Source: Bernardetiaceae bacterium
GTDB taxonomy: Bacteria > Bacteroidota > Bacteroidia > Cytophagales > Bernardetiaceae
DNA: 40,764 nt
NCBI GenBank assembly: GCA_020832465.1
Contig: JAFIER010000078.1
Span: 1 to 40,764 of the forward strand
Reading direction: 5' to 3'
In this document: piece after piece, positions 1 through 40,764 of the stretch
How the letters are laid out: every line of letters begins with the position of its first letter
Position numbering within the stretch: position 1 is the stretch's first letter
Position numbers and translations under genes: made by a program
Notes under the pieces: generated by a model
The model's database searches: none
Told to the model about the DNA's origin: nothing
What the model saw: the letters and a program-made list of their open reading frames with translations, nothing else

Positions 1-319
<319 letters not shown>

Positions 320-321
320 AT

Positions 322-353
322 TTTGCTTGACTGCTCAAAATTCAATACTTTTG
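322..353 (+). promoter_or_regulatory. Bacteroidota-type promoter for transketolase
   Basis: TTTG at 322-325, a 20-base spacer and TACTTTTG at 346-353 match the Bacteroidota primary sigma consensus (TTTG, 17-23 bases, TAnnTTTG). Transcription would start near 360, leaving a leader of about 100 bases that contains a hairpin at 368-395. Confidence 0.7.
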
Positions 354-367
354 TAATGGTGATTAAA

Positions 368-395
368 AACTAAGAGTTCTCTGCGAACTGTTAAT
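368..395. repeat. Imperfect hairpin in the transketolase leader
   Basis: AACTAAGAGTTC (368-379) and GAACTGTTAATT (384-395) pair at 10 of 12 positions. The core resembles the AGAACTAACAGTTCT hairpin family seen at 6873 and 29616, so this is probably a decayed copy. It would be transcribed in the 5' leader. Confidence 0.5.
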
Positions 396-463
396 TTTAG
401 TAGTTTCTCACCAAACACTTATAATTGAATTACAAGATTTTTCAGATTTATTATTATACAATA

Positions 464-1324
464 ATGCAAGTACAAGAACAAATAGATATTCAAACCTTAG
501 AAACACTTTGTCGGCAAGTTCGCCGCGATATTTTACGTATGACGCATGCTGTGCAATCTGGACACCCAGGTGGCTCTCTGGGCTGTGCTGAGTTTTTTGT
601 GGCTATGTATCAAGCGATTATGAAGCACGATCCAGATTTTAATATGGAAGGTGCTGGCGAAGACGTGCTTTTTCTTTCCAATGGACATATATCACCTGTT
701 TGGTATAGTGTGCTTGCGCGTAGCGGTTATTTTGCGGTTTCAGAATTAGCTACTTTTCGCAAGCTCAACTCACGGTTGCAAGGCCACCCTGCAACGGAGG
801 AGAGTTTGCCGGGCGTACGCATCGCTTCTGGCTCGCTTGGTCAGGGTTTGTCTGCTGCTTGTGGTGTAGCTTTGGGTAAAAAATTAGATAACGACCCACA
901 GTTTGTCTATGTATTGATGGGTGATGGTGAGTTGCAAGAGGGGCAGGTTTGGGAGGCTGCGATGTTTGCAGCTCACAATAAAGTTGATAACCTCATTGCT
1001 ACTGTGGACTGCAACGGCAGGCAGATTGATGGAGATACAAACGATGTGCTTTCGCTTGGCGACCTCGCCGCCAAATGGCGTGCCTTTGGCTGGGAGGTTA
1101 TCGAGAGCGAAGGCAATGACCTTAAAAAGCTCATTATAGCGATGCAAAAAGCACAAGCCTTAGCTAAAAAAGGTAAGCCCGTTATCAATTTGATGCGCAC
1201 GGAAATGGGACAGGGTGTAGATTTTATGGTTGGCACACACAAATGGCACGGCGTTGCTCCCAATGACGCACAGCTCGCTGATGCGCTGGCTCAACTTCCC
1301 GAGACCGAGCTCGGCGATTATTAG
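464..1324 (+). CDS. Transketolase, N-terminal (thiamine-diphosphate) half
   Basis: This 286-residue protein is the N-terminal half of a split transketolase, the enzyme that moves two-carbon units in the non-oxidative pentose phosphate pathway. Visible marks are SGHPGG near the start, LFLSNGHISPVWY, GSLGQGLSAACGVALG and the thiamine diphosphate/Mg2+ motif GDGELQEGQVWEA ending in DCNG. The ATG at 464 follows the usual family start; an in-frame ATG at 425 would add a poorly conserved extension. In split systems a second gene supplies the pyrimidine-binding and C-terminal domains and normally sits immediately downstream. Here the next gene is an unrelated membrane protein and no C-terminal half occurs in the window. 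The call is firm; the location of its partner is unknown. Confidence 0.92.
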   Translation: MQVQEQIDIQTLETLCRQVRRDILRMTHAVQSGHPGGSLGCAEFFVAMYQAIMKHDPDFNMEGAGEDVLFLSNGHISPVWYSVLARSGYFAVSELATFRKLNSRLQGHPATEESLPGVRIASGSLGQGLSAACGVALGKKLDNDPQFVYVLMGDGELQEGQVWEAAMFAAHNKVDNLIATVDCNGRQIDGDTNDVLSLGDLAAKWRAFGWEVIESEGNDLKKLIIAMQKAQALAKKGKPVINLMRTEMGQGVDFMVGTHKWHGVAPNDAQLADALAQLPETELGDY

Positions 1325-1366
1325 TCATGTAGTCTAATCATTTGACATCTAATATCTCTACTGCCT

Positions 1367-1425
1367 GTAGTAACGAAGCTCCAGCTTCGTTGTAAATTAT
1401 TCCCGAAGCTGGTGCTTCGGCCTAC
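1367..1425. repeat. REP/BIME-like inverted hairpin pair with GTAG feet
   Basis: Two hairpins lie head to head: AACGAAGCT/AGCTTCGTT (1372-1391) and CCGAAGC/GCTTCGG (1403-1420). Each is preceded on its own strand by GTAG (1367-1370 on plus; 1422-1425 read on minus). GTAG beside a short hairpin is the hallmark of REP sequences processed by REP-associated tyrosine transposases. The pair sits just after the transketolase stop and could also influence transcript 3' ends. Confidence 0.6.
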
Positions 1426-1515
1426 ATCTGTAAATTTTGTCAAACGCCTGCTGCCTGTACTGTATGACTAAACGTAGTATTCTTAAATTTTAAAAATCTT
1501 TTAATTCCCAATTTT

Positions 1516-1755
1516 ATGGCTAAAAAAGCAATTGCGTTGTTATTGATTGTAGGTGCGTTGTTATTGGCTTATTATGCCTATGATAAAAGTGAGCAGAATC
1601 AAATCCTCGAGTTTAAAAATCCGCTCAAAAAAGGAGAGAAGGTAGAAATTAACAAGAAAAAATCTGTGAGCCAAGAGGTTACTTATCTTTATGTGGGTGC
1701 AGGTGTATTAGCTATCATAGGGTTGGTAGTCTTGTTCGTACCGCTCAAAAAATAA
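1516..1755 (+). CDS. Small membrane protein with two transmembrane helices
   Basis: This 79-residue protein starts MAKKAIALLLIVGALLLAYY, a first hydrophobic helix at about residues 4-22. A charged middle section (ILEFKNPLKKGEKVEINKKK) follows, then a second helix, TYLYVGAGVLAIIGLVVLFV, at about residues 56-75. The ATG start and lysine-rich flanks fit an inner-membrane hairpin. I do not recognise a named family. It stands alone between the transketolase half and a convergent PID-CTERM gene, and its transcript would end at the terminator at 1811-1953, now interrupted by an inserted element. Confidence 0.7.
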   Translation: MAKKAIALLLIVGALLLAYYAYDKSEQNQILEFKNPLKKGEKVEINKKKSVSQEVTYLYVGAGVLAIIGLVVLFVPLKK

Positions 1756-1810
1756 TCATACAGCACAAATTTGTACTAATTTTTAAGCCTACAAGCTTTG
1801 AGTATCTCAA

Positions 1811-1953
1811 TAAAAAAGCACTTTTTATCACTAATAATAATGGATCATACTATTAGACATTTTCCCTCCAGAAATAACATTTCTTTGAGACATGTTATTT
1901 CTAAGCCCGTTTTTGCATAAGTAGTATGATAATAGATAAAAAGTGCTTTTTTA
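1811..1953. terminator. Bidirectional terminator split by a MITE insertion
   Basis: TAAAAAAGCACTTTTTATC at 1811-1829 is the exact reverse complement of 1935-1953. Together they form a 19-bp stem with A/T tracts at both feet, typical of a bidirectional terminator between the convergent genes ending at 1755 and 1966. The loop now holds an 83-bp MITE copy (1846-1928). Confidence 0.7.
1846..1928 (+). mobile_element. MITE copy 1 (short form, 83 bp)
   Basis: The ends are CATACTATTAGACATTTT and AAGTAGTATG, inverted repeats of each other at the tips. The interior carries the AGAAATAACATTTCT hairpin module and a truncated piece (TTTTTGCATA) of the second palindrome. Flanks are ATAATGGAT (1837-1845) and ATAATAGAT (1929-1937), 8 of 9 identical, consistent with a 9-bp target duplication. 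Confidence 0.75.
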
Positions 1954-1965
1954 TGTAGCAGACAG

Positions 1966-2208
1966 CTATATTTCAATATTTTCTGCTTCCTGTTCTTGTT
2001 GATTCTTACGGTAATCTCGGATTTTTTTAGCCCCATAAGCTGCGCCTGCTGCGGCTAAAATGGCAAGCCCACCGTCAATGGGTACTGCTGTCGGCGCTGC
2101 GGGGAAAGGCCCACCTCCAGGCGGGGTATCTCCAGGTTGTGCCACAGCAAAAGTAAGACTTACAATAATAGCAATAAAAAAACTAAGAGAGAATGCAAAA
2201 TATTTCAT
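1966..2208 (-). CDS. PID-CTERM sorting-signal small exported protein
   Basis: This 80-residue protein has an N-terminal signal peptide (MKYFAFSLSFFIAIIVSLTF, cleavage probably after AVA). A short Pro/Gly-rich linker (QPGDTPPGGGPFPAAP) follows, then AVPIDGGLAILAAAGAAYGA and a basic stretch KKIRDYRK. The PIDGG motif, hydrophobic helix and basic run match the PID-CTERM class of predicted sorting domains in Bacteroidota. The mature part outside the signals is almost absent, as is usual in this class. The tail NQQEQEAENIEI after the basic run is somewhat longer than in members I recall. The ATG at 2208 has a good promoter at 2246-2280. No sorting enzyme is in the window. Confidence 0.75.
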   Translation of the reverse strand: MKYFAFSLSFFIAIIVSLTFAVAQPGDTPPGGGPFPAAPTAVPIDGGLAILAAAGAAYGAKKIRDYRKNQQEQEAENIEI

Positions 2209-2245
2209 GACAATATGTTAAAGTGAAAACTAAATTTTGAGTTTA

Positions 2246-2280
2246 CAAAAGTATCGTAAAAAAATAGCTGTTTGTGCAAA
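2246..2280 (-). promoter_or_regulatory. Promoter for the PID-CTERM gene
   Basis: On the minus strand TTTG (2280-2277), 23 bases and TACTTTTG (2253-2246) match the Bacteroidota consensus. Transcription would start near 2239, about 30 bases before the ATG at 2208. Confidence 0.55.
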
Positions 2281-2284
2281 TATA

Positions 2285-2400
2285 TAAATATTATCACATT
2301 TAGATTCGATATTAGAAATTTCATTTCGCTGAGACACGAGATTTCTAATACCTATACCTGCTTACAAAAGCAGTGAGTAAGCCAAAGGTGATAATATTTA
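2285..2400. repeat. Nested inverted repeats between two minus-strand genes
   Basis: TAAATATTATCAC (2285-2297) and its exact complement GTGATAATATTTA (2388-2400) enclose two further hairpins. The first is ATTAGAAAT...ATTTCTAAT around 2310-2349, related to the interspersed hairpin family. The second is CTGCTT...AAGCAG around 2358-2372. The outer stem may be a terminator of the T9SS gene with repeats inserted in its loop. Confidence 0.5.
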
Positions 2401-2409
2401 TTCTGTGAT

Positions 2410-2531
2410 CATACTACTATACATTGAACAGCCAGAAATAACATTTCTTTGAGAAATATTATTTCTAAGCCCATTTTTGCATAGCGTGGGGTTTGCAAAC
2501 CCTACGCTATGCAAAAATGTATAGCAGTATA
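2410..2531 (+). mobile_element. MITE copy 2 (full form, about 122 bp)
   Basis: It starts CATACTACTATACATT and ends AATGTATAGCAGTATA. The interior has the AGAAATAACATTTCT hairpin and a long palindrome around GCATAGCGTGGGGTTTGC. Flanks TTCTGTGAT (2401-2409) and TGCTATGAT (2532-2540) match at 7 of 9 positions. It lies 3 bases past the stop codon of the T9SS protein. Confidence 0.75.
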
Positions 2532-2542
2532 TGCTATGATTA

Positions 2543-5500
2543 CTAAGGTTTAACGATTTTAGTCGCAGCTTTATTATTACTTCCACTCACTTTTAAGATA
2601 TAAATACCTGTGGGTAGCTCACTAATATCGAGTTTTTCTTGCAAAAAAGCCTGTGCTTTATCAAATGTGTAGGACTTAAGCAAACGTCCAGCAGTATCAT
2701 AAATACCTACATTATGTTTACCCTTTTCATTACTTTTAAAGCTGAGTGCAAATTCTCCTTGTGTAGGATTAGGGTAGGCTACTAACGCATTTTCACCGTA
2801 AAAATCATTGTTATCAGGCCCTTTAAAGTGTAATGAAAATCGATTTATCTCAAGCCCTTTTGTAGCTTCAAAGGTATATATTGGTTGCTTACGCAGGTCC
2901 TGCCAATTTTGTGTAAGCGAATCATATAGGTATATTTCAAAAAGATTATGCAAGTATTTTTCTTCTGCGAGTTGAATGCTATGCTCGCCACTTACTTTAC
3001 AGTCTATAGCAATTGGAATAACAGTAGCTTCTGAAATAGAAGGCAAACCGCTAATAGATAAGCTATAAGACTCCTGTTCATCTTCTGCTGTATAGGTATA
3101 AATGGCGGGGTTTTGGCTATCTGGCAGTCTGATTTTAAAAGCATCATAAGCAGCATCAAAACTTGCTGTAGCACCATTTTCAAAATACACTGCCATTTCA
3201 TCACCGAGTTCTTGATGTTTGATTTGAATTTTTATAATTCCCTCCTTTAAGCTTCTCGGCTCTCTAAAAAAACGTCGGTTGCTATATGTTGTAGGTCTGA
3301 CGCTATTATCCATAACAATTTGCCCTGTAGCAGTTGGACAATACACAAAAAAGCCTTGCATAGAAGCAATTTCATTATCACCTCCATTCGTACCTACACC
3401 ATTGACATAGCTTGCATACGTACCTCCATAACGGCTTGTGGCAATATCTATATAAATAGCATCTGCTACATTAGTAGAAAGCGCACGTACTTGACTCCAT
3501 AAAATAGGCGAAGGGTATGGGTTTCCTACTAAATTAAAGCCTGACATTGTAGCCGATATACCGCTATTTGTAATGGGTACAGCAGCTTGCGCACCGTTGT
3601 TGAGGTTGCCATTAAGTATGACAGTATTACCAATAGACATATTTGCTTGATAGCCCCTACCAGGCACTAAAAGCCCTCCTAATCCAGCTTCTGGGACTTT
3701 AAATCCCATCAAAAAACCATTATAAATACCAGCGGGACTTGGAATGCCAGCAGTAGGTTCGATATATTCATAAAAAGTAGGAAAGGGCACGGTCGTAGCA
3801 GGCTCGGGGTTTGCATTGAAAGCAGTATTCAATATCAAACTCATAGCAGAGGCGAACTGGTTGTTCGTTGCATTCAAAAAAGGAGAGCCACACATGTGAT
3901 AACCACCTGGTCCGTCGTAAGCACCTGGAAAAACATCAGTTGAAGTAGGTACATAGCGTTCCATAATGACATTGCCTTGTACGGTATTAGTAGGGTCTGC
4001 GTTGATAACCATAGCAGTCTGTATGGGTGTAGAGCGCAAAGCTACATCTTGCCCAGCATTAACTACGACATCGCCCTCTTGCATATCGAGGAGTTCAATA
4101 ATGCCAAAGTTACCATCAAAAGTAAGTGTAGCGGCGGCATCATTCATTTGTACTTCTCTTATGCTTGTTTGTGTATAGGCAGTAGAGTTGCTTTGAAAAT
4201 CAAGCGTTTTATATACGCTTACAGGGAGTTCATAAATTGGGTAGGGCGTTCCAAAGGCATTCGTGCCATTACGCTCTATATATACAATAAAGCCATTATC
4301 AGCACATTCTACTGCACGCTGTATATGGGGTTCGGCGGTGATGCCTGGCAAAAAAGCATTAAGCGTGATATAAGCATACCCACTTCTTACCTCGACAAAT
4401 CCACCAAAAGGCAAAAGCGGTAAATCCTCTACCACATAATGTGCATCTATACCGTGCGCAATAAAATTTTCTATCAAAAAAGCATTTTCAACAACCGTTT
4501 TATTTTGCAGTGCACCTAAAAAGTTAAAAGCGGCATCAGTAGCATTGATATTACCCACTTGTGTTTGGTTGATAATAAAAGAATTAACTACTGTACCGAA
4601 TGCAGGCGGCGCACCAGCAATTCTAAAAACCGTATTGCCAACATCTAAAACCTGAGGCACAATAATTTCTGAAAGATATAGCCCCGTGCGTGAAAAACCA
4701 TCTGCTATACCTGTAGAAATAAGCTCCACATCGTTAAAGCTAATATTATCCAGACCAGCAGAATATCCTGATACATACAAACAGCCCCCCGGTATAGCTG
4801 CATCAGAGGAGCGTTTGTAGCTACCTTGCACACTCACATTATTGAGCGTTACGTTGCCAGCAGGCTGAAAGCTTGCAAGGCGCAAAAGTGGATTGGGATT
4901 TTGATTGTCCCAGCCTCTAATTTGCAAACCAATATGCCCCGTACCGTTAGTAATACTTACATTTTCTAAAATAGCATTACCATTAAAAAGAAAAAAGTTG
5001 ATATCGCCACTACCAATAGCACCATCGCCATTAGCAGAAAGTGCTGTATTTCGAATTGTGATATTATTAAGTGCATTTAATACCGTGGCGGATAAGGATA
5101 TACCGATATAACCATTGTTTCGAACTTCAGTATTCTCAATGGTGATATTATCCATATTCGTTACGTTGCCAATAATAATACCGTAAGACGCATTGTCAAT
5201 AGCTGCAACTCCATTAAGTATAATATTATTTACATTAGCAGCTTGCAACCTTACACCATAATCCGCTCCAGTAGCACGTACATCAAAAACTGAAGAGTTA
5301 GCCGCAGTAATATCTATGGCTGATAGACTTCCAGCTGGTGGGTTTATAATTGTAGAAGTCGTAGGGTTATCGCCACTGCCAGCCCCTTGTAAGGTAAGCG
5401 CTTTATTAAGAAAAACTTCCTCTGGATAAAGACCAACTGCGATATTGACGGTTTCAGTCGGTGTAGCCTGACCAATGGCATAGTTGATTGTCTGGCATGG

Positions 5501-5740
5501 GGCCGTAGGATCAGCACAGTTGCCTACGTCAGCCCCCGTCGCTACATTTACATAGCGCTGTGCAAATGCCGTAGAAGTACTTACTAAAACAGTAAAAAAC
5601 AGGACTAAACTAAATTGCAATACCAACTTAGTGTATGCGCGTGCGGCATAGATAAATGTTTTGTTTTGATTGTAAGGATACCTGCAAGGTGGTGAATCAA
5701 TACCGTATTTGCGGTTTAATTGGGTAATTGTTTTAAGCAT
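2543..5740 (-). CDS. Secreted parallel beta-helix protein with T9SS C-terminal sorting domain
   Basis: The product is about 1065 residues. After a basic N-terminal tail comes a signal peptide (LVLQFSLVLFFTVLVSTSTA, then FAQ). The N-terminal third has repeated N-I-T-I and N-I-I-L turns (LNNITIRNTALSANGDGAIG is one), the look of a right-handed parallel beta-helix as in pectate-lyase-like folds. The last 80 residues form a type A T9SS sorting domain: AYPNPTQGEF, GIYDTAGRLLKSY, LPTGIYILKVSG and final KIVKP. It should cross the outer membrane by T9SS and be released or surface-anchored; its ligand or substrate cannot be read. The open frame reaches a TTG at 5767, but that codon lies inside a TATTTTTG promoter box, so the ATG at 5740 is chosen. 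It is unusually close to a MITE at its 3' end. Confidence 0.85.
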   Translation of the reverse strand: MLKTITQLNRKYGIDSPPCRYPYNQNKTFIYAARAYTKLVLQFSLVLFFTVLVSTSTAFAQRYVNVATGADVGNCADPTAPCQTINYAIGQATPTETVNIAVGLYPEEVFLNKALTLQGAGSGDNPTTSTIINPPAGSLSAIDITAANSSVFDVRATGADYGVRLQAANVNNIILNGVAAIDNASYGIIIGNVTNMDNITIENTEVRNNGYIGISLSATVLNALNNITIRNTALSANGDGAIGSGDINFFLFNGNAILENVSITNGTGHIGLQIRGWDNQNPNPLLRLASFQPAGNVTLNNVSVQGSYKRSSDAAIPGGCLYVSGYSAGLDNISFNDVELISTGIADGFSRTGLYLSEIIVPQVLDVGNTVFRIAGAPPAFGTVVNSFIINQTQVGNINATDAAFNFLGALQNKTVVENAFLIENFIAHGIDAHYVVEDLPLLPFGGFVEVRSGYAYITLNAFLPGITAEPHIQRAVECADNGFIVYIERNGTNAFGTPYPIYELPVSVYKTLDFQSNSTAYTQTSIREVQMNDAAATLTFDGNFGIIELLDMQEGDVVVNAGQDVALRSTPIQTAMVINADPTNTVQGNVIMERYVPTSTDVFPGAYDGPGGYHMCGSPFLNATNNQFASAMSLILNTAFNANPEPATTVPFPTFYEYIEPTAGIPSPAGIYNGFLMGFKVPEAGLGGLLVPGRGYQANMSIGNTVILNGNLNNGAQAAVPITNSGISATMSGFNLVGNPYPSPILWSQVRALSTNVADAIYIDIATSRYGGTYASYVNGVGTNGGDNEIASMQGFFVYCPTATGQIVMDNSVRPTTYSNRRFFREPRSLKEGIIKIQIKHQELGDEMAVYFENGATASFDAAYDAFKIRLPDSQNPAIYTYTAEDEQESYSLSISGLPSISEATVIPIAIDCKVSGEHSIQLAEEKYLHNLFEIYLYDSLTQNWQDLRKQPIYTFEATKGLEINRFSLHFKGPDNNDFYGENALVAYPNPTQGEFALSFKSNEKGKHNVGIYDTAGRLLKSYTFDKAQAFLQEKLDISELPTGIYILKVSGSNNKAATKIVKP

Positions 5741-5764
5741 TTTGATTGGTAGTTTGGTAGGTAA

Positions 5765-5772
5765 CAAAAATA
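5765..5772 (-). promoter_or_regulatory. TAnnTTTG box upstream of the beta-helix gene
   Basis: TATTTTTG read on the minus strand (5772-5765) fits the -7 consensus and lies 25 bases before the ATG at 5740. No clear TTTG is visible at the -33 spacing, so this is tentative. Confidence 0.4.
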
Positions 5773-6294
5773 ATACAGATAAAAAATATCATAGTATATT
5801 TTTACTAACGAAAAATTTTGCATAAAAGATATATCAAATAGCAAAAAAAATTAAAACTCAATATAAACAAAGTAGTATATGCAAAAAAAATAGTTTTTTT
5901 TCGCTATTTTTTTTAATTAACAGCGTATTTGCAGTTAATATTTTGATTTTTAATATTTTATTAAAACAAAATCCTTGTAAGGTAACTTCAAATTTTGTTT
6001 AAAAAAAAATCAAAAATCATATTTTTAAGAATTAAAAAATCATAACTTGTTTTTTTTTATTAAAACAGCTAAAAAACTTCATTCGTATCATATAAACATA
6101 TAGCAATTCATACCCTACTGTATAGTGCCTTACTTTGCTTTGAGTTGAAAATTTACGATAATATGAGTATATTTAGCTGTTCCTTTGAGCGTACCTAAAC
6201 TGTAGTTGAATAACACAAAGCAATAAACTTTTGCGCAGGTTCGCTATAAACCAATTACTAAATTTATTTTTTTTTCCTTATTTCCCCCTTTTTT
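5773..6294. other. Long AT-rich intergenic region without a visible gene
   Basis: About 520 bases separate divergent genes. The stretch is very AT-rich, with long A and T runs around 5880-6065, and has no convincing frame in either direction. It presumably holds the promoters of the beta-helix and DinB-like genes. I saw no RNA gene or MITE copy in it. Confidence 0.5.
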
Positions 6295-6831
6295 ATGTCA
6301 TTACAAAGAATCTTAATGAACTACACAGATGTACTCAAGCATTATTCAGAAGCCCTTGATGGATACAGTGATACGCAATTTATGTATAAAAGCGATGAGA
6401 CCACCTGGTCGCTCTCGCAAATGTATCTCCATCTTTTTATGGCTTCTAAAGGGCTTTTTTTACAAAAAGCACAAAACTGCTTAGCGCAAACACGAGGTAG
6501 CACAGAAGGCGAAAAAACCGAAATTGGGTTGCAAGTACTCAAACAAGGGCATTTTCCAAAAATAAAAATAAAGCCACCAGAAAAATATCGTGCACCCGAT
6601 CCAGAGAATGCACCTAAGGTAGCTTTTTCGCAAATTTTTGATGAGCATCTAAAAGAAGTCGAAGCCTTAACAGAACGCATAGCAAACGAAAAATCAACTT
6701 ATAAAACAGAGCACGTCATATTTGGAATGCTTACCGCCGAAGAGTGGCTCGAACTCGATACGCTACACTGGAAGCATCACCTAAGCCAGCAAAAAGAGTT
6801 AGAAGAATTTGCCTCGGCAACAACTATATAA
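6295..6831 (+). CDS. DinB-like (DinB/YfiT superfamily) putative metal-dependent protein
   Basis: This 178-residue protein has the length and helical pattern of the DinB superfamily, four-helix bundles that usually bind a divalent metal through three His. Likely ligands are H46 (MYLHLF), H158 and H162 (LHWKHHLSQQ). WSLSQMYLHLF corresponds to the family motif in which a Trp and the first His open helix 2, and the C-terminal HWKHH helix matches its closing motif. Family members act as thiol transferases, mycothiol- or bacillithiol-linked enzymes or have unknown roles, so no reaction is assigned. It starts at an ATG after a long AT-rich spacer and is followed by its own terminator, so it is probably monocistronic. 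Confidence 0.8.
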   Translation: MSLQRILMNYTDVLKHYSEALDGYSDTQFMYKSDETTWSLSQMYLHLFMASKGLFLQKAQNCLAQTRGSTEGEKTEIGLQVLKQGHFPKIKIKPPEKYRAPDPENAPKVAFSQIFDEHLKEVEALTERIANEKSTYKTEHVIFGMLTAEEWLELDTLHWKHHLSQQKELEEFASATTI

Positions 6832-6836
6832 AAAAG

Positions 6837-6927
6837 GGTAGTCTTAAAGATGTAATGCTCAAAGTCTTTCAAAACTAACAGTTCTCAAAGAACTGTTAGT
6901 TCTAAGCATTACTTGTTATACACTACC
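6837..6927. repeat. Long composite palindrome with AACTAACAGTTCT core
   Basis: Three nested arms pair: GGTAGT/ACTACC (6837-6842, 6922-6927), GTAATGCT/AGCATTAC (6852-6859, 6905-6912) and AACTAACAGTTCT/AGAACTGTTAGTT (6873-6885, 6889-6901) with a CAA loop. The core belongs to the hairpin family also present at 21839 and 29616. Confidence 0.65.
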
Positions 6928-6943
6928 TAAAAAAGAAATACCC

Positions 6944-6977
6944 AAATGACATTTTCTTGTGAAATGTCATTTTTTTT
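6944..6977 (+). terminator. Rho-independent terminator after the DinB-like gene
   Basis: AAATGACATTT (6944-6954) and AAATGTCATTT (6962-6972) form an 11-bp stem followed by a run of eight T at 6970-6977. From here to the VWA gene at 7190 nothing else is recognisable. Confidence 0.6.
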
Positions 6978-7189
6978 GCCCTCCTAAAATATTAGCCTTG
7001 CAAGCATTTTATACTGATTTTGAGAAAATAACAAAAAAAATCATTTTTTTTTCGTTTTGCCATTTACCTTTTGCCCCCAGCAAACGACTACTAACCAAAG
7101 GCGGCACAAACCGCTTATTTATTCCATGTATTGCGCAATACTAAGAACAGATTTTTACTTATTTATTTATTCTCAAAATTTTCAAAATT

Positions 7190-7900
7190 ATGCGTAAATT
7201 TTCACTCTTTCTTGCTTTGATTGGGCTTTTTCTTTTTTCATTTGCTACTCACGCCCAAACAACACTGGAGTTTAACAAACCCAAAGGGCAAGCTACGGCA
7301 CTCGGTAGCAAAATTAAGTTTTTCTTAGTCGCAGACCGCTCGGGATCTATGAGCGGACAGCCTATTGCAGACTTGAACGCCGCCCTACAGCAATTTGCTC
7401 GGGATATGGCTAACGACCCCAACCTCAAGGGCGACGTTGAAGTTATTCTTGTAGCTTTTGATTCTAATGTAGAAGTAGTGTATCAAGGTACTATGGCAGG
7501 AAACGGACACTTACCCAACTTAGTAACCACAGGTTCTACAAATATGAGCGATGCACTTCGCAAAGTAAGAAGTATGACCTCTGGAAACCTCGATAACAAT
7601 ATCGTACTCTTGCTCACCGATGGAGAGCCTGACAATAGAGCAACTACACAATCCGAAGCACAAGCACTACAAGGCGCTGCGATATTTCAAGCCATAGGAC
7701 TTGGCGATGCTGATTTTATCTTCTTACAACAAATTGCCGGCAACCAAAATGTAGCCAAACTCAACGGCTCAGGAAAATACAGTGCCCTACTCGGTAGCAC
7801 CGTACAAGCACTGAGAACCCATCATTTAGGACTCTCTGGTAAGATTCTTAACTACAGAGGCTTCGAAATTCCAAATCAAGGAAATTGGAAAGGCAGATAG
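7190..7900 (+). CDS. Secreted von Willebrand factor A (VWA) domain protein
   Basis: The 236-residue product has a signal peptide (RKFSLFLALIGLFLFSFATH, cleavage near HAQ) and one VWA domain filling the rest. The metal-ion-dependent adhesion site is complete: D49-R-S51-G-S53 (ADRSGSMSG), T117 (TTGSTNMSDAL) and D144 (LLTDGEPDN). VWA domains mediate metal-dependent protein binding, so a scaffolding or partner-binding role in the periplasm is likely. There is no second domain, membrane anchor or T9SS tail. It opens a run of seven same-strand genes for exported proteins, but a hairpin and T-run follow it at 7914-7947, so it may be partly independent of the next gene. Confidence 0.88.
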   Translation: MRKFSLFLALIGLFLFSFATHAQTTLEFNKPKGQATALGSKIKFFLVADRSGSMSGQPIADLNAALQQFARDMANDPNLKGDVEVILVAFDSNVEVVYQGTMAGNGHLPNLVTTGSTNMSDALRKVRSMTSGNLDNNIVLLLTDGEPDNRATTQSEAQALQGAAIFQAIGLGDADFIFLQQIAGNQNVAKLNGSGKYSALLGSTVQALRTHHLGLSGKILNYRGFEIPNQGNWKGR

Positions 7901-7913
7901 TTTTTAAAACTGT

Positions 7914-7947
7914 GGTGAGACTACAGACCAGTTAGTCTCACCTTTTT
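7914..7947 (+). terminator. Hairpin with T-run after the VWA gene
   Basis: GGTGAGACTA (7914-7923) pairs exactly with TAGTCTCACC (7933-7942), followed by TTTTT at 7943-7947: a standard intrinsic terminator 13 bases after the stop codon. Confidence 0.7.
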
Positions 7948-7948
7948 A

Positions 7949-7956
7949 TATCTTTG
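7949..7956 (+). promoter_or_regulatory. TAnnTTTG box before the orphan secreted gene
   Basis: TATCTTTG matches the -7 consensus exactly and lies 31 bases before the ATG at 7988, directly after the terminator. No good -33 TTTG is seen. Confidence 0.45.
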
Positions 7957-7987
7957 TTATTCAATCATATCTAAAACTATTCATATT

Positions 7988-8713
7988 ATGAAATATTTAA
8001 TCGCATTTTTCGTTTGTATCGGGTGGGTGTTCACAGCCCAAGCTCAAAACGAACAACCTAAAAAAACAGCTACACCGAAAGCAAACGAAGTTACGCTCTC
8101 AAGATACAGCCAAAGCGACTCGAACAAAATCCAACTAAAAAAAGATAGTCCAGAAGTCGGAACAGGGAGAATTCAATTGGATAATCCCGTAGTAGTCGTA
8201 ACTGAAAAAAAAGAAGATAAAAAAACAGAAAACACAAGCGATAAAAAAGCAAAAAAAGATGAGCCTAATGCTTTTCAAAAAGCAATTGCGGAGCATCACG
8301 ACCAGAATATCAAAAACTTTGTAAAAGGTGAAGCCTATTTACTTACAGGACGCACAGCAGAATATGCAAAAGAAGATTCGCTTATCTTCAAAGACTTTCA
8401 GTATGCACAAAAGCTAAACCTTAAAGATAGCCTCCTCGCCGACATAGGCAAAGTGCTATCCGATACAAGCCATTTCGCTGCCCGTGATTATGAATTTTTG
8501 GGCGTTTTTGCACCTAAACTCGGGTTAAAACTTACGGATAGCAAGGGTAATACAAGCTATTATGTCTTTGCTATGGACGTAAGACAGGCACAAGCAGATG
8601 ACAAAAAAGTTCCCGTATCTCAAAAAGCTACGCACTATTTTGATAGCCTTGCTGATGCTATTTTCAAATCTCATACTACGCAAACCAAAGCGAAAAGCAA
8701 AGATGCCAAATAG
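7988..8713 (+). CDS. Secreted protein of unknown function
   Basis: I do not recognise a family in this 241-residue protein. It begins with a signal peptide (MKYLIAFFVCIGWVFTAQAQ). Residues about 22-95 are low-complexity and rich in Lys, Asp, Glu, Ser and Thr (for example EKKEDKKTENTSDKKAKKDE), probably disordered. Residues about 96-220 look folded, with AFQKAIAEHHDQNIKNFVKG, YEFLGVFAPKLGLKLTD and a strand pair around SYYVFAMDVRQAQ. The last 20 residues are again Lys/Ser-rich. It lies between the VWA and first caspase-like genes, 48 bases before the latter with no terminator between them, so co-transcription and a shared role with the caspase-like protein are likely. Confidence 0.75.
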   Translation: MKYLIAFFVCIGWVFTAQAQNEQPKKTATPKANEVTLSRYSQSDSNKIQLKKDSPEVGTGRIQLDNPVVVVTEKKEDKKTENTSDKKAKKDEPNAFQKAIAEHHDQNIKNFVKGEAYLLTGRTAEYAKEDSLIFKDFQYAQKLNLKDSLLADIGKVLSDTSHFAARDYEFLGVFAPKLGLKLTDSKGNTSYYVFAMDVRQAQADDKKVPVSQKATHYFDSLADAIFKSHTTQTKAKSKDAK

Positions 8714-8761
8714 CATTTATTTGTAATTTCATTATTTTATCATTCAAAAAATCTAAATCTC

Positions 8762-9829
8762 ATGAAAAGGTTTTATATGTTTATCATATCGTTTCTGCTC
8801 ACGACAATATCCATGGCACAAGCCCAAACCGAGTGGTTTGTGCTCATAGCCGCAGCTACCAAAGATCAATCTGCTGGTGCAGCTATACAAGATGGATACA
8901 ACGCAGCCGTACAAAATGTAAAAACTATTGCTAATGTATTAGGCTATCAACTTCATTTACAAACCGTTGAAGGCAATAATTTTACAAAACCCAATATAGA
9001 AAATGCGCTCAACAAAATGATTGCAGATGCAAATAATAAAAACGGCGTTACACGCATTGCTACAGTAATTACCGTTTCGCACGGTATGAACTTTGCACAA
9101 ACGCACACAGAATTTTCATATCTTGTATGTAATCCTGGTAACAACAACGTCAATAATATCAGCGAACTACTCTCGAGTGAAGAGTTGCTCATCAAACTCA
9201 AAGATTCGGGTGCTTTTGAGCATACACACGTGTGGGTCGAGGCTTGTAATTCTATACCAAGAGGTTCGGGCGCAGCCCCGCAGAAAAGTTTGAAGCTAAG
9301 AGGTGCGCGCCTTTCGGCAAATCCCCTACACCAACTGCTTACAGGCGCAAATTATTCTATCATGAATGCCGCTTCTTATGGTCAGTATGCCATTGCAGGT
9401 GCATTTGGTTATGCACTTTGGGAAGCCTTAGAGCAGGTAGCCAACGGCGCGCTCTCACCTGACTGGAACGGGGCTGTTTTTGCAAAAATTAAAAGCGAAG
9501 CCAACAGCCAAGTGAAAAAAATAACACACGACAAGGACTTTGAACAAAATCCGATTTGCTATGCCGATAAGCTCCCTACGAACAGCCAGCCCGTTGCGCA
9601 AAGCAACACCGCACATAGCAGAAGTAATAATGGTGCTAATACAACAAGTACGGCTGTATCAATTTACGACGAACTCAAAAGACTAGCACCTACTGCAGGA
9701 CAGCAAAATGCCACGGCAGCACAATTTAATTTGAAGGCTGGTAGTAGCCCTAAAAATACGCTAACAATCAATCCTTTACAATATAAACCCACAAATGCAC
9801 ATAAAAATACTTTAAAACTTCAACGCTAA
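8762..9829 (+). CDS. Secreted caspase-like (C14 superfamily) protein 1
   Basis: This 355-residue protein carries a signal peptide (MFIISFLLTTISMAQAQ) followed by a caspase-fold domain. WFVLIAAA is the first core strand, H107 lies in VITVSHGMNF and C162 in HVWVEACNS, each after a hydrophobic strand. This is the His and Cys arrangement of clan CD peptidases (caspases, metacaspases). ASYGQYAIAGAFGYALWEAL resembles the post-catalytic region where substrate-binding strands lie. The last 100 residues are Asn/Thr/Ser-rich and probably flexible. No propeptide, p20/p10 linker or death-fold domain is evident. Bacterial relatives are often regulators or effectors, and this one would act in the periplasm. 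A closely related gene follows. Assignment to the fold is fairly sure; peptidase activity is inferred. Confidence 0.8.
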   Translation: MKRFYMFIISFLLTTISMAQAQTEWFVLIAAATKDQSAGAAIQDGYNAAVQNVKTIANVLGYQLHLQTVEGNNFTKPNIENALNKMIADANNKNGVTRIATVITVSHGMNFAQTHTEFSYLVCNPGNNNVNNISELLSSEELLIKLKDSGAFEHTHVWVEACNSIPRGSGAAPQKSLKLRGARLSANPLHQLLTGANYSIMNAASYGQYAIAGAFGYALWEALEQVANGALSPDWNGAVFAKIKSEANSQVKKITHDKDFEQNPICYADKLPTNSQPVAQSNTAHSRSNNGANTTSTAVSIYDELKRLAPTAGQQNATAAQFNLKAGSSPKNTLTINPLQYKPTNAHKNTLKLQR

Positions 9830-9908
9830 AACGAAAAAGTGCTTGCCATAAAGGCATATAATAAACGAAAATTTAAGTCTAAAAAAATTAACCCTATCAA
9901 AAAGCGTC

Positions 9909-9951
9909 TTACTTTCTCAAGCCTCAAGCTCGGGAAAGTAATGGCGTTTTT
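9909..9951 (+). terminator. Possible terminator after caspase-like gene 1
   Basis: TTACTTTC (9909-9916) pairs with GAAAGTAA (9934-9941), extended by A and T tracts at the feet with an internal mismatch, and is followed by GTTTTTA. Strength is uncertain. Confidence 0.4.
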
Positions 9952-9971
9952 AGGATTTTATCTAATTTTAC

Positions 9972-10050
9972 CATACTACTTAACTACTTAGATATGCGCC
10001 AGCCAGAAATCAAACATTTTTTTCAGACATGTTATTGCTAAACCCTTTTT
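9972..10050 (+). mobile_element. Degenerate MITE remnant (copy 7)
   Basis: It begins CATACTACTTA and contains CCAGAAAT...CAGACATGTTATT, a decayed version of the MITE hairpin module. The right terminal repeat is not recognisable. It occupies the leader of caspase-like gene 2. Confidence 0.5.
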
Positions 10051-10097
10051 TACTATTCATTTTTCTCAAACTATCTTTATCAAAACGGCAAATTATT

Positions 10098-10949
10098 ATG
10101 TACAGATTTACAATCCTTATTGCACTCTTTTTGGCCATGCTCGCCCAGCAAACTCGAGCTGAAATCCCTAAAACCCAGTGGTATGTACTGCTCGTCGGCG
10201 CAACGGACGATACCTATATACAAACTCGAAAAGGCATTCGAATTGGCTACAATATGGCGAAAAATAACGTCAATATCATCGCCAAAGCTATGGGGTATGA
10301 ACTCATTCTGACCGAAATAAATGGAGCAAAACTCTCAGCCCAAGCAGTTACAGCAAGTATCAATCAAATCATTAAGCAGGCCTCACTTGATGCCCATAAA
10401 GATAAACACAAAATTTTTAATTTTATTTCAATCACACACGGTACGAATTTTCAAAATACAGAAACGAGTTTGCCTTATATTCTTTGTCATAATCACTCGC
10501 ACTTAGCCACCGCCGCTGATATGCTCTCGATAAAAGGCATTACAGATGCCATTTTCTTTGCTAAGCCTTTTGATAATGTGCATATTTGGGTCGAAGCCTG
10601 TAATGATTTGGCACAAGGACATCAGCAAGCACCACTACCGCTCGTATTCTGGTCGCGCTCACCCACGAACAAATCCCAATTCCATAGCCTGCTTACTAAC
10701 GAAAAACTCACGATTATCTGCGCCGCTTCTTATCAAAACTTTGCTTATGTAAGCATGACCGAAGGGGGCGCATTTGGTAATGCTTTATGGGCAAGCCTCA
10801 ATAAGGTTATGGAAGGCAAACTGCAAGCGGACTGGAAAGTCGTTTTTGCAGATATAGAAAAATACTCCCAAGAATTTGCCAAAACCATTACCAACGACCA
10901 GAATGTAATACAAATTCCGATTTTTTATAATTATAAAATCATTGATTGA
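10098..10949 (+). CDS. Secreted caspase-like (C14 superfamily) protein 2
   Basis: A 283-residue paralogue of the preceding protein. After the signal peptide (MYRFTILIALFLAMLAQQTR) comes WYVLLVGATDD, then H114 in FISITHGTNF and C168 in HIWVEACND, the same dyad positions relative to the core strands as in protein 1. The shared tail AASYQNFAYVS...GGAFGNALWASL matches the corresponding block of protein 1, but the Asn-rich C-terminal extension is missing. An open frame continues upstream to 10029, inside the MITE remnant; the ATG at 10098 directly before a standard signal peptide is the credible start. Divergence from protein 1 is moderate, so this is an old duplication rather than a recent copy. 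Peptidase activity is inferred from the dyad. Confidence 0.8.
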   Translation: MYRFTILIALFLAMLAQQTRAEIPKTQWYVLLVGATDDTYIQTRKGIRIGYNMAKNNVNIIAKAMGYELILTEINGAKLSAQAVTASINQIIKQASLDAHKDKHKIFNFISITHGTNFQNTETSLPYILCHNHSHLATAADMLSIKGITDAIFFAKPFDNVHIWVEACNDLAQGHQQAPLPLVFWSRSPTNKSQFHSLLTNEKLTIICAASYQNFAYVSMTEGGAFGNALWASLNKVMEGKLQADWKVVFADIEKYSQEFAKTITNDQNVIQIPIFYNYKIID

Positions 10950-10962
10950 TCAAAATTTATAC

Positions 10963-10991
10963 AGAAATGAGGCTCAATATTCCTCATTTCT
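10963..10991. repeat. Short palindrome after caspase-like gene 2
   Basis: AGAAATGAGG (10963-10972) and CCTCATTTCT (10982-10991) form a 10-bp stem 14 bases after the stop codon. It resembles the AGAA...TTCT hairpin family and precedes a longer repeat at 11011-11106. Confidence 0.5.
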
Positions 10992-11010
10992 AAACCATAA
11001 TAATTAGTTG

Positions 11011-11106
11011 CATTTCAAAATGAGGCGGTCGGTGAAAACAGCAAAAATGGCTTGAGTATTTATTTTGAAGTCCTAGCCTACACTACTGCGTAAATTTGAA
11101 TTGCAA
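11011..11106 (+). repeat. Dispersed repeat, copy A (partner at 29662-29764)
   Basis: Shared blocks with the other copy include ATTTCAAAA, GGTG-A-AACAGCAAA and ACTACTGCGTAAAT followed by TGAATTGCA. Both copies follow an AGAA...TTCT hairpin, so the hairpin and this tail may be one composite element. Confidence 0.45.
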
Positions 11107-11157
11107 CCTAATAATCTTTAATAAGCATTCTTACTTTCCATATTTAATCCTAAAAAA

Positions 11158-12558
11158 ATGAAACTCATTCTTACATTTTTGCTCTGCTTTTTTAGCTCCT
11201 TAGCTACAATCCAATCCCAAGCAGATACGCTTATCGTTGTGCTCATTGCTGACCGCGATAGCCGTAAAGATTTTGAGGTTGATTATGACAAATGGACTAC
11301 CTTTTTTAGGCAGTTAGCTAAAAAAAATAAACTCTACTTAGATACTACCGCTTATTTCGTAGGTAGTCGTTTTGCTAAAGATAGCATACTTCAAGCACTG
11401 CCTGATTTGAAAAGGCGCATCAGTCCCAATACTCGGGTTGCACTTTGCGTCTCTACGCACGGCATTATATCTTCGGATAAAAAAGACGAGTATCCTGATA
11501 TTTGCTTTTCTGAAAATCAAATCACGGCGCAAAATCTCTTGAGTTATTCTTTTCTTTTCGAAGAGTTGCAGGCCCAAAAGCCTTTATTTCTATTCGGGCT
11601 TGCAGATATGTGCAATAGCGAACAGCAAACAGGCATCACACTCGGAGACAGAAGCCCCTTTCCCAACGAGCGTTTTATTGTATCTTCGCAAGTAGAAGAC
11701 CTTTTTATGAAATCGCAAGGTTATATCAAACTCACAGCCTCAAGCAAAGGCGAGGAAGCAAAATCTACTGCCAGGCACGGAGGAATTTGCACCTACCACT
11801 TTTTTCAAAACTTAGAAAAACACGCAAAAACAGCTAGCAATCAAACCCCTTCACAACGATGGGGGGCAGTACTCGAAGGGCTTAAAATCGATGTCCAAAA
11901 AATGCTCGACGAGAGTGCGGGTGGAAGTAAATACAAACAAACACCAGTCTATGAAGGATTCATAAACGGTAAAGATGTCTCAGACGGCAGCGGCGGTACT
12001 GATGACATGATTGCTAATATCTTTCTCAAAAATACAGAAGACAAAATCAAAGACTATACAGCACTCATTGTCATGGTATCGAACAAAGAAGTATCTGATT
12101 TTCAAAAAGATAATCTTATCAATAGCATACATCAAAACTTCTTCGACAACAAAGATGTAACCACACAAATTAGTAGCCTATCGCGCCCTACACCACGCAC
12201 TCGAGACATCACTACTTATCTAAAAAGCCTAAAAAAACTTATTGATAAAAAATCCCCTACTTATCATACCATCAAAATGCAAATGCAAATCATAGATCAA
12301 ACACCTATAAAAGAAATAAAGCATGGCAAACTATGGAAAGCCTCCTATACTTTTAGGCAGGTATTTATTGGATATGATGTATTTCGAAAAGTTGTGTACC
12401 AAGATGAATGCGATAAAGAAGTCGATATTTTTGTAGAACAAACAACAGGTGGAGATTATAAAATATACCTCGGCAATACGCGTATCCTCGATACAAGACC
12501 CCTTGGAAATGACTTAGGTAACTACAAAAATCAATACAGTAAAAACAAAATCAATTAA
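11158..12558 (+). CDS. Secreted caspase-like protein 3 with C-terminal extension
   Basis: This 466-residue protein has a signal peptide (MKLILTFLLCFFSSLATIQS) and a more distant caspase-like domain. TLIVVLIADRDSRKDF gives the first strand, H101 lies in VALCVSTHGI and C152 in LFGLADMCNSEQQ. A later block, ITLGDRSPFPNERFIVSSQ to KLTASSKGEEA, fits the C-terminal half of the fold (residues about 160-245). The remaining 200 residues are unassigned: a helical stretch near 280-370 with many Lys and Asp, then a strand-rich end around KASYTFRQVFIGYDVFRK. It has no close sequence identity to proteins 1 and 2, so it may perform a different step. The stop codon abuts the 9-bp duplication of a MITE. Confidence 0.75.
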   Translation: MKLILTFLLCFFSSLATIQSQADTLIVVLIADRDSRKDFEVDYDKWTTFFRQLAKKNKLYLDTTAYFVGSRFAKDSILQALPDLKRRISPNTRVALCVSTHGIISSDKKDEYPDICFSENQITAQNLLSYSFLFEELQAQKPLFLFGLADMCNSEQQTGITLGDRSPFPNERFIVSSQVEDLFMKSQGYIKLTASSKGEEAKSTARHGGICTYHFFQNLEKHAKTASNQTPSQRWGAVLEGLKIDVQKMLDESAGGSKYKQTPVYEGFINGKDVSDGSGGTDDMIANIFLKNTEDKIKDYTALIVMVSNKEVSDFQKDNLINSIHQNFFDNKDVTTQISSLSRPTPRTRDITTYLKSLKKLIDKKSPTYHTIKMQMQIIDQTPIKEIKHGKLWKASYTFRQVFIGYDVFRKVVYQDECDKEVDIFVEQTTGGDYKIYLGNTRILDTRPLGNDLGNYKNQYSKNKIN

Positions 12559-12565
12559 AAAAAAT

Positions 12566-12687
12566 CATACTGCTGGACATTTTCCATATAGAAATAACAT
12601 TTCTTTGAGAAATGTTATTTCTAAGCCCATTTTTGCATAGCGTGAGGTTTGCAAACCCCACGCTATGCAAAAATGTATAGTAATATG
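12566..12687 (+). mobile_element. MITE copy 3 (full form, 122 bp)
   Basis: The ends are CATACTGCTGGACATTTT and AATGTATAGTAATATG. It contains both the AGAAATAACATTTCT hairpin and the GCATAGCGTG palindrome. Flanks AAAAAAAAT (12557-12565) and AGAAAAAAT (12688-12696) are 8 of 9 identical. The left flank includes the last two bases of the caspase-like 3 stop codon. Confidence 0.75.
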
Positions 12688-12751
12688 AGAAAAAATTATA
12701 AAAAATTCGGACTTACGTCAAGTTGGTAAATCGAATTAGATAATTTCATCA

Positions 12752-12776
12752 CTAACAGTTTTTAGAAAACTGTTAG
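12752..12776. repeat. Hairpin CTAACAGTTTT with 3-nt loop
   Basis: CTAACAGTTTT (12752-12762), loop TAG, AAAACTGTTAG (12766-12776), with ATC and GAT also facing each other outside. It is a variant of the interspersed hairpin family and sits in the leader of the Ig-like gene. Confidence 0.55.
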
Positions 12777-12838
12777 CGATAAAAAATATTTAGCAAAGCT
12801 ATCGTACACCCAAAAACCTGATAACTCAAACTATAAAT

Positions 12839-14104
12839 ATGACTATAATACAAAAAATACTTTTAAGCCTGAGCTACCTAACCCTTATTACAGTCTGTGC
12901 CCAAGCACAAAACTGTGAATGGGAATTTTCTGATGCCGATACTGCCGAAATAAAACGACTCGTCATGATGAAAGCCTCACAGTTCGACTCACTTTTCAAT
13001 AATACCTATTTGAGCGAGCACACTGCCGATAACTTAAAAAAAGCATACCAACAAAAACTTTTTGACCTCTTTGAAAATTCAGATAGCAGTCTTATTGAAA
13101 ATGATATTGCTAAAAGTCATATTGTTTCTTATGCAAAGTCTTACTTAAACATTATTGCACCTACTTATTGTGTTAATAATAATTACAAAATCAAATGGGA
13201 TAATATTAACCTCTTTGGCATTTTTTTAGACAATGGAAAACTCAAAGCCAGCCTCAATTTTGATGCGCTATATCTAAGCCAAGACAGCGGGAAAGTAATG
13301 CGCCAGCAAAAACGGGAAGTCATCATGAGCCTAGACAAAAAATTAGGTACATGGCAGGCACATATTCATAGAATTAATGATTATCGTGAATTTGAAATTC
13401 TTTACGAACGCACCTATACAGCACTCACAGTGCGCGCCCCCAAAGTGCGCCTACACCCGGAAAAAAAGAAGCCTATATACAAAGCAGGAACGGATAGCTT
13501 AGTCTATCAATGGAAGGATAGCATCTGCCCTAACCCTGTGCGCGTCGAGCTTTGGCACGTCTCTAAACACGAAAAACGAAAAGATGTAGAAAGTTTTTAT
13601 GATATTATAAAAGATGAGCTTGCCGAAAATACAGCCCATTGGCAGATACCACCGCATATTCCCAATGGTTATTATCAGCTCTCTATTACAGGTCTAAACA
13701 ACAAATCCGCACGCGCTACTACAGAAATATTTCAAATTAAAGCCCCTGATACTATTCCGCCAAGACCAATTTGCGAGCTGCAAGTACTCTCAAATTTGCA
13801 AATTGAAAGTGAAGACAAGATTGTAAGCAAAAGTAAAATGCGCATCACTTGGGAGAGTAAAATGGTCGATAATATCATCATTTTACTTTGCAAAGGAAAA
13901 AAGAATAAAGTAGTCTCTAAGATTACACCCTATAACCCCGCAAACAAACAGTATTACGAGTGGGAACTGCCCGATGCCATTAAAAAAGGACGCTATAAAA
14001 TACGCATAGAAAGCCTGAGCTGCCCCTCTGTGTACCAAGTCAGCAATACTTTTGAAATTGTTAAAAGCAAAAATACAAGTTTTTTTAATTTTTTTAAACG
14101 CTAA
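12839..14104 (+). CDS. Secreted protein of unknown function with Ig-like C-terminal repeats
   Basis: This 421-residue protein has a signal peptide (IIQKILLSLSYLTLITVCAQ, then AQN). Residues about 25-190 form a domain I cannot name, rich in helices early (AEIKRLVMMKASQFDSLFNN). Two strand-rich modules follow: about 200-300 (ending GYYQLSITGLNNKSARATTE) and about 310-415 (ending KKGRYKIRIESLSCPS). Their pattern of a YxW-type core and G-Y/R-Y-x-I-x-I ending recalls the small Ig-like domains seen in Kre9/KNH-type and other envelope proteins; this is fold resemblance only. It stops 13 bases before the WD40-OmpA gene, so the two are almost certainly co-transcribed. Confidence 0.7.
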   Translation: MTIIQKILLSLSYLTLITVCAQAQNCEWEFSDADTAEIKRLVMMKASQFDSLFNNTYLSEHTADNLKKAYQQKLFDLFENSDSSLIENDIAKSHIVSYAKSYLNIIAPTYCVNNNYKIKWDNINLFGIFLDNGKLKASLNFDALYLSQDSGKVMRQQKREVIMSLDKKLGTWQAHIHRINDYREFEILYERTYTALTVRAPKVRLHPEKKKPIYKAGTDSLVYQWKDSICPNPVRVELWHVSKHEKRKDVESFYDIIKDELAENTAHWQIPPHIPNGYYQLSITGLNNKSARATTEIFQIKAPDTIPPRPICELQVLSNLQIESEDKIVSKSKMRITWESKMVDNIIILLCKGKKNKVVSKITPYNPANKQYYEWELPDAIKKGRYKIRIESLSCPSVYQVSNTFEIVKSKNTSFFNFFKR

Positions 14105-14117
14105 AATTCCAAAAACA

Positions 14118-15512
14118 ATGAAAAATATAATTCTGATGATATTATTTTTCTATTTCTGTAGCATAAGTTTTGCACAAGAAATTGCACCATTTTCGCATAT
14201 AGCAACGCTCGCCGCAAATGGCGAAGCGGTGAGTTTTATTCGCTTTTCACCTTCGGGAAAATATGTGGCTACAGGCGATGATAGCGGCATTTTTGTACTT
14301 TGGGAAACCGCCTCACAACAAAAAATTTATCAAATTGCTGCCCATAAGGACAAAATTACAGATATTTGTTTCTCTCGTGATGAAAATCTCTTAGCTACAG
14401 CAGCTTATGATGGCAAAGTCAAACTTTGGCAACGAGCGAGTGGGCGAAGTATCAAAACTTTTGAAAATCCTGCCGTAGCACCTTATGCCAATATCAAAGG
14501 CTACGAACCAACTTTTGTAGCACTTAGCCCTGATGCTCAAAAACTGTATTTTGGAGGGTATAACCGCAAAGTTATAGAAGCAGATTTAGTGGGCAATGAG
14601 CCGCTTCGCGAACTTTTTAGTAGTGATAAGTACGGTATTACCTGTGGAATTATCTCTGCTGATGAAGCGTTTTTAGTATTTGGTTATGGTGGTGAGATTG
14701 CTTTTTTGAATCTGCAAAGCCGCCAGATTACACACAAAATAGGGCAACACGGCGAATTTGATGATTTTGTCTGTGAAATAGCTTTTTCTTATACTGACAA
14801 TCGCTTAGGGGTATGGACCTATAGCGGTCGCATAGATTTTTATGAACTCGAGCAACGGCAGCGCACCGAGCAGCTACAAGCCACACGAGAGCAGGGCTCA
14901 AGTGAGTTTGCATTTTCTAAAGATGGTAGATTTATCCTTACAGGCAATAGCGGTCGTGATGTCAATATTTGGCATACCCAAAGCCGACGAAAATTGCAAA
15001 CACTCAACCCACACTCCGAAAAAGCAATAGCACTGGACATCAGTAGCAATGGGCAGTATATTGCTACAAGCGATAAAAATCAAGTCAAAATATGGAGTTT
15101 TCGAACACCTCAAGTTTTGCCCGATACGCCCCCTATAACTATAGAATTTGAGGGTAGCCCTATTCAACTCAACGAAACCATTGACCTAAAACTACAATTC
15201 GAACAAAGCAAAGACCGTTTGCTCGCCGAGTCTATGGATAAACTCGATAAAGTAGCTACTTTTTTGCAACAATATCAAAAAGTATGTATTGCCCTCGAGG
15301 GGCATACAGATAACATCGGCAATCCCTATCTCAATTTTCAATTATCAGAAGCCCGAGCCAAAAAAGCACGCCAATATCTTATCGATAAAGGTATTTCAGC
15401 AAACCGAATCGAAGCTAAAGGCTTCGGCGCTGCCAACCCCATAGCACCTAATACGGACGAGCAGAACCGAAAAATCAATAGAAGAGTAGAAATGAGAATC
15501 AACAAAATTTGA
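14118..15512 (+). CDS. WD40 beta-propeller fused to OmpA-type peptidoglycan-binding domain
   Basis: The 464-residue product starts with a signal peptide (MKNIILMILFFYFCSISFAQ). Residues about 25-335 hold WD40-type repeats: FSPSGKYVATGDDSGIFVLW, FSRDENLLATAAYDGKVKLW, FSKDGRFILTGNSGRDVNIW and ISSNGQYIATSDKNQVKIW are clear blades. Residues about 340-464 are an OmpA C-terminal domain: IALEGHTDNIGNPYLNFQLS, ARAKKARQYLIDKGI, IEAKGFGAANPI and NRKINRRVEMRI. Such domains hold diaminopimelate in peptidoglycan, so the propeller would be displayed in the periplasm near the wall as a binding platform. A longer frame opens at 14052 but overlaps the previous gene; the ATG at 14118 precedes the signal peptide. 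It closes the seven-gene cluster. Confidence 0.9.
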   Translation: MKNIILMILFFYFCSISFAQEIAPFSHIATLAANGEAVSFIRFSPSGKYVATGDDSGIFVLWETASQQKIYQIAAHKDKITDICFSRDENLLATAAYDGKVKLWQRASGRSIKTFENPAVAPYANIKGYEPTFVALSPDAQKLYFGGYNRKVIEADLVGNEPLRELFSSDKYGITCGIISADEAFLVFGYGGEIAFLNLQSRQITHKIGQHGEFDDFVCEIAFSYTDNRLGVWTYSGRIDFYELEQRQRTEQLQATREQGSSEFAFSKDGRFILTGNSGRDVNIWHTQSRRKLQTLNPHSEKAIALDISSNGQYIATSDKNQVKIWSFRTPQVLPDTPPITIEFEGSPIQLNETIDLKLQFEQSKDRLLAESMDKLDKVATFLQQYQKVCIALEGHTDNIGNPYLNFQLSEARAKKARQYLIDKGISANRIEAKGFGAANPIAPNTDEQNRKINRRVEMRINKI

Positions 15513-15532
15513 AAAGTTTTTGTATTTTTGTC

Positions 15533-15617
15533 CATACTACTATACATTTTTGCATAGCGTGGGGTTTGCAACCCCCACGCTATGCAAAAATTTGCTTAGA
15601 AAATGCCTAATAGTATG
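15533..15617 (+). mobile_element. MITE copy 4 (palindrome-only form, 85 bp)
   Basis: It begins CATACTACTATACATTTT, runs through the GCATAGCGTGGGGTTTGC palindrome and ends AATGCCTAATAGTATG. The AGAAATAACA hairpin module is absent. It is flanked by identical 9-bp copies of ATTTTTGTC (15524-15532 and 15618-15626), a perfect target-site duplication, 11 bases past the WD40-OmpA stop. Confidence 0.8.
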
Positions 15618-15762
15618 ATTTTTGTCATAACGCAGTAAGGAGTTTACAACAACTTTGCTGAAATGATCTAAGTCGATTGACCAATTTGGCGTACACCCTA
15701 TTGCGTCTCTACTTCCTATCTGCTTAAAGAAAAAATTGGCAATAACTTAACTTTATTTTGAT

Positions 15763-16851
15763 TTGGCAAATATTATTTTTCTTGTTCCTTATCCACACGA
15801 TATTGCACCTGGTCAGCGTTTTCGTTATGAGCAGTACCTAAGTATGCTTGAAAGTGCTGGTCATAGCTATCAAGTGCTCTCTTTTTTGGATTTGCCTACG
15901 CATAAAATTTTATACAAACCAGGCAATTTATTTTCTAAACTTTTGGGTGTAATCAAAGGCTATATCAAAAGAATTTTACATTTTTTCAAGGCGTTAGGTG
16001 CTGATTATATTTTTGTTTATCGTGAAATAACACCACTCGGACCGCCTATTTTTGAGTTTTTGCTTACACAAATTTTTAATAAAAAGCTCATTTATGACTT
16101 TGATGATGCTATTTGGATACCAGCAACCTCGTCTCAAAATAAAATAGCTGCATGGCTCAAATCACCACAAAAAGTAGGTAAAATCTGTCGCTGGGCGCAT
16201 AAAGTCAGTGTAGGCAATGCTTATTTAGCAGCGCAGGCTCAGCGTTTTATAGCTAAATCGCCACAAAGCCAAGCGCAAGTATGCCTCAACCCTACAACTA
16301 TAGATACCGAAAAAATGCACAATCAACTCAAAAACCATAGCGAAAAACCACTTACCATTGGCTGGACAGGCTCCCACTCTACACTCCCTTATGTAGATTA
16401 TCTGCTCCCCGTCATCAAAAAACTCAGTGCTGATTTTGACTTTCGCTTTCGCATTATTTGCAATGAAGCCCCTAATTTTGAACTTGATAATTTAGACTTT
16501 GTGCCTTGGCAAAAAGCTACAGAAATTGAAGATTTAGCCGCTCTTCATATAGGCATCATGCCACTTGCCGCAGATGCTTGGGCAGAAGGAAAGTGTGGGT
16601 TTAAAGCCCTACAATATATGGCACTTGGCATACCTGCCATAGTTTCACCCGTCGGTGTAAATCGGGATATTGTAAGGGAAGGCATAGATGGATTTCATGC
16701 AACGCGCCTCGAGGAGTGGGAGCAAAGACTTCGTATCTTGCTCGAAGCAGAAGATTTGAGAATTAAAATGGGTAATCAAGCACGCAAGCGTGTGCTACAA
16801 CATTTTTCGGTAGTATCTAATCAAAAAAATTTCTTATCGCTATTTGACTGA
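15763..16851 (+). CDS. Glycosyltransferase (GT4-like, GT-B fold), TTG start
   Basis: The 362-residue product looks like a family 1/4 glycosyltransferase. It starts with the strand ANIIFLVPYPHDIAPGQRFR, typical of the N-terminal domain. IYDFDDAIW and CRWAHKVSVGNAYLA follow in the middle, then the C-terminal domain with IGWTGSHSTLPYVDYL (donor-site Gly loop) and CGFKALQYMALGIPAIVSPV (the E/K-x7-E-like sugar-nucleotide region, with Lys and Gln in place of the usual Glu residues). It should transfer a sugar from a nucleotide donor to a polysaccharide, glycolipid or glycoprotein; the acceptor is unknown. No ATG precedes MANIIF in frame before the TAA at 15748, so TTG at 15763 is the start. The gene stands alone, between a MITE copy and a queE promoter. 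Confidence 0.85.
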   Translation: MANIIFLVPYPHDIAPGQRFRYEQYLSMLESAGHSYQVLSFLDLPTHKILYKPGNLFSKLLGVIKGYIKRILHFFKALGADYIFVYREITPLGPPIFEFLLTQIFNKKLIYDFDDAIWIPATSSQNKIAAWLKSPQKVGKICRWAHKVSVGNAYLAAQAQRFIAKSPQSQAQVCLNPTTIDTEKMHNQLKNHSEKPLTIGWTGSHSTLPYVDYLLPVIKKLSADFDFRFRIICNEAPNFELDNLDFVPWQKATEIEDLAALHIGIMPLAADAWAEGKCGFKALQYMALGIPAIVSPVGVNRDIVREGIDGFHATRLEEWEQRLRILLEAEDLRIKMGNQARKRVLQHFSVVSNQKNFLSLFD

Positions 16852-16984
16852 CCCAGCACAGACTCCTTGCAAGCCTTTTTGTATTTAGCTAAGGGAGCTT
16901 TTTTCTATATATATACCTTTAGCGAAGGAAGCGATATGAGTTATCAGCTAATATTGCAAATCTTACAAATCCTATGCTGAAAAC

Positions 16985-17016
16985 TTGCAAATTCTTATCT
17001 AAAAACCTTATCTTTG
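16985..17016 (+). promoter_or_regulatory. Promoter upstream of queE
   Basis: TTG at 16985-16987, a 21-base spacer and TATCTTTG at 17009-17016 fit the Bacteroidota consensus. Transcription would start near 17023 and leave a leader of about 100 bases before the ATG at 17125. Confidence 0.6.
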
Positions 17017-17124
17017 TGTTTCAAAATCTAAAAAGCAACACAATAAGTCTGCGCCTTAGTGCGATGCTATTTCTTTTGAAAATCAAGTGTATAGCAAATT
17101 GCTATATCAAAACCTAAAAAATCT

Positions 17125-17757
17125 ATGCTTCTAAAAGAAAAAATACAGCCCTATACAGCAGTAACTTATCCGTTAATGGAGGATTTTTATACGATTCAAG
17201 GTGAGGGTGCTTATCAGGGTCAGGCGGCTTACTTTATTCGTTTAGGGGGTTGCGATGTAGGTTGTATTTGGTGTGATGTAAAAGACTCTTGGGAGGCTTC
17301 GGCGCACCCAGCCGTTTCAGTATCAGAAATTACGGCACGTGCATCAGCATCTGCTTCACGTTTGGCAGTGCTTACGGGTGGCGAGCCGCTTATGTATGAT
17401 ATATCAGCACTTACAAGGGGTTTGAAAGAAGCGGGTTTTCGTATTCATATCGAGACTTCGGGCGCTTATCCACTTTCTGGTGATTTGGACTGGATATGCT
17501 TTTCTCCTAAGCGATTCAAAAAACCCTTGCCTGAGGTCTGCGCAGTGGCTGATGAGCTAAAAATTATTATCTTTGCGCAAAGCGATTTTGCTTGGGCAGA
17601 GGAGCATGCCGCTTCGGTATCGCCGCATTGCAAACTGCTTTTGCAACCCGAGTGGAGCAAGCGCGAAAAGATGACCCCTCGCATTATTGATTACGTAAAA
17701 AACAATCCAAAATGGCAGATTTCTTTACAAAGCCATAAATATATGCAAATTCCATAG
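17125..17757 (+). CDS. queE: 7-carboxy-7-deazaguanine synthase (radical SAM)
   Basis: This 210-residue enzyme uses S-adenosylmethionine and a 4Fe-4S cluster to rearrange 6-carboxytetrahydropterin into 7-carboxy-7-deazaguanine, a step to queuosine and other 7-deazaguanines. Diagnostic features are YTIQGEGAYQGQAAYFIRLG near residues 22-41 and the cluster motif C43-x3-C47-x2-C50 (GGCDVGCIWCD), the QueE spacing. Further marks are LTGGEPLMYD, HIETSGAYPL, ICFSPKRFK and a C-terminal QSHKYMQIP. Length agrees with the family. It starts at an ATG after a good promoter and heads a plus-strand run with pyrE, nrnA and the first FKBP gene. QueD-type chemistry could be supplied by the PTPS gene at 26753. 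Confidence 0.95.
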   Translation: MLLKEKIQPYTAVTYPLMEDFYTIQGEGAYQGQAAYFIRLGGCDVGCIWCDVKDSWEASAHPAVSVSEITARASASASRLAVLTGGEPLMYDISALTRGLKEAGFRIHIETSGAYPLSGDLDWICFSPKRFKKPLPEVCAVADELKIIIFAQSDFAWAEEHAASVSPHCKLLLQPEWSKREKMTPRIIDYVKNNPKWQISLQSHKYMQIP

Positions 17758-17847
17758 GGTATAGCATACTAAAATGCTGATTTTAAAGATATTTATAAGT
17801 TGCAAAAGGCTTATAATTTTCTATTTTATACGAAAAGCACTAATTTT

Positions 17848-18510
17848 GTGATAGCAAAAAATAATGACAATCCAACAACAACTGCCTCCGAGATAGCGGG
17901 TATGCTACTCGAGATAGGTGCGGTTAAAATCAAAATAGATACGCCTTATCAATGGGCTTCAGGCTGGCTCTCTCCCATATATTGTGATAATCGTTTGAGC
18001 CTTTCTTATCCAGAAGTACGTAGCTATATCAAGCATGCTTTCGTTAAGTTCATTCAGCAATACTATCCTGATGTGCAGGCTATTGCAGGTGTAGCTACCG
18101 CAGGTATTCCTCAAGCCGCACTTATTGCTGACGCTTTATCATTGCCTATGCTTTATGTACGTGCTAAACCTAAGGGACATGGCACGCAAAGCCAAATAGA
18201 AGGACAGGTAGCCAAGGGTGCATCTGTACTTCTGATAGAAGACCTTGTTTCGACGGGCATGAGCTCGCTCAAAGCCGTAGAAGTATTGCGCAAAGAAGGC
18301 ATTAAAGTAAGCGGTTTGGCAGCAATTTTTAGCTATGGTTTTGATTTGGCTTCTGCTAATTTTGAGCAGGCTCAAGTTCCGTTTCATACGCTTTGCGATT
18401 ATGATACAATGATAAACAAAGCCATATCACAGGGTAAAATTCAGGCTGAGGCACTCGAGCTTTTGCAAAATTGGCGCAAAGCCCCAGCAGCTTGGAAACC
18501 TAAGGCATAG
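17848..18510 (+). CDS. pyrE: Orotate phosphoribosyltransferase
   Basis: This enzyme joins orotate to PRPP to make OMP in pyrimidine synthesis. Signatures are WASGWLSPIYCDNRLSLSYP, AGVATAGIPQAALIADAL, the flexible-loop motif KPKGHGTQSQIEG and the PRPP-binding motif VLLIEDLVSTGMSSLKAVEV. A frame is open from a TTG at 17800, but homologues begin only 10-25 residues before LLEIGAV. The GTG at 17848 (220 residues) therefore fits best; the only nearby ATG, at 17863, is out of frame and the first in-frame ATG, at 17902, would cut off the first helix. A TAATTTTG box overlaps this GTG, which leaves the true start somewhat open. It lies 90 bases after queE and 62 before nrnA. Confidence 0.92.
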   Translation: MIAKNNDNPTTTASEIAGMLLEIGAVKIKIDTPYQWASGWLSPIYCDNRLSLSYPEVRSYIKHAFVKFIQQYYPDVQAIAGVATAGIPQAALIADALSLPMLYVRAKPKGHGTQSQIEGQVAKGASVLLIEDLVSTGMSSLKAVEVLRKEGIKVSGLAAIFSYGFDLASANFEQAQVPFHTLCDYDTMINKAISQGKIQAEALELLQNWRKAPAAWKPKA

Positions 18511-18572
18511 ATAGATATACAGTAAACAACAAATAGCATAACAACACCTATACACAAGATATTAAAATTCTT

Positions 18573-19589
18573 ATGGAAAATATCGACAAATTAAAGGCAT
18601 TCCTATCCGAACCTAAGCAACTTGTCATTATCCCGCATCAAAAGCCCGATGCTGATGCCTTAGGCTCAGCACACGGTTTATCGCTTTTTTTGCAAAAAAA
18701 GGGGCATAGCGTTCAGATTATTTCGCCTACAGACTATCCGCAGTTTCTCGCTTGGATGCCACAAGATGATAAAATCATTGTGTATAAAGACAAAAATAAA
18801 GACCAAATTGATAAAATATTTGAGCAATCAGATATGGTCTTTTGCCTTGACTTTTCCGAACTCTCGCGTTGCAAACCTTTGGATATTTATTTGACTGACT
18901 ACAAAAAACCTATCACACTCATAGACCACCACAGAGGTACGCCCGGCATGGCAGACTATAAACTCTGGGATATTAACGCTGCGGCTACTGCTGAACTAAT
19001 CTATGATTTTATAGGGCTGCTCGAGGGGCAGGACGATATAGATATACCCATAGCAGAGTGTATTTATGCAGGTTTAATGACAGATACAGGCTCATTTAAG
19101 CACCCAAGTACAAGTAGTAAGGTACATCGAATTGCTGCCGAGCTGATGGATTTGGGTATGAATGCCGCACGTGTGCACAACTTAGTGTACGATAATAACT
19201 CCGAGAATAAGCTTCGTTTGCTCGGTCATGCTTTGCTCAACTGCTTAGTTGTCAAGCAAGATGTAGGCGCGGCTTATTTTTTACTTTCACAAGATGACTT
19301 AAAACGCTTTGATTTTCGCACAGGCGACTCCGAAGGTTTAGTCAATTATGCACTATCTATTCAAGGTATTCAGTTTGCCGCTACAATTATAGATCACGGC
19401 GATAGCATTCGCTGCTCATTTCGTTCTATCGGCAATTTTTCCGTAGCTGATTTTGCACGCCAACATTTCGAAGGCGGAGGGCACTTCAATGCCTCTGGTG
19501 GAATTATTAGAGGTGAGTTTAAAGACGCCGCAACTAAATTTGAAGATGCCGTTGCACAACATGCCAAAGAACTAAAATCTTACTTATAA
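18573..19589 (+). CDS. nrnA: DHH/DHHA1 phosphoesterase, NrnA-like nanoRNase/pAp phosphatase
   Basis: The 338-residue product shows the full DHH family pattern: motif I IIPHQKPDADALGSA (H22, D26, D28), motif II CLDFS (D93), motif III LIDHHRGT (D118-H119-H120), YAGLMTDTGSFKH, and a DHHA1 domain with GGGHFNASGGII near residues 307-318. Members of this size without extra domains are oligoribonucleases that clear 2-5-mers and often also hydrolyse 3'-phosphoadenosine 5'-phosphate. Start and length match the family. It follows pyrE closely and is followed after 72 bases by a lipoprotein isomerase. The symbol follows the family name; the exact substrate is not shown by the sequence. Confidence 0.88.
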   Translation: MENIDKLKAFLSEPKQLVIIPHQKPDADALGSAHGLSLFLQKKGHSVQIISPTDYPQFLAWMPQDDKIIVYKDKNKDQIDKIFEQSDMVFCLDFSELSRCKPLDIYLTDYKKPITLIDHHRGTPGMADYKLWDINAAATAELIYDFIGLLEGQDDIDIPIAECIYAGLMTDTGSFKHPSTSSKVHRIAAELMDLGMNAARVHNLVYDNNSENKLRLLGHALLNCLVVKQDVGAAYFLLSQDDLKRFDFRTGDSEGLVNYALSIQGIQFAATIIDHGDSIRCSFRSIGNFSVADFARQHFEGGGHFNASGGIIRGEFKDAATKFEDAVAQHAKELKSYL

Positions 19590-19661
19590 ATCTATCAAAA
19601 CCAAGCTAAAAAACACTTTTTCTTAATCGCAAATTTTATCTAATTAACGCAAAAAAATAAC

Positions 19662-20630
19662 ATGCAATTAAACGTATCTTTATGGCTTAAAAGCCTCTTA
19701 GCCCTTATCGTAATCGGCTCATCGGCTTGCCAAAACTCTGAAACAGGAGAATTTACAACTAAATCAGGATTGAAATATATTGTACACGAAAGAGGTGAAG
19801 GCAAATCGCCGAGCGATAGTACCTTTGTGGAAATGGATTTAATTCTTGATATTAAAAAGGACACCATACTCGCTCCCGAGTTAGGTCCTGGTATTATCAA
19901 CAATACCTATGTACAAGGCATTCCCGCTTTTATCGATATAAGCATGGATCCCGGTTTGCCTATGGCTTATATTATAGAAATGCTAAAAGAGTCTAAGGTA
20001 GGTGATAGTGTTACGGCTTTCATTCATATAGATTCACTCTTCTCTGGTACGCCCGTTGCGCAACGCCCGCCTTTTTATGAGCCTGATATGATTGTAGAGG
20101 CGCGTATTCGTATTCAAAACTTCTATACACCAGAAGAATTTGAAGCAAAAAGCAAAGAAATGCAAGAAAGAATGATGAAAAAACAGCAAGAACAGATGCA
20201 AAAGCAACAAGAAGAAATGGCAAAAGCAGAAGAAGAGCTTCAGTCAGAAGAGTTCAAAGCTGAAGAAACAGCTCGCATAGAAAGCTATATTCAAGAAAAA
20301 GGACTCAAAACAAAAACGACTCAAAGCGGTCTGTACTACGCCATAGAAAAGCAAGGTACAGATGTAGAAAAGGGAGTACCTATCAAAATACATTACAAAG
20401 GTACACTCTTAGACGGTACACCCTTTGACTCTTCCTATGACAGAGGTGAGCCTATCGAAATTCCTATAGGCGAAGGTAGAGTAATTCAAGGATGGGACGA
20501 AGGCATTCCGCTTATCGGAAAAGGTGGAAAAGGTACGCTTATTATCCCCGCAAGTTTAGGTTATGGCGCACGTGGCCAAGGCCCTATACCTCCTAAGTCA
20601 GCATTAGTTTTTGAGGTCGAAGTACTCTAA
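19662..20630 (+). CDS. FKBP-type peptidyl-prolyl isomerase lipoprotein
   Basis: The 322-residue product has a lipoprotein signal: a hydrophobic stretch ending IGSSAC with C23 as the lipidated residue. Residues about 33-150 form a domain that starts SGLKYIVHERGEG and ends YEPDMIVEARIRI, with FKBP-like strand order but few active-site residues; it looks like a degenerate FKBP domain. A Gln/Glu/Lys-rich coiled coil follows (about 165-205, for example MMKKQQEQMQKQQEEMAKAE). Residues about 215-322 are a canonical FKBP domain: IKIHYKGTLLDGTPFDSSYD, VIQGWDEGIPLIGKGGKGTL and PASLGYGARG. It should assist folding of envelope proteins. GldI of gliding bacteria is also a lipoprotein FKBP, but this protein differs in layout. 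A strong terminator follows. Confidence 0.9.
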   Translation: MQLNVSLWLKSLLALIVIGSSACQNSETGEFTTKSGLKYIVHERGEGKSPSDSTFVEMDLILDIKKDTILAPELGPGIINNTYVQGIPAFIDISMDPGLPMAYIIEMLKESKVGDSVTAFIHIDSLFSGTPVAQRPPFYEPDMIVEARIRIQNFYTPEEFEAKSKEMQERMMKKQQEQMQKQQEEMAKAEEELQSEEFKAEETARIESYIQEKGLKTKTTQSGLYYAIEKQGTDVEKGVPIKIHYKGTLLDGTPFDSSYDRGEPIEIPIGEGRVIQGWDEGIPLIGKGGKGTLIIPASLGYGARGQGPIPPKSALVFEVEVL

Positions 20631-20656
20631 ATTTAGATTACGACTTTTTTCTATAC

Positions 20657-20700
20657 AAAGCGGTACGAAATTCTCTTAAGAATGCAGTACCGCTTTTTTT
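20657..20700 (+). terminator. Rho-independent terminator between the two FKBP genes
   Basis: AAAGCGGTAC (20657-20666) pairs with GTACCGCTTT (20687-20696) and is followed by more T, a strong intrinsic terminator ending the transcript that starts at queE. Confidence 0.75.
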
Positions 20701-20789
20701 ATTTAATGCGAAGGAAGCATCGAAAAAATTGGTTTATAGCTGTAGTAGATTGCAGCCTATGCGCCTTATTACACCGAATGCCTGATTCG

Positions 20790-20797
20790 TATATTTG
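20790..20797 (+). promoter_or_regulatory. TAnnTTTG box for the second FKBP gene
   Basis: TATATTTG matches the -7 consensus and lies 26 bases before the ATG at 20824, after a terminator. The -33 element is not obvious. Confidence 0.45.
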
Positions 20798-20823
20798 TCA
20801 AATATCATAAATACAAAATAATT

Positions 20824-21801
20824 ATGTCATTAAAAATCAATTATTTACTTATCATCGTGCTCACTACATTGCTATTTGCAACAAATGAGGCGCAAGCACA
20901 GAAAAAAGGAAAAATACTCAAAACCAAAACAGGACTCGAGTATGTTATACACGAAAAAGGCAAAGGAGACTCGCCACAAGACAGTGCCTTTGTAGAAATG
21001 GATTTAATTTTGGATATGAAAACCGATGTGGTTATCAATCCACAATTCGGTCCTGGTATTCTCAATAATACCTACATACAGGGTACGCCTGCTTTTATCA
21101 ATGTAGATATGCCCGCCGACCAACCTATGGCTTATATAACCGAAATCCTTAAACAATCTAAAATTGGAGATAGTTTGACTATTTTTGTGCATATAGATTC
21201 TCTCTTTTCAGGCATGCCCAAAAATCAACTCCCCCCTTTTTACGAACCCGATAAAATTATTGAAATGCATGCGCGCATCAAGCATTTTTATACGCCAGAG
21301 GAGTTTAAAATTAAAAGCGAAGAAATGCGACAAAAAATGATGCAAAAACAGCAAGAACAGTTGCAAAAAATGAAAGAAGAGCAGGAACGTGCCGAAGCAG
21401 AAATTAAATCAGAGCCTTTCCTCACCGAAGAAGCTAAACGCATAGCAGATTATGCCAAAGATAAAAATATCGAGATTCAAAAAACCGAAGACGGACTTTT
21501 TTATCATATCGAAAAACAAGGCGAACCCATAGCCAAAGGCACAGAAATTAAAGTGCATTACAGAGGTACACTAATGGACGGTACGCAGTTTGACTCTTCT
21601 TACGACCGAAAGCAACCCATAGAAATACCTATAGGAGCGGGCAGAGTAATCAAAGGCTGGGATTTGGGAATCCCTCTTATCGGAAAAGGTGGGAAAGGCA
21701 TATTGCTTATCCCCGCCAATTTAGCCTACGGTGTGCGTGAGCAAGGTCCTATACCGTCAAAATCAGCTTTAATTTTTGAAGTAGAAGTCTTGGAAGACTA
21801 A
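20824..21801 (+). CDS. FKBP-type peptidyl-prolyl isomerase, secreted paralogue
   Basis: A 325-residue paralogue of the preceding protein with the same plan: a degenerate N-terminal FKBP-like domain (GLEYVIHEKGKGDSPQDSAF to YEPDKIIEMHARI), a coiled-coil linker (MMQKQQEQLQKMKEEQERAE) and a canonical C-terminal FKBP domain (VHYRGTLMDGTQFDSSYDR, VIKGWDLGIPLIGKGGKGIL, LAYGVREQGPIPSKSA). The difference is the export signal. The N-terminus (INYLLIIVLTTLLFATNEAQ) ends in a normal signal-peptidase I site near AQA with no lipobox Cys, so this copy is soluble in the periplasm while the other is membrane-anchored. It has its own promoter-like box, so the two may be expressed differently. Confidence 0.9.
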   Translation: MSLKINYLLIIVLTTLLFATNEAQAQKKGKILKTKTGLEYVIHEKGKGDSPQDSAFVEMDLILDMKTDVVINPQFGPGILNNTYIQGTPAFINVDMPADQPMAYITEILKQSKIGDSLTIFVHIDSLFSGMPKNQLPPFYEPDKIIEMHARIKHFYTPEEFKIKSEEMRQKMMQKQQEQLQKMKEEQERAEAEIKSEPFLTEEAKRIADYAKDKNIEIQKTEDGLFYHIEKQGEPIAKGTEIKVHYRGTLMDGTQFDSSYDRKQPIEIPIGAGRVIKGWDLGIPLIGKGGKGILLIPANLAYGVREQGPIPSKSALIFEVEVLED

Positions 21802-21838
21802 ATATCAGGATAAAACTAATTGCCCAAAATCAGAACTA

Positions 21839-21885
21839 AAATTTTAGAAATAACATTTCTGTCAGAAATGTTATTTCTAAAATTT
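21839..21885. repeat. Perfect 22-bp-arm hairpin, AGAAATAACATTTCT type
   Basis: The arm 21839-21860 (containing TTTTAGAAATAACATTTCT) is an exact reverse complement of 21864-21885, with loop GTC. It stands alone, without MITE ends, between the FKBP and Uma2 genes. Compare the compensated variant at 29616-29662. Confidence 0.75.
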
Positions 21886-21912
21886 AATATTTCAAAAAAG
21901 CCCGATAAACCT

Positions 21913-22515
21913 ATGGATACTATTACCGATATTTCGCAACTCGATTTGCAAGGCACTTATTCTTATGCTGATTATTTGAAATGGCAGTTCGAGCAGCGTG
22001 TAGAACTTATCAAAGGTAAAATTTTTAAAATGTCGCCTGCGCCAAACCGCAGGCATCAAAAAATATCGAGTCATTTGCATACTGACTTAGGCATATTTTT
22101 CAGACATAAGTCTTGTGAAGTATATTCTGCTCCCTTTGATGTACGCCTCTTCAATAAATCAAAATCCGATAAAGCCAATCAAGAAATCTACACCGTAGTG
22201 CAACCTGATATTTGCGTTATTTGCGATGAGGATAAACTAGATGTGCAGGGTTGCATAGGCGCACCCGATTTAATCGTGGAGATTCTCTCGCCCGGTAACT
22301 CCAAGAAGGAAATGAAAACTAAATATCAACTTTACGAAGAGGCAGGCGTGCGGGAGTACTGGGTGGTATATCCTTACGAATATTCGCTTTTTCAATTCGT
22401 ACTTAACGAAGACGAAAAATATGTACTTAAAAGTGTTTTTTCAGAAGACGAGGTCTTCCACTCGCATATTTTTCCTGACTTAGAAATTGATTTGGATAAG
22501 ATTTTTGAGAACTAA
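21913..22515 (+). CDS. Uma2 family (DUF820) PD-(D/E)xK nuclease-like protein
   Basis: The 200-residue product has the Uma2 pattern: YLKWQFEQRVELIKGKIFKM, MSPAPNRRHQ, a core PDICVICDEDK, then IGAPDLIVEILSPGNSKKEM and YQLYEEAGVREYWVVYP. The Asp of APDLIVEIL, its following Glu and the Lys of KYQLYEE fit the PD-(D/E)xK nuclease fold. Members are abundant in cyanobacteria and gliding Bacteroidota, but their biological role is not established. A longer open frame from 21820 runs through the palindrome at 21839-21885; the ATG at 21913 is preferred because the family begins there and the upstream residues are repeat-derived. It ends at a bidirectional terminator. Confidence 0.85.
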   Translation: MDTITDISQLDLQGTYSYADYLKWQFEQRVELIKGKIFKMSPAPNRRHQKISSHLHTDLGIFFRHKSCEVYSAPFDVRLFNKSKSDKANQEIYTVVQPDICVICDEDKLDVQGCIGAPDLIVEILSPGNSKKEMKTKYQLYEEAGVREYWVVYPYEYSLFQFVLNEDEKYVLKSVFSEDEVFHSHIFPDLEIDLDKIFEN

Positions 22516-22518
22516 AAA

Positions 22519-22569
22519 ATATACCATTCAGCCCTGATATTTTCACAGTATCATAGCTGAATGGTATAT
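22519..22569. terminator. Bidirectional terminator between convergent genes
   Basis: ATATACCATTCAGC (22519-22532) and GCTGAATGGTATAT (22556-22569) are exact complements. They fill the 65-base gap between the Uma2 gene and the convergent DUF4177-like gene. Confidence 0.75.
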
Positions 22570-22580
22570 CTTTGTGTTTT

Positions 22581-22973
22581 TTAGCGTTTTTCTCTTTTGA
22601 GCAAATACTTTGTAAAGTACACATTGCCTCCGCCGCTAGATACGCCTACAACCTCCCATCCCTCTTGGGCGAGTAAGTTGAGCTGTCCAACAAGTCTTCC
22701 ATCATTTTCTTCGATATTTTTAAAATTGATGCCTACCATGCTGTAGTAATTGTTTAAATCAGCACGGCTAAGTGACTGTCCATTTGCACCTGTAACGAGC
22801 ATACGTGAACGTCCTCCTCCACCCTCTATTACAGACTCAAGCACATTAATATGCATGTATTCATAAGTAACCTCGCGTTTTTCTGGTTCTTTTGAACTTT
22901 TTTCGCCTGTAAATGCCATAAATAGCAAGAGTATAATAGAAATTAATCCTGCGGTCATTAGATTTTGCTTCAT
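22581..22973 (-). CDS. DUF4177-like protein with N-terminal membrane anchor or signal
   Basis: The 130-residue product begins with a hydrophobic segment (MTAGLISIILLLFMAFTG, residues about 6-23), then a charged spacer and a small alpha/beta domain: VTYEYMHINVLESVI, LVGQLNLLAQEGWEVVGVSS and VYFTKYLLKREKR. The pattern Y-E-Y...LN-x-LA-x-EGWEVV...LLKR is characteristic of DUF4177 proteins, which are short and of unknown function. The hydrophobic segment could be a signal peptide or an uncleaved anchor; no lipobox Cys is present. It is monocistronic, between the terminator at 22519-22569 and the receiver gene. Confidence 0.75.
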   Translation of the reverse strand: MKQNLMTAGLISIILLLFMAFTGEKSSKEPEKREVTYEYMHINVLESVIEGGGGRSRMLVTGANGQSLSRADLNNYYSMVGINFKNIEENDGRLVGQLNLLAQEGWEVVGVSSGGGNVYFTKYLLKREKR

Positions 22974-23089
22974 TTGTTAATATTTGTTTTAATGAATAAA
23001 TGAGTTAAAAGTCTATATAAAAAACGCAAGGACCATTCAAAGGTTACATTATCGCATGTAAATATTTGTTTTTTTGCAAAATTTTAATA

Positions 23090-23488
23090 CTAATTTTGAT
23101 TTCTAAAGCTATTGATAGCATTGATAAGGTCTTGTTGGTCTATAGGTTTGATGTAATAGGCATCAAATCCAGCACGCAAAAATTTTTCTTCTTCTGCAGG
23201 CAGTGCATAAGAAGTAACAGCAATGAGCTTAGGAGTCTTCTTTTTGTTTTCATAATGCAACCTAATTCTTCTCATCACCTCTACGCCATCCATAACATCT
23301 TCGCCGAGGTTAATATCTAATAATATAACATCAAAATGAGTTTTTTGCACCGCTGCTAAGGCTTCAATGCCATTTTTAGCTTCTGTAATTTCAAAGTTTT
23401 TTTCTAAAAACTTTCTAAAAATCAGTGCATTGATAAAATCGTCTTCTACAACAAGTACTTGCATTTTTTTTTCTTGTATATAACTCAT
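23090..23488 (-). CDS. Single-domain response regulator (receiver)
   Basis: The 132-residue product is a stand-alone receiver domain. The acidic pair is in VLVVEDDFIN, the phospho-acceptor is D58 in VILLDINLGE, the conserved Thr/Ser is in LIAVTSYAL and the Lys is K114 in YYIKPIDQQ. No output domain follows, so signalling must pass by protein contact or phosphotransfer. Its ATG overlaps the TGA of the phytochrome kinase gene (ATGA, bases 23488-23485), so the pair is translationally coupled and the kinase is the natural phosphate donor. A second in-frame ATG nine codons in (MQVLVVEDD) is closer to the domain start, but the coupled start is more likely used. Confidence 0.92.
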   Translation of the reverse strand: MSYIQEKKMQVLVVEDDFINALIFRKFLEKNFEITEAKNGIEALAAVQKTHFDVILLDINLGEDVMDGVEVMRRIRLHYENKKKTPKLIAVTSYALPAEEEKFLRAGFDAYYIKPIDQQDLINAINSFRNQN

Positions 23489-25902
23489 ATTTTTATTTTT
23501 CGTTCTTTGTCTTGTAACGGAAGTTTTACTTTAAATGTTGTACCTTTATTTTTGATACTTTCAACAGAAATTGTACCATCAAAAAGTTCGATATAACGCT
23601 TTGCTATGGATAGCCCTAATCCAGAGCCTTCATACTGCCGCGCAATGCCTTGACTTTCCTGTTCGAAGGGTGTAAATACGTGTGGCAAAAACTCTTTTGT
23701 GATGCCAACGCCTGTATCGCTTACACTCAAAACAAAATACCCCATACCCTTACTGTCATAGCTTTCACTTGCTTTTAAAGTAACTTTGCCTTTTTTGGTA
23801 AATTTAATGGCATTGCCAATCAAATTATTCAAAATTTGCTCAAAGCATTCCTTATCGACGTGTACGTAATACTCTTGCTCTGTGCCTTGCACCTCTATCT
23901 TGATTTGCTTTTGTTTTGCCATACCCCTAAAAAGAGGCATTACACTATCTATTGCTTGGCTTACCTCTATGCGCTCTAAGGCAAAGCTATAAGATTTAGC
24001 CTCCATACGTGCCATATTGAGTATGCCCATAATTGTTTGCAGGAGTCTTTTGCCACTATCTCTAATGAGCTGGGTATAAGATTTAATTTCTCTATGCTCA
24101 TTTCCATACTCGTTTTCGATGACCTGCGCAAGCCCAATAATACCATTGATGGGTGTGCGCACTTCGTGGCTCATATTCGCTAAAAAGTTAGATTTTAAGC
24201 GATTCATTTCCTCTGCCAACTCTTTAGCATGACGGAGTGCTTGTTCGGTTTTGATGCGTTCTGCAATTTCTACTTGAAGTTTTTGATTCAAATTTTTAAG
24301 TTCCGTAGTTCGCATACCGACCCTATCCTCAAGCTCTTGTTTAATGCTTGAAAGTTCTTTGTTTATACGCTTGATTTCAGAAGCCGTGCGCACTACGATT
24401 TCCATAACGTGTACACGCAATTTTTTTGCTATTTGAATTTCGCTATCGAGCCATTTTTTAGATTTTTGATGTACACGCTGTTTCCATTTATTAAAAGATT
24501 TGCGCGGGCTTAAGCGTATGCTATTATCTTCGCGTACAAAATTTTTCTCTGGATTGCCCGCCCATTCTACGGTATAGGTTTCCTCCGGTCTGAACCAAAG
24601 GATATACTCTTGCGAAAAAGCCGATATAGGAATTGCCAATAATCCAGATGCTAATGCTTTTATGCGCCCCAGCTCTGGGATATGCCCTGCCAAGTGATTG
24701 GTATGAAAGCACTCTCCAATATTTTGTTTATCCAACCAACTGACAATGTGATAAATATGCTCAGGGGCTGGTGTTTTTCCTAAAAGGTGCAACTCGCCCT
24801 CTTGCAACAGGGCTACCCCCGTACAATCAAAGAGATTCAAGACGTTATAATCATGCTTCATTAAACCATCAGCAACCTGCCAATTTTCTACCATTTGATC
24901 AAGCAAATGGGAAAGATGTGAACGCATGTGTGAAACATAATGCTCAGCTTCCATATCGCTCTGCATGCTGATTTGATAGGATAAAATCTTACCGATAAAC
25001 TCTGCTGTTTTACGAATATTATAATCATTAAACTTCGGACTGTAGTGATGACAAGCGATAAGTCCCCAAAGTTTGCCTTCTGTAATAAGCGAAATGGTAA
25101 GTGTAGCCGCTACTCCCATATTTTTCAAATATTCAATATGAATAGGCGATATGCTACGCAATACCGTATCCGACATATCAATGGGTTTGCAGTCCAAAGG
25201 GTTTAGCCTTGGTACAATAGGTGCAGGCTTATAATCAATATCCACAATCATGCGTGTCCAGTTGCGCAAATAAAGCGCACGTGCCTGTGCGGGAATATCC
25301 GTAGCGGGGTAATGCAAACCTAAAAATGGTTTTAAATCTTTGCGTTTAGCCTCTGCTACAACTTCCCCGTTCCATTCGCTATCAAACTTATAGACCATAA
25401 CCCTATCATATCCCGTTACAAAGCGCACCTGCTCAGCAGCCGCTTCGTAAAGTTTTTTTGAGCTACGTACTTGCTGAAATTTTGCAATCGTAAGATTTAG
25501 AAAATCATAAAAAGAGGCATAGTCTATATTTGTGTTACGAACAGGCTCACACTCAATAATAATCAAAGCAGGGTTAGCCGCTTGATGTAAAATTATATTA
25601 TATTCTTCATGGTTTAGCGTTACCCTGATGGGGTTAATGGCTAAACTAACGCCATTTTCTATTGACTTTAATATGAGCTTTAAATCCTCCTTTTCAAACC
25701 ATTGTTTTATAGATGTACCTATCACTTGTTCGGCTTCCTGCTCCAAGAAATCCTCGACATTTTGACTTACTTGCAAAATGCGACAAGAAGCCTTCTCCAT
25801 AATCCACATAAATCCAAAAGATTGAATGCAGTTTGGAATATGTATAGGCTCATCTTCACAATTAATCAGCGTTACTTCAAAGTTTTGTTCAGCTTTTTGC
25901 AC
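23485..25902 (-). CDS. Bacteriophytochrome sensor histidine kinase
   Basis: The 805-residue product has the phytochrome order PAS-GAF-PHY-HisKA-HATPase_c. INCEDEPIHIPNCIQSFGFM near the N-terminus holds C15, at the position of the biliverdin-attaching Cys of bacteriophytochromes. GAF marks are HYPATDIPAQARALYLRNW (the PASDIP-type motif) and ISPIHIEYLKNMGVAATLTI, with the chromophore-pocket His in CHHYSPKF. The kinase part has the phospho-acceptor H579 in FLANMSHEVRTPINGI, N box NNLIGNAIKFTKKG, G1 VSDTGVGI and G2 YEGSGLGLSIAKR. It should sense red/far-red light and phosphorylate the coupled receiver. The frame is open to a TTG at 25947, but that codon lies in a TATTTTTG promoter box, so the GTG at 25902 is chosen. 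No heme oxygenase gene is in the window. Confidence 0.92.
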   Translation of the reverse strand: MQKAEQNFEVTLINCEDEPIHIPNCIQSFGFMWIMEKASCRILQVSQNVEDFLEQEAEQVIGTSIKQWFEKEDLKLILKSIENGVSLAINPIRVTLNHEEYNIILHQAANPALIIIECEPVRNTNIDYASFYDFLNLTIAKFQQVRSSKKLYEAAAEQVRFVTGYDRVMVYKFDSEWNGEVVAEAKRKDLKPFLGLHYPATDIPAQARALYLRNWTRMIVDIDYKPAPIVPRLNPLDCKPIDMSDTVLRSISPIHIEYLKNMGVAATLTISLITEGKLWGLIACHHYSPKFNDYNIRKTAEFIGKILSYQISMQSDMEAEHYVSHMRSHLSHLLDQMVENWQVADGLMKHDYNVLNLFDCTGVALLQEGELHLLGKTPAPEHIYHIVSWLDKQNIGECFHTNHLAGHIPELGRIKALASGLLAIPISAFSQEYILWFRPEETYTVEWAGNPEKNFVREDNSIRLSPRKSFNKWKQRVHQKSKKWLDSEIQIAKKLRVHVMEIVVRTASEIKRINKELSSIKQELEDRVGMRTTELKNLNQKLQVEIAERIKTEQALRHAKELAEEMNRLKSNFLANMSHEVRTPINGIIGLAQVIENEYGNEHREIKSYTQLIRDSGKRLLQTIMGILNMARMEAKSYSFALERIEVSQAIDSVMPLFRGMAKQKQIKIEVQGTEQEYYVHVDKECFEQILNNLIGNAIKFTKKGKVTLKASESYDSKGMGYFVLSVSDTGVGITKEFLPHVFTPFEQESQGIARQYEGSGLGLSIAKRYIELFDGTISVESIKNKGTTFKVKLPLQDKERKIKI

Positions 25903-25944
25903 CTTATTACTTATTTTAAATTTTGGGTTTAATTTGGCAATATA

Positions 25945-25952
25945 CAAAAATA
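25945..25952 (-). promoter_or_regulatory. TAnnTTTG box of the phytochrome operon
   Basis: TATTTTTG on the minus strand (25952-25945) matches the -7 consensus and would start transcription about 36 bases before the GTG at 25902. It overlaps the TTG that would otherwise be the longest start. Confidence 0.45.
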
Positions 25953-26010
25953 ACCACAGATATTAAGTATCGGTGGTTATTTATATAGGTTTATTTTGCG
26001 AAAATTAAAT

Positions 26011-26772
26011 TTATTGCGGTCTCATGTTAATATATTGCAAAAACTCTTTGCGTGTATCAGCCTGCTCGAAAGCCCCCCCGTAGAAGGCAGTAAGTGTTGT
26101 ACTGCTTGTATCTTCTATTCCTCTCGAGGAGACGCATAAATGCGCTGCATCTACAATGACAGCTACATCTTTCGTACCTAATATACTTTGTAACTCTTCT
26201 CCTATTTGGATAGTAAGCCGTTCTTGCACTTGCGGTCTTTTAGCGTAATATTGTACAATTCGGTTGAGCTTCGAGAGCCCTATAACCTTTCCAGAAGAGA
26301 TATAAGCGACATGAGCCTTTCCAAAAATAGGCACAAAATGATGCTCGCAATTAGAATAAAACGTAATATCACGCTCAAGCAACATTTCTTTGTATTTGTA
26401 TTTGTTCTCAAAAAGGCGAGCCACGGGCTTATTAGCAGGGTTCAAACCCGAAAAAATTTCCTTGATATACATTTTAGCGACCCTATGAGGCGTTCCGCTA
26501 AGGCTATCATCTGTGAGGTCTAACCCTAAGGTTTCCATAATCTCACGAAAATGACCTTCAATTTTTTCAATTTTTTCTTCATCACTTAGCAAAAATGCGT
26601 CTTCACGCATCGGTGTTTGGCTCGATGTGCCGATGTGCATATCGCCTATCTCATCAGCATCATTATTAGAGACAACCCTGATTTGCTTGTCATGATTGTG
26701 TAATTCGGCAGTAGCTGTAGACGAAGGCAATTCTACTGCTTTGCCGTTGCCATTAAGCGGGGTATTCAACAT
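26011..26772 (-). CDS. folE: GTP cyclohydrolase I
   Basis: This 253-residue enzyme converts GTP to 7,8-dihydroneopterin triphosphate, entry to folate, biopterin and deazaguanine pathways. Zinc ligands C142 and H145 (SNCEHHFVPIFGKAHVAYI) and C213 (AHLCVSSRGI) have the same 3- and 71-residue spacing as in E. coli FolE. Other marks are DSLSGTPHRVAKMYIKEIF, GLSKLNRIVQYYAKRPQVQE and the C-terminal FLQYINMRPQ. The catalytic domain begins near residue 65. The first 60 residues (Asn/Ser/Thr-rich) are an unusual extension whose coding start overlaps the end of the PTPS gene by 20 bases; an alternative ATG at residue 45 would shorten it. The overlap implies coupled expression. Confidence 0.95.
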   Translation of the reverse strand: MLNTPLNGNGKAVELPSSTATAELHNHDKQIRVVSNNDADEIGDMHIGTSSQTPMREDAFLLSDEEKIEKIEGHFREIMETLGLDLTDDSLSGTPHRVAKMYIKEIFSGLNPANKPVARLFENKYKYKEMLLERDITFYSNCEHHFVPIFGKAHVAYISSGKVIGLSKLNRIVQYYAKRPQVQERLTIQIGEELQSILGTKDVAVIVDAAHLCVSSRGIEDTSSTTLTAFYGGAFEQADTRKEFLQYINMRPQ

Positions 26773-27160
26773 AGTTTCTTTCGGTTTCGTATAAAGTAAC
26801 AGATAAATCGTATTTGTTGTCGAGCTGTTTACGTAAAATATTCCATATTACAATGGCAATATTCTCTGCGCTTGGGTTCAAGTCTGCAAAAGCCTCGATA
26901 TCTAAGCTCAAATTTTTGTGGTCTAAAACATCAGTTACGTGTTCCTTAATTATATCGCTAAGGACTTTCATATCCATAACATAACCTGTATCAGGATCAA
27001 CTTCACCCGTAACTTTTACAATCAAATTATAATTATGACCGTGATAATTAGGGTTATTGCACTTGCCAAATACGCGTTCGTTTCTCTCGTCAGACCAATT
27101 TGGGTTGTGCAGACGGTGGGCAGCATTAAAATGAGCCTTTCTAAAGACAGATACTCGCAT
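26753..27160 (-). CDS. 6-pyruvoyl-tetrahydropterin synthase / QueD family protein
   Basis: The 135-residue product has the PTPS fold signatures: zinc ligands H15 (FNAAHRL), H40 and H42 (NYHGHNY), and catalytic C34 in FGKCNNPNYHGHNY. The Cys-x5-His-Gly-His spacing matches animal-type PTPS rather than the Cys-x3-His-Gly-His of E. coli QueD. DPDTGYVMDMKVLSDIIKEH, LDHKNLSLDI, NPSAENIAI and LYETERNYVEY complete the family pattern. It acts on dihydroneopterin triphosphate made by FolE, whose gene overlaps it downstream. The product could be 6-pyruvoyl-tetrahydropterin (biopterin) or, with QueE also encoded here, 6-carboxytetrahydropterin for queuosine. The sequence alone does not decide, so no symbol is given. 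Confidence 0.92.
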   Translation of the reverse strand: MRVSVFRKAHFNAAHRLHNPNWSDERNERVFGKCNNPNYHGHNYNLIVKVTGEVDPDTGYVMDMKVLSDIIKEHVTDVLDHKNLSLDIEAFADLNPSAENIAIVIWNILRKQLDNKYDLSVTLYETERNYVEYPA

Positions 27161-27567
27161 GTGTAAGAATTAGGTGATTAAGAGTAAAATATAAAAAATT
27201 CTGTTTTTGTTAGATAAAAACTCGCAAACATGCGAATTTCTTCTCTTATTTTAACGTCATGAGCTGCAGCATTTGAGCTGCTTTGTAAATTCATAGTCAT
27301 AAACTTGAAAAATTTATTTTATGTTTAAATTTTGTTGAATCTTTTGCCATAAAGGTTCAACACATTAAAAACTTTGCCTTGTTTGATAGCCTGTAATAGG
27401 CTTAAAAAATAAAAATAACAGGGTGTAAAGCCATTTCTTTGTAGCCTGTTATTTTTGATATTTTTGAGTGTTTTTGTTGCACCTTTTTGAGCCCTTTCGT
27501 TGTGAAAAGAAAAAATATGCGTATATTGCAGGCTCAAATTTTATTTATCAATTCTTGTTTAGGTATT
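27161..27567. other. Intergenic region between divergent PTPS and cyclophilin genes
   Basis: About 400 bases with no convincing gene. It holds the hairpin at 27411-27456 and presumably two divergent promoters, though no clean TTTG/TAnnTTTG pair was found. Confidence 0.4.
27411..27456. terminator. Terminator-like hairpin in a divergent intergenic region
   Basis: AAAAATAACAGG (27411-27422) and CCTGTTATTTTT (27445-27456) pair exactly and end in T-runs on both strands. Its place upstream of both flanking genes is odd for a terminator; it may be a repeat or mark a lost gene. Confidence 0.5.
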
Positions 27568-28305
27568 ATGAGCAAATTTTCACAAATAGGATTTTATATG
27601 CTACTGTTTATGCTGTTTATGGCTTGTGGAAGCGATAATAAAGCACAGCAAAGCGAAAGCAATACACAAGATTCAGATATCCAAAATACCGAAAACGTCG
27701 GTACGCAAAGCAACAAAAACCAAACCCAAAGCATAGACATGGACGCAAACGATTATGTAGTTACAATCAGTACTGATTTTGGCGAAATCGCCATCGTACT
27801 TTTCGAAGAAACACCCAAACACCGTGAAAATTTTCTAAAACTCGCTAAAGAAGGGTTTTATGATAACACGATGTTTCATAGAGTGATTCGTAATTTTATG
27901 ATTCAAGGGGGCGACCCAAATACAAAAGACCCCAGTAAATCTCCAAGAGAGTATGGCACGGGCGGTCCTGATTATAAAGTTCCCGCTGAAATCATTCCTG
28001 GACTAACACACAAAAAAGGGGCTGTAGCCGCTGCGCGCCAAGGCGATGCTGTAAATCCTAAAAAAGAATCGAGCGGTTCACAGTTTTATATTGTACAAAA
28101 TGCAAACGGAACGCCTCATTTAGATGGTGAGTATAGCGTCTTCGGACAAGCCATAAAAGGTTTAGATGTTATTGATACGATTGCTGCACAGCCCGTTTTA
28201 CAACCGCAAAGCCTCCCTCAATCCGAAATTCGCATGAATATGCGTGTAGAAGAAATGAAGCGCAGTGAAATTAGCGAAAAATACGGATACGATTTTAAGC
28301 GTTAG
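27568..28305 (+). CDS. Cyclophilin-type peptidyl-prolyl isomerase lipoprotein
   Basis: The 245-residue product has a lipoprotein signal (MSKFSQIGFYMLLFMLFMAC, lipidated C20), a Ser/Gln/Asn-rich spacer of about 45 residues and a cyclophilin domain: VTISTDFGEIAIVLFEETPK, FYDNTMFHRVIRNFMIQGGD, ESSGSQFYIVQNANGTPHLD and YSVFGQAIKGLDVIDTI. FHRVIRNFMIQGG and GSQFYI carry active-site residues of the fold. It would catalyse proline isomerisation at the periplasmic face of a membrane. A frame opens at a TTG at 27487, but the ATG at 27568 directly before the lipobox signal is the sensible start. dnaN follows on the same strand after about 80 bases. Confidence 0.92.
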   Translation: MSKFSQIGFYMLLFMLFMACGSDNKAQQSESNTQDSDIQNTENVGTQSNKNQTQSIDMDANDYVVTISTDFGEIAIVLFEETPKHRENFLKLAKEGFYDNTMFHRVIRNFMIQGGDPNTKDPSKSPREYGTGGPDYKVPAEIIPGLTHKKGAVAAARQGDAVNPKKESSGSQFYIVQNANGTPHLDGEYSVFGQAIKGLDVIDTIAAQPVLQPQSLPQSEIRMNMRVEEMKRSEISEKYGYDFKR

Positions 28306-28387
28306 TAACGCCTCTTCCTTAGGTGTTTAATTGAATAAGCACCTTGCAAAATTTAAATTTTATACATTCAAATCTAAAAATAGCAAT

Positions 28388-29521
28388 ATGAAGTTTATAG
28401 CCTCATCATCATCACTTTTAAAGCAACTCAATGCCTTGCGAGGTATTGTGCCTTCTAATCCTGTAATTCCTATTCTCGAAAATTTTCTTTTCGAAATAGA
28501 AAACGGTATCCTAACCGTTACAGCATCGGATTTGCAAACCTCTATTATCGCTCAAATCGATGTAGAAGCTGAAGGGGAAAGCAAACTTGCAGTACCTGCA
28601 AAAATGCTTTTAGAAACACTCCGCAACCTGCCCGACCAACCCGTTACCTTTGATATGCGTCCCGATGACAGCTACGAACTCGAGATTCAATCGAGCAACG
28701 GACACTACAAACTCGGAGGCGAAGATGCTGATGACTTCCCTAAACCGCCAGAAGTAAAAAGCGATAGTGCTATTACGCTCATGTCTGATGTAGTCGCTGA
28801 TGCCTTAGGTTATACGCTCTTTACCGTAAGTAACGACGACCTCAAGCCTGCCATGAATGGTGTATATATGCAGTTGCAATCAGAGGGTGTTATTTTTGTC
28901 TCTACCGACTCGCACAAGCTCGTACGCTATCAGCGTAAAGATGTAACTTCTGATTTGGATAGCTCTATTATCATTCCAGGCAAAGCATTAGAACAACTCA
29001 AAAGCACACTGCCTGATGAAGTGCAAGAAGTACAAATTGACTTCAATGATACTAATGCTTTTTTCTCTTTTGGTAATATCAGAATTATTAGCCGTTTGAT
29101 TGACGAGCGTTTTCCTGATTATGAAAATGTTATCCCTCGTACAAACGATAAAAAACTTGTTATTTCGCGCACGGAGCTTTTAGCATCGCTTAAGCGTATC
29201 GTTATCTATGCAAATAAATCTACAAACCAAGTACGCCTGCGCCTCAGCACGAATGGTGTAGAAGTATCTGCTGAAGATCCTGATTTTTCTAACGAAGCTA
29301 AAGAAATTTTGCATAGCGAATACGAAGGCGAAGAAGATTTTGAAATTGGATTTAATGCGCGCTTTCTTATTGAAATGCTCAATACTATACACAGCGACCG
29401 TGTGCAGTTTGAGTTTACAGAAGCTAATCGCGCCGCATTGCTACTCCCTATGGGAGAAGATAACGAAGATGAAGACTTACTCATGCTCGTTATGCCATTG
29501 ATGCTCAGCAATTATTATTAA
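28388..29521 (+). CDS. dnaN: DNA polymerase III beta subunit (sliding clamp)
   Basis: The 377-residue product is the ring-shaped clamp that tethers DNA polymerase III to DNA. Characteristic stretches are MKFIASSSSLLKQLNALRGI, LEIQSSNGHYKLGGEDADDF, a central YTLFTVSNDDLKPAMNGVYM, STDSHKLVRYQRKDV, IIPGKALEQLKS, RLIDERFPDYENVIP and a C-terminal LLPMGEDNEDEDLLMLVMPL. Three repeated clamp domains of about 120 residues fit the length. A frame opens at 28331, but the ATG at 28388 matches the family start exactly. It is not beside dnaA, gyrB or recF here, so it is not evidence for a replication origin in this window. A strong terminator follows. Confidence 0.96.
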   Translation: MKFIASSSSLLKQLNALRGIVPSNPVIPILENFLFEIENGILTVTASDLQTSIIAQIDVEAEGESKLAVPAKMLLETLRNLPDQPVTFDMRPDDSYELEIQSSNGHYKLGGEDADDFPKPPEVKSDSAITLMSDVVADALGYTLFTVSNDDLKPAMNGVYMQLQSEGVIFVSTDSHKLVRYQRKDVTSDLDSSIIIPGKALEQLKSTLPDEVQEVQIDFNDTNAFFSFGNIRIISRLIDERFPDYENVIPRTNDKKLVISRTELLASLKRIVIYANKSTNQVRLRLSTNGVEVSAEDPDFSNEAKEILHSEYEGEEDFEIGFNARFLIEMLNTIHSDRVQFEFTEANRAALLLPMGEDNEDEDLLMLVMPLMLSNYY

Positions 29522-29556
29522 AATTAGTCATCTAAGAGCCTGAAAATTCTCGTTCT

Positions 29557-29599
29557 ATAAAAAAGGCAAGTCTTTGTAACAAAGACTTGCCTTTTTTAT
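29557..29599 (+). terminator. Strong terminator after dnaN
   Basis: The arm 29557-29577 (containing AAAAAAGGCAAGTCTTTGT) pairs exactly with 29579-29599 and ends in a T-rich tract, 36 bases past the dnaN stop. Confidence 0.8.
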
Positions 29600-29615
29600 T
29601 GCAATATCATTTTTT

Positions 29616-29662
29616 TAGTTTTAGAACTAACAGTTCTGGCAGAACTGTTAGTTCTAAAACTA
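29616..29662. repeat. Perfect 22-bp-arm hairpin, AGAACTAACAGTTCT type
   Basis: The arm 29616-29637 (containing TTTTAGAACTAACAGTTCT) is the exact complement of 29641-29662, with loop GGC. It has the same layout as the hairpin at 21839-21885 but with paired base changes on both arms. Confidence 0.75.
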
Positions 29663-29764
29663 TTTCAAAACTACGCAGTTTGTGTTTGGTGGAGACAGCA
29701 AACACGGCGAGAGTAGTTGTTTTAATACAGTAGCTTATGCTACTGCGTAAATATGAATTGCACC
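29662..29764 (+). repeat. Dispersed repeat, copy B (partner at 11011-11106)
   Basis: It shares ATTTCAAAA, GGTGGAGACAGCAAA and CTACTGCGTAAATATGAATTGCA-like blocks with copy A, in the same order and orientation, and like copy A it directly follows an AGAA...TTCT hairpin. Confidence 0.45.
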
Positions 29765-29775
29765 CCTGATTTTGA

Positions 29776-30270
29776 TTATTTCATGACAAGTGTATTGTCA
29801 GGAATAGGCACTACATTACTATCTTTTACTGTGGATAAAATAACCATCGTTTGCATGTTATCAATCTCTTCAATTTCGCTAATGCGGTGCATCATCAAAT
29901 TTTGGTAAGCTTCTATGTCTGTTGCTACCACTTTGAGAATATAATCACTTGAACCAGTGATATAATGACACTCTACCACTTCTTCGAGGTCTTGAATTTT
30001 TTGAATAAAAGATTCATTATTGAGTTTATTATGCTTATTAAGCTTTACACTCACAAAAGTCGTAACACCAAGACCTAGTTTTTGCGCATCTAATTTGGCG
30101 TGATAACTTTTGATAAAACCTAAAGTTTCTAATTTTTTGACTCGCTCAAGAGTTGGTGCAGGAGAAAGTTTAATATCCTTAGAAAGTTGTGCATTCGTAA
30201 TTTTGGCATTTTTCTGTAAAATGCCAAGAATGCGGCGATCGATATGATCTAGTCTATGATTTGATGCCAT
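29776..30270 (-). CDS. Lrp/AsnC family transcriptional regulator
   Basis: The 164-residue product has the Lrp/AsnC layout. The N-terminal helix-turn-helix is in LDHIDRRILGILQKNAKITN and LSKDIKLSPAPTLERVKKLE, and the C-terminal ligand-binding RAM domain has VSVKLNKHNK, VVECHYITGSSDYILKVVAT and IDNMQTMVILSTVK. The Gly-Ser-Ser-Asp-Tyr turn is where effectors bind in the family, usually amino acids. The frame extends to 30330, but that start lies inside the TATATTTG box at 30328-30335; the ATG at 30270 (MASNHRLDHIDRR) matches the family start. It stands alone, so its regulon cannot be inferred. Confidence 0.92.
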   Translation of the reverse strand: MASNHRLDHIDRRILGILQKNAKITNAQLSKDIKLSPAPTLERVKKLETLGFIKSYHAKLDAQKLGLGVTTFVSVKLNKHNKLNNESFIQKIQDLEEVVECHYITGSSDYILKVVATDIEAYQNLMMHRISEIEEIDNMQTMVILSTVKDSNVVPIPDNTLVMK

Positions 30271-30327
30271 GTCCGTTACAGTTATAAAGTTTATGGTATT
30301 TACTATTAAAAATCTGTTTTTGAGTTG

Positions 30328-30335
30328 CAAATATA
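30328..30335 (-). promoter_or_regulatory. TAnnTTTG box upstream of the Lrp/AsnC gene
   Basis: TATATTTG on the minus strand (30335-30328) fits the -7 consensus. The nearest TTTG upstream is only 14 bases away, shorter than the usual spacing. It places the transcription start near 30321, which supports the ATG at 30270. Confidence 0.45.
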
Positions 30336-30683
30336 CATAATTTATTTGGCAAAAGTAAAAAAAACTGTGTTTATTTTAAGTGAATACTTTTAATAGCGGA
30401 CAGAATACCCCATTGCTCAAATACTTTATAAAAAAGCAAAACAAAAGCAAAATACAAAATTAAATTTCAAAAAACAAACAATTTATACTTTTTTTATCTA
30501 TACAACTTCTATTTCAAGCAGCAAACTATATAAAAATTTGGAATTTATAACTTTTTTTTCATAACTTAGCAAAATGTTAATTTTAAATCTTTTGCCTCTT
30601 TTTGTTTTTTTAATTGGCTAATTCCCAAAAAAAAGCTAACTTGAGAATTGAAATGGCAAAATTTGTGTGCTTGTATTGATTTA
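30336..30683. other. AT-rich intergenic region without a visible gene
   Basis: About 350 very AT-rich bases between the regulator promoter and a MITE copy. No credible frame or RNA gene was seen. Confidence 0.4.
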
Positions 30684-30805
30684 CATACTACTAGACATTC
30701 GATAGCCAGGAATAACATTTCTTTGAGACATGTTATTTCTAAGCCCATTTTTGCATAGCGTGGGGTTTGCAAACCCCACGCTATGCAAAAATGTATAGTA
30801 GTGTG
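30684..30805 (+). mobile_element. MITE copy 5 (full form, 122 bp, perfect 9-bp duplication)
   Basis: It begins CATACTACTAGACATT and ends AATGTATAGTAGTGTG. It holds the AGAAATAACA-type hairpin (as AGGAATAACATTTCT) and the full GCATAGCGTGGGGTTTGC palindrome. Identical ATTGATTTA repeats flank it at 30675-30683 and 30806-30814. This is the best type copy in the window. Confidence 0.85.
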
Positions 30806-30899
30806 ATTGATTTACAAAAAAGTTTGCCCGTGCGTAATTAGGGATATGCACAATCGTTTTGCAAAATATTCATGCAAGGTTGATGTTTTGATGTTGCAT

Positions 30900-30993
30900 C
30901 ATACTGCTATACTACATTTTTTTATAAAAAAATGGGCTTGGCACTCATAGGTCTCAAAGAAGTATTAGTGCTAACTGGAGAATGTGCAGTATG
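30900..30993 (-). mobile_element. Diverged MITE copy 6 in opposite orientation
   Basis: The ends are CATACTGCTATACTACATTT and AATGTGCAGTATG. Read on the minus strand it shows CCAGTTAGCACTAATACTTC, CTTTGAGACC and AAGCCCATTTTT, a diverged hairpin module. Flanks ATGTTGCAT and ATATTATAT match at only 6 of 9 positions. It reaches into the leader of the SpoIIE-type gene. Confidence 0.55.
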
Positions 30994-31023
30994 ATATTAT
31001 ATCCAACTTTGCATAAGTACAAA

Positions 31024-33876
31024 ATGCTTGTCGCCCCTTCTATCATCAAAAGCCTAAAATCACTTTCTAATATTCTGACAGTGCTTTATACCTATTATAC
31101 TCGTATTTCTATATCAATAACTATTGCGCTGAGCGTAGTTTTGGCGGTGCTTCTACCACTAAAATTATCGGCAGAGCAACCACAAAGCATCGTACTCTAC
31201 GACAGTAGCGAAGCCTATAATTTGCGCAGCGGAGATTATTATGCAGAAGTGCTCCTCGATAAAGAAGGCGACCTGACCATCGATCAGGTAGCAAGCCTAT
31301 CTATACAAAAAAGGTTTAAAGCCTTATCCGAGTTAGAAAATATATACGAAGCACAAACCCAAGTATATTGGGTAAAAATGCTATTGCGCAATCCCAACTT
31401 ACAAAAACAGCGTTTTTTTATATCCTTAGCAGGAACGGATAGAGGATCATTGTACAAAGAAATAGAACAAGGTTTTGCCTTCATTGGTGAAAATGGGCTT
31501 TCCCTGCCTCGCAATCGGGGGGGCGACTTTTTGGGACGCACACCGCTAATTGATTTTGTGTTAGATTCGCAAGAAGAGAGTCTATTTTATCTACGTATTG
31601 CTTTTGAAAATCCTATAGCCATTCAAAACAAAGGCACTATAAACCCTATTGAACGATTAGAAATAAAATACTACTATCATACATTATGGACTAAGCAGAT
31701 GAAGCATTGGCTCGAGGGTATGTTTATCGGTATGCTTATCATCATGGGTTTGTATAATATCTTTTTGTTTTTTGGAATTAAAGGCAATAGTTATAGCTAC
31801 CTCTATTTTGTATTTTTTATATTTACCTCCGTTTTTTATACGCTTGTAGATGAAGGCTATGCGCAAGAATTTATTTGGCGCAATTCGCCTGACACGGCTC
31901 GTTTATGGGTTTTTGCCCTACCCTCTTTAGTTTGGCTTTTCTATCTGCTTTTTATCAGTCGTTTTTTAGCTTTGCGTAAAAGCAATCCTATGGGGCACAA
32001 AATTATTATGGGATTTGTGCTTCTCGAGCTTATAGGTTTCTTACTGACCTTTTTTCATGTTCGTTATATTGGTATAGACCTTTCACTTGTTTTTATAAGT
32101 ATTTTAGTAGTAGTTTATTTGAGTATCGTAGCTATTCGCAACGGACATAAAACTGCGTTTTACCTTATTATAGCTAATGCTTTTTATCTGTTAGCTATGG
32201 TTATCTATATTTTTAGTGTTTTTTATGGATATGATAGTGCTATTTACTTAGTCAATATAGGAGAGGTCTTGCAAGCCTTACTTTTCTCTATCGGACTTGC
32301 AGCACGCATCAACGAGATGAAAAATGAAATTCTGAAAAAAGAACGCGAGCAAGAGGAAATACAAAGAAAAGCTATAGAAAATCAAAAGGCAGAACTCGAG
32401 AAGGAAGTGCAATTACGCACCGCAGAAATTACAGCTATCAATGCCGAACTCGAAGGACAACAAGACGAAATCTTGAAACAAAGAGATTTTATCATCGAAA
32501 AAAATCAAGAACTCGAGGCTAAGCAACACGCACTCATAGAAAAACAAGATGACTTAGAAAAAGCCTATCAAAATATTATGATTCTTAGCGAAATAGGGCG
32601 TGAAATAACCTCTTCGCTGACCCTGAATAAAATTATTCAAACCGTCTTTGAGCATATCAATGATATGATGGAAGCCACAGTATTTGGTATTGGAGTTTAT
32701 AATGCAGAATCAGAAACGCTCGATTTTATAGACTTTATCCTTGACGGAAACGAACAAACCGATTTGCAATTCTCTATTCACGAAGAAAATTTTCTCTCGG
32801 CATGGTGCTTCAAAAACGACCAGCCTATATTTATCAATGACTTTGATACAGAATACTACAGATACATTCCCAAACGCACAAGAGGGCATCTCGTCGAAGA
32901 CCGTAACTCAATTATTTATCTGCCTTTGCATTCTAAAAATAAAATTATCGGTGTAATGACCGTACAAAGTCGCCATAAAAATGCGTATTCGCAAAGCCAA
33001 TACAATATACTCGAAACGCTCGCAGCCTATATTGCCATTGCCATTGATAACTCCGAAGCCTATGATCAAATCCAAGAAGCAAGAAAAGAAATCGAGCATA
33101 AAAATATTCAAATTACAGATAGCTTGCGCTATGCCCAAGATATTCAAGAAATCGTACTCCCTGCTAATACCAACCTCAAACAGGCTTTTGCAGAGCATTT
33201 TGTAATTTTTAGACCCAAAGATTTTGTATCCGGAGATTTCTATTGGCTAAGCCAAGACCCTACAGAAAAAAGAACTTTTTTTGCCGTAGTCGATTGTACA
33301 GGGCATGGCGTCCCCGGTGCGTTTATGAGCCTTATCGGATATAATTTATTGAATCAAATCTTGCAAGCACAAGACTACGAGTTTAAACTCGATGAGCTCC
33401 TCGAACGACTCAATACAGGCGTGCGTCATATCCTAAGACAAGATGTAGAAGAAAATGATGACGGCATGGACCTTGCCATTATCGCAACAGAAGAAGATAA
33501 AGAAAACCCCAATTATTATAACGTCTATTTTGCAGGCGCAAAAAGACCTATGCAATACCTCAAAGACGGACAGCTCGTCGAAATCAAAGGAACAAGAAGA
33601 AGTATAGGTGGTAGAATAAGACGCAGGCAAAAAGAATTTGTACAGCACCATATCAAATTAAAAAAATCACAAACAATTTACTTACAAACCGATGGCATAG
33701 CAGACCAAGACGGTCCCAAAGGAAAAATTGGTAGCCCACTTGTACAACAGTGGATAGAAAAAGTTCATGCCCTGCCTCTAAGCCAACAAAAAAATGAAAT
33801 TGAAAAAGAACTCGATGCGCACCAACAAAAACATGAACAACGAGACGATATTACACTCGTAGGAATCAAACTCTAA
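31024..33876 (+). CDS. 7TMR-DISM sensor with GAF and SpoIIE (PP2C-type) phosphatase
   Basis: The 950-residue membrane protein begins with a hydrophobic signal or anchor (ISITIALSVVLAVLLPLKLS). A periplasmic 7TMR-DISMED2-like domain follows at about residues 60-200 (YWVKMLLRNPNLQKQRFFIS). Seven membrane helices span about 229-422 (EGMFIGMLIIMGLYNIFLFF onward). Next come a long coiled coil (about 422-525, AEITAINAELEGQQDEILKQ), a GAF domain (about 525-675) and a SpoIIE phosphatase domain (about 695-950) with FVSGDFYWLS, VVDCTGHGVPGAFMSLIGYN, DDGMDLAIIA and QRDDITLVGIKL. The metal-binding Asp residues of PP2C enzymes are in place, so it should dephosphorylate a Ser/Thr-phosphorylated partner such as an anti-anti-sigma factor; none is nearby. 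ATGs at 30982 and 31024 are both possible; the first lies inside a MITE end. Confidence 0.9.
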   Translation: MLVAPSIIKSLKSLSNILTVLYTYYTRISISITIALSVVLAVLLPLKLSAEQPQSIVLYDSSEAYNLRSGDYYAEVLLDKEGDLTIDQVASLSIQKRFKALSELENIYEAQTQVYWVKMLLRNPNLQKQRFFISLAGTDRGSLYKEIEQGFAFIGENGLSLPRNRGGDFLGRTPLIDFVLDSQEESLFYLRIAFENPIAIQNKGTINPIERLEIKYYYHTLWTKQMKHWLEGMFIGMLIIMGLYNIFLFFGIKGNSYSYLYFVFFIFTSVFYTLVDEGYAQEFIWRNSPDTARLWVFALPSLVWLFYLLFISRFLALRKSNPMGHKIIMGFVLLELIGFLLTFFHVRYIGIDLSLVFISILVVVYLSIVAIRNGHKTAFYLIIANAFYLLAMVIYIFSVFYGYDSAIYLVNIGEVLQALLFSIGLAARINEMKNEILKKEREQEEIQRKAIENQKAELEKEVQLRTAEITAINAELEGQQDEILKQRDFIIEKNQELEAKQHALIEKQDDLEKAYQNIMILSEIGREITSSLTLNKIIQTVFEHINDMMEATVFGIGVYNAESETLDFIDFILDGNEQTDLQFSIHEENFLSAWCFKNDQPIFINDFDTEYYRYIPKRTRGHLVEDRNSIIYLPLHSKNKIIGVMTVQSRHKNAYSQSQYNILETLAAYIAIAIDNSEAYDQIQEARKEIEHKNIQITDSLRYAQDIQEIVLPANTNLKQAFAEHFVIFRPKDFVSGDFYWLSQDPTEKRTFFAVVDCTGHGVPGAFMSLIGYNLLNQILQAQDYEFKLDELLERLNTGVRHILRQDVEENDDGMDLAIIATEEDKENPNYYNVYFAGAKRPMQYLKDGQLVEIKGTRRSIGGRIRRRQKEFVQHHIKLKKSQTIYLQTDGIADQDGPKGKIGSPLVQQWIEKVHALPLSQQKNEIEKELDAHQQKHEQRDDITLVGIKL

Positions 33877-33950
33877 AATATAAAATAGCTTGTAAAAAAT
33901 CCTGCGGGCAAGGGTTCATGCCTATATGCCCAACTCCGCCAACAGTGTAC

Positions 33951-35654
33951 CTACTCCGCTTCGCGCAAATCCTTAACCTCGAGCTGCAAACGCGGCGGAT
34001 TATAATAAGTGTTTTTGCTGATATAAAAACAAATATCAAAAAAATGCCCCGCCCGTATTTTTTCAATATACCCACCAAGCCCAAAACCAATACAATCAAT
34101 AAACGTATCGTCCTTAGCAGCCCTAAACTTCAAATGACGCTCTTTTAAAACCCTTGCGTCCTGAATCTCTACTTGCTTTACGCAAAAAAGTGGACGCTGA
34201 TTATCCGTACCAAAAGGCTCCATTTGCTCTACAACTTGTAAAATATCTTCTGTTATTTCGCTAAGTGTAATATCCAAATCTATACGCAAAGGCGCACGCC
34301 ACATATCTTCTGAAATACAGTCGGCAGCAATAGACTCAAATTTCTGACGAAAAGCTTCTATGTTTTCTACAGGCATAGCCAAACCAACCGCATACTTATG
34401 CCCACCAAACTGATCTAATAAATCCGCACAAGCCTCAATAGCAGCATACAAATCAAAATCATAAATAGAACGTGCCGAGCCGACTGCCTGCCCCATATCC
34501 GTAGCACTCAAAACAATCGTAGGGCGATACCGACGTTCCATGCTCCGATTTGCAATAATACCCAAAAGCCCTTTATTCCATTTAGGATTGTAAAGCAAGG
34601 TACTATAAGGCGTTTCTATGCTGTCTAACATCTGATAAGCCTCTTGCAAAATCTCGCGCTCAATGTGCTTGCGCGAATCATTACGAAAATTCAAACGCCT
34701 GGCATACTCATCTGCATCTTGCTCGCTATGCTCTGCTAATAATAACTCCACAGCATCGCCAGCATCAGCCATACGGCTTGCAGCATTGATACGAGGTGCA
34801 ATCCCGAAAATAATATCACGCACACTATAAGAATCCTTTTCTATACCAGAGACCTGTGCTAAAGCACGCAAACCCAAAAGCGGTTCGCTATTCATCTTAG
34901 CCAAGCCCAAACATAGCAAAGTACGGTTTTCACCACACATAGAAACCATATCAGCAGCGATACTCACAGCTACCAAATCCAAATAACGCTCAAGCTCCTC
35001 GCGCCTAATACCCTCTTTTTGACAAAAACCCTGCAAAAATTTAAAACCTACTGCACAACCAGAAAGCTCTTTAAACGGATAATTACAATCCGATTGTTTA
35101 GGATTTAAAAGTGCAATCGCATCGACAGGAAAACATTCAGCCTCAGGCAAATGATGGTCACAAATAATAAAATCTATATCACGTGAAGCCGCATAAGCAA
35201 CTTGCTCTACAGATTTTGTACCACAATCAAGACTAATAATTAGACTTACACCCTCTGCTACAGCAAAGTCAAGACCTGCTTGTGTGATGCCATAACCGTC
35301 TTTATGGCGGTCTGGAATATAATAAAGTAGGTTCGGAAGGTATTTTTGTAAAAAAAGATACATCAAAGCTACCGAAGTCGTACCATCAACATCATAATCT
35401 CCATAAATAAGCACCTTTTCCCCCATCTTAATAGCTTTTTGCAAACGCTGTACAGCCTCAAGCATACCCTTCATCAAAAAAGGATTATGCAAATCCTCCC
35501 AAGCAGGTTTGAAAAAACACCGCGCCGCCTCAGCATCTCTAATATGACGCTGCCAAAGCAATGCACTTACAATAGGTTTAGTCTGAAGGGCTAATCCTAT
35601 TGCTTGTAGCTCCGACTGAGGTGGTGGTAAAGATATAATCCAGCGTTTTTCCAT
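33951..35654 (-). CDS. recJ: Single-stranded-DNA exonuclease RecJ
   Basis: The 567-residue product is the 5'-3' exonuclease of recombination and mismatch repair. DHH family motifs are present: IYGDYDVDGTTSVALMYLFL (motif I), ISLDCGTKS (motif II), FIICDHHLPEAECFPVDAIA (motif III) and GIAPRINAASRMADAGDAVE (RecJ-specific). A DHHA1 domain has GLLGIIANRSMERRYRPTIV and DQFGGHKYAVGLAMP, and a C-terminal OB-fold region has MEPFGTDNQRPLFCVKQVEI. The frame opens at 35783, but the ATG at 35654 (MEKRWIISLPPP) fits the family start and lies 75 bases after a TAACTTTG box. It converges on the SpoIIE-type gene with 74 bases between stops and is divergent from pdhA. Confidence 0.95.
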   Translation of the reverse strand: MEKRWIISLPPPQSELQAIGLALQTKPIVSALLWQRHIRDAEAARCFFKPAWEDLHNPFLMKGMLEAVQRLQKAIKMGEKVLIYGDYDVDGTTSVALMYLFLQKYLPNLLYYIPDRHKDGYGITQAGLDFAVAEGVSLIISLDCGTKSVEQVAYAASRDIDFIICDHHLPEAECFPVDAIALLNPKQSDCNYPFKELSGCAVGFKFLQGFCQKEGIRREELERYLDLVAVSIAADMVSMCGENRTLLCLGLAKMNSEPLLGLRALAQVSGIEKDSYSVRDIIFGIAPRINAASRMADAGDAVELLLAEHSEQDADEYARRLNFRNDSRKHIEREILQEAYQMLDSIETPYSTLLYNPKWNKGLLGIIANRSMERRYRPTIVLSATDMGQAVGSARSIYDFDLYAAIEACADLLDQFGGHKYAVGLAMPVENIEAFRQKFESIAADCISEDMWRAPLRIDLDITLSEITEDILQVVEQMEPFGTDNQRPLFCVKQVEIQDARVLKERHLKFRAAKDDTFIDCIGFGLGGYIEKIRAGHFFDICFYISKNTYYNPPRLQLEVKDLREAE

Positions 35655-35728
35655 AAATATATGACGGACGAATGAAAACTCAGAGGCAGTCATTCTTGAT
35701 TGTATAAGAGGGCATGAAAGTAAGACTT

Positions 35729-35736
35729 CAAAGTTA
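35729..35736 (-). promoter_or_regulatory. TAnnTTTG box for recJ
   Basis: TAACTTTG read on the minus strand (35736-35729) fits the -7 consensus and supports the recJ start at 35654. A -33 TTTG is not evident. Confidence 0.45.
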
Positions 35737-35916
35737 CGCATTTTTAGCCTAAAAACAGCGCAGTAATCGCAATAAATAGCCACTCACAACAAAGCCCACA
35801 AAAAAAATGAGTAAATCTTGTGTGTTTTTTTGTTTATATTTTGGATTTTACTGAAAAAAAATGCAAATTTACTACCAAATGAATTTAAATACTCGACTTT
35901 TAATTTCCAATCGCAC

Positions 35917-36948
35917 ATGAGCCAAGTAAAAGAGAAAAAAACACGTACAACACAAAAGAAATCTTCTTTTGATAAAGAAACCTACATGCGCTGGTTTGAA
36001 GAAATGACACTAATGCGCAAATTTGAAGAAAAAGCTGGACAGCTCTATGGACAGCAAAAAATTAGAGGGTTCTGCCACCTTTATATCGGGCAAGAAGCAT
36101 GCGCCGCAGGTGCAGTCTCAGCACTCAAAAAAGGAGACAAATGGATCACTGCTTACAGAGACCACGCACAGCCTTTAATTTTAGGCACTTCGCCAGGCGC
36201 AGTCATGGCAGAACTTTTTGGTAAAGCTACCGGGTGCTCAAAAGGAAAAGGAGGATCAATGCACATGTTTGATAAAGAAAATCATTTCTTTGGAGGCCAC
36301 GGTATCGTCGGAGGTCAAATCCCACTCGGCGCAGGTATTGCATTTGCAGAACAGTACAACGGCACTGATAACCTTTGTATATGCTTTATGGGGGATGGCG
36401 CAGTACGACAAGGTGCTTTTCACGAAGCACTCAACTTAGCCATGTTCTGGAAACTGCCCGTTATTTTTGTAATTGAAAACAACGGATACGCTATGGGCAC
36501 TTCTGTACAGCGAACCTCCAACGTAACAGATTTGTACAAACTCGGCTCAGCTTACGAAATGCCATCCGAAGGAGTCGATGCAATGCGTGTAGAAGACGTA
36601 CACGAAGCCGTAGCAAAAGCAGCACAACGTGCAAGAAGTGGTGAAGGACCTACCTTATTAGAGTTCAAAACCTATAGATACAAAGGACACTCTATGTCTG
36701 ACCCCGCAAAATACCGCACAAGAGAGGAAGTCGCTGAATATAAAAAACAAGACCCTATTGAGCAAGTCAAAGATACTATTTTGAAGAAAAAATATGCTAC
36801 CGAAGAAGATTTGGAAGCTATTATCGATAAAGTCAAAGAACAGGTAGAAGAAGCTGTAAAGTTTGCAGAAGATTCACCATTCCCTGATCCCAAAGAAATC
36901 TTTACCGAAGTATATGCAGAGCCTGATTATCCATTTATTATGGACTAA
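35917..36948 (+). CDS. pdhA: Pyruvate dehydrogenase E1 component, alpha subunit
   Basis: The 343-residue product is the thiamine-diphosphate-binding alpha subunit of the E1 heterotetramer that decarboxylates pyruvate. Marks are RGFCHLYIGQEACAAGAVSA, DKWITAYRDHAQPLILG, GCSKGKGGSMHMFDKE, GGQIPLGAGIAFAEQY, the cofactor motif GDGAVRQGAFHEALNLAMFW ending in IENNGYAMGTS, and the phosphorylation-loop-like YRYKGHSMSDPAKYRTREEV. A frame opens at 35818; the ATG at 35917 (MSQVKEKKTRTTQ) is preferred because the upstream part is hydrophobic and unlike the family. The beta subunit and E2 genes are not in the window; the next gene is convergent. Confidence 0.95.
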   Translation: MSQVKEKKTRTTQKKSSFDKETYMRWFEEMTLMRKFEEKAGQLYGQQKIRGFCHLYIGQEACAAGAVSALKKGDKWITAYRDHAQPLILGTSPGAVMAELFGKATGCSKGKGGSMHMFDKENHFFGGHGIVGGQIPLGAGIAFAEQYNGTDNLCICFMGDGAVRQGAFHEALNLAMFWKLPVIFVIENNGYAMGTSVQRTSNVTDLYKLGSAYEMPSEGVDAMRVEDVHEAVAKAAQRARSGEGPTLLEFKTYRYKGHSMSDPAKYRTREEVAEYKKQDPIEQVKDTILKKKYATEEDLEAIIDKVKEQVEEAVKFAEDSPFPDPKEIFTEVYAEPDYPFIMD

Positions 36949-37104
36949 TGAATCTTTTGCAATATACCCTTAGTCATTTTACCTATCTTCTTCAATAACA
37001 AATAAACTGTAGGATAAGAAAACCTCTTATGCTGCAGTTTTTTTATGTTTATGCCTTATAGACAAAAAATAAAACAGTAATCCATAAACCTATAAAACAA
37101 AAAC

Positions 37105-37143
37105 AAAAAAGCCATTTTCCCCGAGCAGGGAAAATGGCTTTTT
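37105..37143. terminator. Bidirectional terminator between pdhA and the Ig-repeat gene
   Basis: AAAAAAGCCATTTTCCC (37105-37121) pairs with GGGAAAATGGCTTTTT (37128-37143), with A and T tracts at both feet, in the gap between convergent genes. Confidence 0.8.
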
Positions 37144-37194
37144 GTGTAAACCTAACATTGACAAAGTTTCAAAATTTGGCAATGTTAAAGCAGG

Positions 37195-40100
37195 CTAACG
37201 AACTATCTGCAATGCACCATTAACCTTCTTCAAAACTGCACCACTCGGCAACTTCTCTTCGTAGGTAATAGTCCAAACGTAAGTACCAGTAGGCACCTTC
37301 TGGCCGTTATGACGACCGTCCCAGAAGTCAGTCTCCTGCAAACTGTCAAAATCATCAGCATCAACCACGTGAACAACTTCACCCCAACGATTGAAGACCA
37401 TCATCTTGAATTTGCCTATATGGCGACCAAAAACTTGGAAGTAATCATTCAATCCATCTTCGTTAGGACTAAAGGCCTGTGGAATAAAAATACGTGAATC
37501 GCAGGCCTCTTCAACAGAAGTAATCGCTACATTCTCGCAGTTAAATCCATACATCGCTATTACTTTTACCGTGTAAACGCCAGGCTCACTGATTTCTAAT
37601 GAATCATTCGTGCCTACAATCACACTGTCCTCATTAGTCCATACGTACAAGTAATTCGCACTCGGATCGTAGTTCGTTACACCTACACCGATAGTATGAG
37701 TCTCACCACCTGCAAAACTCTGGTCATCGCCAAACTCAAAACACAAAACAGTATCCTGAACCACACTAAGCTGCGGCAAAGATTTGAAGTCCACAGTTAC
37801 ACTACGTGTAAACGTGCAACTGTCAATCGTCACCTCAACCGTGTATTCGCCTGATTGATTCACCGAAATCATCGGACTCGTCTGTCCTGTTGGCAACCAG
37901 AAGAAACTTGCATTCGGATTCGCAGAAGCGTAAGCCGTATCGCCGATTGTAACCAAAGTACCCTCGCAGACCGATATCGGACCCGCAAGATCAAACGTCG
38001 GTGTGATGTTCACAAATACGCTGTCAAAATCTACACAACCCAAACTATCCGTACCTTTCACAATGTAAAGCGTAGGACCGCTCGGCGAAACTGTAATCTC
38101 TCCAAAAGTATTCGGTGCGTGCAACCACTCATAACTCACTGCGCCAGAAGGCGTAAGCGTTACAGACTCATCTGCACAAATATTGACAGTATCCAAACTA
38201 TGCGCCGAGACAACAGGAGGCTCATTCACATAAATCCAAGCCACTGCCTCTGTCGTATCGCAACCGTTTGCGTACCAAGCAGAAAGATCTATACGATGCC
38301 AGCCTACACTATCCGAAGAAAATACAAAGGTATTCCCTTCAAACTCCTCACCTGCATAACGCCAGCGGAAATCCGAACCCCCTTCGGCTTCTAACTCAAT
38401 AGCCGAATTAGAACAAGTCGCACTGTCGTAAGGAAGTATCTCGGCAAAAGATTTGCGCTCAAAACGAACTTGGAAGGTATCGCTATGAGAACAGCCAGTC
38501 AAACTATCCGTTACAGTCAAGCGCAAACCTATCCATTCGTAAGTCGCATCGGCTACATCGGAGGCACTAAAATCTAAAATATTCGTCTCCGAAAGTAGGG
38601 CTTCGCTTTCTACCAAACGCCATTCGTAAGTCGTTTGTGGCGTATGTGTTTCGTTAAAGCCATTGAAGCGCAAGCTATCGTCCTCGCAAACCACACGGTC
38701 AGCAGGAGCTATAGCTATCGGCTGTGGACGAACTCGGAATACGATTGTATCCAAACTCGAACCGCAAACTCGAGGCTCGTCGTCATCTTCGTAAACACCC
38801 TCTACGATTATCGTATAAACACCTACGCTATCGGCTGTAAAGCTCAACTCATTGGTATTGTTCCAAGTCGTTGCCCCGTCTGCCGTGCGCCAGTTGTAAA
38901 TCTCCGCACCACTTGCCGTGAAGCTCGCCTCTTCGCCTAAGCAAAGTAGAGAATCGCTTTGCGCTGTAATCGAAACATTGGATTTGCGCTCAAATTGTAC
39001 GCTTACCGTATCCGAACTTTCGCAATCGCCCAACGGGTAGGTTATCGTAATGCTGTAATTTACAGGGTTATAACCGCCGTGGTCAGCATAGCTCACCGTT
39101 AAAGATGAAGCATCTGAAACTACATCGCCCGTACTCAAATTGCGCCAAGTATAAATCGCATCAGCAGCGTGGCTCGGGTCAAAGGCATCTAAACTCACCG
39201 TCTCATCTTCACAAGCTAAACTGCTCGATACATCGATAAGCGCATCGGGAATCATAGGCTGAGGGTTTATCGTTACATTGATGGTTTTGGTCGTAGAGCA
39301 CTCAGCACTACTGCTCAAATCCGTTACCGTTACACTATAAACACCGCTTGCATTAACCACGGCACTCAAAGAGTCGCCGCCGATAGAGACAATACCGGGT
39401 CCTGACCATTGAATTTGCATATTCGTCAAATTCGTAGCCTCGATATAAAGCGTATCCTCACGGTTACAAACATAGCCCTCTTCGTGCCCTCTAATTTCAA
39501 AATTAGGGTTCACTTTGAAGTCAAAATATGCCGTATCCCAAGCTACACAGCCTGTTATCGTATTCGTTACACGAACCATATAGAAACCTTGTGTATCTAC
39601 ATTCAAAGTATCGCCTGTGCCTAAAACTGCCGTTGTATCTCCTGATGCAAACCACTCGTACTCAATCTCAGGTCCGTGAATGATGTCGCGGGCTATCAAT
39701 TTACCAGGCAAATCCGCCTCGCAAACCAAAGTATCGCGCACGCCAACTGTAGGCTCCGGATTGCGCACCACGTAGGTCTCAAAAGTACTTTCGCAGAAAG
39801 TTACCAAATCGATAATTCGCACTGTATATACGCCTGAATCTGCCACAGTAATAATGCGGCTTACAGGGTCGGAAACTATTGCTGGACCTTCCCAAACATA
39901 GCCATAACCCTCTGGTAAATCATTTCCGATGGTAGTTTCAGGGGCACATACGATATACGCTGGTGGTACAGATACTGAAATCTCAGGATTGTCAGTAAAG
40001 TTCAATGTTACAGCAGCTGAAAGACTATCACAACCCGCTATTTCATTCGTTACACGCACTGTATAATCGCCTGGATCAGTTACTGTCAGCGTACCACCTG

Positions 40101-40764
40101 TTGCTAATGGTATCGGTGTGCCATTTCTGAACCACTGATAACTCACCGTCAAATCGGCGTGTGAAATATCTACCCCGTTGAGAATAATCTCCTCGCCGTC
40201 GCAAATATCCGTTACAGGGGCGATAATCGTCGCCGCTGGCGTAGGGAATACATTGATTTCAATGCTGTTCTCCGACATAGCGGGGCAGCCGTTATCTACC
40301 AAAGCCGTATAAGTACCGATGATTGCGCCGTCGTAGTCACCCGTGAGCGTCAAGAACTGCTCCGTTGCATCGGGAATTGCTACGCCATCTTTGTACCATT
40401 GGTAAGTAATGCCTAAGCCTGTGCCGAATGGTGAGGCAGAAAGTGTAATGCTCTCACCCACACAAAGGTTAGGATCGCGGTTTGCTGCAATCACCACAGG
40501 TGGAGTCGTTACCGTTACTGTAAAGCTGCATTCAGCAAAGTTACCCGAAGCATCTGTTACACGATAAGTAACTACTGTTTCACCTAAGGGGAATATCTCG
40601 CCACTTGCTAAGCCGTCAATCATTGTAAGCGTTGCATCAGCGCAATTGTCATCAAAAGTAGGCAAATCGTAGTTTACGACTTTGCCGCAAACACCTATGT
40701 TGTTCGTAATGCCTACGTTGATGTTCGCAGGGCAGCTGATGGTCGGGGCGATGTCATCGATAAC
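37195..40764 (-). CDS. Giant secreted HYR/Ig-repeat protein with gliding-motility-type T9SS C-terminus (partial)
   Basis: At least 1189 residues are encoded and the frame runs off the right edge with no start, so the N-terminus is missing. The visible part starts with a HYR module (APTISCPANINVG to YRVTDASGNFAECSFTVTVT). About a dozen Ig/PKD-like repeats of 80-110 residues follow, each with a D-x-x-C or V-C-E-x-E type opening, a Y-x-W core (ITYQWYKDGV, VSYQWFRNGTPI, IEYEWFASGD) and a G-x-Y-x-V-x-V closing strand. The end is a CHU_C / type B T9SS domain: IFIPQAFSPNEDGLNDYFQV, MMVFNRWGEVVHVVD, FWDGRHNGQKVPTGTYVWTI and final GALQIVR. It should be exported by T9SS and act as a long surface adhesin. 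The gene is visibly more GC-rich than its neighbours. Confidence 0.92.
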   Translation of the reverse strand, partial: VIDDIAPTISCPANINVGITNNIGVCGKVVNYDLPTFDDNCADATLTMIDGLASGEIFPLGETVVTYRVTDASGNFAECSFTVTVTTPPVVIAANRDPNLCVGESITLSASPFGTGLGITYQWYKDGVAIPDATEQFLTLTGDYDGAIIGTYTALVDNGCPAMSENSIEINVFPTPAATIIAPVTDICDGEEIILNGVDISHADLTVSYQWFRNGTPIPLATGGTLTVTDPGDYTVRVTNEIAGCDSLSAAVTLNFTDNPEISVSVPPAYIVCAPETTIGNDLPEGYGYVWEGPAIVSDPVSRIITVADSGVYTVRIIDLVTFCESTFETYVVRNPEPTVGVRDTLVCEADLPGKLIARDIIHGPEIEYEWFASGDTTAVLGTGDTLNVDTQGFYMVRVTNTITGCVAWDTAYFDFKVNPNFEIRGHEEGYVCNREDTLYIEATNLTNMQIQWSGPGIVSIGGDSLSAVVNASGVYSVTVTDLSSSAECSTTKTINVTINPQPMIPDALIDVSSSLACEDETVSLDAFDPSHAADAIYTWRNLSTGDVVSDASSLTVSYADHGGYNPVNYSITITYPLGDCESSDTVSVQFERKSNVSITAQSDSLLCLGEEASFTASGAEIYNWRTADGATTWNNTNELSFTADSVGVYTIIVEGVYEDDDEPRVCGSSLDTIVFRVRPQPIAIAPADRVVCEDDSLRFNGFNETHTPQTTYEWRLVESEALLSETNILDFSASDVADATYEWIGLRLTVTDSLTGCSHSDTFQVRFERKSFAEILPYDSATCSNSAIELEAEGGSDFRWRYAGEEFEGNTFVFSSDSVGWHRIDLSAWYANGCDTTEAVAWIYVNEPPVVSAHSLDTVNICADESVTLTPSGAVSYEWLHAPNTFGEITVSPSGPTLYIVKGTDSLGCVDFDSVFVNITPTFDLAGPISVCEGTLVTIGDTAYASANPNASFFWLPTGQTSPMISVNQSGEYTVEVTIDSCTFTRSVTVDFKSLPQLSVVQDTVLCFEFGDDQSFAGGETHTIGVGVTNYDPSANYLYVWTNEDSVIVGTNDSLEISEPGVYTVKVIAMYGFNCENVAITSVEEACDSRIFIPQAFSPNEDGLNDYFQVFGRHIGKFKMMVFNRWGEVVHVVDADDFDSLQETDFWDGRHNGQKVPTGTYVWTITYEEKLPSGAVLKKVNGALQIVR

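Follow-up and report, generated by a model that had tools for sequence, protein, structure and literature searches.

Bacterial MITEs such as QMITE2 (Coxiella), Correia/NEMIS (Neisseria), RUP and BOX (pneumococcus) are short, non-coding elements with inverted ends and target duplications, and they lie mostly between genes. BOX and Correia elements also occur in modular variants. In the parts of the literature that we drew on, a GTAG palindrome is described inside the MITE QMITE2 (PMC5896051), Rickettsia palindromic elements (RPEs) appear as palindromic repeats able to sit in frame in a protein gene (PMC10969869), and REP elements (GTAG/CGTC palindromes) are short and dispersed, some of them embedded in other repeats (PMC3733652).

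Here we describe family E, a group of elements from a Bernardetiaceae bacterium that resembles QMITE2, Correia/NEMIS, RUP and BOX in all of the features named at the outset. It differs from them in its 9-bp duplication, in its ends, which are those of an IS4-type insertion sequence (IS), and in an internal palindrome, P, that is common to elements with unrelated ends. In a single case P, like RPEs (PMC10969869), apparently sits in frame within a protein-coding gene, but it belongs to a distant bacterial group, measures about 44-57 bp against the roughly 150 bp given for RPEs in the portion of that account used here, sits mostly outside genes and is carried by several small inverted-repeat elements. 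Like REP elements, as far as described in the consulted part of PMC3733652, it is a short dispersed palindrome that is in some cases embedded in other repeats; unlike them, it is symmetric, has no one-sided tag and does not lie beside the genome's own RAYT-like gene. No description of family E or of P was found in open-licence PMC literature (titles and starts of abstracts), and for GGTTTGCAAACC that literature gave nothing beyond a virus context.

The window, meaning the whole stretch of 40,764 nucleotides analysed here, is contig C4 of a 4.60-Mb genome in 289 contigs. It contains a 122-bp copy of family E on the plus strand (30684-30805), which consists, in this order, of the left end, a hairpin module H, AAGCCC, palindrome P and the right end. 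The end-motif search placed the left terminal inverted repeat CATACTACTAGACATT at 30684-30699 (plus strand) and the right one, CACACTACTATACATT, at 30790-30805 (minus strand), where it overlaps the end of P. H (AGGAATAACATTTCT-TTG-AGACATGTTATTTCT) occupies 30708-30740 on the plus strand, and P (CATTTTTGCATAGCGTGGGGTTTGCAAACCCCACGCTATGCAAAAATG, unstranded) is a perfect palindrome of 48 bp at 30746-30793. Comparison of the flanking 9-mers, in the register given by the 55 end pairs described below, identified a perfect (9/9) target duplication, ATTGATTTA, at 30675-30683 and 30806-30814 (both unstranded). The limits 30675-30814 proposed in an earlier note on this DNA correspond to the element plus its two 9-mers.

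Two further copies on the plus strand carry both modules: 2410-2531, flanked by TTCTGTGAT/TGCTATGAT (7/9, computed), and 12566-12687, flanked by AAAAAAAAT/AGAAAAAAT (8/9, computed). The copy at 1846-1928 (plus strand) has the hairpin only, with P mostly deleted, and a duplication of 8/9 (ATAATGGAT/ATAATAGAT, read from the sequence), while the 85-bp copy at 15533-15617 (minus strand) kept P, lost the hairpin and is perfectly duplicated (ATTTTTGTC, computed). All five 9-mer scores reported earlier, for the copies at 1846, 2410, 12566, 15533 and 30684, were reproduced. Seven copies had been listed, and the end motif occurs at these places far above chance, with 9 matches in the window at up to 3 mismatches against a mean of 0.57 and a maximum of 2 in 100 shuffles; two of the seven are weak, however. 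One is diverged (30900-30993, minus strand), with both ends present (CATACTGCTATAC / CATACTGCACATT) and flanks ATGTTGCAT/ATATTATAT that agree at only 6/9 as read from the sequence; the other is decayed (9972-10052, plus strand) and consists of a left end and hairpin, by eye without a right end.

Genome-wide (4.6 Mb), the end CATACTACTATACATT yielded 687 matches at up to 3 mismatches (350 forward and 337 reverse); the reversed end, used as a control, gave 76 (35 and 41). Half of this excess corresponds to about 300 copies. The commonest size is 122 bp, found in 26 of 88 end pairs. Duplications were assessed in 61 stretches comprising 962,849 unmasked bases, about a fifth of the genome: the window, 20 stretches near listed ends, 20 contigs chosen by number and 20 stretches from large contigs. 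From these, 55 non-overlapping end pairs were picked on the ends alone (up to 4 mismatches per end), ignoring the flanks. The flanking 9-mers agreed at 9/9 in 18 pairs, at 8/9 in 12 and at 7/9 in 6, so that 36/55 pairs had at least 7 of 9 bases duplicated; the remaining 19 matched at only 0-6 of 9 and are without duplication. At shifted offsets (-4 to -1 and +1 to +4), only 0-2 of the 55 pairs reached 7/9. The chance-level matching of flanks that would have spoken against the MITE reading of the earlier note was thus not seen. The length of the duplication is precisely 9 bp: another 61 pairs gave 24 perfect matches at length 9, 2 at length 8 and 0 at the other lengths from 5 to 13. Since ties among these pairs were broken by the duplication itself, the main count rests on the 55 pairs. 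Family E is short, multi-copy and non-coding and has terminal inverted repeats and a duplication of fixed length, features by which MITEs are recognised. The copies are confirmed as observed, and the evidence supports reading them as a MITE family with 9-bp target duplications.

Neither the earlier note nor we saw a transposase with these ends in the window, but one was found on contig C277. The search for a full IS with the same termini, which the note had suggested, led there to a 1,224-bp IS4-type element (locus L131) bounded left and right by the same 17-bp end, CATACTACTAGACAAAA. Transposase profile searches of the genome covered PF01609, PF00872 and PF01797. PF01609 (DDE domain) had 3 matches, and matching ends were present at L131 only. 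The outer ten bases, CATACTACTA, are common to the IS and the MITE consensus, and 13 of the first 16 bases are alike; family E hence has its ends in common with an autonomous element of its genome, a further mark of a MITE. The transposase gene (L131:1291-2445, minus strand, 384 aa) scored 78.9 bits against PF01609, and the YREK signature Y-(2)-R-(3)-E-(6)-K could be read directly as Y-PL-R-WQI-E-VCFKHL-K. Against the IS4 model NF033591 the protein reached 149.7 bits, just below the curated NCBI cut-off of 152, and therefore we use the name IS4-type for the partner IS. A sequence search of the PDB gave no match to the transposase at an E-value of up to 1.

In the parts of De Palmenaer 2008 (PMC2266710) that we used, the IS4 family is defined by a DDE domain, the YREK signature and duplications of about 10 bp, and the table row for subgroup IS4Sa gives a size of 1150-1750, ends CA------T and duplications of 8-10 bp. 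To the extent of that row and definition, the partner IS resembles IS4Sa in its DDE domain, its YREK signature, its length of 1,224 bp and its ends CATACTACT, which fit CA------T; the likeness comes from size and ends, and the 9 bp are known from the MITE copies and from homologous loci. Only one full IS copy was found; beyond it, DNA matching gave just a 31-bp piece of the right end, on contig C194. The final base of the IS is also the final base of contig C277, which leaves the target duplication of the IS itself unreadable; the bases before its left end are ATAGCTAAT. Homologues of the transposase are present in 12/58 genomes of relatives (13/59 with the own genome). Ends were examined at 17 of the 19 homologous loci fetched and at the two other PF01609 loci of the own genome. 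Inverted ends with exact 9-bp duplications flank 7/17 homologous loci (29-35% identity; L139, L140, L142, L144, L149, L150 and L152). The ten other homologous loci and the two own loci showed no such ends with duplications, several of them being fragments or lying at contig ends.

Other candidate movers were discarded. An IS256-type transposase (PF00872) had no match in the genome. Among the sampled stretches, the longer candidate L110:2057-5068 departs from the ends at 5 of 24 bases and contains three ORFs that, by eye, do not resemble transposases, and a 299-bp candidate (L056) is without a long frame.

A composite on contig C194 (L134 766-908) connects the MITE to the IS. There, the terminal 31 bp of the IS come directly after a 112-bp MITE, giving 143 bp with a MITE-type left end, an IS-type right end and a perfect 9-bp GGTTTGGAT on both sides. 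Such an outer duplication is not expected if a MITE had merely landed beside an IS remnant. The simplest reading is that the composite moved as a unit and that a single transposase acted on MITE and IS ends alike. MITE and IS are alike at their ends only, with no internal IS match to a MITE found (40 of the 890 first-look MITE candidates were scored), and therefore a simple internal deletion of the L131 IS does not explain the MITE. We consider it very probable that family E is a non-autonomous miniature transposon using the ends of an IS4-type IS, which, together with the separate joining of P to several elements and the proposed upkeep of its arms, discussed below, forms our best joint explanation. 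L131 is the probable source of the transposase. This enzyme would bind the common ends in trans, and the MITE would be inserted at 9-bp staggered cuts, mostly in intergenic DNA.

We also considered a REP-type origin of the E copies, in which a RAYT (Y1) transposase would move them as palindromes and their ends and 9-mers would be incidental. Their interior is palindromic, and Y1 transposase domains matched in 14/15 genomes searched (12/15 over the cut-off), with three matches in the own genome. The exact 9-bp duplications at fixed E ends argue against this route, since single-strand Y1 transposition does not fit them. Moreover, P is symmetric and carries neither a one-sided GTAG nor a CGTC tag, the own RAYT-like gene (L100) is flanked by other palindromes of the TACCCTTTAGGGTGCG type, and in genome G003 a Y1 gene is present without P, in G023 one P without a Y1 match. 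RAYT was accordingly rejected as the mover of P, no linkage being seen in the surroundings of L100 (one of the three Y1 matches) or across the 15 genomes; one-sided tag and RAYT linkage, by which REPs and REPtrons are defined, are both absent from P. Altogether, this explanation of family E appears very improbable. Judged from translations, the RAYT-like Y1 gene itself (L100:1060-1767) lies between methyltransferase-like and helicase-like genes, as in a restriction system.

Insertion of family E is recorded in one place. The flanks of 53 copies, each with at least 7/9 duplicated, were joined by a script and matched to other sampled sequence, and one copy (L129:14885-14977, flanks GTGGGAGCT/GTGGGAGGT, duplication 8/9) was found to interrupt another dispersed repeat. 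Six other sampled copies of the interrupted repeat, 80-96% alike, are all uninterrupted; the target 9-mer is exact and single in two of them (L085 and L125), and the other four are diverged there. This empty site within the genome stands in for the comparison of strains, and a single target was observed in one case. The repeat that provides this control lies around AAACCCACGATTTTAATCGTGGGAGCTAAAAAGCC, has an internal hairpin and occurs at L129 near 14885, L071, L084, L085, L098, L121 and L125.

None of the 54 E copies of up to 160 bp lies inside a called ORF of at least 100 aa, although such ORFs make up 78% of the sequence. The median distance to a gene 3' end is shorter for the copies, at 62.5 bases, than the 150 bases of random intergenic points (three of the distances involve an E copy overlapping a called ORF start). 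A position near gene ends would suit functional RNA structures, i.e., terminators or mRNA-stabilising hairpins that are under selection and for which the transposon features are historic, and four strands from three copies indeed fold as RNA far more strongly than their shuffles do (z -7.2 to -12.1). However, purifying selection against insertions within genes accounts for this location just as well. The runs that come after P are of A and not of U, which led us to reject an intrinsic terminator on account of the wrong polarity of the A/T runs beside it, and Rfam gave no match in the window at gathering scores. Considering also the substitutions in the arms of P (see below), we regard a selected RNA structure as improbable and keep to the transposon reading of family E.

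The same 54 copies score as 20 with hairpin and palindrome, 27 with the hairpin only, 2 with the palindrome only and 5 with neither. At least one arm of P is kept, by eye, in 25 of the 27 hairpin-only copies, and therefore deletion inside palindromes explains most of them. The single-module copies are mostly deletion derivatives of a two-module ancestor and would have arisen by deletion inside the palindromes, and recombination of modules within family E was rejected on the same count. The family had been called modular in the earlier note: modules do occur together or singly, yet an exchange of modules within the family does not hold. The real modularity is of another kind, as one palindrome is found in other elements with unrelated ends.

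Several other small repeats were noticed in the same genome. Free-standing relatives of hairpin H, AGAACTAACAGTTCT-N3-AGAACTGTTAGTTCT and variants, lie in the window at 362-409, 6867-6914, 12744-12791, 21842-21889 and 29619-29666; three of the five (6867, 21842 and 29619) begin about 100 bases or less past an ORF end, and their half-sites, AGAACT and AGAAAT, vary in concert. Two copies, 76% alike, of a further small repeat whose ends resemble GGTTGCAATTCAAATTTACGCAGTAG lie in the window (11031-11108 and 29688-29765), and a relative near L081:5000 contains a P-like palindrome and two hairpins. A different palindrome family, CTGTAGCAACGAAGCTGGAGCTTCGTTGCTACAG and relatives, is present at L095:4802 and in L119 near 4600.

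P has the core GGGTTTGCAAACCC. Using the pattern CATANNNNNGGGTTTGCAAACCCNNNNNTATG with free arms and 1 mismatch, we found it in 11 of 148 genomes of the order, the own genome included, and 0 times with the reversed control. These genomes belong to six genera and three families (f1, f3 and f14) and hold 88 (own), 63, 25, 9, 9, 6, 3, 3, 3, 1 and 1 copies. A phylum-wide search with another pattern found P in one of 395 genomes, namely the own one, in a sample without P-bearing relatives; the search of the order is therefore the more telling.

The flanks of 42 P copies from other genomes form 17 clusters. At least four further small elements carry P together with inverted ends that are, by eye, unrelated to the E ends: A (ends TAAACGTTATCACGGTT), B (GACTTTCGCAAATTCA), C (GGCTCTTA...TTTGGACTGATA) and D (GAAGTTGTTTAAGAATA). 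For each of the four, at least one copy, but not every copy, has inverted ends that beat the best of 100 shuffles; the ends of L163 and L164 of C and of several A copies were not above 100 shuffles. One cluster holds end types A and D, seemingly because the A copy L168 adjoins the hairpin of D copies. Three weaker hosts were also seen. In G457, the ends of K (AGAGGTTGTTTAAA) and G (ACTCTACCCTACTAAAA) recur between copies and are no better than the best of 100 shuffles, those of G resembling the IS4-type ends TACTCTACCCAACTA of L144 with its 9-bp duplication; in G521, host I is a recurrent GCGCGC-rich repeat whose inverted stretches adjoin P and are not proven ends. Eleven P copies fall into single-copy clusters, and for several of these (e.g. 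L188, L202, L203 and L209) no inverted ends above shuffles were found; such copies apparently are bare. P is thus not specific to family E: it belongs to a family of palindromes of about 44 bp that occur apparently bare as well as with unrelated ends. A converse arrangement was seen by eye at L260, where MITE A ends enclose other palindromes, GTTCAGACAAGATGTCTGAAC, without P, giving the same frame with a different payload.

One bare copy is read within a protein gene. In G521, P is in frame within a hydantoinase B gene (PF02538, 575 bits), where 18-19 residues around SFSIARGLQTPRYGERI are absent from all four aligned homologues (59-72% identity; two are of one genus, and a fifth match, a 32% paralogue, was left out). 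Examination of 110 P-like palindromes placed 7 within open frames of 110 codons or more; a domain search was run for the hydantoinase B frame only, and this is the only case judged a clear insertion into a gene. As read from a single draft contig, in which an assembly error is possible, it would represent one gene and no general habit. The same gene (L232:1562-3388) has further stretches that are absent or different in the homologues, namely SKSEEEEGEKTPPPEAGG in its interior and its first ~60 residues, which include LSFGEGLGVRLSPSFGGGWGE. Within G521, 23 additional places are matched by portions of the initial 74 residues, and the gene may hold more repeat insertions.

Two histories of P have to be weighed against these data. 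P may not be mobile at all, being either part of a common ancestral element that later acquired different ends around it or a site captured repeatedly because it is useful, e.g. to a DNA-binding protein. In the copies seen, P sits at one fixed place within family E and within MITE A, which amounts to one capture per element, and CATAG and GGGTTTGCAAACCC vary less than the sequence that separates them (partly by choice of the pattern). On the other hand, the P copies without recognisable ends in G504, G457 and G521 and the in-frame P missing from four hydantoinase B homologues suggest entry without a MITE. We regard an immobile P as possible but rather doubtful. A bolder history, which we put forward tentatively and somewhat short of calling it probable, is that P would itself be a mobile element of about 44-57 bp, with neither ends nor a gene, that would enter DNA alone, even in frame, and travel as the payload of unrelated MITEs, while template switching would keep it near perfect. 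P probably joined the different elements separately.

The arms of P remain complementary while their sequences change. At five free positions per side in 35 P copies of other genomes, 163/175 pairs are complementary; 25 of the 35 copies are fully so, and 22 arm sequences are represented. Not every copy is independent, since some are orthologous. MITE A provided a set chosen independently of P, by a 67-bp stretch outside it, which matched 44 places in 7 genomes. From 30 loci fetched, 25 gave limits for P and 22 were of equal length, 14 of them distinct; L257, L262 and L275 were dropped for other lengths, and L258, L259, L260, L265 and L278 for having no limits. In the 14 distinct sequences, 242/252 cells are Watson-Crick, a pairing reached by 0/2000 shuffles, and two-sided changes occur at 7 of 18 pairs (27 cells). 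Standard pairs make up 96.8%, and covariation is 0.314 vs 0.110 in shuffles. Divergence between copies is alike for P and for the body of MITE A (0.133 and 0.130, n = 20). For family E, 25 distinct P of 44 bases gave 435/475 Watson-Crick cells, with one-sided departures in 40 cells vs two-sided changes in 15, which speaks against strong upkeep in this family.

A G·U pair is tolerated in RNA and an A·C pair is not, while in DNA both are mismatches. One-sided cells in MITE A comprise 2 G·U and 8 A·C, and in family E 16 are of G·U type and 24 are others, of which 12 are A·C. This shows little preference, contrary to what the RNA-structure explanation considered above would lead one to expect. As neither MITE A nor E has a clear G·U excess, pairing, where it is kept, seems to be kept at the level of DNA. 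The arm sequences point to such upkeep in MITE A and, more weakly, in family E. Template switching is a known homogeniser of inverted-repeat arms, as described in the parts of PMC8604942 and PMC7202029 drawn on here. Judging from the pattern of changes, the best explanation of the two-sided arm changes in MITE A would be that DNA replication switches templates and so copies one arm of P onto the other, rather than that an RNA fold is selected.

Family E is a further well-documented MITE with a probable transposase, and the common palindrome matters more. P represents a natural replicate experiment, since it recurs within unrelated transposon frames of several kinds, seemingly also by itself, and in one case in a gene. 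It makes testable why high-copy bacterial MITEs are often packed with hairpins and whether palindromes spread by themselves, and whether template switching in replication or selection on RNA keeps dispersed palindromes perfect. If P is mobile, high-copy MITEs would be exchangeable frames, i.e. ends, around exchangeable palindromic payloads; different transposases would then multiply P as a payload, and template switching would keep it near perfect while its sequence drifts.
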